Source of the DNA: Chthoniobacter flavus
GTDB lineage: Bacteria; Verrucomicrobiota; Verrucomicrobiia; Chthoniobacterales; JACTMZ01
Direction of reading: 5' to 3'
Length of the DNA: 64,000 nucleotides
Assembly: GCA_945878135.1 (NCBI GenBank)
Contig: CAMDUL010000001.1
Location: forward strand, 124,001-188,000
In this document: positions 1 to 64,000 of the stretch, piece after piece
Layout of the letters: each line of letters opens with the position of its first letter
Numbering within the stretch: position 1 is the stretch's first letter
Notes under the pieces: generated by a model
Database searches by the model: none
Told to the model about the DNA's origin: nothing
What the model saw: the letters and a program-made list of their open reading frames with translations, nothing else
Position numbers and translations under genes: made by a program

Positions 1-2782
1 GGCGGCGCCCGCCGCCCCGTGCCGTGACCGCGAGACCCTCCTCGCCGAAAAGGCTTTGCTGTCCGGCCGAGCGGTCGCGGTGCGCCGAGGCGCTGGCGGC
101 CAGAACCGGGTCGAGGTCCTCGACCATCTGGGCCCGCTCTTCGCCGGTGAAGTCGAACGCCCCGCATTTGACGAGGCATTCCATCGATTTGCGGTTGACC
201 GCGCGCGGATCCATCCGCGTGGCGAAATCCTCGAGCGAGGCGAACGGTCCACGGGCGGCACGCTCGGCCACCGCGTCAGCCATGGAGGCCTCGCCGACGT
301 TTTTGATGCCGCTCAGGCCGAAGCGGACAGCCACCGAGTTTTCATGCTCCTCGGGCGCGAATTTGAGCATGCTCTTGTTGAGGTCCGGCGGCAACAGGCT
401 CAGGCCCATGCGCTTGGCCTCGTCGACGTAAAAGGAAATTTTGTCGGTGTCGTCGACTTCGTTGCTCAGAACGGCGCACATGAACTCGACCGGATGATGT
501 GCCTTGAGCCAGCACATGCGGTAGCTGATCAGCGAATACGCCGTGCTGTGGCTCTTGTTGAACCCGTAGTCGGCGAATTTCTCCAGCAGGTCGAAAATGG
601 CCTCGGCTTTTTTCTCCGGGATGTCGTTGTGCTTTTTGCAACCGGCGATGAAATTGACCCGCTCCTTGGCCATCTTCTCCTTGTCCTTCTTGCCCATGGC
701 GCGGCGAAGCAGGTCCGCCTGCCCGAGGCTGTAACCGGCCAGCAGGTTCGCCGCCTGCTGCACCTGCTCCTGGTAAATGAGGATGCCGTAGGTTTCCTTG
801 GCAACCTGCTCGAGCAGCGGATGATCGTAGTTGATCTTGGTCTGACCCTTCTTGCGCTTGATGTAATCGGGGATGAGCGCCATCGGACCCGGACGGTAAA
901 GCGCGCAGAGCGCGTTCATGTCATCTAGGCTGGTGAACCCGAAATTCCGGCAGTAGCGCGACATGCCGCCTTCAAACTGGAAGATGCCGACCGTCTCGCC
1001 GCGGTTGAGCACATCGAAAGCGGCCTGGTCGTCGACCGGGACTTTCTCGATGTCGAAGCCGGGCACGTGACGGCGGATCAGTTCCTCGGCGTCACGGATC
1101 ACGGTCAGGGTTTTCAGTCCGAGAAAATCCATTTTGAGCATCCCGAGATCGGTCAGCGGTTCCATCGAATACTGGGTGACCACCTCGTTCTCCTTGCCGC
1201 GCGAGAGCGGGAGGATTTCCGACAAGTCACGGTCGCCGATGACCACTCCCGCCGCATGGATGCCGGCATTGCGCGAGAGCCCTTCCAAGACGGTCGAATA
1301 CCCCCAGAGTTGCTGCGTGCCGGGCTCGGATTCGATGGCTTGCTTGAGGTCGGGATTCTTCTCCCGCGCCGACTCGAGGGTGATGTTCAGCTCGTTCGGG
1401 ATCATTTTGGCGATGCGGTCGCCGTCGCCGTAACTCAGTCCGAGCACGCGCGCCACGTCGCGCACCACGCTCTTCGCACCGAGCTGGTTGAAAGTGACGA
1501 TCTGCGACACGCAGCGCTCGCCGTATTTTTGCCGCACGTATTCGATGACCTCGCCGCGGCGGGCCTGGCAGAAGTCGACGTCAATGTCGGGCGGGCTGAC
1601 CCGCTCGGGGTTGAGGAAGCGCTCGAAGATGAGGCCGTAGCGCACCGGGTCGAGGTCGGTGATGCCGAGCACGTAGGCCACCATGCTCCCGGCGGCCGAA
1701 CCGCGCCCCGGACCGACGGGAATGCCGCGCTGCTTGGCGAAGTGGATGAAGTCCCAGACGATGAGAAAGTAGCTGGTGAAACCGAGCTTTTCGAGGACGC
1801 CGAGCTCGTAGTTCAAACGCTCGCGCAAAGCCGGCGTCCCGTCGCCGTAGCGGCGGGCGAAACCTTCCTCGCAAAGCTCGCGCAGGTAACCCTCGCGCGT
1901 CCGGCCCTCCGGGGGATGAAAGACCGGAAAGCGCGACTTGCCGAATTCCATGCTGACCTCGCAGCGCTCGGCGATGCGCGCCGTGTTGGCCAGCGCCTCC
2001 GGATGGTCGCGGAAAATCTCCGCCATTTCCTGCGGGGTCTTGAGGTAAAGCTCCGGCAGGTAACGCAGCCTCCGCTCGTCGGTCACGTTGGCGCCCGTGC
2101 CGATGCAGACCATGACATCGTGCGCTTCGTGGTGGGAGCGCTCGAGGAAATGGACGTCGTTGGCCGCAACCAAGCCGAGGCCGAGGTCGCCGGCCCAACG
2201 CACCAGATGCGGATTGACCTCGCGCTGAGCATCCATCCCGTGGTCGTGGATCTCGACGAAGAAATTCTCCTTCCCGAAGATATCGCGGTATTGGGCGGCC
2301 AGACCGAGCCCGCGCTTGGGATCGCCGTCGAGGATGGCGCTGCTCATCTCGCCTTTCAAACAACCGCTCAGACCGATCAACCCCTTGGCGTGTTGCGCGA
2401 GGAGTTCCTTGTCGATGCGCGGCTTGTAGTAAAACCCCTCGAGGTGCGCCGCGCTGACCAGCTTGATCAGGTTGGCCCAGCCCTCGTTCGTCTCCGCCAG
2501 CACCGTCAGGTGGTGGGCGGCGTCGCGACCGGACGAGGACTTCTTTTCGTGCATCGAACCCGGGGAGATATACATCTCACAGCCCAGCAACGGTTTGACA
2601 CCGGCCTTCTGCGCCTCCTTGTAAAACTCCACCGCGCCGTAAAGCACCCCGTGGTCGGTCATGCCGACCGCCTTCATCCCGGCTGCCGACACCTTGCGCA
2701 TCAGATCGGCAATCCGCACCGCCCCGTCGAGCATCGAATACTCCGTGTGGACGTGAAGGTGGGCAAACTCGGGAACAGCCAT
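1..2782 (-). CDS. dnaE: DNA polymerase III subunit alpha (C-terminus truncated by window edge)
   Basis: Minus-strand frame open from ATG at 2782 to the window edge; reads MAVPEFAHLHVHTEYSMLDGAVRIADLM (PHP domain) and later FLNPERVSPPDIDVDFCQARRGEVIEYV, DFLGLKTLTVI, IYQEQVQQAANLLAGYSLGQADLLRRAMGKK. Absent from the ORF track because no stop lies in the window. Confidence 0.96.
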   Translation of the reverse strand, partial: MAVPEFAHLHVHTEYSMLDGAVRIADLMRKVSAAGMKAVGMTDHGVLYGAVEFYKEAQKAGVKPLLGCEMYISPGSMHEKKSSSGRDAAHHLTVLAETNEGWANLIKLVSAAHLEGFYYKPRIDKELLAQHAKGLIGLSGCLKGEMSSAILDGDPKRGLGLAAQYRDIFGKENFFVEIHDHGMDAQREVNPHLVRWAGDLGLGLVAANDVHFLERSHHEAHDVMVCIGTGANVTDERRLRYLPELYLKTPQEMAEIFRDHPEALANTARIAERCEVSMEFGKSRFPVFHPPEGRTREGYLRELCEEGFARRYGDGTPALRERLNYELGVLEKLGFTSYFLIVWDFIHFAKQRGIPVGPGRGSAAGSMVAYVLGITDLDPVRYGLIFERFLNPERVSPPDIDVDFCQARRGEVIEYVRQKYGERCVSQIVTFNQLGAKSVVRDVARVLGLSYGDGDRIAKMIPNELNITLESAREKNPDLKQAIESEPGTQQLWGYSTVLEGLSRNAGIHAAGVVIGDRDLSEILPLSRGKENEVVTQYSMEPLTDLGMLKMDFLGLKTLTVIRDAEELIRRHVPGFDIEKVPVDDQAAFDVLNRGETVGIFQFEGGMSRYCRNFGFTSLDDMNALCALYRPGPMALIPDYIKRKKGQTKINYDHPLLEQVAKETYGILIYQEQVQQAANLLAGYSLGQADLLRRAMGKKDKEKMAKERVNFIAGCKKHNDIPEKKAEAIFDLLEKFADYGFNKSHSTAYSLISYRMCWLKAHHPVEFMCAVLSNEVDDTDKISFYVDEAKRMGLSLLPPDLNKSMLKFAPEEHENSVAVRFGLSGIKNVGEASMADAVAERAARGPFASLEDFATRMDPRAVNRKSMECLVKCGAFDFTGEERAQMVEDLDPVLAASASAHRDRSAGQQSLFGEEGLAVTARGGGRR

Positions 2783-2879
2783 GGACCAAGATTAAATGAC
2801 GCGGACGGCGTGGCAAGCTGGCGACCCGGACGGCTTTTCCGGATGGCCAAAATATGCGGCGCCGCTACCCTCCGCCCCC

Positions 2880-3494
2880 ATGTCCGCCGAAGAAAACATC
2901 CTGGTCGTCCCCCGCAGCGTCTTTGACCGCCTCGGCTCCTTCGAGGGCCTGAGCTTCGAGCCGCAACACTACATGCCGACGCTGCTCGACCCGGCCTGCA
3001 ACCTTTTTCTCCCCCGGGGCGCGGCGGAAAACGACCCGACACACAAACAACTCATCCCCTACCTTGTTATCCGCCACGGGGACCGCGTCCTCTGCTACAC
3101 GCGCGGCAAATCCGGCGGGGAAGCGCGACTGCATGCCCGGATGTCGATCGGCATCGGCGGCCACATCAACGACGGCGACACACAAGCCGCGCATTTCGAC
3201 GATGCAGCCTACTTCCGCGCCGTGGAGCGCGAATTGCACGAGGAACTGGAAATCCCGGGTGGCTACCGCCAACGCATCGCGGCTTTGCTCAACGATGACA
3301 GCAACGATGTGGGGCGCGTGCACCTCGGCGTGGTCCATCTCATCGACGTCGACACCCCGGACATCCGTCCGCGCGAGGATGCCATCAGCGACCTGCGTTT
3401 TCTTTCCGCCGGGGAACTCGCACCGCTGCGCGAGCGCCTGGAATCGTGGTCGCAGATCTGCCTCGACGCCCTCGCCCGCCTGCTCCGCGCCTGA
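2880..3494 (+). CDS. NUDIX-type hydrolase / putative phosphoesterase
   Basis: ATG 2880 (MSAEENILVVPRSVF...); GGHINDGD...FRAVERELHEELEI resembles the Nudix box. Confidence 0.72.
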   Translation: MSAEENILVVPRSVFDRLGSFEGLSFEPQHYMPTLLDPACNLFLPRGAAENDPTHKQLIPYLVIRHGDRVLCYTRGKSGGEARLHARMSIGIGGHINDGDTQAAHFDDAAYFRAVERELHEELEIPGGYRQRIAALLNDDSNDVGRVHLGVVHLIDVDTPDIRPREDAISDLRFLSAGELAPLRERLESWSQICLDALARLLRA

Positions 3495-3509
3495 GCGGAA
3501 AACGCCGCG

Positions 3510-4787
3510 TCAGGACTGCAAGCCCTGGATGATACTGATCAGCGGCAGGAAGAGCGCGATGACGATGGTGCCGACCACCACCGCGAGGAAGACAATCATG
3601 ATCGGTTCGAGCAAAGAGGTCAGGCCGGCCACCGTGTTGTCCACCTCGTCGTCGTAGACATCGGCGATCTTCAGGAGCATTTCCGGCAACTGGCCCGTTT
3701 CCTCGCCGACATCGATCATGCTCACGACCATCGGCGGGAACATGCCGCTGCGTTCGGCCGGGCTGACGATCGATTCGCCCTCCTTCACGCTGTCGTGGAT
3801 TTTTTGGATCGCGTTGGAGAGAACCACGTTGCCGGCCGTCTCGCGGGTGATGTTGAGGGCCTGGAGGATGGGCACACCGCTCGTCACCAAAGTGCCCAAA
3901 GTGCGGCTGAAACGGGCGATGGCACCCTTGCGGATCAGGCCGCCGAAGAGCGGGATCTTCAGCTTGATGCTGTCGAGGGTCAAACGCCCCTTCGGATAGC
4001 GGCCGGCCAGGTTGAGGCCGACGAAGACCAGAACCACCGCGCCGATGATCAGATACCACTGGTTCTGCACCAACTTGCTGGTGTCGATGACGAACTGGGT
4101 GAGCGCCGGCAAACTTTTGCCGCCCAGCATGTCCTGGAAGATCTGCTCGAATTTCGGGACGATGTAGACGAGCAGGAAGGCCATGATCGCGATGGCAATC
4201 ACCAGGACGATGATCGGGTAGAACATGGCCGACATCACCTTGTTCTTGAGCTTCTGCGCTTTCTCCTGGAAGTCCGCCAAACGCACCAAGACCAGCTCCA
4301 TCACTCCGCCCAGCTCGCCGGCCTTCACCATGTTGACGTAGAGTTTGTTGAAGATTTTCGGGTGCTGGTTGAGCGCGTCCGAGAACGTGCTGCCGCCTTG
4401 CACCGTATCGGCCAGCTTCCCGATCGTCTTGCGCAGGACCGGGTCAGGTTCCTGCTTCCCGAGCACATTGAGCCCGCGCAACAGCGGGAGACCTGAGTCG
4501 ATCAGCGTGGCCAGCTGGCGGGTGAAGATCATCAGGACCTTCGGCTTGATCGTCTTCCTCTCGAGGAAAGGAATGCTCACCTCTTTCTTCTTCCCGCCGC
4601 TCTTGGCCTTCCCCGCTTTCGCCGCCTTGGGCGCCGCAGCCTTCGCCTTGGAAGCCTCCATCACGCTGGTCGGGTAATACCCGGCTTGCCGCAAGGCCGC
4701 CACCGCCTCCTGCTCGCTGCCCGCTTCGAGAGAGTCGCGCACTTCCTGTCCGCGTGCGTCGAGGGCGGTGTAAGCGTAACTGGGCAT
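3510..4787 (-). CDS. Type II secretion / type IV pilus inner-membrane protein, GspF/PilC family
   Basis: MPSYAYTALDARGQEV N-terminus, RQLATLIDSGLPLLRGL, GELGGVMELVLVRLADF, GVPILQALNITRETAGN, DVGEETGQLPEMLLKIADVYDDEVD; typical GspF/PilC motifs. Confidence 0.95.
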   Translation of the reverse strand: MPSYAYTALDARGQEVRDSLEAGSEQEAVAALRQAGYYPTSVMEASKAKAAAPKAAKAGKAKSGGKKKEVSIPFLERKTIKPKVLMIFTRQLATLIDSGLPLLRGLNVLGKQEPDPVLRKTIGKLADTVQGGSTFSDALNQHPKIFNKLYVNMVKAGELGGVMELVLVRLADFQEKAQKLKNKVMSAMFYPIIVLVIAIAIMAFLLVYIVPKFEQIFQDMLGGKSLPALTQFVIDTSKLVQNQWYLIIGAVVLVFVGLNLAGRYPKGRLTLDSIKLKIPLFGGLIRKGAIARFSRTLGTLVTSGVPILQALNITRETAGNVVLSNAIQKIHDSVKEGESIVSPAERSGMFPPMVVSMIDVGEETGQLPEMLLKIADVYDDEVDNTVAGLTSLLEPIMIVFLAVVVGTIVIALFLPLISIIQGLQS

Positions 4788-4868
4788 GGCGGCGGGGACG
4801 GAGGGGAAGCGGTGAGGAAGGTAAACTTTATGCGGGACCGGCGGCGGTCCGGAAGAAAAAAGACACGC

Positions 4869-5480
4869 TCAACCCCGCAGGAACGGATTTCCCGCTTTTT
4901 CGTCACCGAGAGTCGTGGACGGCCCGTGGCCGGGCAAAACAACGGTCGCCTCCGGCAGTGGAAAAAGTTTTTCCCGGATCCCGCGCACCAGCAACTCGCC
5001 GTCGCCCCCCGGCAAATCCCAACGCCCGATTCCCCCGCGAAAGAGCACGTCGCCGCCGACCAACAGCCCGTCGTCGGGACTGTGGAAACAAAGGCTGCCC
5101 GGACAGTGCCCCGGCACCTCGAGGACGTCCAAGGACCGCCCGAGAAAATCCTGTCCCCCGCCCCCGGCCAGAATCCGGTCGGGCTGCAACGTCTCGATCC
5201 GCAACGGAAAGCCGCTGCGCTCGAAAAAGTCCGGATCGCTCAGCATGGGCACCGTGTCGGCGTGGCAGGCCACCGGACACCCGTGGCGCCGCTGCACAGC
5301 CGCCGCGTCGGCCGTGTGGTCCCAATGCCCGTGCGTCAGCACGAGAAGTCCGATTTTCTCCCCGGCAAAGCGGACATCGGCCCCCTCGGGCGCGTCAAAA
5401 AGCACAGCCCCACCGGGCGCGCCGAGGAGGAAACAGTTGGTTTCGTAAGGACCACCGGTGAAAGTTTTGAACTGCGGCAT
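4869..5480 (-). CDS. MBL-fold metallo-hydrolase (glyoxalase II-like)
   Basis: THGHWDHTADAAAV, VPGHCPGSLCFHSPDDGLLVGGDVLFRGGIGR, LPGHGPSTTLGDEKAGNPFLRG; start at MPQFKTF. Confidence 0.93.
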   Translation of the reverse strand: MPQFKTFTGGPYETNCFLLGAPGGAVLFDAPEGADVRFAGEKIGLLVLTHGHWDHTADAAAVQRRHGCPVACHADTVPMLSDPDFFERSGFPLRIETLQPDRILAGGGGQDFLGRSLDVLEVPGHCPGSLCFHSPDDGLLVGGDVLFRGGIGRWDLPGGDGELLVRGIREKLFPLPEATVVLPGHGPSTTLGDEKAGNPFLRG

Positions 5481-5557
5481 GAGAAAGGGGTCCAAGCTAC
5501 GTGCCTCATTTTCCTTGCGCAACCCGCCTTTCAGGGCGACGAGTTAATCTTTCTCCG

Positions 5558-7822
5558 ATGAAATTGTCCTCGCTTTGCCGCCGGACGGCCCTCGCCGTCC
5601 TGCTGGCCGTCGCGCCGGCCACCGCCGCTCCCGACTCCGGAAACGGGGAAAAGATGGGCGAAGTCGCCAGCACCGTGGCCCGCATGCTGGAGAGCGCCCA
5701 CTACAGCCGCCAGCGCCTCAACGACGAGGTGGAACCCGGCGTGACCCAAGCCCGCAAGGCCCTCGACCGCTATCTGGAGTTGCTCGACTACAACCGGCTC
5801 TTCTTCACCCAAAAAGACATCGACGAGTTTACCAAGACTTACGGCGACAAATTGCAAAACGACATCATGCTGAGCGACCTCTCGGCCGCTCACCGCATCT
5901 ATGACCGCTTCCTCGAGCGTGTCGCGGCACGCGTGGACAAGGTCAAGGACCTTCTCGACAAAGACTTCACCTTCGACAGCGACCGCACCGCCCAGATCAA
6001 CCGCGACAAGGCACCGTGGCCGGCCGACGAGGCGGAAGCGGACGAAATCTGGTCGGCCCGCGTCGAAGCCGAGATGCTCCAGGCCATCCTCGCCGAGCAG
6101 GCCCTCGAGGAGGCGGCGGCCAAGAAGAAAGACGGCGAAGACACCGCCGAGGCCTCCTCCGACAACAACGGCGGACTGCCGAAGCGCACGCCCAAAGAAC
6201 AGGTGCAGCGCCGCTACGAACGACTGCTCAAATCTCTGCAGGAGGAAAATCGCGAGGACCAATCGAGCACCTTCCTCTCCGCCCTCGCCCAAAGCTACGA
6301 CCCGCATTCGGAATACATGAGCCAGCGCGCCCTCGACAATTTCAACATCCAGATGGGCCTCTCGCTCGTGGGCATCGGCGCCGAATTGCGCAGCGAGGAC
6401 GGCTACGCCAAAATCCAGCGTCTCGTCCCCGGCGGACCCGCCGAGCGCGGCGGCAAACTCAAGGTCAACGACCGCATCGTCGCCGTGGCTCAGGGCGACG
6501 GTGAATTCGAGGACGTCGTCGACATGAAACTCGACAAGGTCGTTGAACGCATCCGCGGCAAGAAGGGATCCACCGTCCGGCTCCAGGTCCTCTCCGCCGC
6601 CTCCCTCGACCCCTCCAAGCTCGACGTCATCCCCATCGTCCGCGACGAGGTCAAACTCAAGGACGAGGAGGCCAAAGCCCAGATCATCGACGCGACGGGC
6701 GAGGATGGACGCGACACCCGCGTCGGAATCATCACCCTGCCCAGCTTCTATGCCGACATGGGCCGCGGCGGAGCGCCGAAGAGCACGACCCGCGACGTCA
6801 CCGCGCTGCTCAACCGCCTCAAACGCGAAGGCATCGAGGGACTCATCATCGACCTGCGCCGCGACAGCGGCGGATCGCTCGAGGAAGCCGTCCGCCTGAC
6901 CGGCCTCTTCATCCCCAAGGGCCCCGTCGTGCTGGCCAAGGACACCAACGGCAGCATTTCGGAAATGCGGGATCCGGACCCGGGCGTGCTCTGGGACGGA
7001 CCGCTCATCGTCCTCATGAACCGCCTCAGCGCGTCGGCCAGCGAGATTTTCGCCGCGGCCTTGCAGGACTACGGACGGGCCATCGTCGTGGGCGACGAGA
7101 AAAGCTTCGGCAAAGGCACCGTGCAAACCCTCCTCGAAGTCGACCGCTTCCTGCCCCTCTTCGCCAAAGCCCGCCAAGCCGGCGCGCTCAAACTCACCAT
7201 CCAGAAATTCTACCGCGTCAAGGGAGGCTCCACGCAGCTGCGCGGCGTCGGCTCGGACATCGTCCTGCCCTCGCTCACCGACCAGGACGACGTCGGCGAA
7301 GGCGCGCTGAAAAATCCTCTCGCCTATGACGAAGTCCCGGCGCGCTCGTTCACCCCCTTCGGCAACTCGAACGAACTCCTGCCCGGCCTCCGCGCGGCCA
7401 GCGAGGCGCGGGTCGCGCGGAATCCCGAGTTCTCCTACATTCTCGAGGACCGCGCCCGCCTGCAGGAACGCATCGAGGAGAACACCGTCAGCCTCAACAA
7501 AAAGGAGCGCCTAGCCGAAATCGAGGAAGACAAAGCGCGCCGCGAAACCCGCCTGGCCGAACGCAAGACGCTGACCGGGCCCAAGTTCGCCGCGCTCGAA
7601 GTCACCCTCGACACCGTCAAGGCCCCGGAACTCCAACCCGTCGCTCTCGACAAACCGCCCAAGCGTTCGCTCGAGGATTCCGACGAGCCCGACCCGTCCG
7701 CCCCCGACGAGGAGGAACCCTACGTCGATCCCGTGCGCGACGAAGCCGTCCTCATCATGCAGGATTGGGTCCGCCTCGAAGGCAAGCCGCCGGTCACCGC
7801 CCGCGCCGGCGCCGCGGAATAG
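5558..7822 (+). CDS. Carboxy-terminal processing peptidase (S41 family, Tsp/Prc-like, PDZ)
   Basis: Signal peptide MKLSSLCRRTALAVLLAVAPATAAP; PDZ (GLSLVGIGAELRSEDGYAKIQRLVPGGPAERGGKLKVNDRIVAV); NRLSASASEIFAAALQDYGRAIVVGDEKSFGKGTVQ catalytic region; TIQKFYRVKGGSTQLRGVGSDIVLPS. Confidence 0.95.
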   Translation: MKLSSLCRRTALAVLLAVAPATAAPDSGNGEKMGEVASTVARMLESAHYSRQRLNDEVEPGVTQARKALDRYLELLDYNRLFFTQKDIDEFTKTYGDKLQNDIMLSDLSAAHRIYDRFLERVAARVDKVKDLLDKDFTFDSDRTAQINRDKAPWPADEAEADEIWSARVEAEMLQAILAEQALEEAAAKKKDGEDTAEASSDNNGGLPKRTPKEQVQRRYERLLKSLQEENREDQSSTFLSALAQSYDPHSEYMSQRALDNFNIQMGLSLVGIGAELRSEDGYAKIQRLVPGGPAERGGKLKVNDRIVAVAQGDGEFEDVVDMKLDKVVERIRGKKGSTVRLQVLSAASLDPSKLDVIPIVRDEVKLKDEEAKAQIIDATGEDGRDTRVGIITLPSFYADMGRGGAPKSTTRDVTALLNRLKREGIEGLIIDLRRDSGGSLEEAVRLTGLFIPKGPVVLAKDTNGSISEMRDPDPGVLWDGPLIVLMNRLSASASEIFAAALQDYGRAIVVGDEKSFGKGTVQTLLEVDRFLPLFAKARQAGALKLTIQKFYRVKGGSTQLRGVGSDIVLPSLTDQDDVGEGALKNPLAYDEVPARSFTPFGNSNELLPGLRAASEARVARNPEFSYILEDRARLQERIEENTVSLNKKERLAEIEEDKARRETRLAERKTLTGPKFAALEVTLDTVKAPELQPVALDKPPKRSLEDSDEPDPSAPDEEEPYVDPVRDEAVLIMQDWVRLEGKPPVTARAGAAE

Positions 7823-7878
7823 ACCGCCCCCGCCGCGGCTGGACAACCCGCCGGACGGACGCCACATTTTTTCACCGT

Positions 7879-8049
7879 ATGAAAAAAATCCTCTACTCCT
7901 TGACCGCCGCCCTCGCCCTCGGCGGCCTCACCGCGTGCAACACCATGCGCGGGGTTGGCGAGGACATCAGCGCTTTCGGCCGCTACCTCTCCAGCTCCAC
8001 CGGCACCTCGTCCCCGCACAGCGCGCCCCCGCCCGCCGCGGGCTACTGA
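7879..8049 (+). CDS. Small lipoprotein, entericidin A/B family-like
   Basis: MKKILYSLTAALALGGLTACNTMRGVGEDISAFGRYL...; lipobox LTAC followed by NTMRGVGEDI. Confidence 0.78.
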   Translation: MKKILYSLTAALALGGLTACNTMRGVGEDISAFGRYLSSSTGTSSPHSAPPPAAGY

Positions 8050-8097
8050 GCCGGCCTCTCGACAAAAGGTCCGGACTTCACTAAACTCACATCTTCA

Positions 8098-8253
8098 ATG
8101 AGCAAACTAATCCTCATCATCATCGGTGCCGCGACGTTGTGCGGCGTGACAGCCTGCAACACCGTCAGCGGCGTCGGCCAAGACGTCAGCGCCATGGGGC
8201 GTGACATCTCCTCCGGCGCCCAAGGCGTCGAGCAGAACATCCGCGGCAACTGA
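8098..8253 (+). CDS. Small lipoprotein, entericidin A/B family-like (second tandem copy)
   Basis: Read manually (below the ORF-track length cutoff): MSKLILIIIGAATLCGVTACNTVSGVGQDVSAMGRDISSGAQGVEQNIRGN*; lipobox VTAC. Confidence 0.8.
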   Translation: MSKLILIIIGAATLCGVTACNTVSGVGQDVSAMGRDISSGAQGVEQNIRGN

Positions 8254-8298
8254 CCGCATCGACACCGCGGTTCCACCGCGCTAAATTCCCCGGGTAAT

Positions 8299-8371
8299 GC
8301 TCCCGTAGCTCAGGGGATAGAGCAGCGGATTTCTAATCCGTTGGTCGGAAGTTCGAATCTTCCCGGGAGCG
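8299..8371 (+). tRNA. tRNA-Arg (anticodon TCT)
   Basis: GCTCCCGTAGCTCAGGGGATAGAGCAGCGGATTTCTAATCCGTTGGTCGGAAGTTCGAATCTTCCCGGGAGCG: 7-bp acceptor stem, D/anticodon/T arms, GTTCGAATC T-loop, TCT anticodon. Confidence 0.97.
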
Positions 8372-8436
8372 AATTCCTTCTCTTTCCGGCGGCAACCCTG
8401 CTTGCCCCTTCGCGGCACCGCCGTTAACCAAACGGG

Positions 8437-10068
8437 ATGGCCGACGACTTTTTCCTCCGCAGCCTCGGGCTGATCATCATAGCCGGTGCCGTTTTCTCGG
8501 TCGCGGCCGGATGGATCCGCATGCCGACCATCGTGGCCTACATGATCGCGGGTCTGGTCATCGGCCCGCTCACCGGCTTGGTCGAAATTTCCCACGCCCT
8601 CGAACTGATTTCCGAAATCGGCATCGCCCTCCTCCTCTTCATCGTCGGCCTCGAGCTGAGTCTCGACAAGGTGCGCGACGTGGGGAAGGTCGCTGTCGTG
8701 GCCGGCATCGGCCAAGTGGTTTTCACCGCCGTCATCGGCTACGGACTCTGCATGCTGCTGGGATTCTCGTGGATGGAATCCGCTTTCCTCGCCACGGCTC
8801 TCACCTTCAGCAGCACCGTCGTGGTGGTCAAACTCCTCGATGAGAAGCATGAGATGGACACACTCTACGGGCGCATCGCGGTCGGCATCTTCCTCGTGCA
8901 GGACCTCATAGCCATCGTCATGCTGACCTTTCTCGCCGGACTCGGCACAGGCTCGATGGACGCCTCGACCGCCGCGACCAGCATGGTCAAAGCCTTCGCC
9001 GGTGTCGCCGCCCTTCTTGTCCTTGTGCTGGGAGCGGCCCGCTGGCTGCTGCCCGGCCCCTTCGCCTGGGCCGCGCGCAGTCCGGAAACCAATGTGATCT
9101 GGAGCCTCAGCTGGTGCTTCCTCATCGTGCTCGCCGCGGAGCTCTTCGGCCTCTCGCTCGAGATCGGCGCCTTTCTTGCCGGCCTCAGCTTGGCCCAACT
9201 TCCCTACAACAACGACCTCCGGCGGCGCGTGCACCCGCTGATGAATTTCTTCATCGCCGTCTTCTTTGTCTCCCTCGGCGTGAAGATGGAGCTGTCCGCC
9301 GCCTTCGCGCACTCGGGCGCCGTCATGCTGCTCTCGCTTTTCGTCATCATTGGCAATCCCGTCATTTTCATCTGGGTCATCCTCCGCATGGGCTACGGGG
9401 AGCGGACGTCTTTCTTCACCGCCGTCACCGTGGCGCAAATCAGCGAATTCTCCTTTATCCTCGTCGCCATGGGCGTCCGGGCGGGATTGATCGCGCCATC
9501 CATTCTCTCCATCACCGCACTGGTCGGACTCGTCACCATCACAGTCTCGGCCTACATGATCCTCTACAACGCGCCCCTCTACCGTCTGGTCAAAGCCAGC
9601 GGCGTGCTCCGGTTGTTCGGGCCGCCCTCGGTCGAGGAACCCCCGCACACTTCGCAGCAACCTCACGGACATTTCATCGTGGTCGGAATCAACTCGCTCG
9701 GGCGGGAACTCGTCCACCTCCTCCGCGCCCGTGGCGAACGCGTTCTCGCCATCGACACCGATCCGCGAAAACTTCGCGGGCTCGAGTGTGACGTCCTTCT
9801 CGGCGATGCCGGTGACCCGAATGTCCTCGCCGAAGCCAACGTGGGCGGGGCGCGCATGCTGGTTTCCGCCCTGACCATCGAGGAAACAAACGACCTGCTC
9901 GCTTACCGTTGCCGCGCCGCAGGCACCCCCTGCGCGGTCAATGTCATGGACCTCTCCGCCACGGAAAACCTGCTGGCCATGGAGGTCTGCTTCATGCTCG
10001 TGCCGAAAGTCGACGGCGTCTCCGCGCAGGACGCCGAACTACGCAAAATGGGGGTCATCGCACCGTGA
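8437..10068 (+). CDS. Monovalent cation:proton antiporter-2 (CPA2) family protein with TrkA-N domain
   Basis: MPTIVAYMIAGLVIGPLTG, LLLFIVGLELSLDKVRDVGK, many TM segments; C-terminal Rossmann HFIVVGINSLGRELVHLLRARGERVLAIDTDPRKL. Confidence 0.93.
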   Translation: MADDFFLRSLGLIIIAGAVFSVAAGWIRMPTIVAYMIAGLVIGPLTGLVEISHALELISEIGIALLLFIVGLELSLDKVRDVGKVAVVAGIGQVVFTAVIGYGLCMLLGFSWMESAFLATALTFSSTVVVVKLLDEKHEMDTLYGRIAVGIFLVQDLIAIVMLTFLAGLGTGSMDASTAATSMVKAFAGVAALLVLVLGAARWLLPGPFAWAARSPETNVIWSLSWCFLIVLAAELFGLSLEIGAFLAGLSLAQLPYNNDLRRRVHPLMNFFIAVFFVSLGVKMELSAAFAHSGAVMLLSLFVIIGNPVIFIWVILRMGYGERTSFFTAVTVAQISEFSFILVAMGVRAGLIAPSILSITALVGLVTITVSAYMILYNAPLYRLVKASGVLRLFGPPSVEEPPHTSQQPHGHFIVVGINSLGRELVHLLRARGERVLAIDTDPRKLRGLECDVLLGDAGDPNVLAEANVGGARMLVSALTIEETNDLLAYRCRAAGTPCAVNVMDLSATENLLAMEVCFMLVPKVDGVSAQDAELRKMGVIAP

Positions 10069-11630
10069 TCGGGGTCGGTGTCATCATGCTCGCTGCGGCG
10101 CTGGCCTGCGCAGTTTCGCGACTCACCCGCGTGCCGATCATTCCGCTTTATCTGCTCACCGGATGGGTCATCTGGTTGGTGGGTGTCCAGGCGCCCGAGG
10201 ATTTCGCCACCGAGGCACTGCAGCTCGGCGTCGCCGTGCTGGTCTTCCTCGCCGGCGCCGAACTCAACCCGCAACGCATCGCCGGTGACCGGCGGCAAGC
10301 CGCTGTCCTCAGCCTTGTCCCCATGTTGATCACCGCCGCCGCGGTCCTGTTGTGGCTCCGGCTGAGCAACACCGCCTTTGAACCGGCCGTTTACTTCGCC
10401 GCCGCGTTGGCCGGCTCGTCGACCATTGTCGCCATCCGCCAATTGCGCCAATTGCGTCAGACGCGTGAACCGTTCGGACGCCTCGTTGTTTCGGTCCAAT
10501 TGCTCCAAGACTTCCTCCTCGTCGGCATGCTGGTGCTTGTTTCCGCGTGGCCGCAGGGTTGGATCGCTTCGTTGTTCGCCATCGGAAAATCCACCGCCTT
10601 GCTCGGTCTGGCCGTCATCCTGCAAACGACCATTGTCCCGCGCGTTCTGGCCAAGACACGTCTCGGTGACGAAACCCTTCTCATGCTCATGCTCTCGCTG
10701 CTCTTCGCCTTCGGAGCCGCAGCCGTCGCCCTCGGATTGCCACTGGTGGTCGGCGCCTTCCTTGCCGGCCTCTCTATTTCGCGCTTTCCAGCCAATGGAA
10801 TCCTCCGCGTGCAACTCGCCGCCCTCGGTGATTTTTTCTTCGCCATCTTCTTCGTCACGCTCGGCTATATTGCCGGTCTGCCCGCGGCTGACAGCCTCCC
10901 GGAAGCAGCCGGGCTCGTGCTCATTGTTGTTCTCCTCCGTCCATTGGTCGTCACTCTCCTCGCCCGCACTCTCGGGCTATCCGTCCGTCCCGCCGTGGAA
11001 TCCTCTCTCCTCCTCGGCCAAGCCGGGGAACTCGGCCTCGTCATCGGCCTGGTCGGCCTTGGCAACGGCAGCCTTAACGCACCCGAGTTCAGTCTTTTGG
11101 CCGCCGTGGTCGCTTTCACTATGATGCTCACCCCGTTTCTGGCCACCGACGCGACCACCTCCTGGCTGTTGCACCACCTGCCCCGACGCCACCCGCCCGC
11201 ACCCGGCAGCCTGCGTGGCCACGTGCTCATGCTCGGCTACGGCGCAGCCGGACGCTGGGTGCTGAAAACCCTGCAGGAGAATGGACAGCAGATCTTCGTA
11301 GTGGATGATGACCCCGGTGTCATCGCGCACTTGGAAGCCAACGGCATCCCCTGCCTCCGCGGCGACGGCGCGGATCCCTACGTGCTCGCCGCGGCCGGAG
11401 CGGACGACGCCCGCGTTGTCCTCTGCAGCATGCGCCGCACGGCCGATGCGGCCAAAGTGCTTCGCCTTCTTCGCGGCAAAGTTCCGGCCATCGTCCGCGT
11501 CTTCGAGACCTCCGAGGCGGATCACATGCGCCGCCTTGGAGGCATCCCCGTGCTCAACTCAGCCGCCGCCGCCCGCCGCTTCCTCGAGTGGTTCGACGCC
11601 TCCAGCTACCGCTGTACCTCGCCCTCTTGA
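10065..11630 (+). CDS. Second cation:proton antiporter (CPA2) with TrkA-N domain
   Basis: GTG 10065 overlaps the upstream stop (GTGA); VPIIPLYLLTGWVIWL, LVFLAGAELNPQRI, GQAGELGLVIGLVGLG; C-terminal GHVLMLGYGAAGRWVLKTLQENGQQIFVVDDDP. Confidence 0.9.
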   Translation: MIGVGVIMLAAALACAVSRLTRVPIIPLYLLTGWVIWLVGVQAPEDFATEALQLGVAVLVFLAGAELNPQRIAGDRRQAAVLSLVPMLITAAAVLLWLRLSNTAFEPAVYFAAALAGSSTIVAIRQLRQLRQTREPFGRLVVSVQLLQDFLLVGMLVLVSAWPQGWIASLFAIGKSTALLGLAVILQTTIVPRVLAKTRLGDETLLMLMLSLLFAFGAAAVALGLPLVVGAFLAGLSISRFPANGILRVQLAALGDFFFAIFFVTLGYIAGLPAADSLPEAAGLVLIVVLLRPLVVTLLARTLGLSVRPAVESSLLLGQAGELGLVIGLVGLGNGSLNAPEFSLLAAVVAFTMMLTPFLATDATTSWLLHHLPRRHPPAPGSLRGHVLMLGYGAAGRWVLKTLQENGQQIFVVDDDPGVIAHLEANGIPCLRGDGADPYVLAAAGADDARVVLCSMRRTADAAKVLRLLRGKVPAIVRVFETSEADHMRRLGGIPVLNSAAAARRFLEWFDASSYRCTSPS

Positions 11631-11650
11631 AGGTAAGCCCGCCCTTCAGC

Positions 11651-12874
11651 TTACGCCGATGGACGCATCCGCACCGTGCGCAGCACGAGCAAACCCCCGG
11701 CGAAAAAGACCAGCGTGGACAGCACCGCCCAGCGCAAACCGGCCGCGTCGGCCAGCACACCCATGAAGAGCGGACCGATCACCGCGGCGAACTTCCCGAA
11801 CACCCCCCAGAATCCGAAGAACTCCGCCGCCCGCTCCCGCGGCGAAAGCAGCGAAACCACCGCACGGCTCCCCGCCTGGCACGATCCGATGGCCAGACCG
11901 GCCGCATTGCCGACGAGGAAGAACGCTTCCTTGGTCTGGCAAGACGCCGCACCCACCGCCACGAGGCACCACAGCACCAGCGCCATGGTGAGCACGGTGA
12001 TCGAACCCGCTTTGTCCTGCCACCATCCGAAAAGGAGCGCGCCCAGCGCGCTGCTGATCTGCAGCGAAGCAAAGAGGACGAGGTTCTCCGTCGTGGTGAA
12101 GCCCAGCACCCGCTCGGAATAAATCGCCGCGAACGCCACCACCGCCCCCAGTCCGCTCATGTAGAGCAGGAACGCCACGAAAAATTTGAGCAACTCGCGG
12201 TGCTTGGGCAAATCCTGCGCCGCGCGGCCGATACTCTGCCAGCCCAACCGCCACCAGGACACCGCGTGCGGTTCCGGTTGCTTGCGCTCCCGCAGCAACA
12301 AAAGCACAGGCATCGTCGCGGCGAACATGAAGAGCGCCGTGGCGACAAAGACCCAGCGCACGCCGTCCGGTGCGACGGAAAGCACCAGCATGGCCAACCC
12401 CAGTGCCCCCAACCCGCCGAGATAGCCGAAACTCCAGCCATAACCCGAAATCCGCCCGCAATTTTGCGGCGTGCTCAACTCGCTGAGGAAGCTCGCGCAA
12501 AAATTCTCCCCGAAAGAAAATGCCGCATAGGCCACGATGACCAACCCCGCGGCCAGCGCCACCGTCCCGGGACCGGTCATCCAGAGCGCCGCCGTGGCCG
12601 CCGCGCAGACCCACATCATAGCGAGGAGGAACTTCTTCTTCGACCCGGTCACATCCGCCATCACCCCAAGCGCCGGACCGAAAACCATCACCACCACCTG
12701 CGAAGCGGCCAAGGTTGCACTCCACAAAGTATTGGCCACCGGACTCCCCGCCGCCACCACTCCGGTGAAATACGGGCCGTAAACCACCGTGACAACCACC
12801 GTGATGAAGGCCGAGTTGGCGAAGTCATAACAACACCACCCGAAAATCTCCCGCCTGCGCACCGGCTCGGTCAT
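11651..12874 (-). CDS. MFS transporter, UMF1/Atg22-like
   Basis: MTEPVRRREIFGWCCYDFANSAFITVVVTVVYGPYF; multi-TM; SCQAGSRAVVSLLSPRERAAEFFGFWGVFGKFAAVIGPL. Confidence 0.88.
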   Translation of the reverse strand: MTEPVRRREIFGWCCYDFANSAFITVVVTVVYGPYFTGVVAAGSPVANTLWSATLAASQVVVMVFGPALGVMADVTGSKKKFLLAMMWVCAAATAALWMTGPGTVALAAGLVIVAYAAFSFGENFCASFLSELSTPQNCGRISGYGWSFGYLGGLGALGLAMLVLSVAPDGVRWVFVATALFMFAATMPVLLLLRERKQPEPHAVSWWRLGWQSIGRAAQDLPKHRELLKFFVAFLLYMSGLGAVVAFAAIYSERVLGFTTTENLVLFASLQISSALGALLFGWWQDKAGSITVLTMALVLWCLVAVGAASCQTKEAFFLVGNAAGLAIGSCQAGSRAVVSLLSPRERAAEFFGFWGVFGKFAAVIGPLFMGVLADAAGLRWAVLSTLVFFAGGLLVLRTVRMRPSA

Positions 12875-12947
12875 GCGCCGTACATCATGCCCGATCCCCC
12901 GCCAAACACCACCTTTGTGGCGGCGCTGGCCCTTCCTCCCCCGGTAG

Positions 12948-12968
12948 GGTCCGCTGGCCCAGCGGACC
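12948..12968. repeat. Perfect 8-bp-stem hairpin GGTCCGCT-GGCCC-AGCGGACC
   Basis: Read directly in the intergenic region between nitroreductase and MFS genes; no U-tract. Confidence 0.7.
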
Positions 12969-12978
12969 GCTTCCTTCC

Positions 12979-13581
12979 CTAAAACCCGTCCTCGATCACC
13001 ACCTCGTCGTAACCCAACTGCCCCGGACGCGGCCACGAATCCTGCGTTTTCCTCCCGATGGCGATCATGAAGGAAATGACATGATCCTCCGGCAACTTGA
13101 TGATCTTCCCGACCGCGTCGTAATCAAAACCGTCCATCGGACAAGAGTCATAGCCCATCGCCTTCGCCGCGAGCATGAGCGTCTGCCCCGCCATCCCGCA
13201 CGAGCGCATGGCTTCGTCCCGCTGCACCTGCGGCTTGCCCTTGTAATACTGCTCGATGGCCGGCACGAGAAAGTCTTGCACCGCTTTGGGCGCGTTGCGC
13301 CAGTAGTTGGCCGGATCCTGATCCCAAGCCTTCAGGTTCGCGCAAAGCACGACGAGCAACGAAGAATCAGTCACCTGCGCCTGATCCCACGCCACCGCGC
13401 GAATCTGTTTGCGGATCTCCGGATCACGGACCACGACAAAACGCCAGTTCTGGATATTGAACGCCGTGGGCGAAAGCAGGGCCAACTCGAGCAGCTGCCG
13501 CTCCTCGTCCGCGGACATCTTATGGCTCGGATCGTAATGTTTGATGGCGCGCCGCGCTTTGATCGCTTCGATGGTATTCAT
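12979..13581 (-). CDS. Nitroreductase family protein
   Basis: MNTIEAIKARRAIKHYDPSHKMSADEERQLLELALLSPTAFNIQNWRFVVVRDPEIRKQI...; FMN-dependent nitroreductase pattern. Confidence 0.93.
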   Translation of the reverse strand: MNTIEAIKARRAIKHYDPSHKMSADEERQLLELALLSPTAFNIQNWRFVVVRDPEIRKQIRAVAWDQAQVTDSSLLVVLCANLKAWDQDPANYWRNAPKAVQDFLVPAIEQYYKGKPQVQRDEAMRSCGMAGQTLMLAAKAMGYDSCPMDGFDYDAVGKIIKLPEDHVISFMIAIGRKTQDSWPRPGQLGYDEVVIEDGF

Positions 13582-13596
13582 AAAGGGAGAAAAAAG

Positions 13597-13671
13597 TGGT
13601 GCGCGATACAGGGTTCGAACCTGTGACCCCCTCCGTGTCAGGGAGGTGCTCTACCACTGAGCTAACCGCGC
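13597..13671 (-). tRNA. tRNA-Val (anticodon GAC), CCA encoded
   Basis: Reverse complement GCGCGGTTAGCTCAGTGGTAGAGCACCTCCCTGACACGGAGGGGGTCACAGGTTCGAACCCTGTATCGCGCACCA; GAC anticodon, genomic CCA. Confidence 0.97.
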
Positions 13672-13805
13672 TTTTCGGTGTCGAAAGACGACCCGCACTA
13701 AAGCGCGGACCCGCTCGTTTCGCAATGATTTTTGCTCCGCGGATCCGCGGTGCCCCACGCATTTGCACTTGTCCGCTCCCGCACAGCGTCCCACGCTGTC
13801 GGCCC

Positions 13806-15044
13806 ATGGAGCGCCCGCAACTTCTCGAATACGTCAAAGGTCAGCTGGCCAAAGGCGTGCCCCGCGCCGCGATTGAAGCACACCTGCGCGGACAGAATTG
13901 GGACGAGGCCGTCATCGCGGACGTCTTGGCCGCCGCCGCCGGATCCGACTCCCCCCCCGCGGCCCCCGCGGCTCCGGCCCGCCGCAAGTTTCTCACCGTC
14001 GCCCTGTTGCTCGCCCTTTTGGCCGCGATCTGGGGCGCCTCCCAGCTCTACCGATCCTATTCCGTGGCCAAAGTTGTGCGCGAGAAAACCAAATTCGTCG
14101 AGTTCGCCGGAAAGATCTCCGGGCAACTCGAAGACGGAAAAGGCGCGCAATTCGGCCTGCTCGCGTTCCGTGGACAACTTGACAGCTCGCAAATCGACAC
14201 CCCCAAGGCCGCCTTGCAAGTCACCTTCGACCCGAACGCGCCGCTCGGTTATATTTCCCCGCAGACCGATGCGCGCCTGCTTGCTCTGGCTCTCTTCTCC
14301 ATCGGCGCCGGCGCGCAGACCATCGGCGGACTGGACGTGCGCTTGGCCGACTGGAATACCTACCTGCGTCCCGCGCGCCTGCCGTTCGCCGGCGACCGGA
14401 CCGCCGCCGCCGTGGGCGGTCTGGTCACCGCGCTGCTCGGACCGAACATCCTCACCGACTTCTGGGTCAAGATCCCCGCCCGTGCGGGCGCGGAAGAGAC
14501 CGCGGGCGCGATGATCAGCAACGAGAGCAAAGCCACGTGGGGACTGCTCTTCCGACCGACGGAAAAAATCTTCGGCGAAAGCAAGGAACTCCGCTTCCAA
14601 GGCAAGGAGCGCGGCGGGGACATAAATGGCATGCCGACCGACATCCACCGCTACGCCATCGACGGGCCGTGGCTGACCAGGCAGTTGGTCAAGGCCCTGC
14701 GCGATGCGGAGGTGGACGACAAACTTGAAATGATCACCATGCTCCAGGACCTCGTGCTCGGCGCCGACACCGGAAAAGTCACGGCCAACCTCGACTCGCT
14801 GGAGATTTCCGACGGCGAACTGGCCGTGTGGGTCGGCCGCGACGACACCCTGCCCTACCGCATGGACATCCGCCTCGACGCCAAGGAAGGCACGAGCGCC
14901 CCGCTCTCGCTGCGTCTCTCCGGCGGCATGGAGATAGCCTATGCCGAGCCCGCGGCCATCAAGATCCCCGCCCAAGCGATCAATCTCAAACAACTGCAGG
15001 AACAAATCGGTCTGCTGCAGGGTCTGGGCAACCTCTTCCGCTGA
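13806..15044 (+). CDS. Hypothetical membrane-anchored protein
   Basis: MERPQLLEYVKGQLAKGVPRAAIEAHLRGQNWDEAVIADVLAAA N-terminal motif, one TM (FLTVALLLALLAAIWGASQLY), long extracytoplasmic domain. Confidence 0.85.
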   Translation: MERPQLLEYVKGQLAKGVPRAAIEAHLRGQNWDEAVIADVLAAAAGSDSPPAAPAAPARRKFLTVALLLALLAAIWGASQLYRSYSVAKVVREKTKFVEFAGKISGQLEDGKGAQFGLLAFRGQLDSSQIDTPKAALQVTFDPNAPLGYISPQTDARLLALALFSIGAGAQTIGGLDVRLADWNTYLRPARLPFAGDRTAAAVGGLVTALLGPNILTDFWVKIPARAGAEETAGAMISNESKATWGLLFRPTEKIFGESKELRFQGKERGGDINGMPTDIHRYAIDGPWLTRQLVKALRDAEVDDKLEMITMLQDLVLGADTGKVTANLDSLEISDGELAVWVGRDDTLPYRMDIRLDAKEGTSAPLSLRLSGGMEIAYAEPAAIKIPAQAINLKQLQEQIGLLQGLGNLFR

Positions 15045-15058
15045 TTCTCCCGGGCGGA

Positions 15059-16462
15059 TTACCCCGCCACGGTGATTCCGTCATAGTGTCCTGCATCGGC
15101 CACAACTTGGCCCGCGCCCGCATTGCGGAACTCGACCGTCCCCTCGCAGACCACGCCGGCCTTGAATTGCCACGGGCCGGCGACACTCAACCGGCGGCAA
15201 CGACTCAACGAGGGCGCGCCGGAGCCGAACCCCTCCTCGAGACCCGCCAGCGTTTTGTAATAGCGGTCATCAAGCACCACCTCCGGAGGGACTCCCCCGC
15301 AGTCGGGGACCAATTCGACACGCTCGTCGGCGGTCACGCGAAAAGCGTCGGACCGCAAAGCGAGGAGGTCGGACGTCGTCTTGACCGGGGCAAACCGCGT
15401 GCGCGGCACGAGCACCGCACCGGACTTGGCGAAACACTCGATGGCCGCGCCCATTGCGGTCTCGAGCTGGAAGACCTTCTCGGATGAAGCATCGCGCGGA
15501 TCGACCGTCTTGGTGTTTTTGATCAGCGGCAGGGGCAACGCCCCGCCGTGTTCGTCGAGCGCGGCGCGCAGGTCGGAGACGCGCAGCCACAGCGTGTTGG
15601 TGTTGAAATAGCGGTGGCGGGCGATGTCCTGGAACGCGTCCGCGTCCGATTCGGGACATTGCGCGACCTCGCGCAGCACAAAACGGCCGTCGGCCTTGCG
15701 CCGCGCCAAGTGGCCGCCTTTGCGATCGGATGGCGTGCGCTCGGCGACTTCCATGAGGAAGGACAAACCGCTGCCGGCGAAATAGCCCAGCAATCCGGCG
15801 TCCGCCGTGGCGCCGAGATTGTCGCTGTTGGAAACGAAAAGGTACTCGATGCCGTCCGCCGCCAAGCGGTCGAGCCAGCCGGACCCGAGGAGCGAAGGAT
15901 AAAGATCGCCGTGCCCCGGCGGACACCATTCGAGTTGCGGATCGCGCGGCCACTCGACCGGGGCGAAATCGGTCGAGCGCAGCTTGGGCACCTTGTTCTG
16001 CAGGAATTCGAGCGGTGCGCCCCGGCCCAGTCCGGGGTATTTGCCGAGGTGGCCCAGCGTGTCGGCCGAGGTGCTGAAGCTATCCATCAAAAGGAAGCGC
16101 GGACCCGCCGTGCCGTGGCGTTGGCGCAACCAGAGGATCTGGCGGGCGATGAAATCAAGGAAAGTGAGCCCGTCTTTGACCGGAATGAGCGACTTGGCCT
16201 TCTCCAAGCCCATGCTCGTGCCGAGGCCGCCGTTGAGTTTGATCACGCAAAGCTGGTCGAAGAGGGACGCCTCGGCCGAGCCGGTGGCCACGTCCGCCAT
16301 GGCGGGAATGCCCTCCGCCGGCTCGATGGCCGCCTCGGGGATCAAGCCCGCATCGCCCGAAACCGCTTGCCGCCACGCGCGCTCGAAACTGGCGCAAGCC
16401 GCGCCCGAGAGGCCCGCCTCCCGCATCTTCCGCACTGCTTCCTCGAGTCCGCGCTCGTCCAT
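15059..16462 (-). CDS. UTP--glucose-1-phosphate uridylyltransferase (eukaryote-type UDPGP family)
   Basis: VIKLNGGLGTSMGLEKAKSLIPVKDGLTFLDFI; FLLMDSFSTSADTL; YLFVSNSDNLGATAD; FNTNTLWL. Confidence 0.92.
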   Translation of the reverse strand: MDERGLEEAVRKMREAGLSGAACASFERAWRQAVSGDAGLIPEAAIEPAEGIPAMADVATGSAEASLFDQLCVIKLNGGLGTSMGLEKAKSLIPVKDGLTFLDFIARQILWLRQRHGTAGPRFLLMDSFSTSADTLGHLGKYPGLGRGAPLEFLQNKVPKLRSTDFAPVEWPRDPQLEWCPPGHGDLYPSLLGSGWLDRLAADGIEYLFVSNSDNLGATADAGLLGYFAGSGLSFLMEVAERTPSDRKGGHLARRKADGRFVLREVAQCPESDADAFQDIARHRYFNTNTLWLRVSDLRAALDEHGGALPLPLIKNTKTVDPRDASSEKVFQLETAMGAAIECFAKSGAVLVPRTRFAPVKTTSDLLALRSDAFRVTADERVELVPDCGGVPPEVVLDDRYYKTLAGLEEGFGSGAPSLSRCRRLSVAGPWQFKAGVVCEGTVEFRNAGAGQVVADAGHYDGITVAG

Positions 16463-16469
16463 GGCGGCG

Positions 16470-18239
16470 TCAGGCTTTTTTGGTCGTGGCGATGTAAAGC
16501 TCGCGCAACTGCTTGAAGTCCACCGCCGAGGGCGACCCGGTCATCAACTCGACACCGCGGTTGTTCTTGGGGAAAGCGATGACATCGCGGATGGAGTCCG
16601 CGTGGGCCAGCATCATGACGAGGCGGTCGAGGCCGAGGGCGATACCACCGTGCGGCGGGGTGCCGAAGCGGAAAGCCTTCAACAAATGGCCGAACATGAG
16701 GGCCTGTTTGTCGGCGTCGACGCCGAGCACGCCGAACATCTTCGACTGAAGGTCGGCCTCGTGAATACGGATGCTGCCGCCGCCGATTTCCACTCCGTTG
16801 AGCACGATATCGTAAGCCTCGGCGCGGACTTCGCCGAATTTTTCCGCGTCGAGCAGGGCGATGTCCTCCGATTTCGGACGGGTGAAGGGATGGTGCACCG
16901 CATTCCATTTGCGCTCCTCCTCGCTCCAGGCGAGCAGCGGGAAATCGACCACCCAGAGGAAATCGAGACGCTGCGGATCGTGTTCGATGCCGAGCAATTC
17001 CGCGGCGCGCAGGCGCACACGGCCGAGGACTTCGCAGACTGTCTCCCGTTGGTCGGCACCGAAGAGGATAAGGTCGCCCTCTTCGATCCCGAGCCGCTCT
17101 TGGAGGGTGGCCTTTTCCGCATCGGTGAAAAATTTGACGATGGGCGATTTCCATTCGCCGTTCTCGCACTTGATGAAGGCCAGCCCCTTGGCCCCGTATT
17201 GCTTGGCCATTTCGGTCAGTTCTTCGATCTGGCCCGTGGTGATCTTGGCCAGACCTTTGGCATTGAGCGCGCGGACGACCCCGCCGCCGTCGAGCGCGCC
17301 GCGGAAGACTTTGAACTCGGTTCCGGAGAAAATGTCACCGACTTCGACAATGTCCTGCGCCCAACGCGTGTCCGGCTTGTCGCTGCCGAAGCGGTCCATC
17401 GCTTCGCGGTGCGTCATGCGCGGAAACGGCGTTTTAATCTCCACGCCCCACGCCTCGCGGAAGACGGAGACGAAGGCTTTTTCGATCAGGGCAAAAATGT
17501 CCTCCGCCGTGGCGAAGCTCGTTTCGATGTCGACTTGGGTGAACTCCGGCTGACGGTCGGCCCGCAGATCCTCGTCACGGAAGCAGCGGGCGATCTGGAA
17601 ATATTTTTCCACCCCGGCGGCCATGAGCAGCTGCTTGTATTGCTGCGGGGCCTGGGGCAAGGCGTAGAAAGTTCCGGGATTCAGCCGGCTCGGCACGAGG
17701 AAATCGCGCGCGCCCTCCGGGGTGCTCTTGCTCAAAACCGGGGTCTCGATTTCCCAGAAGCCGTCGCCATCGAGGACATCGCGCAGCGTCTTGGTCACGC
17801 GGTGGCGCAGGCGGAGGTTTTGCGCCATGCCCGGACGCCGCAAGTCGAGATAGCGATGGGTCAAACGCAGGTCCTCGTTGGCGATCTGCTCGTCGAGCGG
17901 GAACGGGAGGACGTCGGCCTTGTTGAGGATTTTCAGTTCGTCGGCAACCAGCTCGACTTCGCCGGTGGAGAGTTTGGTGTTCTCCGTGCCCTCGAGGCGC
18001 TTGGCCACCGTGCCGGAAACCTGGATCACGTCCTCGTCGCGCAGCCCGTGGGCCAGTTCGGCCACGGCTGCTTGTTCTTCCGGACGGAAAACGACCTGGG
18101 TCATCCCCTCGCGGTCGCGCAGGTCGACGAAAATCACACCCCCGTGGTCACGGCGCGAGCCGACCCAACCGGCGAGGGTGGCGCGTTGGCCGATGTCCTT
18201 GGCACGCAAGGCGCCGCAATGACAGCTGCGAAAATTCAT
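16470..18239 (-). CDS. aspS: Aspartate--tRNA ligase
   Basis: GWVGSRRDHGGVIFVDLRDREGMTQVVF; IETPVLSKSTPEGARDFLVPSRLNPGTFYALPQAPQQYKQLLMAAGVEKYFQIARCFRDEDLRADRQPEFTQVDIE; GIALGLDRLVMMLAHADSIRDVIAFPKNNRG. Confidence 0.98.
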   Translation of the reverse strand: MNFRSCHCGALRAKDIGQRATLAGWVGSRRDHGGVIFVDLRDREGMTQVVFRPEEQAAVAELAHGLRDEDVIQVSGTVAKRLEGTENTKLSTGEVELVADELKILNKADVLPFPLDEQIANEDLRLTHRYLDLRRPGMAQNLRLRHRVTKTLRDVLDGDGFWEIETPVLSKSTPEGARDFLVPSRLNPGTFYALPQAPQQYKQLLMAAGVEKYFQIARCFRDEDLRADRQPEFTQVDIETSFATAEDIFALIEKAFVSVFREAWGVEIKTPFPRMTHREAMDRFGSDKPDTRWAQDIVEVGDIFSGTEFKVFRGALDGGGVVRALNAKGLAKITTGQIEELTEMAKQYGAKGLAFIKCENGEWKSPIVKFFTDAEKATLQERLGIEEGDLILFGADQRETVCEVLGRVRLRAAELLGIEHDPQRLDFLWVVDFPLLAWSEEERKWNAVHHPFTRPKSEDIALLDAEKFGEVRAEAYDIVLNGVEIGGGSIRIHEADLQSKMFGVLGVDADKQALMFGHLLKAFRFGTPPHGGIALGLDRLVMMLAHADSIRDVIAFPKNNRGVELMTGSPSAVDFKQLRELYIATTKKA

Positions 18240-19498
18240 GGCGCGGGAGTCTGGAGATTCGCCGCCCAGTCGGCAAGCGCCTCTTGGGACAGCTCGGTCT
18301 CCGTCCGCTCCGCCAGATTCTTCACTTTCAGCTTCGGCCACTCGTCGCCGACCACCAGGGCGACGGATGCCCCGCTGGCATCGGCGTCCTTGAACTGACG
18401 CCCGACTTTGTCGGCCTGCAGCGGGTAGTCGACGCGCCGGCCGAGGGCGCGCAGGAGCTGGACCACACCGAGCGCCTCGGCCCGGCGCGATTCATCGGCC
18501 ACCACGACAAAAACATCGCAGGCCTGCTCGCGTGCGATGTCGGATTCCATCACGGCCCGCGTGGCGGGCAGATCCTCGAGCAAATCGCCGAGCACCACGT
18601 CGCCGATGCCGAACCCGATGGCGGGGAGATCAACCTTGCCGTCGCTCAGGTCGGACAACAACCGGTCGAAACGCCCGCCCCCCGCGATGGCGCGCCGGTC
18701 CTGACGCCGGTCGAAGACTTCGAAGACCAAGCCGGTATAGTAGGCAAGGCCGCGGACGATGCGCAGATCGAGTTGGCAGAAGCCGTCCAGTCCGCGTGCG
18801 GCGAGATTGTCGCGGAGGACCTCGTAAAAGGCGGGGCGCCCGTTCTCGATGAAGTCGCGCACCGTGGCCAGGTCGAGGCCGAGCGGGGCCAGCTTTATCT
18901 CCAACTCTTCCGGATTCTCGCGCTCAAGTTTGTCGACGACGGCCAGTGCTTCGCGGGCTTTGGCATCGTCGGTGATTCCCCGGGCGGCGAGAAATTCCAT
19001 CCACGCACTCCGGTCACTGACCCGCACCACGATGTCCTGCCCGGTCAGCCCGAACGCGCGCATCGTTTCGATGAGCAAAGCGATCATCTCGGCGTCGGCC
19101 GCCGGCGAGTCGTCGCCGACCAGGTCGCAGTTCAGCTGGAGGAATTCGCGCAGGCGCCCGCTTTGCTGTTTCTCGTAGCGGAAAAACGGGGCGATGCTGA
19201 ACCATTTGATCGGCTTGCGGTATTCGCGCGCCTTGGCGATGAGCATCCTGGCCACGGTCGGGGTCATTTCCGGCCGCAAAGCCACCTCGCGCCCGCCTTT
19301 GTCGGTGAAGGAAAAGAGCTGTCCGAGGATTTCGCCGCCGCTGTTTTTTTTGCGGTAAAGTTCGAGCGGTTCAAGGGTCGGCCCGTCGTATTCGCGGAAG
19401 CCGAAAGAGCGGGCGACGCGGCGCCACGTGCCGGTAATGTAATTCCGGCGCGCGCACTCGTCGGGGGTAAAATCCCGGAAACCTGGCAGGCTTTGCAT
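18236..19498 (-). CDS. hisS: Histidine--tRNA ligase
   Basis: MQSLPGFRDFTPDECARRNYITGTWRRVARSFGFREYDGPTLE; LRPEMTPTVARM; QSGRLREFLQLNCDLVG; RGLAYYTGLVFEVFD; stop overlaps aspS start (ATGA). Confidence 0.95.
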   Translation of the reverse strand: MQSLPGFRDFTPDECARRNYITGTWRRVARSFGFREYDGPTLEPLELYRKKNSGGEILGQLFSFTDKGGREVALRPEMTPTVARMLIAKAREYRKPIKWFSIAPFFRYEKQQSGRLREFLQLNCDLVGDDSPAADAEMIALLIETMRAFGLTGQDIVVRVSDRSAWMEFLAARGITDDAKAREALAVVDKLERENPEELEIKLAPLGLDLATVRDFIENGRPAFYEVLRDNLAARGLDGFCQLDLRIVRGLAYYTGLVFEVFDRRQDRRAIAGGGRFDRLLSDLSDGKVDLPAIGFGIGDVVLGDLLEDLPATRAVMESDIAREQACDVFVVVADESRRAEALGVVQLLRALGRRVDYPLQADKVGRQFKDADASGASVALVVGDEWPKLKVKNLAERTETELSQEALADWAANLQTPAP

Positions 19499-19516
19499 CG
19501 GGGGGGTTTTAACCGC

Positions 19517-19540
19517 GGATGGCACGGATTGCACGGATGG
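19517..19540. repeat. Short tandem 9-mer (GGATGGCAC / GGATTGCAC / GGATGG)
   Basis: Read directly upstream of hisS. Confidence 0.7.
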
Positions 19541-19563
19541 ACTGCCGGGACGAGTTTTCGGTG

Positions 19564-19650
19564 GTTCAGTTTTCAGTTTTCGGCGAGAAAGAACTCTTGC
19601 GGGGCCGTTGGATATTTTTCCCCTCTGAATCACTGAACACTGAAAACTGG
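19564..19650. repeat. Imperfect inverted repeat CAGTTTTCAGT ... ACTGAAAACTG between hisS and recF
   Basis: GGTTCAGTTTTCAGTTTTCGG (19563-) versus CACTGAACACTGAAAACTGG (-19650); about 11-bp core arms. Confidence 0.65.
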
Positions 19651-19661
19651 ACACTTTTTCC

Positions 19662-20717
19662 ATGCTCGAATCGATCGTCTTGCACGACTTCCGCTGCTTC
19701 GCACAGGCCGGGTTCCATCCGGCGGCCGGGCTCAATCTGCTCAGTGCACCCAATGCGAGCGGGAAGTCATCCATGCTCGAAGCGATCTGCGTTCTGCTCC
19801 GTTTGCAGTCTCCCCGCGCAGGTTCCTTGGGCGAGACCGTGCGGCGCGGCACGGCGGGATTCTCGCTTCGCGGACGGCTCGGTCAGCGCGAGCTGGTCTG
19901 TCACTACTCGTCGGCCGAAGGGCGGCGGCTTGTGCTCGACGATGTTGCCCAGCGCAAATCGGACGAATACCTAGCCAACGGGCTGGTTGCTTTCTTTTCC
20001 AATGAGGACATCGAACTGGTCCGCGGCACGTCATCGAAGCGCCGACGCTTCCTCGACTTTCTGGGGAGCCAGTGCGATGCGGGCTACCTGAAACATCTCC
20101 GGGCCTACGAGCGCGCCCTGCGCTCGCGCAATTTTCTGCTCAAGGAGGGTCCGCATCGCGGACGCGAGTTGGTTGCCTACGACGGGCCGCTCATCGCCGC
20201 CGGCAAGTATCTGGCCGATGTGCGCGCCGTTTTGTCCCGTGAACTCGAACCTCTGGTGGCCAAGTTTGTCCGCCAGATTAGTCCGCGGGGCGAGGCGACC
20301 GCTGTCCGCCACGAGCGTTCCGGCGGGGTGGACTTGGGCGCCGCGCTGGCGGCCAGCGCGGCGGAGGAGCGGCGCCTGCGGCAGACCGTGGTCGGTCCGC
20401 ACCGCGATGATGTGGCCCTCGAGTTGGACGGTGCGGCCGCTTCGACTTTCGCCAGCGAGGGCCAGCAACGCACACTCACCCTCGCTTTGCGCCTCGCCCA
20501 GGCCGAACTCATCGGCACGCGGCGCGGGTCCCCGCCTGTCTATCTGCTCGATGACATTTTCGGAGAATTGGACACCGAACGGCGACGGCGCTTGCTCGCC
20601 GCGCTTCCCGCCGACTCACAACGGATTCTCACCACGACAACATGGCAGTGGCTGGAAGACGGTGGCGAGGCCGCACATTGGACCATCGCGGACGGCGCAA
20701 TCCGGGCCGGAGCTTGA
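19662..20717 (+). CDS. recF: DNA replication and repair protein RecF
   Basis: MLESIVLHDFRCFAQAGFHPAAGLNLLSAPNASGKSSMLEAICVLL (Walker A region); VVGPHRDDVALELDGAAASTFASEGQQRTLTLALRLAQAELI; PPVYLLDDIFGELDTERRRRLL. Confidence 0.93.
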   Translation: MLESIVLHDFRCFAQAGFHPAAGLNLLSAPNASGKSSMLEAICVLLRLQSPRAGSLGETVRRGTAGFSLRGRLGQRELVCHYSSAEGRRLVLDDVAQRKSDEYLANGLVAFFSNEDIELVRGTSSKRRRFLDFLGSQCDAGYLKHLRAYERALRSRNFLLKEGPHRGRELVAYDGPLIAAGKYLADVRAVLSRELEPLVAKFVRQISPRGEATAVRHERSGGVDLGAALAASAAEERRLRQTVVGPHRDDVALELDGAAASTFASEGQQRTLTLALRLAQAELIGTRRGSPPVYLLDDIFGELDTERRRRLLAALPADSQRILTTTTWQWLEDGGEAAHWTIADGAIRAGA

Positions 20718-20726
20718 GGGGTCGCG

Positions 20727-21251
20727 TCAGCGCGCGCCGCCCAAACCGAGTTCCTGCAGCGCCGCCTTGACCTCCGCCGCGTGGTCGCCGGTTTTCGCCC
20801 CCTGGACGATCCACGCGATCTTGCCGTCTCGGACGATGAAGGATTGGCGCTTGGCAAAACCCATCGCGGTCGGCACGCCGAAGGCCTTGGCCACCACGCC
20901 GTCGGCATCGGCCAGAAGCATGAAGGGCAGATTGTATTTCTCGGCAAACTTTTTCTGCGCTTCGGCCGTGTCCGCACTGACCCCGATGATCTGCACTCCC
21001 TGCCCGGTGAAGTCCGGGAAAGCGTCGCGCAATGAGCAGGCCTGCGCGGTGCAGCCCGGCGTGTCCGCTTTGGGATAAAAATAAACCAGCGTCGGCCCCT
21101 TAGCATAGATATCCGCGAGATTGACCGTCGTGCCGTTCTGGTCCGGCGCGGCAACCCTCGGAGCTTCGTCTCCAACCGACAAGGCGCCCGCCGGCGTTTT
21201 GAGTCCGAGAAATGAGAGCATGAGGGGAAGGATGGCCAAGGTTCGGTTCAT
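20727..21251 (-). CDS. Peroxiredoxin (AhpC/TSA, BCP-like), exported
   Basis: Signal-like N-terminus; GPTLVYFYPKADTPGCTAQACSLRDAFPDFTGQGVQIIGVSADTAEAQKKFAEKYNLPF. Confidence 0.94.
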   Translation of the reverse strand: MNRTLAILPLMLSFLGLKTPAGALSVGDEAPRVAAPDQNGTTVNLADIYAKGPTLVYFYPKADTPGCTAQACSLRDAFPDFTGQGVQIIGVSADTAEAQKKFAEKYNLPFMLLADADGVVAKAFGVPTAMGFAKRQSFIVRDGKIAWIVQGAKTGDHAAEVKAALQELGLGGAR

Positions 21252-21331
21252 GGGCGAGGAATAAGCGCTCCGGTCCCGCCGCGCAAGCGGCTCTTGCCAA
21301 GCGGGGGCGACCTCCGAATCATGCGACCTTC

Positions 21332-23290
21332 ATGGCTGACGAGGAAAAAGACCGCGGCACTTGGCGGCGCCTGCTCGCGCTGGGCTTTTCCGCCCTCGCC
21401 GTGCTGGCCGCGCTGATTGCCTGGCGCGGCCCGGACTGGATCGGTCCGGCCACCGCGGAAATGGTCGGCTCGTGGCGGCTGACCGGATTCTCGCCTTGGA
21501 CGGCGTCAACCCCGGCCGCCGCTTTGGCGGAAATCCCTTATGCCGCCGCCGGACCGCGCGGTTGGCAAAATGCGCACATCATCATCCCCTGGCTGGCCCT
21601 GCTTTGCTGGTTGCTCGCGCTCAAACCGCGCGCTTGGCGCGGCCTCGCCCCGCTCATTCCCGCTTTGCTCGCCGTGCTGCTGTCTTCACCAGCCGCCGGC
21701 TTGTCGGGCTTCGGCCTTGCCATCCTCGTGTTGTCCGCCTGGCAACTGGCCGCCTCGCGCACCGCTGCAACCAACGTCTTTCTCGCCTTGCCGGCCGTGT
21801 CCTGGCTTGCCGTCTGGCTGTCGCCGGGCGCGCTGCCGGCCGTCGGCGCCACCTTGCTGGCCACGGCCGCGCCACAGCCCGCAAGGACGCGATGGAGCCT
21901 CGCCGCCTTGTGCCTCCTTGCGGTCCATCTCACTCCGCGTGGAGTCTCCGTTTGGATGGATGCCTGGCTCTTCATCCGCTGGTCCCCGCAAGCCGCTCTG
22001 GGCGTTCCCGCGCTCGTGGCCTTGCTGGCCACTCTTGCCGTTTTCGTCCTCGCTGTCCGTGCCGCGCAAAAAAATGGCGGTTGGAGCCGCGTGGCCGCGC
22101 CCGCCTTGCTTTTTCTCTGCGCCACCGCCGGACAGAGCGCTTACTGGTGGGCCGGCGCGCTTTGGATGATTCCTTGCTGGCCGGTCGCACGCGAACACGT
22201 TCAGCGGTTCGGGTTCCGCGTCCGCTGGTGGATGCAGGCCGCCGCCTTGCTCTTCGTCGCCGCGCTCATGGCGGCCGCCGCAACCGAGGTCCTGCCGCGT
22301 TGGTATAACTTGGCCATGACCGAGGCCATGGTGCGACCGACGCTGACCCGCGAGGCGCTCCCCGCGGCAGGTCCGGTTTACATCAATCCGGCAGGCCTTG
22401 CTTATGCCCGGCTGAGCGGACCCCTGCCCGAGCGTTCCGCGATCGAGGAAGCTGCTCGTCTCGGACGCGAACCCTCCCTCTGGCGCGCGCAGGACCGGCA
22501 AGTGCGTTACCGCGCCGCGTGGTTGCTCGGCGACAAAGCCGATTACGCCCCCCTCGCGCGCCATCTGGGCGAATCGCCGGACTGGCGGCTGGCCGCGGTC
22601 GACGCCACCGGCGTGTTGTTTGTCCGTGAACCGCGCGAGGAAGAATTCGCCACCGAACCGGCCAAGGACAAAGCGCGGGCGATGATCGGCGCGGCCAACC
22701 GTTCCGGATTTCTTGCCGCGACATCACTCGCCTGCGTTGCCGCCCAGGCCCTCCCCGAGGCCGGCGAGCTTTCCGCGCTCGCCGTCCGGCGGGCGGACCA
22801 ATCCTCGCAATTCGCCGCGGCGCGCGCGCGCGTTCTCATCTCCCTTGGCCAGCCACGCGAGGCCCTCGCCGAAAGCGAACGCGCCATCATGCTCGAGCCG
22901 GATTCAACGGACGCCTGGCAGGTTCGCGCCGAAGCGCTGCTGCATGCCGGCCAGAACAACGAAGCCTACGCCGCCGGAAACCGCGCCATGGAACTCGCCC
23001 CGGGCGATGCCGGGGCCATGTGGCTTGCCGCGCGCTGCGCCAATGCGGCGCGCGCTTTCCAAAGCGAGGCGCTCATTCTGGAGCAACTGATCGCGCTGAC
23101 CGAAGCACGCGGGGGGGATTCCGGATTTTACCAGTTGTATCTCGGACAAAGCTACGCGCGCCAAGGCCTCGCCCGCCCCGCTCTGCGCGCGCTGCAAAAA
23201 GCCGCCGAGGCCCCCGGTCTGTCCGGCGAGCAACGACGCGAACTCGAGCAGGAGATCGCGGACCTCCGCGCCAATCCCCAGGCGCTCTGA
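21332..23290 (+). CDS. Multi-TM membrane protein with C-terminal tetratricopeptide repeats
   Basis: About 10 hydrophobic segments in the N-terminal 330 aa, then LISLGQPREALAESERAIMLEPDSTDAWQVRAEALLHAGQNNEAYAAGNRAMELAPGDAGAMW (TPR pattern). Confidence 0.85.
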   Translation: MADEEKDRGTWRRLLALGFSALAVLAALIAWRGPDWIGPATAEMVGSWRLTGFSPWTASTPAAALAEIPYAAAGPRGWQNAHIIIPWLALLCWLLALKPRAWRGLAPLIPALLAVLLSSPAAGLSGFGLAILVLSAWQLAASRTAATNVFLALPAVSWLAVWLSPGALPAVGATLLATAAPQPARTRWSLAALCLLAVHLTPRGVSVWMDAWLFIRWSPQAALGVPALVALLATLAVFVLAVRAAQKNGGWSRVAAPALLFLCATAGQSAYWWAGALWMIPCWPVAREHVQRFGFRVRWWMQAAALLFVAALMAAAATEVLPRWYNLAMTEAMVRPTLTREALPAAGPVYINPAGLAYARLSGPLPERSAIEEAARLGREPSLWRAQDRQVRYRAAWLLGDKADYAPLARHLGESPDWRLAAVDATGVLFVREPREEEFATEPAKDKARAMIGAANRSGFLAATSLACVAAQALPEAGELSALAVRRADQSSQFAAARARVLISLGQPREALAESERAIMLEPDSTDAWQVRAEALLHAGQNNEAYAAGNRAMELAPGDAGAMWLAARCANAARAFQSEALILEQLIALTEARGGDSGFYQLYLGQSYARQGLARPALRALQKAAEAPGLSGEQRRELEQEIADLRANPQAL

Positions 23291-23332
23291 TTTCGGCTTA
23301 ACGGGCGCCGTCCGGACAGCTACGATGTTCCG

Positions 23333-25042
23333 GTGAGCAAGAACAAATCCCGACCAGCCGGTTCCCAAGTCCGTCGTTATTCCGCACCCGTCCTCGACGG
23401 CCCCGAGCGGGCCCCGAGCCGCGCCATGCTCTACGCGGTCGGTTACCGCGAGACAGATTTTGCCAAACCACAGATCGGCATCGCCTCGACGTGGAGCATG
23501 GTCACGCCGTGCAACATGCACATCGACGTGCTGGCCCGCGACGCCGCCGGCGGGGCCAACGCGGCAGGCGGGAAGGCCGTCATTTTCAATACCATCACGA
23601 TCTCCGACGGCATCTCCATGGGCACCGAAGGCATGAAATACTCCCTTGTCTCCCGCGAAGTCATCGCCGACTCGATCGAAACGGTCATCGGCTGCGAGGG
23701 TTTCGACGGATTCGTCGCCATCGGCGGGTGCGACAAAAACATGCCCGGCTGCATGCTCGCCATCGCCCGCCTCGACCGCCCCGCGGTCTTTGTCTACGGC
23801 GGAACCATCCTTCCGGGCTGCCTCAACGGCCGCAACCTCGACATCGTCTCGGTCTTCGAAGCGGTCGGACAGCACGCCGCAAAAAAAATCGGCGACAAGG
23901 ATCTGCAAAAAATCGAATCCTGCGCCATCCCCGGCGCCGGTTCCTGCGGCGGCATGTACACCGCCAACACCATGGCTTCGGCCATCGAAGCCATGGGCAT
24001 GAGCCTGCCCAACAGCTCGGCTCAAGCCGCCGTCTCCACGCACAAAAAACAGGACGCCCGCGATGCCGGTGCCGCCGTGGTCAACCTCCTCAAGCGGGGC
24101 ATCCGGCCGTCCGATATCATGACCCGCGAGGCCTTCGAGAACGCCATCACCGTCATCATCGCCCTCGGCGGATCGACCAACGCGGTGCTGCACATGCTCG
24201 CCATGGCGCACGCGGCCAACGTCAAGCTCACCATCGACGACTTCACTAAGATCGGCCGCCGCGTCCCGGTCCTCGCCGACCTCAAGCCGAGCGGCAAATA
24301 CCTCATGTCCGAACTCGTCGCCATCGGCGGCATCGTGCCGATGATGAAAGAACTCGTCTCGGCCGGACTCCTCCACGGTGACTGCCTCACCGTGACCGGG
24401 AAGACACTCAAACAAAATCTTGCCCCCTTCAAACCCTACCCCAAAGGACAGCAAATCATCCGCCCGCTCAAAGATCCGGTCAAAAAGGACAGCCACCTCG
24501 TCATTCTCTACGGCAACCTCGCTCCCGGCGGCGCCGTGGCCAAGATCACCGGCAAGGAGGGCGAGAAATTCCGCGGCCAGGCCCGCGTCTATGATTCCGA
24601 GGAAGCCGCCCTCGCCGCCATCCTCAAAGGCGCGATCAAAAAGGGTGATGTCATCGTCATCCGCTACGAAGGACCAAAGGGCGGCCCCGGCATGCGCGAG
24701 ATGCTCGGCCCGACTTCCGCCGTGATGGGCAAAGGCCTCGGCAAAGATGTCGCCCTCATCACCGACGGAAGATTCTCCGGCGGCACCCACGGATTTGTCG
24801 TCGGCCACATCACACCCGAAGCGTTCGACGGCGGACCTCTCGCCCTGGTCAAAACCGGCGACATCGTCGAGATCGACGCCATCAAGCACCGTCTCACCCT
24901 CGACATCTCCGCCGCCGAAATGAAGCGCCGGCGGGCCAAATGGAAAAAACCCGCCCCGCGCTACCGCCGCGGCGTGTTGGCCAAATTCGCGGCGCAGACC
25001 ACCAGCGCATCGACCGGTGCGGTGACCGACGCCGGGCTCTGA
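23333..25042 (+). CDS. ilvD: Dihydroxy-acid dehydratase
   Basis: GTG start; [98 protein letters not shown]. Confidence 0.98.
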
Positions 25043-25704
25043 TGCTCCGCGCGGTCATCTTCGACTGGGACGGCGTTGTCGTCGACTCGGCCGCCTTTCA
25101 CGAGCGAAGCTGGGAAATCCTCGCCGCACAGCGCGGACTCCCCTTGCCCGCCGGCCACTTCAAGCGCGGCTTCGGCAAGAAGAACAACGTCATCATCCCC
25201 GACCTCGGCTGGGCCGCGGAGGCAGCGGACATCGACACGCTGGCTCGGGAAAAGGAGGAGATTTACCGCAGTCTGGTGCGGGAGCACGGGATCACACCGC
25301 TGCCCGGCGTGCGTCGATTGCTCGCCGCTCTGCAGACGGCGGACATCCCCTGCGCCATCGGGTCCTCGACCGAACGGGCCAACCTCGACTGCCTCCTCGA
25401 CCTCATGGGCCTGCGCGATTTTTTCCGGGTGATCGTCTCCGGCGAGGAAGTCGTCGACGGCAAACCCGCCCCGGACATCTTCCGTCTCGCCGCCGGGCGT
25501 CTGGGATGTGCGCCCGCCGACTGCGTGGTCATCGAGGATGCGCTCGTCGGCATCGAAGCCGCCCGGAGCGCCGGCATGCCCGTGCTCGCCGTGGCCACCA
25601 CGGAACCGGCCGACGCCCTCGGCCGCGCGGACCATATCGCGCCCGATCTCACGGCGGTCGACCCGGCGCTTTTGGCCGCACTGACCGACCGGCAAAAAAG
25701 CTGA
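25042..25704 (+). CDS. HAD superfamily hydrolase (beta-phosphoglucomutase-like)
   Basis: [48 protein letters not shown]-like VVDGKPAPDIFRLAAGRLG; VIEDALVGIEAARSAGM. Start overlaps ilvD stop (TGATG). Confidence 0.93.
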   Translation: MLRAVIFDWDGVVVDSAAFHERSWEILAAQRGLPLPAGHFKRGFGKKNNVIIPDLGWAAEAADIDTLAREKEEIYRSLVREHGITPLPGVRRLLAALQTADIPCAIGSSTERANLDCLLDLMGLRDFFRVIVSGEEVVDGKPAPDIFRLAAGRLGCAPADCVVIEDALVGIEAARSAGMPVLAVATTEPADALGRADHIAPDLTAVDPALLAALTDRQKS

Positions 25705-25749
25705 TCCTGCCGCTTGCACCGCGGCCGGATCGGTGGAATCTTTCCGCGT

Positions 25750-26004
25750 ATGGCGAACCAATCCGTTCTTTCGCACCGGCTTCAATTACACCTTCCCTAC
25801 CACGGCCCCGCCCTGCGCACCATCGCGTGCCTCATCGAGGAAAACCTCGCGTGCCACCCCTCGCCGAACGCCAAACTCGAGGGCCTCGAAGGTGAATGGG
25901 GATCGGACATCGCCGAATCCTGGTCCGCCCTCCACGACCTCAAAGCGCAACTCGAAGCAGCCGCCGACCGCGTCGATGCCGCCTGCGAAAGCGCCGACTG
26001 CTAG
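25750..26004 (+). CDS. Small hypothetical protein (84 aa)
   Basis: ATG 25750; MANQSVLSHRLQLHLPYHGPALRTIACLIEENLACHPSPNAKLEGLEGEW...; unknown family. Confidence 0.5.
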   Translation: MANQSVLSHRLQLHLPYHGPALRTIACLIEENLACHPSPNAKLEGLEGEWGSDIAESWSALHDLKAQLEAAADRVDAACESADC

Positions 26005-26049
26005 CCTTCCGGCATCGACGCCCCGCCCCTCGTCGGGCAACTTCGCCGC

Positions 26050-26913
26050 ATGTCCGGCGAACTCCTCAAACAGCTCGCCCTGCCCGTCGCCCTCTTCGCC
26101 GTCCTCTTCGGCATGGGCCTCAGCCTCGTCCCCGCGGACTTCCGCCGTGTTGTCCTCAAACCCAAAGCCAAAATCCTCGGCCTCGGTTGCCAACTCCTTC
26201 TGCTTCCCGCCGTCGCCTTCGTCCTCGCCCTGCTTTTCCGCCTGCCCGGCGAAATCGCCGTCGGGCTCATGATCCTCGCCGCCTGCCCGGGCGGCGCGAC
26301 ATCGAACATCATCACACACCTGGCCAAAGGCGACACCGCTTTGTCCGTCACCCTCACCGCCGTCTCCAGCGTGGTCTGCGTTTTCACCATCCCTTGGATC
26401 ACCGCACTGTCCATGGACTGGTTCCTCGGCACCGCCGCCGACGTGCGCCTGCCCTTCTGGAAAACCCTCGGGCAACTCACCCTTGTCACCATCCTCCCCA
26501 TCCTCTGCGGCATGGCCGTGCGCCACGCCCGCCCCGCACTCGCGCACCGGCTCGAGCGTCCGGCCAATATTTTCTCGCTCGTCTTCCTCGCCCTCATCAT
26601 CGCCGCCGCCGTCTCGCGCGAGAAAGACCTCGCCCATCAGTTCGCCGTGGCCGGACCCGCTGCGATCACCCTCAACCTTGTCATGATGCTCCTCGGCTTC
26701 ACCGCCGGCCGCCTTGCCGGCCTGCCCCGCCCGCAACGCGTGACCATCGCCATCGAAACCGGCATCCAGAACGGCACCCTCGCCCTCGGCATCACCCTTG
26801 GGCTCCTCGAAAGCGCCCGCTTTGCCATGCCCGCGGTGGTCTACTCCCTTTTCATGTTCCTCAGCGGCGCTTTCATGATCGCCCGGTTCGGACGCCGCCC
26901 CGCCCACCCGTGA
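26050..26913 (+). CDS. Bile acid:sodium symporter (BASS) family protein
   Basis: GMGLSLVPADFRRVVLKPKAKILGLGCQLLLLPAVAF; VGLMILAACPGGATSNIITHLAKGDTALSVTLTAVSSV; ETGIQNGTLALGI. Confidence 0.94.
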   Translation: MSGELLKQLALPVALFAVLFGMGLSLVPADFRRVVLKPKAKILGLGCQLLLLPAVAFVLALLFRLPGEIAVGLMILAACPGGATSNIITHLAKGDTALSVTLTAVSSVVCVFTIPWITALSMDWFLGTAADVRLPFWKTLGQLTLVTILPILCGMAVRHARPALAHRLERPANIFSLVFLALIIAAAVSREKDLAHQFAVAGPAAITLNLVMMLLGFTAGRLAGLPRPQRVTIAIETGIQNGTLALGITLGLLESARFAMPAVVYSLFMFLSGAFMIARFGRRPAHP

Positions 26914-28463
26914 AACTGGCCACTCTCGGCATCCTTCTCGCTACCCCGCTCGCGGGAGCGGAAACAGCACCCGCAAAGTGGCCGCACGCCGTGACCTACC
27001 AGGTTTTCGTCCGCTCCTTCGCCGACGGCAACAAAGACGGCATCGGCGACTTTCCCGGGCTCACCGCCAAACTCGACTACCTCGCCGACCTCGGCGTGCA
27101 GGCCCTCTGGCTGCTGCCGGTCCATCCCTCGCCGTCCTACCACCAATATGACGTCACCGATTACCGCGCCATCCATCCCGACTACGGCACGATGGAGGAT
27201 TTCGAGACCTTCCTCGCCGCGGCCAAGAAGCGCGGCATGCGCGTCATCCTCGACCTCGTCGTCAACCACACCTCCCGCGGGCACCCGTGGTTCGAGAGCG
27301 CCGCGACCGGACCGGACAACGAATTCTTCGATTATTACGTGTGGAAGAGGCGCGACGAGGTCGGCAGCCTGACCGTCGCGCGAACCGGACCGGACACCGA
27401 CAACCTCCGGCGATGGAACGAAACCCCCGGCGTCGACGACCACTACTACTACGCTTACTTCACCGGCGGCATGCCCGATCTCAATTTCGACAACCCCGAA
27501 GTTCGCCGCGAGATTTATGACATCGGTCGCTTCTGGCTGGAGAAAGGCGTCGACGGCTTCCGCCTTGATGCCGCCAAGCACATTTTCCCCGACGACCGCG
27601 TGGCCGACACCGTCGCTTTCTGGGAGGAATTCCGGGCCGAGATGGAAAAAACCAATTCCGACGTCTTTCTCGTCGGCGAAGTGTGGACCGACGGGAACGA
27701 AGCAAAGCAATACCTCCCCGGCTTGCGCTCGATCTTCAATTTCGAAATGGCCGGTTCCATCCTCGAGGCCGTGTCCAGCGGCCGCGGCACCGGACTGGCC
27801 GCACGCCACGCCGGCCTGCGAAAGCAATACGGCGCCGTCCTTCCGGACTTCATCGACGCCACCTTCCTCTCCAACCACGACCAGAACCGCGTGATGAGCG
27901 TGCTCGGCGACGACGGGGACCGCGCCCGTGTTGCCGCCTCGCTCCTCCTCACCCTGCCCGGTTCGCCTTTCATCTACTACGGTGAGGAAATCGGCATGCG
28001 CGGGCTCAAGCCCGACCCCTTCATCCGCGAGCCCATGCTCTGGCAAGCAAGCCCCGACCCATGGCGCGCCCGGTCGCGCGAGGTTCGTCACAGCAAGGAC
28101 CACAAGGTCGAGCCTGTCGCCGTGCAGGCGCAGGACGGGCCATCGCTGCTCAACCATTACAAATCCCTCATCCGCCTGCGCCGGGACATGCCCACCCTCT
28201 ACGCAGGCGAGCTCGAGCCCTTGGAAGACCTGCACGAACGCCTCGTGGCATTTTTCCGCCGTCACCCGTCCGGCGACGTTCTCGTCGTCCACAACGTTTC
28301 CCGCCGCACCACCACAGTCGAACTGCCGCCCGAAGCCGGAGTATTCCGCCTCCCCGTCTGGTCCTCGCAACCCGGAATCGTTCCGGACGCCGGCCGTCTC
28401 AAGCTTCCGCCTTTTTCCTCGGTCGTGCTCGGGCCTGACGCTCCGCCTACTGCGGACGATTGA
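26910..28463 (+). CDS. Alpha-amylase family glycosyl hydrolase (GH13), exported
   Basis: GTG 26910 (GTGA overlap with the symporter stop); signal-like [99 protein letters not shown]. Confidence 0.95.
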
Positions 28464-29727
28464 TGATTTGCTGGCGTCCGAGCGTCACCGTGCGCGGAGC
28501 CGCTTGTCCGGGCGACTGCACCTGCAAAGACACCTGGGTGTTCGGCTCGCCACGGATCATGCCGATCAACTCGCCCATGCGCACACTCCGCGCGTCGACC
28601 CACGAGCCGTTCGGTCCGCTCACCGCGAGGATGGCATCGCCCGGCTGCAACTGGCCGCTGGCCCCGGCCGGACTGCCGGGAACCACCGCCTCGAGCACGG
28701 GAACGCCTCCGTCCCCGCGGCCCAGACGCGCCCCGATGCCGACGGGCGCCGCGGCCTGGATGCCCTGCTGCGCCGCTTGACGCGACCCTTCGTCCTCCAA
28801 TCCGGAGGCCCACTGCATGGCCGGCACAGTGTCATTCGCGGCCCACTCCTGGGCAATGGTCCGCGCCGCGCGTGCGCGTCCATCCCGCGATTCAGGTGGC
28901 ATACTGGCAAAATTTCGCGCAGCCGCGGCCGGATCGGATGAAGCTTCCACTGCGAGAATGCCGGTCAACATGGCATCACGCAGACCCGGGTCTGCGGTCT
29001 GCGAAGCCAACTGCCGCGCCGCCTCGGGCGATCGGCCAGCCAAATCCGTGGCCACCCGCTCGGCAAACCGTTGCCTCTCCCGTCCACCAAGGCCATCGGC
29101 CAAAGCCAAGGCGGCCGCCGGGTCCGAGGCCGCCATGCTTGTCGCCACGCGCGCCAGCAATTCGGACCGGCGGTTGGCGTCCGTGCTCGACCGCGCCAAC
29201 TCCGCGGCACGGTCCGGTGTGATCATTCCCTTTTCGAGCAGATGGAGCCCGAGGGCCCCCGATGTGCCAAAACGCCAGATGTCGCCGCTCCGGATCAGCT
29301 CCAAGGTACTCACCCCGGACCATTCCTGCAGCAAAGCGAGCATGGCCATATCGCGCATTTCGGCGTCGGGTAACTGCTGCACCTGGGCCAGCGCCACCTC
29401 GGGCCCGAGCGCGGCCAACCGGCGCACGACACCGTCAAGATAGGCCTCGCGCCCCCGCCCGTCCCCGACCGCGGCAAGACCGGCCAGCAGATTCCCCTCG
29501 CCGGCCAGACGGAGAGACGGTGGAGCCGGTCTCTCCCGACCGGGCCGCGGACCGTCAAACGTATCCGCGTCATCTATGGCCGGCTCAGCCGAAGCTGTCG
29601 CGACCGATTCCGTCGCACGACCTTGCGCCACGCCCGCCACCGGCTCTGCCCCGAAGTAAGCCAGACTACCGAAGAGCAGAACCGCCGCCAGGCTGAGAAA
29701 AACAATGATCGCTGCTCCGGGGTTCAT
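28447..29727 (-). CDS. Membrane-anchored PDZ-domain protein with helical repeat region
   Basis: N-terminal TM (AAIIVFLSLAAVLLFGSLAYFG); repeats such as ARVATSMAASDPAAALALADGLGGRERQ; C-terminal PDZ GVPVLEAVVPGSPAGASGQLQPGDAILAVSGPNG. Confidence 0.85.
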   Translation of the reverse strand: MNPGAAIIVFLSLAAVLLFGSLAYFGAEPVAGVAQGRATESVATASAEPAIDDADTFDGPRPGRERPAPPSLRLAGEGNLLAGLAAVGDGRGREAYLDGVVRRLAALGPEVALAQVQQLPDAEMRDMAMLALLQEWSGVSTLELIRSGDIWRFGTSGALGLHLLEKGMITPDRAAELARSSTDANRRSELLARVATSMAASDPAAALALADGLGGRERQRFAERVATDLAGRSPEAARQLASQTADPGLRDAMLTGILAVEASSDPAAAARNFASMPPESRDGRARAARTIAQEWAANDTVPAMQWASGLEDEGSRQAAQQGIQAAAPVGIGARLGRGDGGVPVLEAVVPGSPAGASGQLQPGDAILAVSGPNGSWVDARSVRMGELIGMIRGEPNTQVSLQVQSPGQAAPRTVTLGRQQIINRPQ

Positions 29728-29801
29728 GCGACCCTACATAAGTGGCCGCTCCGGGCCGGGGATCAAGAGATACTTGCCGGGCAGCCCCCGCGCCGGGGCG
29801 G

Positions 29802-30434
29802 TCAGACGGCCGCCGTCGCCGTGACCAGCACGTAGCCCGCCGGCGCGTCCGCGCGACGCACAACCAACTCCTGCGCCCCAACCCTGCCGCACGCCGTCTC
29901 GGATTCCATGATCGCCGGGTCGATGCAGGTCAGGGCCAGACCCCGCGCCAGACCCGTCCCGGCGCACTTCATCGCCGCCTCGCGGGCCGCCCAGAGCAGA
30001 AAGAAGGCCTCCTTCTGCTCCGTCGCGGGCCGCGATCTCCAGGCCGCGGATTCATCGGGGTGGAAATAGCGCGCGGCCAAAGCTGTCATGGTGCGCACCG
30101 GACGGATTTCTTCCAGATCAACCCCCACCGCGCCCCGCCCGGTGACCAAGGCCACGTGGTCTCCCGCGTGCGAAAGATTGAAGTCGATGCCAAGGCTGGA
30201 CCGCAACCGCGGCTTCTCTCCAGGCTCTTCGATGAATGCCAACTCCGCGGGGTCGCGTCGGAGCAAACCGGCCAGAACCTTGCGCCGCAACCCGCGGGAG
30301 ACCACGAACCGCGCCCGCAACACCGGATGTTCCATGGCCGAGGCGCGCGATGCTTCCTCCGCACTCAGCCAGGGCTCCCATGACGGAGCCCCCGACAACG
30401 CCACCACGTCGAGCTGGCAAGCGGGCACTTTCAC
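29802..30434 (-). CDS. 4'-phosphopantetheinyl transferase superfamily protein
   Basis: DFNLSHAGDHVALVTGRGAVGVDLEEIRPV; FLLWAAREAAMKCAGTGL (WxxKEA-like). Start likely GTG 30434 overlapping the upstream stop. Confidence 0.88.
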   Translation of the reverse strand: MKVPACQLDVVALSGAPSWEPWLSAEEASRASAMEHPVLRARFVVSRGLRRKVLAGLLRRDPAELAFIEEPGEKPRLRSSLGIDFNLSHAGDHVALVTGRGAVGVDLEEIRPVRTMTALAARYFHPDESAAWRSRPATEQKEAFFLLWAAREAAMKCAGTGLARGLALTCIDPAIMESETACGRVGAQELVVRRADAPAGYVLVTATAAV

Positions 30435-31486
30435 CGGCCCGCGGAGACAGCCAGCCACTCCGGATGTTCGCGGGCATGGCGCGCGATCTCCGCGCAAATT
30501 TCGTTCACACCGTGGCGCGGTTTCCAGTCCCACACCGACTCCGCCCGCGTGGCATCAAGCACGACCCAGGGAAGATCGAAAGGACGCGGCGCGAGATCGA
30601 CCGCCACCTCGTGCGGACCGAATTCCGCGGCGCACCAGTCCGACAGCTGGCGCAGGGACAGGGCCGAATCCGCGCCGCCGCCCACGTTGAAGACCCTCTC
30701 CTTCCCCCCGTGTCCCGCCTCCATCTGTTTGAGCAGCAACCCGAGGAGATCGCGCGGATGCAAACAGTCCCGCACTTGGTGCCCCGTCCCGCCGAAGCCG
30801 ATGTATTTGAGCGGCGCCCGCCGCGCCCAGCTGTGGATCCAGTAGCTGAAGATGCCCTGGTCCGGTTTGCCGAACTGGCCCGCGCCGGCCATGACCCCGC
30901 AGCGGTTCACCCACACCGGGAAACCGAAAGCCGCGGCGTATTCCAGCGCCAACTGCTCGCTGGCCAGCTTGCTCGCCCCGTAAAGACTGACCGGCGCCGT
31001 GGTGGAAAATTCTTCGGTCAGGCCCCGCGGACCGCACGCCGTGCCCGTTCCGCGCAGCACAAACCTTCCGTTCTCCGCCTCGACCGGAAGCGCGCACAAA
31101 GCCGGGATCGAATACACCCGGCTCGTGCTCAAAAGAATCATTCCCGCGGCCTCACGCTTGCACACCTCGAGCAAATTGACCGTGCCCCACAGATTGTGCT
31201 CCAGCAATTCCCGGCTGCTTGTCTTGCCGTCGACCCCCGCCAGCACACTCGGATTGGCCGCCGCATCGATCAGCCAATCCACCCCGCGCACGTGCTCCAA
31301 GTCGGACTCCCGCCGCACGTCCCCGGGCCGGAAATCGACCCCGGCGGACTCGACCCTTGCCCGGTTCAACTCACTCCCCGGGCGGCTGAAATTGTCGCAG
31401 CCCGATACCGCGTGACCCCGCTCGCGCAAACCCAAGGCCAGTTCGGACCCGACAAATCCGCAAACGCCGCTGATGAAAACGCGCAT
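30431..31486 (-). CDS. NAD-dependent epimerase/dehydratase family protein
   Basis: MRVFISGVCGFVGSELALGLRERGHAVSGCDNFSR; LLSTSRVYS; SLYGASKLASEQLALEYAAAFGFPVWVNRCGVMAG. Confidence 0.92.
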   Translation of the reverse strand: MRVFISGVCGFVGSELALGLRERGHAVSGCDNFSRPGSELNRARVESAGVDFRPGDVRRESDLEHVRGVDWLIDAAANPSVLAGVDGKTSSRELLEHNLWGTVNLLEVCKREAAGMILLSTSRVYSIPALCALPVEAENGRFVLRGTGTACGPRGLTEEFSTTAPVSLYGASKLASEQLALEYAAAFGFPVWVNRCGVMAGAGQFGKPDQGIFSYWIHSWARRAPLKYIGFGGTGHQVRDCLHPRDLLGLLLKQMEAGHGGKERVFNVGGGADSALSLRQLSDWCAAEFGPHEVAVDLAPRPFDLPWVVLDATRAESVWDWKPRHGVNEICAEIARHAREHPEWLAVSAGR

Positions 31487-31632
31487 GCAGACCACTCTAC
31501 AGGAACAACAGGAAGCCTGTCACCGCCCAAGGCGGGGCCGGGCTGGCGGGAAAAAACCGGCTATGACACGCAGGGGAATTGCCGGAACCGCGCCCGTCGA
31601 GTCCCATGGGCCCCGTGCCACTCCCACCCGCC

Positions 31633-31836
31633 TCACCTCGCCTGATCGACCGGCGTAGCTTCGGTGTATTCCACGGTTTCGCGGACCACCAAACCGCTCT
31701 GCATGGCCCGCTCGAGCACGAGACTCATGTAACGGTGGCGCGTCATGCCCGACTGCTCGGCCAAGGCATCAAGCCTTTTGACTTCTTTCGGGGTCAGGCG
31801 GACGGTGACCGGCCGGGCTGGGTGGATTTTCGTCAT
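31633..31836 (-). CDS. Ribbon-helix-helix-type small DNA-binding protein (putative)
   Basis: MTKIHPARPVTVRLTPKEVKRLDALAEQSGMTRHRYMSLVLERAM: beta strand then two helices, CopG/MetJ-like. Confidence 0.65.
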   Translation of the reverse strand: MTKIHPARPVTVRLTPKEVKRLDALAEQSGMTRHRYMSLVLERAMQSGLVVRETVEYTEATPVDQAR

Positions 31837-31911
31837 GATGGCAAGGTGGCTGGTGAGGATTGTAAGATAATGCCGATGCCTTCGTGTTCAATAAGTTTAT
31901 GATTGCCTGCA

Positions 31912-31927
31912 TATTATGAACGTAATA
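31912..31927. promoter_or_regulatory. Candidate operator: TATTA-TGAACG-TAATA inverted repeat in the divergent RHH intergenic region
   Basis: Palindrome read directly in an AT-rich spacer upstream of the ATG at 31939. Confidence 0.3.
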
Positions 31928-31938
31928 CATAGCGAACG

Positions 31939-32121
31939 ATGAGCAACCTCCACGAAGCGGGCAGCGCGTCCGAAGAACTCGTCCTCGACAACCTTGCCTC
32001 CGAACTTCAAGAGGCCCTCGACGCTTCCGCCAGCCAGAACGGTCGCAGCCTCCATGAGGAAGCCGAGCATATCATCCGCTCCCACCTCAACGGCGGTGAC
32101 GCGCCACCGCCGGGAACCTGA
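31939..32121 (+). CDS. FitA/Arc-like ribbon-helix-helix protein (orphan antitoxin-like)
   Basis: MSNLHEAGSASEELVLDNLASELQEALDASASQNGRSLHEEAEHIIRSHL; matches the FitA-like pattern 'L..L..A..NGRS..EE...I'. Confidence 0.65.
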   Translation: MSNLHEAGSASEELVLDNLASELQEALDASASQNGRSLHEEAEHIIRSHLNGGDAPPPGT

Positions 32122-32133
32122 TCCGCCCCGCGA

Positions 32134-32919
32134 TCAGGCCATCAGTCTCCGGACCACGGCGGACTCCGCGGAAAGTCTGGCCGGGTCATCCCCCGGAACA
32201 AATTCGAGCAAACTGTCCGGATGACGGCCGGCCGCCTGCATCGTGGCAAACCAACGCCGCCACGGCGTTTCCCCCTCGGACAGCGGACGACGGTCGATCG
32301 GGTCTCCCGGCAACCAGTGGAAAACATGGACGTGCGCGAGGCGCGGCAGGACGACCCGCAGGCTGCGGTCTTGCTGCTCCGCATCCAACGACACCAGCGG
32401 TTGCCACAGGCTGTCGATGTTCGGGTGCGGCAGGGCCGCGAGCAACTTGGCCGCGGCTTCGGCATTGTCGTTCAAGGTCCCGTCGTGGAATTCGAAAGCG
32501 AGGCGCACACCCTGCTTCGCCGCCCGGTCGGCCACCCGGTTTGCCTCGTCGCAGACCCGCGCGAAATAGGCCTTGTCCGCCGCACCGGACCCGCGGGTCC
32601 CGGCCCAGACGCGGATCGACGGCGCCCCCACCGCCGCGGCGGTGGCCAAGACGTCGGCAAAGCCGGGCTTGCCGTCTTCCCCCTCGTGGCCCACGCGGTA
32701 GTAGGACCCGTAGCAAACCGTCTCCAGCCCCGCTTCGCGCGTGAGCTCCGCGATTTCGCGGGCCCGCTTGGTGTCGCCGGCCGGCACGTGCACGTCTCCA
32801 CCCCACTCGAGCACTTGCAACCCGGCCCCCCGGGCCAACTCGAGGATTTCTTCCGGCGACAGCTGGCGAAAAGTCACCGTGACCAGCCCGGCGCGACCTT
32901 CCTTCCTCATCGGCTTCAC
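32134..32919 (-). CDS. Sugar phosphate isomerase/epimerase (xylose isomerase-like TIM barrel / AP endonuclease 2 fold)
   Basis: FRQLSPEEILELARGAGLQVLEWGGDVHVPAGD; LAFEFHDGTLNDNAEAAAKLL; HVHVFHWLPGD. Start GTG 32919 (overlapping the eda stop) or ATG 32910. Confidence 0.85.
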   Translation of the reverse strand: MKPMRKEGRAGLVTVTFRQLSPEEILELARGAGLQVLEWGGDVHVPAGDTKRAREIAELTREAGLETVCYGSYYRVGHEGEDGKPGFADVLATAAAVGAPSIRVWAGTRGSGAADKAYFARVCDEANRVADRAAKQGVRLAFEFHDGTLNDNAEAAAKLLAALPHPNIDSLWQPLVSLDAEQQDRSLRVVLPRLAHVHVFHWLPGDPIDRRPLSEGETPWRRWFATMQAAGRHPDSLLEFVPGDDPARLSAESAVVRRLMA

Positions 32920-33578
32920 GGGCTGCGGCGCACTGCCAATTGGCGCGCGGCGCGGGCGTTCGATTCGATGGCCGGCCAGTCGCGGGCCTTGATGGCCTCG
33001 CGCGGCGCGATCCATGAACCGCCGATGGCCGCGATGAGCGGATCGGCAAGATAACCGGCCGCATTGAGCGCGGTCAGACCGCCCAATGGGATGTAGCGCA
33101 GACCGAGGTGCGCGTAGGGCGCGGCCATGGCGCGCAAGTAAGGCAGACCGCCGAGTTGCTCGGCGGGGAAAAATTTCAGCAGCTGTGCGCCATGCTCCAG
33201 CGCCGTCTCGATATCGCTCGGCGTGGCGATGCCCGGACCGAAAGAAAAGCCCGCCTCGCGCGCCGAAGCCAGCAGCCGCGGATTGCAACCGGGCGAAACA
33301 CCGAAGGCCGCCCCGGCCTCCCGCGCGGCCTGAAGCTGCTCGAGCGTCAAAATCGTGCCGATCCCCGCGGTCATCCCCGGCACATCGCGCCGGATGGCCC
33401 GCAGCGCGTCGAGCGCGGCGGGCGTGCGCAGGGTCAACTCCATCACTTCGATTCCACCAGCGAGCAAAGCCCGGGCCAAAGGAGTGGCATCGTTGGCGTC
33501 GTCGACAACCAGCACCGCAACGACCCCGGCAGCAGCAATTTTGTCGGCCAAAGTCTGATTGAAAAGCGGCTGGCTCAT
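32916..33578 (-). CDS. eda: 2-dehydro-3-deoxy-phosphogluconate (KDPG/KHG) aldolase
   Basis: GGIEVMELTLRTPAALDALRAIRRDVPGMTAGIGTILTLEQLQAAREAGAAFGVSPGCNPRLL; LKFFPAEQLGGLPYLRAMAAPYAHLGLRYIPLGGL. Confidence 0.95.
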   Translation of the reverse strand: MSQPLFNQTLADKIAAAGVVAVLVVDDANDATPLARALLAGGIEVMELTLRTPAALDALRAIRRDVPGMTAGIGTILTLEQLQAAREAGAAFGVSPGCNPRLLASAREAGFSFGPGIATPSDIETALEHGAQLLKFFPAEQLGGLPYLRAMAAPYAHLGLRYIPLGGLTALNAAGYLADPLIAAIGGSWIAPREAIKARDWPAIESNARAARQLAVRRSP

Positions 33579-33584
33579 GGTGGT

Positions 33585-34685
33585 TCAACGTTCGACGCGC
33601 GCCCCGCCGCCGCCCGCGAGCTTCTTCACTTCGGCCAGTGACACCATCGAGGTGTCGCCGGGTGTGGTCATGGCCAGCGCACCGTGCGCCGCTCCGTAAT
33701 CGACCGCGGTCTGCGGATCGGCCCCGGAGAGAAAACCATAGATCAAACCGGAGGCGAAACTGTCCCCGCCGCCCACGCGGTCCATGATCTCGAGAGCCGG
33801 ACGGTGTTTCGCTTCGTAAAATTTGCCGCCCGCCCAGCAAATTGCGCCCCAGTCGTTGACCGTGGCACTGCGCACCGCGCGCAGCGTCGTGGCCACCGCT
33901 GTGAAATTCGGATACTCCGCGACGGCCCGCGTGATCATTTTCTTGAAGCTATCGACCTCGAGGTTCGTCAGATTGTCGTCGGCACCTTCGACCTCGAGTC
34001 CGAGGCACGCGGTGAAATCCTCCTCGTTGCCGATCATCACATCGACATGGCGGGCGACGCGGCGGTTGACCTCGCGGGCTTTGTCCTGTCCGCCGATCGA
34101 TTTCCAGAGCGATGGACGGTAATTGAGATCGTACGACACCACCACGCCGTGCTCGCGCGCTTTGGCCGTTGCCTCGACCACCAGTTCGGCGGTGGTCTCG
34201 CTCAAGGCCGCGAAGATCCCGCCGGTGTGGAACCAGCGCGTGCCGAGACGGCCGAAAATCTCGTCCCAGTCGAAATCGCCGGGCTTGAGTTGCGACGCGG
34301 CGGCGAGTCCGCGGTCGGACACGCCGACCGCCCCGCGCACGCCGAAACCGCGCTCGGTGAAATTCAGCCCGTTGCGCACCGTGCGGCCGATGCCGTCATA
34401 GGGCACCCACTTGACCAGTGACAAGTCGACCCCGCCCTGCAGGATGAAATCCTCGAGCAAACGCCCGATGTCATTGTCGGCGAAGGCGGAGACGAGAGCG
34501 GTGCGCTGGCCGAAGCAGCGACGCAATCCGCGCGCCACATTGTATTCCCCCCCACCCTCCCACGCGCGGAACTGCCGGGCCGTGCGGATGCGGCCCTCGC
34601 CCGGATCGAGACGGAGCATGACCTCGCCGAGGGAGATCTCGTCGAAGCGGACCCCGGCAGCCGGACGCAGATCGAACAAACTCAC
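33585..34685 (-). CDS. kdgK: PfkB-family sugar kinase, probable 2-dehydro-3-deoxygluconokinase
   Basis: GEVMLRLDPGEGRIRTARQFRAWEGGGEYNVARGLRRCFG; DRVGGGDSFASGLIYGFLSG; position directly upstream of eda. Confidence 0.88.
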   Translation of the reverse strand: MSLFDLRPAAGVRFDEISLGEVMLRLDPGEGRIRTARQFRAWEGGGEYNVARGLRRCFGQRTALVSAFADNDIGRLLEDFILQGGVDLSLVKWVPYDGIGRTVRNGLNFTERGFGVRGAVGVSDRGLAAASQLKPGDFDWDEIFGRLGTRWFHTGGIFAALSETTAELVVEATAKAREHGVVVSYDLNYRPSLWKSIGGQDKAREVNRRVARHVDVMIGNEEDFTACLGLEVEGADDNLTNLEVDSFKKMITRAVAEYPNFTAVATTLRAVRSATVNDWGAICWAGGKFYEAKHRPALEIMDRVGGGDSFASGLIYGFLSGADPQTAVDYGAAHGALAMTTPGDTSMVSLAEVKKLAGGGGARVER

Positions 34686-34697
34686 GTCGGGAGGTTC

Positions 34698-35846
34698 CTA
34701 CTTCAGCGCGGGAACATCAAGCCAGCGGCGCTCGGACCAGGATTGCAAACCGAGTTCGGCCAACTGCACGCCCTTGGCCCCCTCGCGCAGCGACCACGGG
34801 AACGGCTCGTCTTTGACCACGTGGCGCAGGAAAAGCTCCCACTCCACTTTGAAAGCATTGTCGAAAACATCGTTGGTCGGTTGGGTGATCCAGCCGTCCT
34901 TGTAGTCGACGGGGCTGTCCATGTCCGGATTCCACACGCAGCGCGGCGTGGCCGAAGCGTGCTGCACCGTGCAATTGCGCAGGCCGGCCACTGCCGAACC
35001 TTCCGTCCCGTCGACCTGCAGCGTGAGCAGGTCGTCGCGCTTCACGCGCACACTCCAAGACGAATTGAAGTGGCAGATGACACCGTTGGTCAATTCGAAC
35101 GTGGCATAAGCCGAATCGTCCGCCGTGCACTGGTAGGGCTTGCCTCTCTCGTCCCAACGCCGCGGGATGTGCGTGGCCCCGAGACAGCTGAGCGACTTGA
35201 TCTCCCCGAAGAGATTCTGGATGACGTATTGCCAGTGGCACAGCATGTCGACGATGATGCCGCCGTCGTCTTCCTTGCGGTAGTTCCACGACGGACGCTG
35301 CAACTTCTCGTGCTCGCCGGTAAAAACCCAGTAGCCGAACTCTCCGCGCACGGAGAGGATCCGGCCGAAGAAGCCGGTGTCGACGAGGTATTTCAGCTTG
35401 AGCAGCCCCGGGAGCCAGAGCTTGTCCTGCACCACGCCGTTTTTGAGCCCGGCCTCCTCGACCTCCCGCGCCAAGGCGAGGGCTTCCGCCGAGGTGGTGG
35501 CGGTCGGCTTCTCGCAATAAATGTGCTTCCCGGCGGCGATCGCCTTGCGCACGCCGACCGGACGCTGACCGGTCAGCGTGGCGTCGAAATAAATGATGTT
35601 GTGCTTGTCCTTGAGCGCCGCATCGAGATCCGTCGTGTAGCGCTTGACGCCCGTGCGCGCGGCCAACGCGGCGAGCTTGGCTTCGCTCCGCCCGACCAGG
35701 ATCGGATCGGGCATGATGACTTCGTCGTCGCTGATTTTCACGCCGCCCTGGTCGATGATGGCCTTGATCGAACGGATCAGGTGCTGGTTGGTCCCCATGC
35801 GCCCGGTCACGCCGTTCATGATGATTCCCACGCTGTGTGTTTTCAT
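34698..35846 (-). CDS. Gfo/Idh/MocA family oxidoreductase
   Basis: VGIIMNGVTGRMGTNQHLIRS; DATLTGQRPVGVRKAIAAGKHIYCEKPTATTSAEALALAREVEEAG. Confidence 0.92.
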   Translation of the reverse strand: MKTHSVGIIMNGVTGRMGTNQHLIRSIKAIIDQGGVKISDDEVIMPDPILVGRSEAKLAALAARTGVKRYTTDLDAALKDKHNIIYFDATLTGQRPVGVRKAIAAGKHIYCEKPTATTSAEALALAREVEEAGLKNGVVQDKLWLPGLLKLKYLVDTGFFGRILSVRGEFGYWVFTGEHEKLQRPSWNYRKEDDGGIIVDMLCHWQYVIQNLFGEIKSLSCLGATHIPRRWDERGKPYQCTADDSAYATFELTNGVICHFNSSWSVRVKRDDLLTLQVDGTEGSAVAGLRNCTVQHASATPRCVWNPDMDSPVDYKDGWITQPTNDVFDNAFKVEWELFLRHVVKDEPFPWSLREGAKGVQLAELGLQSWSERRWLDVPALK

Positions 35847-35908
35847 AAGTTTTAATTTTGTAGGTCTTAAGCGAAGAGCTGGAGCGAAGTTTGCATTTCT
35901 TAAAACTT
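35847..35908. repeat. AT-rich intra-operon spacer bounded by inverted AAGTTTTAA/TTAAAACTT arms
   Basis: AAGTTTTAA at 35847-35855, TTAAAACTT at 35900-35908; sharp drop in GC relative to surroundings. Confidence 0.6.
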
Positions 35909-35914
35909 ACAAAC

Positions 35915-36373
35915 TTAATTCTTTAAACTTTCCGGCTTAACCGTGCATTGCGGCTGCGCCCCCTCGGGCAGCGCTGGCACGTCAACACCGGCGACCGGCA
36001 AAGTCCCGGCCAGCTCCTGCTTCCAGTGCGCCACGTCGCCGGCCGGACCGTAGACATAGATCATGCGCATCGGGGTGGAGCCGGTGTTGGTCAGTTGATG
36101 GAAAATACCCGACGGAATGTAAGCGGCTTGACCGGCTTTGATCGCGCGACGCTCTTCGCCGAGGCACATCTCCCCCTCGCCTTCGACGATGAAATAAATC
36201 TCCTCCTGATCCTGGTTATGCCAAGGGACCTGCCCGCCGTTCGGCTCGAGCGTGACATGGCCCATGGCGAAGTTGGTCGCCTGGATCGGGGACATCCCCC
36301 CGACGAGGTTCTGCGTGCGGCGCCGCGCGGGATACGTGCGGCCTTCGATCTTGGCGAGGTCGGCGATGATCAT
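35915..36373 (-). CDS. Cupin-domain protein (KdgF-like candidate)
   Basis: VTLEPNGGQVPWHNQDQEEIYFIVEGEGEMCLGEERRAIKAGQAAYIPSGIFHQLTNTGSTPMRMIYVYGP: single-domain cupin. Confidence 0.9.
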   Translation of the reverse strand: MIIADLAKIEGRTYPARRRTQNLVGGMSPIQATNFAMGHVTLEPNGGQVPWHNQDQEEIYFIVEGEGEMCLGEERRAIKAGQAAYIPSGIFHQLTNTGSTPMRMIYVYGPAGDVAHWKQELAGTLPVAGVDVPALPEGAQPQCTVKPESLKN

Positions 36374-37746
36374 GAATAGAAGGTCAGATAAGGTCCGCTG
36401 CCGGAAAGACGCAGGAGATACAGGGCCAGTTCACGCGCGTGGTAATCGCCCCACATCGCCGCCTCGCCGCACGGCACCTTGCGTCCGGATGGAATGTGAT
36501 CCCATCCGTTCGGACGGTGGTAAACCGTGTGCAAGAGCAATCCCTCGTGGTGGGGATCGCTGCTCAGGTAAGGCTCGGCGAAAAGTGTCCTGGCTGTGGT
36601 GAGACCCGCCGCCGTGTATTTACGACCGGATTCCGCATCGCCGTGGGTTTCCAGCCAACGCCCGAGACGCAAGAGACCCTGCGCGGAAATGGCCGCGGCG
36701 GAACTGTCAACCGGTTCGTACTCGTTGAACGGCTCGGCCGGACGATCGAGGTAATTCCCCATCCCGGCCAAGCCCGGCGCACCCGTGTCCCAGTAAGGAA
36801 TACCGTCGGTCGGCGTGTGTTCCAGGTAGAAATCGGCCGCCGCTTTGGCCGTCTCGAGGAAACGCGCCAGGACGGCGTCTTTGCCGCCGTAAAGTGCGAA
36901 TTCCTCCGCCGGCAGAGTCTCGAGAAATTCGAGTTGCTCGGGGTAGCCGCACAGCACCCACGCATGCCCGCGCGTCCACGTGGTGAAAGGCGAGTAGCCC
37001 TGCTGCGAACTCGGACACCGATAGTTGCCGTCATTGGTGTTGAACACCGACTCATGCACCACACGCCCCCGGACGTCGTAGATGTCGCGCTCTTTGCCGA
37101 AATACACATTGTAGCGCGAAGTAGTGTCCGCGTGCTGGATGATGCGTCCGAGCAACGACACGGCCTTGTCATTCTCCCCCATCAACCGGTGACCGAGCAA
37201 ATGCGCCACGGCCAAAGCGCGCATGGTGCGGATCGTATCGGAAAACAGGGAATGCGGTCCGTTGAAGGAATAAACATACCCGAGTTCCGGCGTGAGCTGC
37301 GTCCAGCGCGCCGCCTGCACCGCGCCGCTGGCCTTGAGCGCGAGATCGTAGAAATGACCCTCCCAGGCATCCGCCGGCAAGCGCCCCTCGCGGAGCAGAC
37401 GCCTCAGGTTGCCGTAGGTGCTCACATTGTTGAACCCGTGGTCGTGCACGCCGATGTGCGTGACGTGCGGGGCCATCAACTTGAGCGTCCCCTCCCGCCC
37501 GATGCGCAGCATCTCCTCGTCGCCGGTGGCGTCGAACTGCAGAATGGCCGCGCCGAACTGGAAACCCTGCGTCCACTCCGTCCAACCGCGCGAGGTATAG
37601 CGCCCGTCGATCGTGAAAACCGGGGTGCCGTCCGCGTCTTTCCACCGCTCCTGTAGCGCGCGGATCTTCGGGGCGGACGCGGCGAAGACATCGCGGGCAG
37701 GTTTTTCCAGGCTCTGCGCCGTGAGGGTCGGGTCGATCTTGATCAT
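36370..37746 (-). CDS. Glycoside hydrolase family 88 protein (unsaturated glucuronyl hydrolase-like)
   Basis: GRYTSRGWTEWTQGFQFGAAILQFDATGDEEML; HDHGFNNVSTYGNL; SSQQGYSPFTTWTRGHAWVLCGYPEQLEFL; DGIPYWDTGAPGL; DSSAAAISAQGLLRLG. Confidence 0.93.
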   Translation of the reverse strand: MIKIDPTLTAQSLEKPARDVFAASAPKIRALQERWKDADGTPVFTIDGRYTSRGWTEWTQGFQFGAAILQFDATGDEEMLRIGREGTLKLMAPHVTHIGVHDHGFNNVSTYGNLRRLLREGRLPADAWEGHFYDLALKASGAVQAARWTQLTPELGYVYSFNGPHSLFSDTIRTMRALAVAHLLGHRLMGENDKAVSLLGRIIQHADTTSRYNVYFGKERDIYDVRGRVVHESVFNTNDGNYRCPSSQQGYSPFTTWTRGHAWVLCGYPEQLEFLETLPAEEFALYGGKDAVLARFLETAKAAADFYLEHTPTDGIPYWDTGAPGLAGMGNYLDRPAEPFNEYEPVDSSAAAISAQGLLRLGRWLETHGDAESGRKYTAAGLTTARTLFAEPYLSSDPHHEGLLLHTVYHRPNGWDHIPSGRKVPCGEAAMWGDYHARELALYLLRLSGSGPYLTFYS

Positions 37747-37761
37747 AGAAAACTTCCGGTA

Positions 37762-38550
37762 TCAGAGGCGCCGCAGTTGGAATCCGCCATCCACGTCGAT
37801 CACGCTCCCCGTGCTGAAGGGGAAGTCGCCGCGGCACAGCGCGGCCACGGACAATCCGACATCCTCCGGCGTGCCCCAGCGCTGCTGCGGGACCAGGCCC
37901 TCGGCGATCAGCTTGTCGTATTTGCCGGTCACCCCCGCGGTCATGTCGGTCTTCATGATCCCCGGGCGCACCTCGTAGACTTGCACGCCTTCGGAGGCGA
38001 GGCGGACGGACCACAATTGCGCAGCCATGGCGAGGCCGGCCTTGGCGATGCAGTATTCGCCGCGGTTCACCGAGGCGGTGTGGACGGAAATCGAGGTGAC
38101 GAAAACAAGTTTGTATCCCCCGGGGAGCAGCGACTGGCCGGGATGGGCCAGCCACCACCGGGCCGCGAGCTGGCTGAGGAAATACGGGCCGCGCAAGTTG
38201 ACCGCGATGACCTCGTCGAAATTTTCTTCATCCGCCTCCGTGATATCGGCCCGCACCTTCGGAGCGATGCCCGCATTGTTGACCAGTCCGTCGAGACGGC
38301 CGAACTCGCCGAGCACCGCGTCGATCATGGCCCGACGCTCGGTCGCCGATGACAATTGGGCGGACACGGGAAAGAATCTCTGGTCCGCCTCCCGCGCGGC
38401 CCCGCGGCAAAGCTCAACCGCTTCATCGGCCGCCGCGCGGTTGCTCGCGTAGTGGACCGCGACATCGTAACCCTCCTTGGCCAGGGAGATCGCGACCCCG
38501 CGGCCGAGGCCGCGGCTCGCGCCGGTGACGAGGATAACAGGTCGTGGCAT
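37762..38550 (-). CDS. SDR-family oxidoreductase (3-ketoacyl-ACP reductase-like / possible KduD-type)
   Basis: MPRPVILVTGASRGLGRGVAISLAKEGYDVAVHY; VNNAGIAPKV; GEYCIAKAGLAMAAQLW (YxxxK); IDVDGGFQL. Confidence 0.92.
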   Translation of the reverse strand: MPRPVILVTGASRGLGRGVAISLAKEGYDVAVHYASNRAAADEAVELCRGAAREADQRFFPVSAQLSSATERRAMIDAVLGEFGRLDGLVNNAGIAPKVRADITEADEENFDEVIAVNLRGPYFLSQLAARWWLAHPGQSLLPGGYKLVFVTSISVHTASVNRGEYCIAKAGLAMAAQLWSVRLASEGVQVYEVRPGIMKTDMTAGVTGKYDKLIAEGLVPQQRWGTPEDVGLSVAALCRGDFPFSTGSVIDVDGGFQLRRL

Positions 38551-38606
38551 AATCAGACCCTGCGCCGAAAACTCGACCGGAGCCATGGGCGAAAACGCTT
38601 TATTCC

Positions 38607-38633
38607 GCACAAAAACGACTTTATTTATTGTGC
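38607..38633. promoter_or_regulatory. Candidate operator: GCACAA(n15)TTGTGC inverted repeat in the divergent region upstream of the AraC gene
   Basis: Read directly; overlaps the expected leader just upstream of ATG 38636. Confidence 0.3.
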
Positions 38634-38635
38634 TG

Positions 38636-39451
38636 ATGCCGAAAGCTCTGTCCGCCCCCGTGGCGCCCATTGTCCTGCGCCGCCTCCGGTTGCGCTGCGG
38701 GGACTGGTCGGTGCGCGCCCTGCGGGTCAACCGCCATCTGCAACCTTTCGAGCGTTACGCGCCGCACCGGCACCCGCACGGCCAACTGCTGCTCTACCTG
38801 CGCGGCCGCGGCGAGCAGCGCGTCGGACGGCAACGCTACCCCGCCGGGCCCGGCACGGTCTTTTTCATCCCGCCCGGACGGATCCATGAATTCCGCGAGC
38901 AGGCACCGCGCCGCGCCATCTGCCTGGTGGCCGACCTCGGCGGCGCCGCGCCGAAGCGCAGCGGCTTCCGCCGCGGACACCTCTCCGCCGAGTCCCTCGC
39001 CTCCGTGCGGCAGCAGGTCGCGGCCTTGTCTGCGGAGAACGGCCGCCATCTCGACCTGACCGCCGGCGGGGCCGCCCTGCTTATCCTCGACGCCTGCCGC
39101 CGCGCTTGCGCCGGCGAATCATCCGGCCCGCGAGCCGGTTCGGCCATCCTCGGCCGGCTGCAACGGGCATGGCGGAGCAGTGAGGACGGACATTGGCCGC
39201 GACCGGGTGAGCTGGCGCGGCGCACCGGTCTGCAAAAGGACTATCTCAACCGCCTGGTGCGGCGCGCCTGCGGCTTGACCCTCGGGCAATGGCGCGACCG
39301 CGAACTGCTCCGCGTCGCGGAAAATGAACTCAAACGCGGCGTTCGCGTCGGTGCGGTTTCCGCGTCCCTCGGCTTCAGCGACCCGAGCTACTTCGCCCGC
39401 TGGTTCCGCAAACAGACCGGCCTGCCGCCCTCGCACTGGTCTCCCTCCTGA
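38636..39451 (+). CDS. AraC-family transcriptional regulator with N-terminal cupin-like domain
   Basis: HRHPHGQLLLYLRGRGEQRVGRQRYPAGPGTVFFIPPGRIHEF; C-terminal HTH LARRTGLQKDYLNRLVRRACGLTLGQWRDRELLRVAENELKRGVRVGAVSASLGFSDPSYFARWFRKQTGLPPSHW. Confidence 0.94.
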   Translation: MPKALSAPVAPIVLRRLRLRCGDWSVRALRVNRHLQPFERYAPHRHPHGQLLLYLRGRGEQRVGRQRYPAGPGTVFFIPPGRIHEFREQAPRRAICLVADLGGAAPKRSGFRRGHLSAESLASVRQQVAALSAENGRHLDLTAGGAALLILDACRRACAGESSGPRAGSAILGRLQRAWRSSEDGHWPRPGELARRTGLQKDYLNRLVRRACGLTLGQWRDRELLRVAENELKRGVRVGAVSASLGFSDPSYFARWFRKQTGLPPSHWSPS

Positions 39452-39459
39452 TATCCCCG

Positions 39460-40209
39460 ATGCCGGATGTTTCTTCCCCGTGGGTCTGGGCGCTGGCCCT
39501 GACCGCCGCCTTCTGCGTTGGCCTGTCCAAGACCGGATTCGGCGGGCTCGGCATCGTCGCCGTCTCCCTCTTCGCCCAACTGTATCCGGCCAAGGAATCA
39601 ACCGGCGCACTGCTCCCGCTGCTGATCTTCGCGGACCTTATCGCCGTGTGGTTCTACCGAAGCCATGCCAACTGGCCGGACCTGGCCAAGCTCCTGCCCG
39701 CCACCCTCGCCGGCATCGTCTGCGGGTGGTGGCTCATGCCGCGGATCCCGGACCACGCTTTCATCGTGCTGCTCGGATGGGTCATTCTCGGACTGACGGT
39801 CCTGGCCACCGCGCAACGCCTCCGGCCCTCAATGATGAGCCGCATCGACCATCACCCTTGGCTCGGTCTCGTCGCCGGTTGGGCCACGGGCGTGACCACC
39901 ATGCTGGCCAACGCGGCCGGGGCCATTGCCGCGTTCTATTTCCTCGCCCGGCGGATGGACAAAATGACTTTCGTGGGCACCGCGGCCTGGTTTTTCCTCA
40001 TCATCAACGTGGCCAAAATCCCTTTCAGCGTGCACCTCGGCCTGCTCACAGCCTCCTCGCTCCGCTTCGACGCCCTGCTCCTCCCGGTTGTACTCGCCGG
40101 CGCCGTGGCGGGTCGCCTTATCCTGCGCCGCGTTCCGCAACGCGTCTTCGAATGGGTCACCATCGCCCTGGCCGGTGCGGCGGCGCTGCGGCTCGTTCTC
40201 GCCTCTTGA
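39460..40209 (+). CDS. Sulfite exporter TauE/SafE family (TSUP) protein
   Basis: FCVGLSKTGFGGLGIVAVSLFAQLYPAKESTGALLPLLIFADLIAVWFY; GWATGVTTMLANAAGAIAAFYFLARRMDKMTFVGTAAWFFLIINVAKIPF. Confidence 0.94.
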   Translation: MPDVSSPWVWALALTAAFCVGLSKTGFGGLGIVAVSLFAQLYPAKESTGALLPLLIFADLIAVWFYRSHANWPDLAKLLPATLAGIVCGWWLMPRIPDHAFIVLLGWVILGLTVLATAQRLRPSMMSRIDHHPWLGLVAGWATGVTTMLANAAGAIAAFYFLARRMDKMTFVGTAAWFFLIINVAKIPFSVHLGLLTASSLRFDALLLPVVLAGAVAGRLILRRVPQRVFEWVTIALAGAAALRLVLAS

Positions 40210-40273
40210 CGGGAAAAAGCGGGACGGGGAATTAGACGTGGCGTCACTCTCCCCGACCGGCTACCACAAATCC

Positions 40274-41332
40274 GTGCCCCGGCCCCGCCTCATCGCCATC
40301 GCCCTGCTTCTGCTCGTCTCCGCCGCAACGGCGTCGACCGCGCCCCCGATGACGGAACTCCTCACGCCGCCCCCCTCCGACGGACCCTTTGTCGTCCAGA
40401 CCGGCTTCCAGTTGCTCGACATCAACACGATCGACGACCAGAGCGAGACCTTCTCGTTCACCGGCATCTTGTCCGTGCAATGGAAAGACGAGCGCCAAGC
40501 ATTCGACCCGGCGGCCGAGGGTGTTCCGGAAAAATTTTACCAGGGCAATTTCCAATTCAACGAGATCGCGACCTCTTGGTATCCGGAAATCTCCCTGCTC
40601 AACACCTCCGGCCCGTTCGAGAAAGGCGAGCCGCTCCTCCGCATCCGGCCCGACGGCACCAGCATTCTGGTCACGCCGGTCAGCGCCACAGCGAAGTCCG
40701 GACTGCACCTCCGCCGCTATCCCTTCGACCGCCAGACTCTCCGGGCTGTCTTTGCCATGCCGGGCTACACGGATTCCGAGGTAGTCATGCAAACCCTGCC
40801 GCTGCCGTCTCTCGCTCCCTCGGAAATCCGCGTCCCGCAGTGGGTGCTGACCCGGACGCACGCCCTGACCGAGACCGTGCTTCCGACCGCTCCCGGCCTG
40901 CCGGGACGCACCTCGGTCTTCGTTTTCGAAACAGAGGTCAAACGGCAGGGCGCTTTTGTCATGCGTTTGGTCATCGGTCCCCTCCTCCTCGTCGTCATCC
41001 TGTCCTGGTCGGTCTTCTGGATGGATCGCGCCTCGGTCGGCGACCGGATGAGCGTGTCCTTCGTCGGCTTGCTTACCGCCGTCGCCTACCAGATCGTCCT
41101 CGGCGACATCCTCCCGCACATTTCCTACCTCACCGCGGTCAACGTCTTCGTCAATATCAGCTTCATGACGATGTGCGCCAGTATCGTGGTGAATCTGTTC
41201 GTCGGCGAATTCAACCGCGAGGGCCGGGCCGCCGAGGCCGATGCGCTGGATAACCGGTGCAAGAGAATCTTCCCCATCGTCTATTTTTCGCTCATCGTGG
41301 TGACCATCCTGATTTTCACCCTCAAATTCTGA
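40274..41332 (+). CDS. Pentameric ligand-gated ion channel (prokaryotic Cys-loop/Pro-loop receptor homologue, GLIC-like)
   Basis: GTG 40274, signal-like VPRPRLIAIALLLLVSAATAS; ligand-binding domain VQTGFQLLDINTIDDQSETFSFTGILSVQWKDERQAFDP and LHLRRYPFDRQTL; M1 PLLLVVILSWSVFWMD; M2 GDRMSVSFVGLLTAVAYQIVLGDILP; M3 YLTAVNVFVNISFMTMCASIVVNLFV; M4 RIFPIVYFSLIVVTILIFTLKF. Confidence 0.95.
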   Translation: MPRPRLIAIALLLLVSAATASTAPPMTELLTPPPSDGPFVVQTGFQLLDINTIDDQSETFSFTGILSVQWKDERQAFDPAAEGVPEKFYQGNFQFNEIATSWYPEISLLNTSGPFEKGEPLLRIRPDGTSILVTPVSATAKSGLHLRRYPFDRQTLRAVFAMPGYTDSEVVMQTLPLPSLAPSEIRVPQWVLTRTHALTETVLPTAPGLPGRTSVFVFETEVKRQGAFVMRLVIGPLLLVVILSWSVFWMDRASVGDRMSVSFVGLLTAVAYQIVLGDILPHISYLTAVNVFVNISFMTMCASIVVNLFVGEFNREGRAAEADALDNRCKRIFPIVYFSLIVVTILIFTLKF

Positions 41333-41359
41333 GCTCCCCGGCCTGCCGCCCCGGGGAGG

Positions 41360-42934
41360 TCAATCCTCCGCGCTCCGCCAGAACATCGACTTCAGCGGAT
41401 GCTCGTCGAGCACATTGCCCTCGAGACCCCTGAGCTTGTTTCCATCGTAAAGCTGGATGCCGACATAAAAATAAAGCGGACAAACCGGCATCTGCTCGCA
41501 GACTAGAAGCTTCTCCGCCCTGCGCAGGATTTCATGCCGCTTGGCCGCATCGGTCTCCGCCGCAGCCTCGGCTATCAGGCCGTCGTAACGCGGATCGCTC
41601 CATCCCGTGCGGTTGTTCCCGCCACCGGTGACAAACATGTCGAGAAAGGTGTTGGGATCCGGATAATCCCCCACCCAACTGGAGCGCGCAATGTCATAAT
41701 CGAGACGGCTCATCGAGTTGAGATACACCTTCCACTCCTGCCGCAGGAGTTGCACGTTCACGCCCAGCAACTGCCGCCACATGCTCTGCAGTTCCACCGC
41801 GATGGCTTCGTTCAGTTCGCCCTCGCTGTAAAGGTAGTTGACCATGGGAAAGCCCTCGCCCTCCGGAAACCCCGCTTCGGCCAGCAGGCGCCGCGCCTCT
41901 TCGATATTGCGTCCGCCACACTCGCCGAACGGCACATAGCCGCCCGCGCCCGGCGGCACGAAGCTGTCCGCCGGCAATTCCCCCGCCCGCGTGATGCGGT
42001 CGACGATGGACTGCTTGTCGATGACCAGACTGAACGCCCGCCGCACCCGCTCGTCCGTGAACGGCCCTTTCTCGCAATTATAGCGCAGGAAATAGGTGCC
42101 GAGAAACGGGGCCGCATGAAAATCGTCCCGCTTCTTGATCTCGCCGAGCAAGGCCGGCGGCACCAGACCCTTGTCCATCATCAGGTCGGCCTGGCCGCTC
42201 GCGTAGAGGTTGAAGGCCGTGTTGGCCTTGCTCACCGGAATGACATCGATGGTTTCCATCGCGACCTTGTCCGCATTCCAATAGCGGGGATTTTTCCGCA
42301 GCCGGATGCGGTCGTTGAGACGCCACGATTCGAGCACGTAGGCACCATTGCTCACCAGGTTGCCGGGCTTGATCCAATTGTCCCCGTGCCTGGCGATCGC
42401 GTGGAGCGGCACCGGCAACAGCGTGACGAACGAGCAGAGATCCAAAAAGAACGGCGTGGGATTTTCCAATTCGACCCGCAGCGTGCGGGCATCGGGCGCG
42501 GTCACTCCGACCCCTGCGAAGTCGGTCATTCCGCCCTCGTTGAACGCCTTGGCATTTTTGACGTAATGCAACTGGTACGCGTATTCCGATGCCGTGGCCG
42601 GATCGAGGGTCCGCCGCCACGACTCGACAAAATCCCGCGCGGTCAGCGGCGTTCCGTCACTCCAGACAAGCCCTTCGCGCAGCGTGAAGGTGTAGACCCG
42701 GCCGTCCGCGGAAACCTCCCAGTGCTCGGCCATCCCCGGCTGCGGCTTCCCCCTCTGGTCGAAGGTCAGCAAGCCCTCGAACAACGCATTGGCCACCCGG
42801 CCCTCCGGTTGGCCCGTGATCAAGGCCGGGTCGAGCGTTTCGGGTTCCGCGCCGTTGAGAAAAACCAGATCGGCCCGCGGCTGCGGCGAGCAACCGCTGC
42901 AGAGCAGGAACGCGAACAAAAGCAGAAAAGGCAC
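41360..42934 (-). CDS. Peptide ABC transporter substrate-binding protein (OppA-type SBP family 5), lipoprotein
   Basis: MPFLLLFAFLLCSGCSPQPRADLVFLNGAEPETLDPALITGQPEGRVANALFEGLLTFD; EHWEVSADGRVYTFTLREGLVWSDGTPLTARDFVESWRRTLDP. Confidence 0.95.
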   Translation of the reverse strand: MPFLLLFAFLLCSGCSPQPRADLVFLNGAEPETLDPALITGQPEGRVANALFEGLLTFDQRGKPQPGMAEHWEVSADGRVYTFTLREGLVWSDGTPLTARDFVESWRRTLDPATASEYAYQLHYVKNAKAFNEGGMTDFAGVGVTAPDARTLRVELENPTPFFLDLCSFVTLLPVPLHAIARHGDNWIKPGNLVSNGAYVLESWRLNDRIRLRKNPRYWNADKVAMETIDVIPVSKANTAFNLYASGQADLMMDKGLVPPALLGEIKKRDDFHAAPFLGTYFLRYNCEKGPFTDERVRRAFSLVIDKQSIVDRITRAGELPADSFVPPGAGGYVPFGECGGRNIEEARRLLAEAGFPEGEGFPMVNYLYSEGELNEAIAVELQSMWRQLLGVNVQLLRQEWKVYLNSMSRLDYDIARSSWVGDYPDPNTFLDMFVTGGGNNRTGWSDPRYDGLIAEAAAETDAAKRHEILRRAEKLLVCEQMPVCPLYFYVGIQLYDGNKLRGLEGNVLDEHPLKSMFWRSAED

Positions 42935-42998
42935 CCGTCATTGATGGCCCGATCGTCGCTTGCTGACAACCCCCCGATTGATCCCCTATGCTGACCCG

Positions 42999-44681
42999 AT
43001 GCCGTCCGACGCTGTCCGCTTCACCGGACTGACCGCCTTTCTCAGCATTGCCTTGGCGCTGGCCGCTTATTTTTTCGCCCTCGGCAGCGATCACGCGGCG
43101 ACCAATGGCGACGAGTTGCTCTACGCGCAAATCACGCGCCTGACCGCGGAGAACGGCCACTGGCTGCCGTTGCAAAGCGAGGTGGAACGCCACCGCAACA
43201 CCAAGCCGCCGGCCCTTTTCTGGCAGGGCATTGTTTCCACCGGCTGGGCGGACCACTACAAGCTGTGGCGTTTGCGCTATCCGAGCGTGCTTTACACCCT
43301 AGCTTTGGCCGGTCTGGTCTTCTTGACCGGACGAAAACTCGGCGGCACCGCCTCGACCGGCCTGCTCGCGGCTCTGGTCTACCTGGCATTCTTCGGCACT
43401 TACCGCTACGGGCGCGTCTTCCTCACTTCCGCTCCGGAAACCTTCTGGCTCTTCCTGCCCTTCTGCCTCCTTCTACTGCGCCGCAGGCCCGTTGCCCCGA
43501 TCGGCTGGGCCTGGGCCGCCGCTTTCGGGCTGATGTTCGGACTGGCCATGCTCTACAAGTCCTTCGCCCTCGCGGTTCCGGCCGCCGCGGGGCTGGCTTG
43601 GTGGACGCTCGACGCGCGCGGCTACCGGGTGGGAACGTGGCTGAAACACGACGCGCCGCAAATCGTGCTGGCCGGACTTCTCTCGCTCGGGGTTTTCAGC
43701 CTCTGGTATTTCCTCGATCCGCAGCGCCACCTCATCATCGCCGACTTCGTCCTCGACGAGAACGTCGGCAAGTTCGACACGGAGGGCGAAAACTATTTCG
43801 CCAATCTGCTGTGGGGAGGGTCGAGCATCTGGCGCAATGTTGTTTCCTATCCGATCAACGCCGGGCTGCTCGCTCCTGCGGTCATCGCGGTCTTCGTCCT
43901 CGGCTTCTTGCGCCGCAAGGAACAGACCGGGAGCGAGAAACTTCTCTGGTTCTGGCTCATCACCCTCTTCGCGGTCTTCTCCCTGCCGAACCAACGCGAC
44001 GAGCGTTACCTCCTCCCGGGCATGCCGGCCCTCGCCGTTCTCTGCGCGCTTTACTGGCCGCGGATTCCGCTTTGGTTGCTCGGCCTCGGCTTGCTCGCGG
44101 TCGGCGTCATTGCCTTCGGCATGGGCTGGGGCGCGCTCCTCCTGACCCGCGACCTCGCCGCCGGCCCGCTCTATCCGTGGTATTTCTGGGCCTTCCTCGC
44201 CGGCCTGATCGCCTTTGTTGTCACCATTCTCTTCCGCCGTGCCCCGATCCGGTCGGCCGTGGTGCCTGCCATCCTGCTGCTTTACCTGGCTTTCGGGCTG
44301 TTTCTTATTCCTTTCGATGGCCCCCGCGGCGCCTTTGATCGCACGGCGCAGGACTTCGCACGCGGCAAAGCGTTCCCGGCCCCGGTCAACTTCGGTGCGC
44401 GCGAAGAGATCTACCGCTTCCTCCTCCCGGGCTCGAATCCCCGGCCTTACAAGATCAAGAACACGCCGAGCCTCGACGAACTTCGCGCAAACAACGGCCT
44501 GTTCATCGTCACGGTGCCGCTGGGCGACCGGACGGTCGAAGCGGATTCGCGCCTGCGGGTCGTCGGGTCACGCCTGCAACTCATCGACCGGTTCAACAAC
44601 GCCGAAACGGTGGACATGCTGCGCGGGAATGTTTCGCGGAATATCTTCAAGGAAGATTTGCTCGTGGAAGTGAAGCCATGA
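42999..44681 (+). CDS. Glycosyltransferase family 39-type (ArnT-like) membrane protein
   Basis: SDHAATNGDELLYAQITRLTAENGHWLPLQ...HRNTKPPALFWQ; multiple TM segments; QRDERYLLPGMPALAVLCALYW. Confidence 0.88.
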   Translation: MPSDAVRFTGLTAFLSIALALAAYFFALGSDHAATNGDELLYAQITRLTAENGHWLPLQSEVERHRNTKPPALFWQGIVSTGWADHYKLWRLRYPSVLYTLALAGLVFLTGRKLGGTASTGLLAALVYLAFFGTYRYGRVFLTSAPETFWLFLPFCLLLLRRRPVAPIGWAWAAAFGLMFGLAMLYKSFALAVPAAAGLAWWTLDARGYRVGTWLKHDAPQIVLAGLLSLGVFSLWYFLDPQRHLIIADFVLDENVGKFDTEGENYFANLLWGGSSIWRNVVSYPINAGLLAPAVIAVFVLGFLRRKEQTGSEKLLWFWLITLFAVFSLPNQRDERYLLPGMPALAVLCALYWPRIPLWLLGLGLLAVGVIAFGMGWGALLLTRDLAAGPLYPWYFWAFLAGLIAFVVTILFRRAPIRSAVVPAILLLYLAFGLFLIPFDGPRGAFDRTAQDFARGKAFPAPVNFGAREEIYRFLLPGSNPRPYKIKNTPSLDELRANNGLFIVTVPLGDRTVEADSRLRVVGSRLQLIDRFNNAETVDMLRGNVSRNIFKEDLLVEVKP

Positions 44682-46357
44682 GCATAAGGGAATCGGTCCT
44701 TCCGCGCTGGCTCGGGGTGCTGGCCCTCGGCTTCGCCGCTTTTGTCTACCTGCACAACACCGGGAGCGAACACGCGGCGACCAACCCGGACGAGTATCTT
44801 TACCTGCAGATCGCGCGATTGACCGTAGAGACCGGACAATGGCTGCCCTTGCAGGCGGCCAAGACGGAGCACCGCAACACCAAGCCACCGGGGCTTTTCT
44901 GGCAGGGAATGGCTTCGAGCAATTTCGGGAAAAGCTGGGAACTGTGGCGGTTGCGCCTGCCCAACGCACTTTTTTCCATCGCCACCGCGGCCATGGCCTT
45001 CCTGCTGGCCCGCCGGATCGCGGGGACGTTTTCCGCGGGTGTGGTCGCGGCGCTGGCCTACCTCGCTTTCCTCGGCGTCTACCGGCACGGCCGGGTCTTC
45101 CTGACCAGCGCACCGGAAACCTTCTGGCTGTTCCTCCCGTTTTTCATCCTCCTCATGCGGCCGCGCGCTGGTCTCGGTTGGGGGACGGTGCTGGCCTTCG
45201 GGTTCATGCTCGGCGCCGGGCTGCTTTACAAATCCTTCGCCATGATCATCCCGTCCGCCGGTGCCCTCGCCTGGTGGACTCTTGACCAGCGCGGATACCG
45301 TCCGGTCGCCTGGCTGCGACGCGATGCGCCCAAGATCGCCGTCCTCACCTTTGTCGCGCTCGCGGTCTTTGCCCTTTGGTTCCTTCTTGATCCGCAACGG
45401 CAGTTCATCCTGCAGGATTTCGTCCTCAAGGAAAACGCGGGCAAGTTCGATCCGCACGAAGCGGGCTACCTCGCCACCGCGCTGTGGGGCAAACACAGCA
45501 TCTGGGCCTACACCCTCGGATGGCTGGCCAATGCCGGACTGGTCGCCCCGGCCGTCCTCGCGATGTTTGTCCTCGCGTGGCGCGGACGCCGCGCCATGGC
45601 ACCGTCCGAGCAATTGCTCTGGATCTGGATCATCACCCTTTTTGTTTTCCACCTCCTGCCCAACATCCGCTACGAACGCTACCTGCTCCCGGCCATGCCG
45701 GCCGTGGCCGTGCTCTGCGGCGTTTATTGGCCCCGCCTGCCGCGCGGGATTCATGCGGTGACCCTTGCCGTTTGCGCCGTGTTGGGGCTCGCCCTTTTGT
45801 CGGGCGCGCTCCTCCTCGCCGGCTCGCTCCGCGATTGGTCCGTTTACGGTCTGGCCGACTGGCTGATGCTCGCTTCCGTTGCCGGTTTCGCCCTCGCCGG
45901 GTTGCTCGCGGGAAACCGGACCAGCCTCTTCCCCTTGCCCGCCGTGCTCCTGGTCTATCTCGGCTTCGCCATTTTCCTTCGTCCCTTCGACGGCCCGCTT
46001 GGCGCGTTTCCTCCCGCGGCCGTCGAGGCGGCGCGGGGCCGGAGCGTGGCCGTCCCGTCGCCCTTCATCGCGCGGGATGAACTTTACCGCTTGCGCCTCC
46101 CCGGAGCGGACGTCCGCCGGATCCGGCCGAAGGATTTGGCGAATGCCTTGGCCGGGACGGAAAGCGACCTGATCATTTTCCCCGTGACTTTGGCTGCGCC
46201 GCCCATCGTCCCCGGCTTCCGTGTGCTGGGCAGCCGTTTGCGTCTGAACGACCACTTCAACGCGGAACAAACCGCCGACCTGCTCCGGGGCAATATCGCG
46301 CGGCAGCTTTTCCAGCGCGAACTTCTGGTCGAACGCGTGACCTCAGCCCCGCGTTAA
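44678..46357 (+). CDS. Glycosyltransferase family 39-type (ArnT-like) membrane protein, tandem paralogue
   Basis: SEHAATNPDEYLYLQIARLTVETGQWLPLQ...HRNTKPPGLFWQG; ATGA overlap with the preceding gene; IRYERYLLPAMPAVAVLCGVYWPRLP. Confidence 0.88.
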   Translation: MSIRESVLPRWLGVLALGFAAFVYLHNTGSEHAATNPDEYLYLQIARLTVETGQWLPLQAAKTEHRNTKPPGLFWQGMASSNFGKSWELWRLRLPNALFSIATAAMAFLLARRIAGTFSAGVVAALAYLAFLGVYRHGRVFLTSAPETFWLFLPFFILLMRPRAGLGWGTVLAFGFMLGAGLLYKSFAMIIPSAGALAWWTLDQRGYRPVAWLRRDAPKIAVLTFVALAVFALWFLLDPQRQFILQDFVLKENAGKFDPHEAGYLATALWGKHSIWAYTLGWLANAGLVAPAVLAMFVLAWRGRRAMAPSEQLLWIWIITLFVFHLLPNIRYERYLLPAMPAVAVLCGVYWPRLPRGIHAVTLAVCAVLGLALLSGALLLAGSLRDWSVYGLADWLMLASVAGFALAGLLAGNRTSLFPLPAVLLVYLGFAIFLRPFDGPLGAFPPAAVEAARGRSVAVPSPFIARDELYRLRLPGADVRRIRPKDLANALAGTESDLIIFPVTLAAPPIVPGFRVLGSRLRLNDHFNAEQTADLLRGNIARQLFQRELLVERVTSAPR

Positions 46358-46945
46358 GCGCCGCGCGGCGGCAACGGCCACCGCGACCAGCGAAACCGCG
46401 CCGTAAAGCGGATCGAGCACGTAGTCCCAGAAATTGTGCGATTCCTGCCCGCGGCAGAGGAAGGCCGCCGATGACGCGGCCAAGACCCAACCGAAACGGT
46501 TGCCGCGCCAGACGAGCAAGGCGGACAGCGCCGCGACCGGACCGAACAGCAACAGCGAGCGCGTCCACTCCAGCCAAGGCCAACCGAGCGAATAGGTGTC
46601 GAGGTTGCGCATGCCCAAGCCGAGGGCGCTGGGATAAAGAACAAGCGACGCCGCGGCACCGAAGATCCATGCGGCCCGCCATTCGCGCGGACGGAAAATC
46701 GTGCCGCCGCCCGCCCGCTGCAGGATGGAAACCGCGAGCAACGCGACCAGTGGCACGCTGAGATTGGGGGTGAGGCCGCTCAGCCAGTAGCGGGGCACTT
46801 GACCGAAAAACGGGATCACGCTGACCGCAACCGCGCCAAAGGCGGCGAGCAGGAACCAGCGCCCTCCACGTCCCAAACGCTGGATGCTCCACAAGACGAG
46901 GAGAAACAGCCCCGCCGCATTCCACCAGAACGCCGCTACGCTCAT
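46343..46945 (-). CDS. Hypothetical multi-TM membrane protein
   Basis: MSVAAFWWNAAGLFLLVLWSIQRLGRGGRWFLLAAFGAVAVSVIPFF...; start overlaps the sialidase stop (ATGA). Confidence 0.8.
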   Translation of the reverse strand: MSVAAFWWNAAGLFLLVLWSIQRLGRGGRWFLLAAFGAVAVSVIPFFGQVPRYWLSGLTPNLSVPLVALLAVSILQRAGGGTIFRPREWRAAWIFGAAASLVLYPSALGLGMRNLDTYSLGWPWLEWTRSLLLFGPVAALSALLVWRGNRFGWVLAASSAAFLCRGQESHNFWDYVLDPLYGAVSLVAVAVAAARRLTRG

Positions 46946-48105
46946 CGCGGCACCTCCGGTGTCTGTGCCTCGATCCACGCGGTGTTGAACTCGGCATAGA
47001 CCAGACGCGTGCCGCGCGCGGAATAGAGCATGCGCACACGCCCGTCGCGGCCGAGGATCAGGTAAGGGTAGTCGAAATTTTCCCCGCGCTCCTCCGCCAG
47101 CGTGGCGACATAGCGCCATGTCACCCCGTCATCCGCCGAAATGGCCAGGCGCAAATTCTCCCGCTTGCGGTCGGACGAGTCGTTGACCGCGCAGAGCAAC
47201 CGGCCGTCGGGCAGGCGCAGGGCGCAGACGCCGGAATCGACATTGGGCAGGTCCGACGCGCGACCTTCGCTCCAAGTGCGGCCGCGGTCGGAAGAACCGG
47301 CGAGGAAGACGCGCCCGGTTCCGCTGTCGTCGCGGTAAAAAGCCAAACCGCGTTCCGGGGACAAGGCCACGACCGAAGGTTGGAAGACCGACATGCCATC
47401 CGCCATGCGGGAGACCGCCGCGGTGGCCGCGGAGTTTTCGGGCCGAAGCCACAGGATCTCGGGGAAGCGGCCGAGGAATTCCTCGTAAACCGGCACGGCC
47501 CACCCGCCGCCGGCCAGAGGCACCGGCGGATTGCGCGGCAGTGCGCTTAGGTTGGCCAGCGGGTTGAGAGTGAGCTTCTCCGGCGGCGTCCACGTCGCCC
47601 CGCCGTCCGTCGACCAGGCAAGATTGATCGAGCTGCCCGACCATTTGCCCGCGGCGATCGAAACAAAGAGCAAACCGAGCCTCCCCGAATCGTCGGCCAG
47701 CAGGAGGGGATTGCCGAGGGAATGCACGTGGCGCCGCAGCGAGGCGGCAACCGCTTCGCGGCGGAAGACGGCCCGCGGATCGGACCATGCTCCGCCGACG
47801 TCCCGGGTCGCCAGTTGGATGGCGACATCGCTTGCCCCCTCGCCGCTCCCCGCATACCACGCGGCGACCAGGCGTCCGTCAGGCTGCTCGACCAGCGTGC
47901 CCGCGTGGACTTTGCGTTCGGTCGAAGCGGGATTGATTGTTTCCGTCGCAAAAAACGGGACAGCTTCGCGGTCCCCCGCTGCAGGAAGGGCAAAGCCGGG
48001 GAACGACGCCGCGGCTTCGTCCCTCGCCAACCACCACGGAGCCAGGACCACGCCCCCGGCGAGCAAGGCGAGCAAGAGGCGCGGTGCGGATGATGGGGCC
48101 GGCAT
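46942..48105 (-). CDS. Exo-alpha-sialidase / BNR (Asp-box) repeat protein
   Basis: Asp-boxes STDGGATW, SSDRGRTW, SADDGVTW; VAAWYAGSGEGASDVAIQLATRDVGGAWSDPRAVF; N-terminal hydrophobic segment. Confidence 0.9.
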   Translation of the reverse strand: MPAPSSAPRLLLALLAGGVVLAPWWLARDEAAASFPGFALPAAGDREAVPFFATETINPASTERKVHAGTLVEQPDGRLVAAWYAGSGEGASDVAIQLATRDVGGAWSDPRAVFRREAVAASLRRHVHSLGNPLLLADDSGRLGLLFVSIAAGKWSGSSINLAWSTDGGATWTPPEKLTLNPLANLSALPRNPPVPLAGGGWAVPVYEEFLGRFPEILWLRPENSAATAAVSRMADGMSVFQPSVVALSPERGLAFYRDDSGTGRVFLAGSSDRGRTWSEGRASDLPNVDSGVCALRLPDGRLLCAVNDSSDRKRENLRLAISADDGVTWRYVATLAEERGENFDYPYLILGRDGRVRMLYSARGTRLVYAEFNTAWIEAQTPEVPR

Positions 48106-48108
48106 AGT

Positions 48109-50049
48109 TCAGAGAATTTCCACCGGACACTCCGGCAAGGCCTGCAGAAACGCGCGGCCGTAGGCTTTGGTCACCACGCGGTTGTCGAGGAGGACGACGA
48201 TGCCCTCGTCCGAGGCGGTGCGGATGAGGCGCCCGACGCCCTGGCGGAGTTTGAGGATGGCCTCGGGGAGCGAATATTCCGGGAAAGGATCCCCGCCCCG
48301 CGCCTCGATTTGCTCGAGCCGCGCCTCGACCAGGGGATTGTCCGGCACGGCGAAGGGCAGGCGCGTGATGATGACATTGCGCAGGGCCTCGCCGGGGACG
48401 TCCACCCCGCTCCAGAAACTGTCCAACCCGAAGAGCACGGAATTTTCCTCGCCCCGGAAATCCTCCACCATTTTGTGCCGCGATCGGTCCGCCCCCTGCA
48501 CGAGCAACGGCCATCCTTTGTCCGCAAAAAAGCCCTCCATCTTGGCCGCGAGGCTCCGCATGAGCCGCGCGTTGGTGAAAAGCACGAAGGCATGGCCGGA
48601 CGTTTCGGCGGTGAAATGACGGATCCATTTCTCCAACTCGGCCTCGTAATCGGCCGCCCGCGGGTCGGGCATCTTGCGCACCACCTTGATCTTCATCTGC
48701 CGCGCGTAGTCGAACGGACTGCCGATCTGCACCGCCTCGGCCTCGTCCGCGCCGACCCGTTCGCGGAAATAGAGCAGATCCGGACGCCCGACCGAAAGTG
48801 TCGCGCTGGTCAGCACAGCGGTGGTTTCGTCGCGGAACAACAACTGCCGCAGCTCCCCGGCCAGATCGACCGGCGTGACATGCGCGGTGGTGAATTGGTC
48901 GCGGCGCCCGGTCAGCGAGGCCCAGTAAACGCTCTCCTCCGCCTGCTGGTCGGTGAAGACGGGCACGCCTTCGACGAAGGCCTGCAGGCGCAGGGACGCT
49001 TCCCCCGCCTCGGCCCGCAGGTCCTCCCCGGCCTCCGCGCACGCGTCCTTGAGCGCCTGCCGCACCTCCTGCAGGCGCCGCACCAGATCGACCGGCAGGT
49101 CCAACGGCTGCCGCACGCGCACTTCCTTGCCCTTGCTGAAATTGCAGGCGTTGGTCAGCGCCGCGAAAAAGCGCTCGCCCTCGTCGAGCCCGGCGGCCAC
49201 CGCGGCGGCGCCCGGCTTCGATTTCAAAGCGGCGAAAAGCCCCTTCTTCGTGCGCGGATGCCACAAACGCTGCAACGCGTAGCGCAGTTCGTATTGGGAG
49301 AGCCGGATCCCGAGGTGCTTGGCCGCCACGCTCTCGATGGTGTGCGCTTCGTCGATGACCAGAAAGTCGTTCGGATAAAGGTAACCGGGGCCTTCCTCGG
49401 AGAGCGGGTCGCGTCCGCCGAGCAAAATAAAGAGCAGACTATGGTTGAGCACCACGACGTCGGCCGCGTCGATGCGCCGCCGCGCCTGCTGATAGAAACA
49501 GCGCGGGCCGTCCTTCCCGCCGCAGGTGCGCTGCGTGCAAATGCCGCCCTCGCTGCAGACCAGATTCCACACCGCGGGGTCCGGCAAGGGATCGAGGTCG
49601 GCCAGCGATCCATCGCGCGTCCGCCGGCTCCAATCGAGGATGCGCTCCAGCTCGACAGTCTCCGTGCTGGTGAAAAGCTCGGCCCGGTTTTCCAGGGCCT
49701 TGTGCAGGCGGCGCGGACACAGGTAATTCTGCCGTCCCTTGAGCAAAGCCGCGTCGAATTCGACCGGCAGCAACTTGGCCACCAGCGGGAGGTCTTTGTA
49801 GAGCAGTTGTTCCTGCAAGTTGATCGTGTGGGTGGAAATGATCGCCTTGCGTCCGGCTTCCGCCGCGGCCAGCACGGCCGGCACGAGGTAGGCCAGCGAC
49901 TTGCCCGTGCCGGTGCCGGCCTCCACGACCAGATGACCGCTCCGCGCTAGGGTGGCCGCCACGTGCTGCGCCATGAGCAGCTGCTGCGGACGGAATTCGT
50001 AATTGGCCGCCCCCGAAAGAAGCCCTCCGGGGGAGAAAATATCCTCCAT
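48109..50049 (-). CDS. dinG: ATP-dependent DNA helicase, DinG/XPD-like
   Basis: FRPQQLLMAQHVAATLARSGHLVVEAGTGTGKSLAYLVPAVL; NYLCPRRL; LVIDEAHTIE; VLFGLDSFWSGVDVPGEALRNVIITRLPFAVPDNPLVEAR; LRQGVGRLIRTASDEGIVVLLDNRV. Alternative ATG at 50100. Confidence 0.92.
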   Translation of the reverse strand: MEDIFSPGGLLSGAANYEFRPQQLLMAQHVAATLARSGHLVVEAGTGTGKSLAYLVPAVLAAAEAGRKAIISTHTINLQEQLLYKDLPLVAKLLPVEFDAALLKGRQNYLCPRRLHKALENRAELFTSTETVELERILDWSRRTRDGSLADLDPLPDPAVWNLVCSEGGICTQRTCGGKDGPRCFYQQARRRIDAADVVVLNHSLLFILLGGRDPLSEEGPGYLYPNDFLVIDEAHTIESVAAKHLGIRLSQYELRYALQRLWHPRTKKGLFAALKSKPGAAAVAAGLDEGERFFAALTNACNFSKGKEVRVRQPLDLPVDLVRRLQEVRQALKDACAEAGEDLRAEAGEASLRLQAFVEGVPVFTDQQAEESVYWASLTGRRDQFTTAHVTPVDLAGELRQLLFRDETTAVLTSATLSVGRPDLLYFRERVGADEAEAVQIGSPFDYARQMKIKVVRKMPDPRAADYEAELEKWIRHFTAETSGHAFVLFTNARLMRSLAAKMEGFFADKGWPLLVQGADRSRHKMVEDFRGEENSVLFGLDSFWSGVDVPGEALRNVIITRLPFAVPDNPLVEARLEQIEARGGDPFPEYSLPEAILKLRQGVGRLIRTASDEGIVVLLDNRVVTKAYGRAFLQALPECPVEIL

Positions 50050-50196
50050 CCGCGCGCCGGGGCCCGTCCGCGCCCCTCCCTCCGGGACGAGCGAAATCAT
50101 GGCGACCCGCCCCGGACGCCGCGGGGAATGACATTGATGCCCGCCGCCGGCTGCGGGATAATGCGCGATCCGGCCCCGACCGGACGGTGCTGTCCG

Positions 50197-51318
50197 ATGC
50201 AGATCCTCGACCGATACATTTTCCTCCGCGTGCTCCTGCCGTTCATCTACTGCGTGGTGGGCTTTGTTTCCGTGTGGCTTGTTTTCGACCTGAGCGAGAA
50301 TGCACCGGCTTTCCTCGAGAACAAAGCCCCGCTTTCGCTCGTTTTCGAATTTTACCTCCTCCGCGCCCCCGAGATCATCCTCATGAGCATCCCCAGCGGC
50401 CTCCTCCTGGCCGTGCTCTACGCCCTGACCCAGATGTCGCGGCGCAACGAGATCATCTCCATGCTCGGGACCGGACGCAGCGTGGCGCGGGTCCTCCTCC
50501 CCCTGTTCGTGCTCGGACTCCTCCTCACGGCCGCGGCCACCGCGCTCAACTACGCGGCGGCCCCGCACGCCGGCGCGGTGAAGAAGGAAATTCTCACCGA
50601 CCTGCGCAAGGGCGGCGACCCGGACCGCAAGGCGGTGCGCGGCCACCTTTTCCGCAACCGCGAAGACCGCCGTTTTTGGTATGTCGCGCGGCTCAATCCG
50701 AGCATCGAACGTCTTTACCGGGTGCAGATCATGCAGGAAGGCCCCGAGGGCAACCCGCGGCGCAACTACTACGCGGAGCAGGCGTCCTACGACCACGCCA
50801 CGCGCACTTGGCGTCTGGACAGCGGGAAAGTTGTCGACTTCAACCCGCAGGGCGACGTCAGCGATCAGCGGTATTTCGAGGTTCTCCGCCTGCGCAACAT
50901 GACCGAAACCCCGTGGCGGATCAGCAGTTCGGTCCTCGACGCCAATTTCCTCTCCGTCCCCGAGCTGCGCGAATACCTGCGCAACAACGACCACTTCACC
51001 GCGGCCCGGCTCGCGCCCTACAAGACCCAGCTCGCCTATCGCTGGGCCCTGCCCTGGGGGTGTTTCGTGGCGGTCCTCATCGCCGGTCCCCTCGGCATCA
51101 TCTACTCCCGCCGCGGCCTGATGGGCAGCATCACCCTGGCCATCCTCCTCTTTTTCTTCCTCATCCTCGGCAGCAGCCTGTTCCTCGCCCTGGGCAAAGG
51201 CTACCGCATCAACGCCACCGTCGCCGCTTGGGCGCCGGTCCTGTTCTTTGCCGCGATCGGCGGCGTCCTCATCTGGATGCGCAGCACCAACCGCGAACTG
51301 CCGAACCTCCTGAGTTGA
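50197..51318 (+). CDS. LptF/LptG family permease (YjgP/YjgQ)
   Basis: MQILDRYIFLRVLLPFIYCVVGFVSVWLVFDL; LRAPEIILMSIPSGLLLAVLYALTQMSRRNEIISMLGTGRSVARVLLPLFVLGLLL; FLILGSSLFLALGKGYRINATVAAWAPVLFF. Confidence 0.94.
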   Translation: MQILDRYIFLRVLLPFIYCVVGFVSVWLVFDLSENAPAFLENKAPLSLVFEFYLLRAPEIILMSIPSGLLLAVLYALTQMSRRNEIISMLGTGRSVARVLLPLFVLGLLLTAAATALNYAAAPHAGAVKKEILTDLRKGGDPDRKAVRGHLFRNREDRRFWYVARLNPSIERLYRVQIMQEGPEGNPRRNYYAEQASYDHATRTWRLDSGKVVDFNPQGDVSDQRYFEVLRLRNMTETPWRISSSVLDANFLSVPELREYLRNNDHFTAARLAPYKTQLAYRWALPWGCFVAVLIAGPLGIIYSRRGLMGSITLAILLFFFLILGSSLFLALGKGYRINATVAAWAPVLFFAAIGGVLIWMRSTNRELPNLLS

Positions 51319-51325
51319 ATTTGCC

Positions 51326-51826
51326 ATGAACCAAGACTGGGAAATCCGCCGCCGCTCCGACCATTGCACGGTCACGCAACGCCCCTTCCTCGAGGGGGAA
51401 TTTTTCTACACCGCCCTTTACCGTGAAGCGGACGGTTTCCGCCGCGAGGACGTCGGCGAGGAGGCGCGGCCTTCGCTGCCGTCCGACCCCGCGCCCTTCT
51501 CGCTCTGGCGTTCCAAATACGAAATGCCGCCCCCGCCGCCGCCCGAGCCGCTGGGCAAACAGGACGCCGAGAGCATCCTGCGCAAACTCATCGAGGAAAA
51601 TTCCGACACGACGAGAAACGCGCGCTATATTCTGGCTCTCATGCTCGAGCGCAAACGTCTGCTCAAACCGGTGGAAAGCACCGACCCCGACGTGCTGGTC
51701 TACGAACGCACCGGCACGGGCGAAACTTTCCTCATCCCCAACCCCCGCCTCAGCCTCGCGCAGGTTCCCGAGGTCCAGAAGGAGGTCTCCGCCCTCCTCG
51801 GACTCCAACTCGGCGAAGCCGCCTGA
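51326..51826 (+). CDS. Conserved hypothetical protein
   Basis: MNQDWEIRRRSDHCTVTQRPFLEGEFFYTALYREADGFRREDV...DTTRNARYILALMLERKRLLKPVESTDPDVLVYERTGTGETFLIPNPRL. Confidence 0.85.
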   Translation: MNQDWEIRRRSDHCTVTQRPFLEGEFFYTALYREADGFRREDVGEEARPSLPSDPAPFSLWRSKYEMPPPPPPEPLGKQDAESILRKLIEENSDTTRNARYILALMLERKRLLKPVESTDPDVLVYERTGTGETFLIPNPRLSLAQVPEVQKEVSALLGLQLGEAA

Positions 51827-51864
51827 ATCCTGGAGCGGCGCCATGCCCCGGCGCCGGCCGTTCC

Positions 51865-52911
51865 ATGGCACAAACTACCACCACAGGCTTCGCCCGCCGA
51901 CCGGAGCGCCCCGTGCTCTTCCTCGCACCGATGGCCGGGGTGACCAATTCGGTCTTCCGCCGCATCTGCAAAGCGCGCGGCGCCGATGTGCTGACCACCG
52001 AGTTTGTTTCCGCGGACGGCATCATGCACCGCAACGAGCGCACCGAGCACTACGTCGATTTCACCCCGGAGGAACACCCGCTCGGGGTCCAGCTTTTCGG
52101 CGGCGACCCCGAGCAGCTGGCCCGCGGCGCGCAGTCCGTGGTCGACTGGAAACAACCCGACTTCATCGACCTCAACTTCGGCTGCCCGGTCAACAAGGTC
52201 GTTTGCAAAAACGGCGGCTCCGCCCTCCTCCGCGACGGCGCGCTGCTCGCCGCCATCGCCTCGGCCGTGGTCCGCGCCGTGGCGCCGCTTCCGGTCACGG
52301 CCAAGATCCGCACCGGATGGGATCAAAGTTCCATCAATGCGGTCGACAATGCCCGTCATCTCGAGGACGCCGGAATCCGGCGCCTTACCGTGCACGGACG
52401 CACCCGCGCCCAGGGTTACTCGGGGGAAGCCGACTGGGACGTCATCGCCGCCGTGGCCGAGGCCGTGCAGATGCCAGTGGTCGGCAACGGGGACCTCACC
52501 TCGGCGGAAGTGGCCGGTCAGCGCTGGCAGCAAGCGCCGGTCTCCGGACTGATGATCGGACGCGCCGCCATGACCAGTCCGTGGATCTTCCAGGAAATCG
52601 CCGCCGCCTTCCGCGGCGAAGAAGCCCCGCCGGCGCCGACGCTGTCCGACCGCTGGGACCTGATTGAGGACCATTGCCGTCAGGAACTGCAGCGCTGGCG
52701 CAAGACGGAGAAAGGGATGCATGCCATGCGCTCGCGCCTCATGGCCTATTCGCGCGGACTCCATTCCAGCCGCGAACTCCGCCGCCGCTTCGGGGCGGTG
52801 GAGTCGTTGGACGAACTTGCGGCCATCCGCTCGTGGCACGAGAATGCCTTGCATGACGAGCAAGACCGAGACAATGCCATCGAAGTGCCGCCGCACCTGG
52901 CGCACTTGTAG
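51865..52911 (+). CDS. dus: tRNA-dihydrouridine synthase
   Basis: VLFLAPMAGVTNSVFRRICKARGADVLTTEFVSADGI; QLFGGDPEQLARGA; DLNFGCPVNKVVCKNGGSALLRD; RRLTVHGRTRAQGYSGEADWDVI; VVGNGDL; MIGRAAMTSPWIFQEI. Confidence 0.96.
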   Translation: MAQTTTTGFARRPERPVLFLAPMAGVTNSVFRRICKARGADVLTTEFVSADGIMHRNERTEHYVDFTPEEHPLGVQLFGGDPEQLARGAQSVVDWKQPDFIDLNFGCPVNKVVCKNGGSALLRDGALLAAIASAVVRAVAPLPVTAKIRTGWDQSSINAVDNARHLEDAGIRRLTVHGRTRAQGYSGEADWDVIAAVAEAVQMPVVGNGDLTSAEVAGQRWQQAPVSGLMIGRAAMTSPWIFQEIAAAFRGEEAPPAPTLSDRWDLIEDHCRQELQRWRKTEKGMHAMRSRLMAYSRGLHSSRELRRRFGAVESLDELAAIRSWHENALHDEQDRDNAIEVPPHLAHL

Positions 52912-52930
52912 CGGCGTCAGCCTGTCCGCC
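52906..52930 (+). repeat. Possible degenerate half-copy of the 53685 repeat (TTGTAGCGGCG-tcagcctg-TCCGCC), supplying the dus TAG stop
   Basis: Compared by eye with ATTTGTAGCGGCGGACTATGTCCGCC. Confidence 0.45.
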
Positions 52931-52933
52931 CGA

Positions 52934-53662
52934 GTGCGGATCCCCGCCGCCGGGCGTTTCGTTCCGATCCTCTGCCTCCTCCTCGCGTCCTGCACCGACG
53001 CCAAGCCGCCGCAAACCAGCGACCTTGCCACCCAACGCGAAGCCATGGTCGAGCAGCAGATCGAAGCCCGCGGCATCACCGACCCGGCCACGCTGCGGGC
53101 CATGCGTGCCGTGCCGCGGCACGAATTCCTGCCGATGCGCCTGCGCGGCGAGGCTTACATGGACTACCCGTTGCCCATCGGACACGGACAGACCATCTCC
53201 CAGCCCTACATCGTCGCGTTCATGACCGAAGCCATCCGCCCGCAACCCGGCGAAAAGATTTTGGAGATCGGCGCCGGCTCGGGATATCAGGCCGCCGTGT
53301 TGGCCGCGGCGGGAGCGGAGGTCTACACGGTGGAAATCGTCGCGCCGCTGGCCGAGATGGCGCGGCAGACCCTCGCGCGGCTCGGCTATGACAAAGCCCG
53401 CGTGCTCCACGCCGACGGCTTCCGCGGCTGGCCGGAGCACGCACCTTATGACGCCATTATCGTGACCTGCGCGCCAGACCGCATCCCGCCCCCGCTGATC
53501 GAGCAACTGCGCGACGGCGGACGCATGATCATTCCCGTGGGCACCGGCCTGAGCCAGGAATTGATCCTCCTGCGCAAACACGGCGGCACCATCGAAAAAG
53601 AATCCGTCCTTCCGGTCCGGTTTGTGCCGATGACGGGCGAAGCGCAAGGCGCAGAGCCATAG
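52934..53662 (+). CDS. pcm: Protein-L-isoaspartate O-methyltransferase, predicted lipoprotein
   Basis: MVEQQIEARGITDPATLRAMRAVPRHEFLP; YMDYPLPIGHGQTISQPYIVAFMTEAI; KILEIGAGSGYQAAVLAAAGAEVYTVEIV; PYDAIIVTCAPDRIP; upstream VRIPAAGRFVPILCLLLASCTD (lipobox). Confidence 0.92.
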   Translation: MRIPAAGRFVPILCLLLASCTDAKPPQTSDLATQREAMVEQQIEARGITDPATLRAMRAVPRHEFLPMRLRGEAYMDYPLPIGHGQTISQPYIVAFMTEAIRPQPGEKILEIGAGSGYQAAVLAAAGAEVYTVEIVAPLAEMARQTLARLGYDKARVLHADGFRGWPEHAPYDAIIVTCAPDRIPPPLIEQLRDGGRMIIPVGTGLSQELILLRKHGGTIEKESVLPVRFVPMTGEAQGAEP

Positions 53663-53684
53663 GCGCATCTTCACCTTCTTCTCC

Positions 53685-53759
53685 ATTTGTAGCGGCGGAC
53701 TATGTCCGCCGGAACACTGCAAGTCGGGGCACCGGCGGACATAGTCCGCCGCGACAAAT
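53685..53759. repeat. REPIN-like inverted repeat: two 28-bp arms (27/28 matching), 19-nt loop; each arm internally palindromic
   Basis: Arm 1 ATTTGTAGCGGCGGACTATGTCCGCCGG (53685-53712); arm 2 is its reverse complement with one mismatch (53732-53759). Confidence 0.93.
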
Positions 53760-53807
53760 TATGCAGGGCTCGACCGCGATCGTCGGTCCGCGGCATGGCA
53801 CTCCCGA

Positions 53808-53842
53808 CAAAACAAAACACCCGCACGTTGCCGTGCGGGTGT
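53808..53842 (-). terminator. Rho-independent terminator of the PEP-CTERM gene
   Basis: Minus strand ACACCCGCACG-GCAA-CGTGCGGGTGT (perfect 11-bp stem) followed by TTTGTTTTG, 22 nt after the stop codon. Confidence 0.85.
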
Positions 53843-53863
53843 GGTGAAGAAATTAGCTTGGAA

Positions 53864-54532
53864 TCAAGCGACCTGCTGCTGACGACGGCGCCATCCAGCG
53901 AAGGCCGCACCACCGGCGAGGATCGCCATGGCGGCCCATGTGCCGGGTTCGGGAATTGCCGTGACGCTTACAGAGACGCTGTCAATGACTCCGGCGATCG
54001 ACCCGCCTTCAGACCACACCGCACCAGAGTTGCTTGTAGTGAGGTTGTTGGCCCAGGACCACGAACTCAAGTTCTGCGCGGTGGGGGATGAAGCACCCTG
54101 ATTAATTGCCCAGTTGGCTGTGCCAGAGAGGCGACTCGCAACAAGGAAGTAAGTGGTGTTGGGCGCAAGGGCTGCGTTGAGATTGAACGCGACCGACAGG
54201 GGCACGTCTTCACCAGTTGCATAAGTTGCTGTGGCGAAAGAACCGGTTGCGACGCCGGGCCTCGGGCTCGGGCTCCCACCCGTCACGCTGGTGTAAAGAT
54301 CCAAACGCACGGACCCACTTCCTTCCAAACCGATATTGACAGACTGGAGACCGAGGAAAAAGGAGTCCGTGGTGAAACCAACCGCCGTCCAACTGCTGGT
54401 GGAGAGACCGCGGTAGACGGTATCAAAACCATCGGTGCCATTGGCCCCGAGGTTACCGAACACGATAGCCGCGTTGGTGGAACCAACGGCGAGCACGGTG
54501 CCCATGACGATTGCTGCGAGTGTTTTTTTCAT
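53864..54532 (-). CDS. PEP-CTERM sorting domain-containing exported protein
   Basis: Signal peptide MKKTLAAIVMGTVLAVGSTNAA; C-terminal IPEPGTWAAMAILAGGAAFAGWRRRQQQVA (PEP motif, TM, Arg cluster). Confidence 0.95.
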   Translation of the reverse strand: MKKTLAAIVMGTVLAVGSTNAAIVFGNLGANGTDGFDTVYRGLSTSSWTAVGFTTDSFFLGLQSVNIGLEGSGSVRLDLYTSVTGGSPSPRPGVATGSFATATYATGEDVPLSVAFNLNAALAPNTTYFLVASRLSGTANWAINQGASSPTAQNLSSWSWANNLTTSNSGAVWSEGGSIAGVIDSVSVSVTAIPEPGTWAAMAILAGGAAFAGWRRRQQQVA

Positions 54533-54590
54533 GAATGATGAGTGGGTTTTGTGTTGGATTTGGAGAAGCAGAACTTCTTGCTTTGGGTGG

Positions 54591-54618
54591 AGATTAGCGG
54601 GTGATCGGCGGCTGTCAA
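54591..54618 (-). promoter_or_regulatory. Candidate sigma70-like promoter of the PEP-CTERM gene
   Basis: Minus strand TTGACA (54613-54618), 16-nt spacer, TAATCT (54591-54596), about 58 nt upstream of the ATG. Confidence 0.4.
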
Positions 54619-54719
54619 AGAAAAATTAGGGTCTGGCGCACATTTTTTTTCAGCCAGTTGGAGGGACGACAAATGGCCAACGGGGCCCCAATATGAGTCC
54701 TTGTTCTGATTGTGGCGTT

Positions 54720-56501
54720 TCAGGGGGCTGGCGTCAGCAGGTTCATCTCCTCCGCGGTCAAACGGGTCTGGTCGATGGCGGCGAGCAACCGGGCCGCGTT
54801 GAAGGACTGCCCGCTGGCGCCCCGCAAGACGGCGTAAACAATGGCTTGCTCGGCCGGTGTTAGCTCCGGGAGAAAGACATCCACCTGATCGAAGACAGCC
54901 AGTGCCTCATCGTTTCGGCCCGCTTTGACCAAGGCGAGAGCGTGGGTCAGGCGAAGGGGAATGTTGGCCGGGGCGACCGCGATGGCCGCGGCGGTTTCGG
55001 CCGGGTCGACGGGGCGGCCGGCGAGGAGGTCACGGCGGCGGCGGGAGTCCTGGACCGCGAGGTGATCAGGAACGACCTGACCGGCCGCATCCAAGGCCCG
55101 GAGCAAGGTGTCTTCGTCGCCCCGGCCTTTGAACCGGGCCCGGGCCAAAGGATAAGCCTCCGGAGCGGAATCCTGGCGGGCGCAGAGCGCGAGCAGGATG
55201 TCGTCGACCAAGACGGACTCGCCGTGAAAATCGAGGGCGCGCACGGTTTGCGCGAGGCGCTGCTCCCGCGCGGCGTTGTCGAGCGACTGGGCCACGAGGT
55301 CGGGCACGAGGGAATCCTGACCGAGCCGCCGCGCCGCCACGGCCCGGGTGGAGAGACGCAGGGAAAGGGGCACCACGGTGCTTTCCATGCCGGACATCTC
55401 GTAGAGGGCCGGCCATTGGGCCAGATTGGACAGGGCCTCGGACCGCGCGGCGTAGGCGGATGTTTCGCTCACCGCGTCGTCGGCATTGAGCACCTCCGGG
55501 ACCAAGGCGGACTGCCCGTTGCGGTTGAGCCAGTTGGCGAACTCGGCGCGGCGGTCGAGCGGGGCGTCCTCGAAGACCGGACGGAATTCCGCGGCAAGCG
55601 TGGCCGCCTCGGCGGCGCCGGATTCAATCGAGTAATCCGCCGCGAGGAAGAGGGCCGGATTCCCGGCCGAGCGATCCTGCAGAGCGTCCTGCGCCCACTT
55701 CCAGGCGGTGGTGCGGGGAATCGGGGCGGCGGGCAGGGCCATGGAGACCGCGCGCGGACCGTATTTGGTGCCGCGCAGGGCTTCGGTCAGCTGCAAAATC
55801 TCGGCCATGGCTTGGTCATCCTCCTCGGAAGGCACCGCCGGCGGCAGCAGGGCCGGCCCGTAGCGAAGAAGGAGGAAGCGCAGAAGTTCGAGGCGCAGCT
55901 CGTCGTCATCGCCGGCCGCGACCGCCGTGCGGGCCAGAGCCACGGCGCGGGAATAGTCACCGCGGCGCGCAGCAAGCTGGGCCCGCAGTCCGGCCACGTG
56001 GCCCGCTTCGCCTTTGCCTTCGAGCGCGGTGATGGCCGCGTCGAACTGCGCTTCCGTGCCGAAAACCAGAGCGAGCCGCGCGTGTTCCCTCGCTTCGAGG
56101 GGCGTGAGATCGTCCGCCGCGGCCAACGCTTCCCATTCCGCCAGCATGGGCTCGTCGTTGGTGCGGCTGCGCACATAGACCCACGCGCGGTGCACGACCG
56201 GATCGCCAGGACGGAGGCTCTGGGCCACCATGATCTGACGGTAGCCGCGGGCGAAAACATCGTTTTCCACGCTGCGCATGCCCTCGGCCGCCAAATAACG
56301 CGCGCGGAGACCGATGCCCACGTAGGCGGACAAACCGCCGAGGATGATGATGGCGGGCACGGCGATGGGCAGCCAGAGCAGGAACCGCCGGCGGATGCGC
56401 TTGAACCAAGGCAGGTCGCCCCGAGGCTGGCGGAATTCCGACCACCAGCGACCGACCAAGCCGCGCGGGCGCCGGGCAGAAGAGCTGCGCTCGCGGCTCA
56501 T
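54720..56501 (-). CDS. Membrane-anchored tetratricopeptide-like repeat protein in the exosortase locus
   Basis: TM FLLWLPIAVPAIIILGGLSAYVG; helical repeats (ALALVKAGRNDEALAVFDQVD...); stop/start overlap with the upstream gene (ATGA at 56498-56501). Confidence 0.82.
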   Translation of the reverse strand: MSRERSSSARRPRGLVGRWWSEFRQPRGDLPWFKRIRRRFLLWLPIAVPAIIILGGLSAYVGIGLRARYLAAEGMRSVENDVFARGYRQIMVAQSLRPGDPVVHRAWVYVRSRTNDEPMLAEWEALAAADDLTPLEAREHARLALVFGTEAQFDAAITALEGKGEAGHVAGLRAQLAARRGDYSRAVALARTAVAAGDDDELRLELLRFLLLRYGPALLPPAVPSEEDDQAMAEILQLTEALRGTKYGPRAVSMALPAAPIPRTTAWKWAQDALQDRSAGNPALFLAADYSIESGAAEAATLAAEFRPVFEDAPLDRRAEFANWLNRNGQSALVPEVLNADDAVSETSAYAARSEALSNLAQWPALYEMSGMESTVVPLSLRLSTRAVAARRLGQDSLVPDLVAQSLDNAAREQRLAQTVRALDFHGESVLVDDILLALCARQDSAPEAYPLARARFKGRGDEDTLLRALDAAGQVVPDHLAVQDSRRRRDLLAGRPVDPAETAAAIAVAPANIPLRLTHALALVKAGRNDEALAVFDQVDVFLPELTPAEQAIVYAVLRGASGQSFNAARLLAAIDQTRLTAEEMNLLTPAP

Positions 56502-57100
56502 GGCAAGGCGGACGCGGCGGTGTCTGCGGCGGGCTCGGCCGCAGGGACCTCGCTCCCCGATGGCTCCGCGGGGGCGCCTTCCGTCCGTCCAACCAGTTGC
56601 AGTCCGTTATCCTGACCGTCGAGACCGATCCGCACCCACGCGTGCCCGTGCGAGACCGCCCGGATCTGGAAGTGCGTGAGGCGCACCGGATCGAAGGAAA
56701 ATTCCTGCCAGCCGCCCAGCTTGAACATCTTGAGGTTGATCGTCTCGCCCGCGCTGGCCACGGGGACAAACGGGCCGTTGGGCGAGTCGGCGGCCAGGAT
56801 CTCGAGCGATTTGATATTCTGCGGACTGCTCGCTTCGATGAAGATGCGAACGGTGCTGATCTCGGACGGACGCTTGAAAGCAAAGACCGCGCCGGCCAGT
56901 TCGTCGGCCGGGAGGTCGAAGCCGCCCTCGAGCAATTTGGCCGGACGGTCCGAAGGGGCCGCGATGATTTCGGCGTCCTCGGGATTGAGGAGGTTGCGCG
57001 GCGCGGACTCCTCCGCTCCGGCGCGCGGCAGGGCCATCGCCATGAGCAGCAGGCAGGCGGCGACCGGGAAATGCGCGGCGTGAGAGATCATAGTCACCAT
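56498..57100 (-). CDS. Exported protein with discoidin (F5/8 type C)-like domain
   Basis: Signal-like N-terminus; LAGAVFAFKRPSEISTVRIFIEASSPQNIKSLEILAADSPNGPFVPVASAGE...GGWQEFSFDPVRLTHFQIRAVS. Confidence 0.75.
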   Translation of the reverse strand: MVTMISHAAHFPVAACLLLMAMALPRAGAEESAPRNLLNPEDAEIIAAPSDRPAKLLEGGFDLPADELAGAVFAFKRPSEISTVRIFIEASSPQNIKSLEILAADSPNGPFVPVASAGETINLKMFKLGGWQEFSFDPVRLTHFQIRAVSHGHAWVRIGLDGQDNGLQLVGRTEGAPAEPSGSEVPAAEPAADTAASALP

Positions 57101-57212
57101 GGGTCGGGCGCTCTCCTATCGCGGAGGAGTCGCGCGGTGTCAAGAAGCCAACACCGCGGCGCCCGCAGGATTGACCTTGGCCGGAGCGGCTTCCGAGGTA
57201 TGTTTTGCCGCC

Positions 57213-58769
57213 GTGACGACCCGCACCCCAACCGAGGAACGCCGCGCCGCCTGGTTTTTCTTCGCGGCGCTGGGCGCGCTCTGGTTCGCTTTGTTCTACC
57301 GGCTGGCCTTCATCTGGGAAACCGACGACCAGTATTCCCACGGGTGGATGGTGCCGCTCTTCGCGGGGTGGATCTTCGCCGAACGCTGGTCCCGTCGGCC
57401 GGACCCCGCCCCTCCCCGCCGGATGTGGCCGACCGCGCTCTTGCTCGCCGCCCTCTGGCTGCCCGCCGCGGGAGCCAACCTGATCCTCGAATCCTCGCCG
57501 CAGTGGCGTCCAATAATGTGGCTCTTTGCCGGGGCGGTCTTCGCGGCGAGCCTGCTTTTGGCGCGGATGGCCGGCGGCGCGCCGTGGCTGCGGCACTTCG
57601 CTTTCCCCTTTATCTTCGCCCTCACAGCCGTGCCCTGGCCCTACGACTTTGAAAGATGGCTGACCCTCGAACTGAGCATGCTCGGTGCCGGCATCACCGG
57701 GATCCTGCTCAACCTCGGCGGCATCCTCGCCGTGGTGCAGGGCAACAATATCGAGATCGACACCGGCGTGCTCGGGGTGGACGACGCCTGCAGCGGCGTG
57801 CGTTCTTTCCAGTCCAGCCTCATGGCCGCCCTCCTCTTCGGCGAGTGGTTCGGCTTCCGTTTCGGTTGGCGGATTTTCCTCGCGATGGCCGGCATCCTCG
57901 TTGCCTACCTCCTCAACATTGCCCGCATGCTCATCCTCTGCCTCGCCGCTTTGCAGGGCGGAGTCGGCGTCCTCGACCAATGGCACGACCCGGCCGGCTT
58001 CGCCATCCTCTTTGTCTCGATGGGCTGCCTGTTACTGCTCAGCCTCGCTCTGAAAAAGTTGCCCGGGGCCACGGTTACCCCGCCGCCCGCGCGGACTCCG
58101 GGGCCGGGGCCCGCCGGCGGCATCGTCACGGCAGCCGTTGTCGTCCTCGCCGCCACCGTCCTGCTCCCGCTCACCACCGAGTCTTGGTATCGCTGGCGCG
58201 AGAGCCTGCGGGCACCGGTGGACACGTGGACACTCGTCCCCGCGCCCGCCGGAGTTCAGGAAGAACCGCTCGGGGAGCGGGTGGAGAGTATGCTCGGCTA
58301 TGACGAAGGTTTCCGGCGGCGCTGGACCGATGAGAAGTCTCGCTCGCTCGACCTCATTTACACGCGCTGGTTGCCCGGGCGCAAAGCCCTCGGGATGGGC
58401 CCGCATCCGCCGGACACCTGTCAGCGGGCCATCGGGCGCGAGATCATTCAGAAATCGCCCGCGCGGCTAGCCAGGCTCGGACACATCGAATTGCCCTACC
58501 AGATCTACACCATCAAGGACACGAACCGGACCTTTTACCTGCTCTTCGCCCTCGACGATGGCTACCGCGATCCCGAATGGTTGAAATCGGGCCTCATGCA
58601 CTGGGACCTTAGCAAGCGCATGCGTTACCTGCGGGGCGCATTTGAAGGCAACCGGGACACAGGCCGATCCTCACTGCAAATCGCCCTCGTCGGCGAAACC
58701 GATCCGGTGGTGGCCGAGCGCGAATTGCTCGAGGTGCTGCAGGAGTTGGTCGTCGAGCGGCAACCCTGA
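57213..58769 (+). CDS. Exosortase with C-terminal EpsI-like (DUF3485-like) extension
   Basis: GTG 57213; DDQYSHGWMVPLFAGWIF; GVDDACSGVRSFQSSLMAALLFGEW (catalytic Cys), LLNIARMLILC (Arg), LDQWHDPAGFAILF (His); C-terminal HPPDTCQRAIG. Confidence 0.92.
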   Translation: MTTRTPTEERRAAWFFFAALGALWFALFYRLAFIWETDDQYSHGWMVPLFAGWIFAERWSRRPDPAPPRRMWPTALLLAALWLPAAGANLILESSPQWRPIMWLFAGAVFAASLLLARMAGGAPWLRHFAFPFIFALTAVPWPYDFERWLTLELSMLGAGITGILLNLGGILAVVQGNNIEIDTGVLGVDDACSGVRSFQSSLMAALLFGEWFGFRFGWRIFLAMAGILVAYLLNIARMLILCLAALQGGVGVLDQWHDPAGFAILFVSMGCLLLLSLALKKLPGATVTPPPARTPGPGPAGGIVTAAVVVLAATVLLPLTTESWYRWRESLRAPVDTWTLVPAPAGVQEEPLGERVESMLGYDEGFRRRWTDEKSRSLDLIYTRWLPGRKALGMGPHPPDTCQRAIGREIIQKSPARLARLGHIELPYQIYTIKDTNRTFYLLFALDDGYRDPEWLKSGLMHWDLSKRMRYLRGAFEGNRDTGRSSLQIALVGETDPVVAERELLEVLQELVVERQP

Positions 58770-58784
58770 GCGCGGGACAAACCT

Positions 58785-59666
58785 CTATCCCGCAAAGGCA
58801 AACCCCGGCAACCCCTGCACCCCGACTTTTGCGGCGAACAAGTTTCCCGCCTCCGGCTCCGGGGACGACTCGGCCTCCTCGCGACCTTTTTGCGCCGTGG
58901 TGAAATAAAGCACGTCGAGATCCTGACCACCGAAGGCCGGACAAGTCACATTGGCCGCCGGACATTCCACTTTCGCGACCATCTCCCCGGTGAGCGGATT
59001 CCACCGCGCCACGCCGTGGCCGGCCCACAGCGCGGTCCAGAGGAATCCCTCGGCATCGACGGCCATACCGTCCGGGCGCCCGAGCGTCTTGTCCACCTCG
59101 ACAACCGCGCGACGGTTGGCAATGTTGCCGGTTCCCGTGTCATAGTCGAAGGCGAAAACACACCCCGTCTTGGTGTCCGTCCAATAGAACGTCTTTCGGT
59201 CCGGCGACCAGCCGAGTCCGTTCGAATTGCCGGCCCGGTCGACGAGCTTGGTGAAGGTCAGATCCGGCTCGATCCGCCAGAGCGCAGCCTGCCTGTCCGA
59301 ACCGTCGTAGGCGATGGTGCCGGCGAAAAGCCGTCCGCGCGGATCCGGTTTGCCGTCATTGAAACGATTCCCCGGCACCTCCGCCTCCGGATCGCAGAGC
59401 AGGACGAATTTCCCGCTCTCGAAATCCATCCGCGCGATGCCGTCCCTCGTCCCCAGCACCAGATCCCCGCGCGTGGTCGGCTGGACCAACGACACGTGGC
59501 ACGGCGTCTTGCGCATTTCATCCTGCCCGGTCGCCGGATCGAACCGGTGCACCTCGCAGCGCAGGATGTCCACCCAGTAAAGCCGCTGTTCATCGGCGAA
59601 CCAACACGCCCCCTCGCCCAGGACGGCGCGACTGCGGAGCACACACTCGGAAGGAAAAACCTGCAT
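58785..59666 (-). CDS. SMP-30/gluconolactonase/LRE family protein
   Basis: LGEGACWFADEQRLYWVDILRCEVHRFDPATG; NRFNDGKPDPRGRLFAGTIAYDG; NSNGLGWSPDRKTFYWTDTKTGCVFAFDYD; GRPDGMAVDAEGFLWTALWAG. Confidence 0.94.
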   Translation of the reverse strand: MQVFPSECVLRSRAVLGEGACWFADEQRLYWVDILRCEVHRFDPATGQDEMRKTPCHVSLVQPTTRGDLVLGTRDGIARMDFESGKFVLLCDPEAEVPGNRFNDGKPDPRGRLFAGTIAYDGSDRQAALWRIEPDLTFTKLVDRAGNSNGLGWSPDRKTFYWTDTKTGCVFAFDYDTGTGNIANRRAVVEVDKTLGRPDGMAVDAEGFLWTALWAGHGVARWNPLTGEMVAKVECPAANVTCPAFGGQDLDVLYFTTAQKGREEAESSPEPEAGNLFAAKVGVQGLPGFAFAG

Positions 59667-59715
59667 CGGACCCTGCCTATCGCCCGCGGCGCGGCGCGTA
59701 AAGACCGCAGCGGCC

Positions 59716-60159
59716 TCACTCGCTCGTCGCGGACACTTTACCGTCCAACGCGGCCTCCAAGGTGTGCCACGGCAACATGGCGCATTTGATCCGCGCGGGG
59801 AATTTCCGCAGGCCGGAGAGTGCGGCCAGATCACCCAGCTCCGGCGGCGGTTCGGACGACGCCCCGAGCAACATGACGCGCACCCGGGACGACAGAGACT
59901 TCACTTCCGCCACCGTGCGGCCTTGGGTCTTGCCGGTCATCATCGAGGCCGAGGCGCGCGAAATGGCGCAGCCTTGGCCTTGGAAAGCGACATCGGACAA
60001 TGTGTCGCCGTCCATCTGCACGAAAACCTTCACCTCGTCCCCGCACAGCGGATTGTGCCCCTCCGCCGCGCAGGTGCAGCCCTCGATCGCGCGGAAGTTC
60101 CGCGGACGCTTGGTGTGGTCCAGGATGATCTCCTGGTAGAGGTCGGTCAGGTCGGACAT
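59716..60159 (-). CDS. sufU: SUF system NifU-family Fe-S cluster assembly protein
   Basis: LYQEIILDHTKRPRNFRAIEGCTCAAEGHNPLCGDEVKVFVQMDGDTLSDVAFQGQGCAISRASASMMTGKTQGRT; KFPARIKCAMLPWHTLEAAL. Confidence 0.95.
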   Translation of the reverse strand: MSDLTDLYQEIILDHTKRPRNFRAIEGCTCAAEGHNPLCGDEVKVFVQMDGDTLSDVAFQGQGCAISRASASMMTGKTQGRTVAEVKSLSSRVRVMLLGASSEPPPELGDLAALSGLRKFPARIKCAMLPWHTLEAALDGKVSATSE

Positions 60160-60202
60160 CAGGCCCGGAGACTTTCGCGGTCCGCCGTCGCCATGCCGGA
60201 AC

Positions 60203-60418
60203 TCAATCCAGCACGCGCACCGGCAGCGAGGCCTCGAAGTTGCTGTCGCGCGGCGCGGTGACCGGCGAGCCCGCGATCTGCACGATGTTGACCGGCGTGA
60301 CCACCGCCGTTTCCTGCGCGCGCGCCTCGGGCACGAGCGTGAGGTCTTTGGCCACCATGTAAACAAGGCAGCCGGCGATAACGGTGAGAACAATGCGGGT
60401 GTAAGCGTCGATTTTCAT
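60203..60418 (-). CDS. Small exported hypothetical protein
   Basis: MKIDAYTRIVLTVIAGCLVYMVAKDLTLVPEARAQETAVVTPVNIVQIAGSPVTAPRDSNFEASLPVRVLD: N-terminal TM/signal. Confidence 0.65.
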   Translation of the reverse strand: MKIDAYTRIVLTVIAGCLVYMVAKDLTLVPEARAQETAVVTPVNIVQIAGSPVTAPRDSNFEASLPVRVLD

Positions 60419-60451
60419 CGCGTCCGAACGTCCTTGCCCCGCCCCGCGCCG

Positions 60452-61027
60452 TCAAGCGCGCAACTCGTCCCGCACCCACCGGCCCAAGCGCTCCGCGCAC
60501 TCGTCCACCGCTTCGCGCCACGTCCGGCCCGCGCCGTCCTGCGCCTCGTCGCTGACCTCTTTGACCAGGGTCACGTCGAGGCCGAAATCGCGGGCCACCT
60601 TGGCCACGGCATAGCCTTCCATGTCGACCAAATCGGCCATCGCGGCCAACCGCGCGCGCGACGGGCCGCCGTCGACGAACACGTCGCCCGAGGCGAGCAC
60701 CGGACCGTCGCGGCCCAGATCGATGACCGGACCGAAATGCTCCCCGGTCAAAGCGAAGATTCCCTCGTCGTCGAAATCATGCTGCACAACGCGTCCGACC
60801 ACCTGCGTGCCGCGCAACTCCCCGCGCAGCGCCCCCGCCGTGCCGAGATTGATGATCCGCGAGGGACGTTGCCGCGCGAGCACCGCGGACAAAGCCGAGG
60901 CCGCGCAGAGCTTGCCGACCCCGGTGACCAAGACCGGCCATTCCTCGACGTGCAAATGCCGCGCCTCCTCTTCCAAGGCGACGACGAGCAAAGGACGGTC
61001 CAGTGAAATCGAGCGGTGCAGCTTCAC
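60452..61027 (-). CDS. Nucleoside phosphorylase / nucleosidase family protein
   Basis: LLVVALEEEARHL; VLVTGVGKLCAASALSAVL; IINLGTAGAL; ASGDVFVDG; LVDMEGYAVAKVARDFGLDVTLVKEVSDEA. Start uncertain: GTG 61027, ATG 61126 or ATG 61138. Confidence 0.85.
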   Translation of the reverse strand: MKLHRSISLDRPLLVVALEEEARHLHVEEWPVLVTGVGKLCAASALSAVLARQRPSRIINLGTAGALRGELRGTQVVGRVVQHDFDDEGIFALTGEHFGPVIDLGRDGPVLASGDVFVDGGPSRARLAAMADLVDMEGYAVAKVARDFGLDVTLVKEVSDEAQDGAGRTWREAVDECAERLGRWVRDELRA

Positions 61028-61124
61028 CCCGACAGTAAAGGGCTTTTCGCGCCGCTTGCCCAGCCATGAGGCGGTCCCCGGGATTGCCTTTTGTCCCCCG
61101 GCCCCCGAGACTGCGCGGCCGATC

Positions 61125-62246
61125 ATGCTGTTCCTCACGCCCCGCTACCGCAAAGAGGCGAAACTCGTGCTCCGCGCCGCGCGCAAGCTCCTGCGCTACC
61201 GCCGCGATATTCTTCCGGACAAGCAGATCGTCGACCTGAACGATCGCATCACCCGCCTGCAGGTCGCCCTGCGCAAAGGGGAGCGCACCGGTATCGAGCA
61301 GTCGACCGCACGGTTGCACGAGCTCTTCGACCAGGCCGCGCCCCGCCCGCCGCTGGCCGGGCTGCGCGAAAACACCGAGGTCATCCTCGTCGCCCTGGTC
61401 ATCGCCCTCGGCGTCCGCGCCTATTTCCTCCAACCTTTCAAAATCCCCACCGGCTCGATGCAGCCCACGCTCTACGGCGTGACCGGCACGCCGACCGTCG
61501 ACCCGCCGCCCAACCCGCTGGTCCGCGCCGCCGAATTCCTCCTGCGCGGGCGCACCTACATCGATGTCACGGCCAAGGAGAATGACACCGTGATCGGCCT
61601 GCGCGAGGTCAACCGGTTCCACTTTTTCACCTCGACCGAAATCATCACCCGCACGCGCACCTACCGCGTGCCCGCGCCGATGGATGTCGTCCGGCGCGAT
61701 TTCGGCATCCAGCCCGGACGCCCGCTCGCCGCCGGCCAACCCGTGGTGCGCGGACACGCCGACGCCGGCGACCAATTGTTCGTCGACAAGGTCTCCTACA
61801 ATTTCGTCCGCCCGGCACTGGGCGATGTTTTCGTCTTCCGCACCACGGGCATCCCGCGCATCGAGGCCAATATCGCGCCGGGCATGGGCTCGCAATACTA
61901 CATCAAACGCCTCGCCGGCCTCGGCGGACAATCCCTGCGCATCGACCCGCCGGACCTCTTCATCGACGGACAAATCCCGGACCTCCCCGTCCTGCGGCGT
62001 GTCATGTCCGCCCGGGACGGTTACCAGGGCTACGCCAACTCCAGCGCGGGCGGCGGCACTTTCCCCATCCTCGGCTCGCCGGCCGAGTCCTACCCGGTCC
62101 CGGCCGGATCCTACTTCGCGCTCGGCGACAACAGCTACCACAGCAGCGACAGCCGGTTCTTCGGGCCCGTGCCGGAAAAGAACGTCGTCGGACGCGGACT
62201 CGTCGTTTACTGGCCGTTCGTCGGACGCTGGGGGCTCATCCACTGA
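61125..62246 (+). CDS. lepB: Signal peptidase I
   Basis: VRAYFLQPFKIPTGSMQPTLYG (catalytic Ser); YYIKRLAGLGGQSLRI (Lys region); YFALGDNSYHSSDSRFFGPVPEKNVVGRGLVVYWPF. Confidence 0.95.
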   Translation: MLFLTPRYRKEAKLVLRAARKLLRYRRDILPDKQIVDLNDRITRLQVALRKGERTGIEQSTARLHELFDQAAPRPPLAGLRENTEVILVALVIALGVRAYFLQPFKIPTGSMQPTLYGVTGTPTVDPPPNPLVRAAEFLLRGRTYIDVTAKENDTVIGLREVNRFHFFTSTEIITRTRTYRVPAPMDVVRRDFGIQPGRPLAAGQPVVRGHADAGDQLFVDKVSYNFVRPALGDVFVFRTTGIPRIEANIAPGMGSQYYIKRLAGLGGQSLRIDPPDLFIDGQIPDLPVLRRVMSARDGYQGYANSSAGGGTFPILGSPAESYPVPAGSYFALGDNSYHSSDSRFFGPVPEKNVVGRGLVVYWPFVGRWGLIH

Positions 62247-62256
62247 GGCCCCGCGG

Positions 62257-63033
62257 TCACTTCCCCGTGGCCGCGAAGTGCCGGATGGCATCGGCCACGC
62301 CCTCGCCCCACGGATGCGGCGAAACGTAACCGCCTCCGGCCCGGACGACGCGCTTCACCTCGTCCACCGCATTGGCCGGACACGCCACCATGGCCGCGGC
62401 GGCGCCGTCGAGCATCGGGATGTCATTGTGATGGTCCCCGATGGCCAGCACCTCCGCGCGCGGAATGGCGAGCAGGCGCGCCAACTCGGCCAGCGACGAA
62501 CCCTTGTGGATCTCGCGATGTGCGAACCGCATCCACACGTGGTTGCGGTTGAAAGAAAACTCGGGCACATCGAGCGCCGTCTCGCGGATGCGCGCGGCCA
62601 CCACGTCCATGGTCGCCGCATCGGGCGTCATCAACCCCGCAACGCGCCCATTCTCGTAAAGTATCTCGATGCCGTCCCCGCCCTCCGCCATCGCGCCGAT
62701 CGCCTCGAGCACGCCCTGCGCCCGGTGAAAAAGATCCGTCGTCCGCACCTCCGTCCGCGCATTCCAATCGCCGAAGGCCTCCCAGTCCCCCTCCCCGGCG
62801 CGGCGGAAAATATCCTTCTCGCTGCTCAGGACGAAATCGGGATCGTGCGGCAAGCGCGCGTGCTCGAGTCCCTCGAGGGCGAACCACAACTGCCGCCCCG
62901 TGTTGACCGCCCACACCGCGCCGCGCGCCCGCAGGTCCGCGAGGGCCGCCGCCAGCGAGGCCGCCGTGCGCGCGTCGGGCTCGTGGCCGATGAGCGTCCC
63001 GTCGAAATCCGTGCTCAACAAACTGATGGGCAT
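62257..63033 (-). CDS. HAD-superfamily hydrolase (Cof/sucrose-phosphatase-like)
   Basis: ISLLSTDFDGTLIGHEPD; WAVNTGRQLWF; KGSSLAELARLLAIPRAEVLAIGDHHNDIPMLDGAAAAMVACPANAVDEVK. Confidence 0.93.
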   Translation of the reverse strand: MPISLLSTDFDGTLIGHEPDARTAASLAAALADLRARGAVWAVNTGRQLWFALEGLEHARLPHDPDFVLSSEKDIFRRAGEGDWEAFGDWNARTEVRTTDLFHRAQGVLEAIGAMAEGGDGIEILYENGRVAGLMTPDAATMDVVAARIRETALDVPEFSFNRNHVWMRFAHREIHKGSSLAELARLLAIPRAEVLAIGDHHNDIPMLDGAAAAMVACPANAVDEVKRVVRAGGGYVSPHPWGEGVADAIRHFAATGK

Positions 63034-63081
63034 CGTTTAAGCGTAACCAAAAGCGGCGTGTCCCGCCAGCCCGCCAGCACG

Positions 63082-63366
63082 ATGAAATCCGCCTACGAAC
63101 TCGCCATGGAACGCCTCGAGGCCAAGAGCCCGGGTCTTCATTTGAATGCGGAGCAAAAAGAACGCATCGCCGCGCTCGAGGCCAAATGCCGGGCCGACAT
63201 CGCCGCGAGGGAACTTCTCCTCCACGGCGAAATGGCCAAGGCGGAAGCCGCGGGGCAAACGGACGAAGTCGCGCAATTGCAACGCCAGCTGGCCGACGAC
63301 ATCCGCCGCCTCGAGGAAAAGCGCGACCGGGAAAAAGATGCTGTGCGGGCATCGTCCGGTTCATGA
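63082..63366 (+). CDS. Small coiled-coil hypothetical protein
   Basis: MKSAYELAMERLEAKSPGLHLNAEQKERIAALEAKCRADIAARELLLHGEMAKAEAAGQTDEVAQLQRQLADDIRRLEEKRDREKDAVRASSGS; coupled (ATGA) to the next gene. Confidence 0.75.
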   Translation: MKSAYELAMERLEAKSPGLHLNAEQKERIAALEAKCRADIAARELLLHGEMAKAEAAGQTDEVAQLQRQLADDIRRLEEKRDREKDAVRASSGS

Positions 63367-63863
63367 ACGACCCGCGCCGGACCGACGCCGCGGACGAGCA
63401 ATTCATGCGCCGCGCCATCGCGCTGGCCGAGCAGGCGGCCCTCGTCGACGGCACCGGCGGCCCCTTCGGATGCGTCATCGTGAAAGACGGCGCGATCATC
63501 GCCGAGGGGTCCAACCACGTGGTCTCGGAGAACGACCCGACATGGCACGGCGAAATGGAAGCGATCCGCTCCGCCGCGAAAAAACTCGGCACTTTCGACC
63601 TCTCCGGTTGCACCCTCTACACCACCGGCGAACCTTGCCCGATGTGCGCGGGGGCCATTTTCTGGGCCAGGATCGACCGCGTGGTCTACGCCTCGACCAT
63701 CGCCGACGCGCTCCGCTACGGGCAATTCGACGACCAGCCGATCTACGAGGACCTGGCCAAGCCGATCGCCTCCCGCCTCGTGCCCGCCGCGCAGTGCCTG
63801 CACGACGAGATGATCGGGCTTTGGGAGCGCTACGAGGCCAAGCCGGACAAAGTCCGCTACTGA
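63363..63863 (+). CDS. Nucleoside deaminase (cytidine/deoxycytidylate deaminase fold; guanine/tRNA-adenosine deaminase-like)
   Basis: GGPFGCVIVKDGAIIAEGSNHV; TWHGEMEAIRSAA (HxE); TGEPCPMCAGAIFWARIDRVVYAS (PCxxC). Confidence 0.94.
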   Translation: MNDPRRTDAADEQFMRRAIALAEQAALVDGTGGPFGCVIVKDGAIIAEGSNHVVSENDPTWHGEMEAIRSAAKKLGTFDLSGCTLYTTGEPCPMCAGAIFWARIDRVVYASTIADALRYGQFDDQPIYEDLAKPIASRLVPAAQCLHDEMIGLWERYEAKPDKVRY

Positions 63864-64000
63864 GCGGCCTCGAGTTCGCGGAATTCGCGGTCCATGATAC
63901 TGCCCGCTTCGAACCCCATCTCGCGGCGGGCCTGCTGCAGCACGCGCTGCGCGTCTTGGCCGCGGTCCGCCGCGCGCAGTTGCCGGACCAGCGGACGCAC
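63857..64000 (-). CDS. C-terminal fragment of an unidentified protein (truncated by window edge)
   Basis: Open minus-strand frame to the edge: ...VRPLVRQLRAADRGQDAQRVLQQARREMGFEAGSIMDREFRELEAAQ*; convergent with the deaminase, stops overlapping. Confidence 0.45.
   Translation of the reverse strand: MRPLVRQLRAADRGQDAQRVLQQARREMGFEAGSIMDREFRELEAAQ

Follow-up and report, generated by a model that had tools for sequence, protein, structure and literature searches.

The window, a 64,000-nucleotide stretch of a Chthoniobacter flavus contig, carries on its forward strand a gene for a pentameric ligand-gated ion channel (pLGIC) subunit, which runs from a GTG at 40274 to a stop codon ending at 41332 and comprises 352 codons (Table 1). 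Start, stop and length (ORF 40274-41332, 352 aa) had already been given in a preliminary description and were confirmed here; translation could also begin at 40238, where another GTG lies in the same frame. Upstream lie genes for a TauE/SafE transporter (39460-40209) and an AraC-type regulator (38477-39451). Downstream, a convergent gene for an SBP_bac_5 solute-binding lipoprotein-like product (41360-42934, minus strand) is followed by tandem genes for PMT-like membrane glycosyltransferases (42960-44681 and 44678-46357), and this SBP-PMT-PMT order was retained in two congeners (L036 and L037). No conserved neighbourhood recurred beyond the genus or a Halieaceae group, bar one protein family in three loci. 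PBP-II genes adjoin some bacterial pLGICs (Tasneem et al., PMC549065). The SBP_bac_5 gene is convergent, and congeners alone share its position, within a wider synteny; no conclusion was drawn from its adjacency, because it is transcribed from the other strand and the association does not extend past the genus. Between congeneric orthologues of the channel gene itself, dN/dS was about 0.25 (0.029/0.124, and 0.068/0.266 for L036-L037), demonstrating purifying selection on this gene within the genus.

Table 1 Features of the pLGIC gene (positions in the window)
Feature	Position	Strand	Basis or remark
pLGIC subunit gene, 352 aa	40274..41332	+	GTG start, stop included; Pfam, PDB match, AF2 model
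Probable signal peptide (PRPRLIAIALLLLVSAATASTA)	40274..40345	+	Predicted; sequence reading, AF2 helix at residues 4-16
Extracellular ligand-binding domain	40376..40873	+	PF02931 match, residues 34-199
YQGNFQFNE, clade-specific conserved insert before loop A	40538..40564	+	Aligns with outer rim of ELIC vestibule site
Pro-loop YPFD, without flanking cysteines	40718..40729	+	Alignment
Pre-M1 Arg, residue 223, equivalent of GLIC R192	40943..40945	+	Alignment
M1 helix	40952..41020	+	AF2 model
M2 pore segment, -2' to 20' (GDRMSVSFVGLLTAVAYQIVLGD)	41039..41107	+	-1' Asp, 0' Arg, 2' Ser, 9' Leu
M3 helix	41135..41218	+	AF2 model
M4 helix, after very short M3-M4 loop	41228..41326	+	AF2 model

Pfam searches of the window protein gave 54.7 bits for PF02931 (Neur_chan_LBD, cut-off 26) and 45.6 bits for PF02932 (Neur_chan_memb, cut-off 28.1), and NCBIfam model NF033918 (LGIC_1) matched with 180.8 bits, under its 500-bit cut-off. 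In a phmmer search of PDB sequences, GLIC and GLIC chimaeras were matched over nearly the full length at 2e-34 to 5e-31, the best chimaera match (2.1e-34) spanning residues 30-337. AlphaFold (AF2), given a 30-row alignment of the window protein and its relatives, produced a monomer of ten beta strands forming a beta-sandwich, followed by four helices (residues 226-248, 251-278, 287-314 and 318-350), with a mean pLDDT of 84.7; the N-terminus and the stretch near residues 91-100 (block mean 62) were modelled with the least confidence. Foldseek aligned this model with GLIC (TM 0.80/0.90, the latter by target length; E 1.5e-26) and with the GABA-A beta3 homomer (TM 0.82/0.86). The signature residues of the superfamily include the Pro-loop [F/Y]PxD, the pre-M1 Arg, the M1 Pro and the M2-M3 Pro (Jaiteh et al., Table 1; PMC4795631). 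YPFD, the beta9 Trp, R223, P235 and P280 were all kept, and P149, D151, R223, P235 and P280 were invariant over the 30 rows. WKDERQAFDP and LRRYPFDRQTL, which the preliminary description had likened to GLIC, align with WKDRRLAFDP and FRRYPFDSQTL in the solved GLIC sequences. Cysteine occurs just twice, at 301 and 329 (counted from the initiator Met as 1), in M3 and M4. The Cys-loop pair flanking the Pro-loop is therefore absent, which sets the protein apart from Cys-loop receptors in the strict, metazoan sense, while the YPFD proline is present, as had been noted. HMM, fold and alignment agree, and there is no reasonable doubt that the window protein is a pLGIC subunit; the original view of a bacterial pLGIC whose pore bears a cation-type signature is thus well founded.

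The M2 letters reported earlier were correct, and the segment aligned with that of nAChR without gaps. Compared with Torpedo nAChR alpha, 6 of 23 positions were identical and the BLOSUM score was 32, which none of 5000 shuffles equalled; identity was 8/23 to ELIC, 7/23 to 5-HT3A and 3/23 to GLIC (the 5-HT3A and Torpedo reference sequences were verified beforehand). BLOSUM scores of M2 to the cationic Cys-loop receptors (nAChR/5-HT3) were 30-32 for the window protein, 21 for GLIC and 19-25 for ELIC. The pore is not fully nAChR-like, because Val replaces the nAChR Ser at 6'. ELIC M2, checked letter for letter against 2vl0, reads S-E-R-L-Q-T-S-F-T-L-M-L-T-V-V-A-Y and thus carries the matching -1' acid (Glu), 0' Arg and 9' Leu. 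In the 55 bacterial rows aligned, D/E stood at -1' in 46, Arg at 0' in 48 and Leu at 9' in all 55, and almost all of the roughly 40 close relatives in bacteria, which come from seven phyla, share the whole pattern. An E-[RK] cation motif was found in about eight bacterial sequences as early as 2004 (Tasneem et al., PMC549065). Since the pattern is common to ELIC and the bacterial relatives of the window protein and the motif was reported then, an nAChR-like M2 is the norm in this bacterial subfamily and hence is not new. ELIC, a cation channel that opens in response to primary amines, GABA among them (PMC3119659), has E-1' as its selectivity filter and L9' and F16' as its gates (PMC12637682). 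By analogy with the -1' acidic ring of ELIC and nAChR, we may soundly infer a cation-selective pore.

A protein scan of genome contigs detected 32 related loci with 30-66% identity, the nearest in other Chthoniobacterales/Spartobacteria bins and one Prosthecobacter bin. Within the class sample, PF02931 matched in just 29 of 384 genomes, so that the distribution of these channels in the class is sporadic; a literature search combining pLGIC with Verrucomicrobi found no paper. Trees were built from loci of Verrucomicrobiota, Planctomycetota, Myxococcota, Pseudomonadota, Acidobacteriota, Gemmatimonadota and Binatota; a partial sequence from a Flavobacteriales bin (L062) was excluded, and sTeLIC and DeCLIC were not among the sequences used. 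Two trees agreed in placing the window protein in a bacterial clade of 31 rows (clade A, support 100/98), whose sister is clade B (11 rows, 100/100; A and B together 100/99). ELIC grouped with A and B in the first tree (87/84) and was unplaced in the second.

The bin that holds the window (G000) also contains a clade B pLGIC (L001/L112), 31% identical to the window protein, on the 9.9-kb contig C43. DNA of this contig was mostly 86-94% identical to the congener G010 (92% in the pLGIC gene), whereas the window locus was 73% identical to its syntenic locus in G010. Two gyrA copies in the bin differ by 11% (89% DNA identity), one of them being 96% identical to G004; no match to rpoB (PF00562) was found in the bin, and G+C was lower in the gyrA contigs (about 61%) than in the window (65%; contigs compared: C17, C18, C43 and C1). 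These results indicate that the bin is probably composite, with gene transfer as a lesser alternative, and because of this composite look the second pLGIC is not confidently assignable to G000. Xenologous replacement of the window copy, suggested by its protein identity of 61-66% to congeners against 93.5% for the clade B copy, was rejected, since gene (73%) and flanking DNA (73% nt) have diverged to the same degree.

Relative to GLIC, the ectodomain contains a seven-residue insert before loop A with the pattern [YF]QGx[FY]QFNE, found in both clades (the window copy at 40538-40564, L036-L065, L001, L005-L007 and L012-L018). In the alignment it was absent from GLIC and the eukaryotic receptors, and in the other verrucomicrobial pLGICs examined it was missing or the residues there were unrelated. 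It ranked as the fourth most conserved of 183 ectodomain 9-mers in the A+B set. ELIC also has extra residues at this position, with a different sequence, and the rim of the ELIC vestibule site is N60-F95 (PMC7015668). The AF2 model is rather unsure right at the insert. Judged by its sequence, YQGxFQFNE is a reasonable candidate, and the best one in the protein, for a sensing or regulatory element; its conservation would be explained equally well by structural roles such as packing or assembly.

Taken as a whole, the evidence makes it very probable that the gene encodes an exported bacterial pLGIC subunit which forms a homopentameric, cation-selective channel, gated elsewhere than at the classical amine box and without special relation to animal receptors. 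What might open such a channel was weighed on the residues of the ligand-binding domain. The amine pocket of ELIC, which we take to consist of F19, Y38, E77, R91, N103, E131, F133, Y174 and F187, aligns (at about 22% identity to ELIC) with F19Q, Y38I, E77S, R91L, N103V, E131A, F133P, Y174P and F187T, and the alignment indicates that the classical amine-binding aromatic box is absent from the window protein; other members of clade A more often keep E131 or an aromatic residue at F19. A channel whose interfacial aromatic pocket binds GABA or primary amines as agonists is for this reason improbable, although the pore is most similar to that of ELIC, which responds to these ligands (PMC3119659). 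GLIC-like proton gating, in which acid would neutralise the equivalent of E35 at the domain interface and so open the pore, has a better claim and is a possibility of some substance, though a doubtful one. In its favour, GLIC relies on E35 as a key proton sensor (PMC5760087), no solved sequence matches better than that of GLIC, and the window protein keeps D32, E35, P120, D122, R192 and P247, including the D32-R192-D122 triad. H235, E222 and E243, however, are Ala, Gly and Gly, E26 is Asp, and a single conserved Glu that most of the subfamily keeps whatever else varies is a weak sign. It is rather unlikely that clades A and B gave up the interfacial agonist pocket altogether and are gated from the vestibule through the YQGxFQFNE insert; if they did, the primary agonist site known from the pLGIC superfamily would have been relocated to the insert. 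Some other solute or ion, acting perhaps in the vestibule, takes the remaining weight.

Two further readings concern the ancestry of the channel and its assembly. The pore had been described beforehand as possibly closer to eukaryotic receptors than that of GLIC. Literally this stands, by a small margin, on the M2 scores of 30-32 against 21; as a sign of a special link it fails, because ELIC carries the same M2 signature and the tree rejects it. The five eukaryotic receptors clustered together (96/96), apart from the bacterial clade, and a tree constrained to unite clade A with them had an lnL lower by 39.1 (p-AU 0.0034). The phylogeny that the preliminary description had proposed as a check therefore did not bear out such kinship, which the tree and the AU test rule out under the present sampling, and we give hardly any weight to a specific evolutionary link with the cationic eukaryotic receptors. 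A two-gene heteromer of the window protein with its clade B paralogue (L001/L006/L007/L005) would fit the genus, where four of 11 genomes hold both clades and seven neither. Co-residence in G010 is solid, because both genes sit on one 532-kb contig (C1:1800 and C1:265787, about 264 kb apart); that in G000 is doubtful, the bin being apparently composite. Outside the genus, however, A occurs alone in G079, G184 and G304 and B alone in G162, G241, G350 and others, which disfavours an obligate heteromer, and the two proteins are unlinked and only 31% identical. We know of no bacterial heteropentamer, and a heteromer of this kind is very improbable.

According to the favoured reading of a homopentameric, cation-selective channel, the subunit would be exported, and five copies would most likely assemble in the inner membrane into a homopentamer whose ligand-binding domains face the periplasm. 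A small extracellular solute or ion may open the channel through a site other than the aromatic box, for which the YQGxFQFNE insert at the vestibule rim is a candidate, and opening would allow cation flux through the M2 pore. The window protein itself is an ordinary further member of the prokaryotic pLGIC family, which has been known since 2004 (PMC549065) and was broadly inventoried in 2016 (PMC4795631). The subfamily may be of more use, with dozens of relatives in about seven phyla, none of them close to a solved structure, and with a pore like that of ELIC, a classical ligand site that has degenerated and a highly conserved vestibule-rim insert occurring together. If the insert is the sensing site, vestibular gating could be studied cleanly in these channels, a matter relevant to drug design on human receptors.

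Among known channels, GLIC, the proton-gated channel of Gloeobacter violaceus, resembles the window protein in the whole fold, in WKDxRxAFDP and RRYPFDxQTL and in D32/E35/P120/D122/R192 (24.5% identity over 318 columns). The window protein departs from it in M2, with the acidic -1', the basic 0' and Leu 9', in the seven-residue insert before loop A and in lacking H235, E222 and E243. ELIC of Erwinia/Dickeya shares the acidic -1', 0' Arg, SF at 4'-5', L at 9', T at 10' and VAY at 12'-14', as well as WSVFW ending M1, but overall identity is 22% and the aromatic and acidic residues of its ligand pocket are lacking in the window protein. Muscle-type nAChR alpha and 5-HT3A have the acidic -1', basic 0' and 9' Leu in common with it and a partly conserved M2 (6-7/23), whereas Cys-loop cysteines, a large M3-M4 domain and the aromatic box are absent from the window protein, which falls in a separate clade. 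Its own subfamily is formed by the clade A pLGICs (L036-L065, seven phyla), with up to 66% identity, the same M2 and the YQGxFQFNE insert; the differences are those of usual divergence, together with the more frequent retention of E131 or the F19 aromatic among its relatives.
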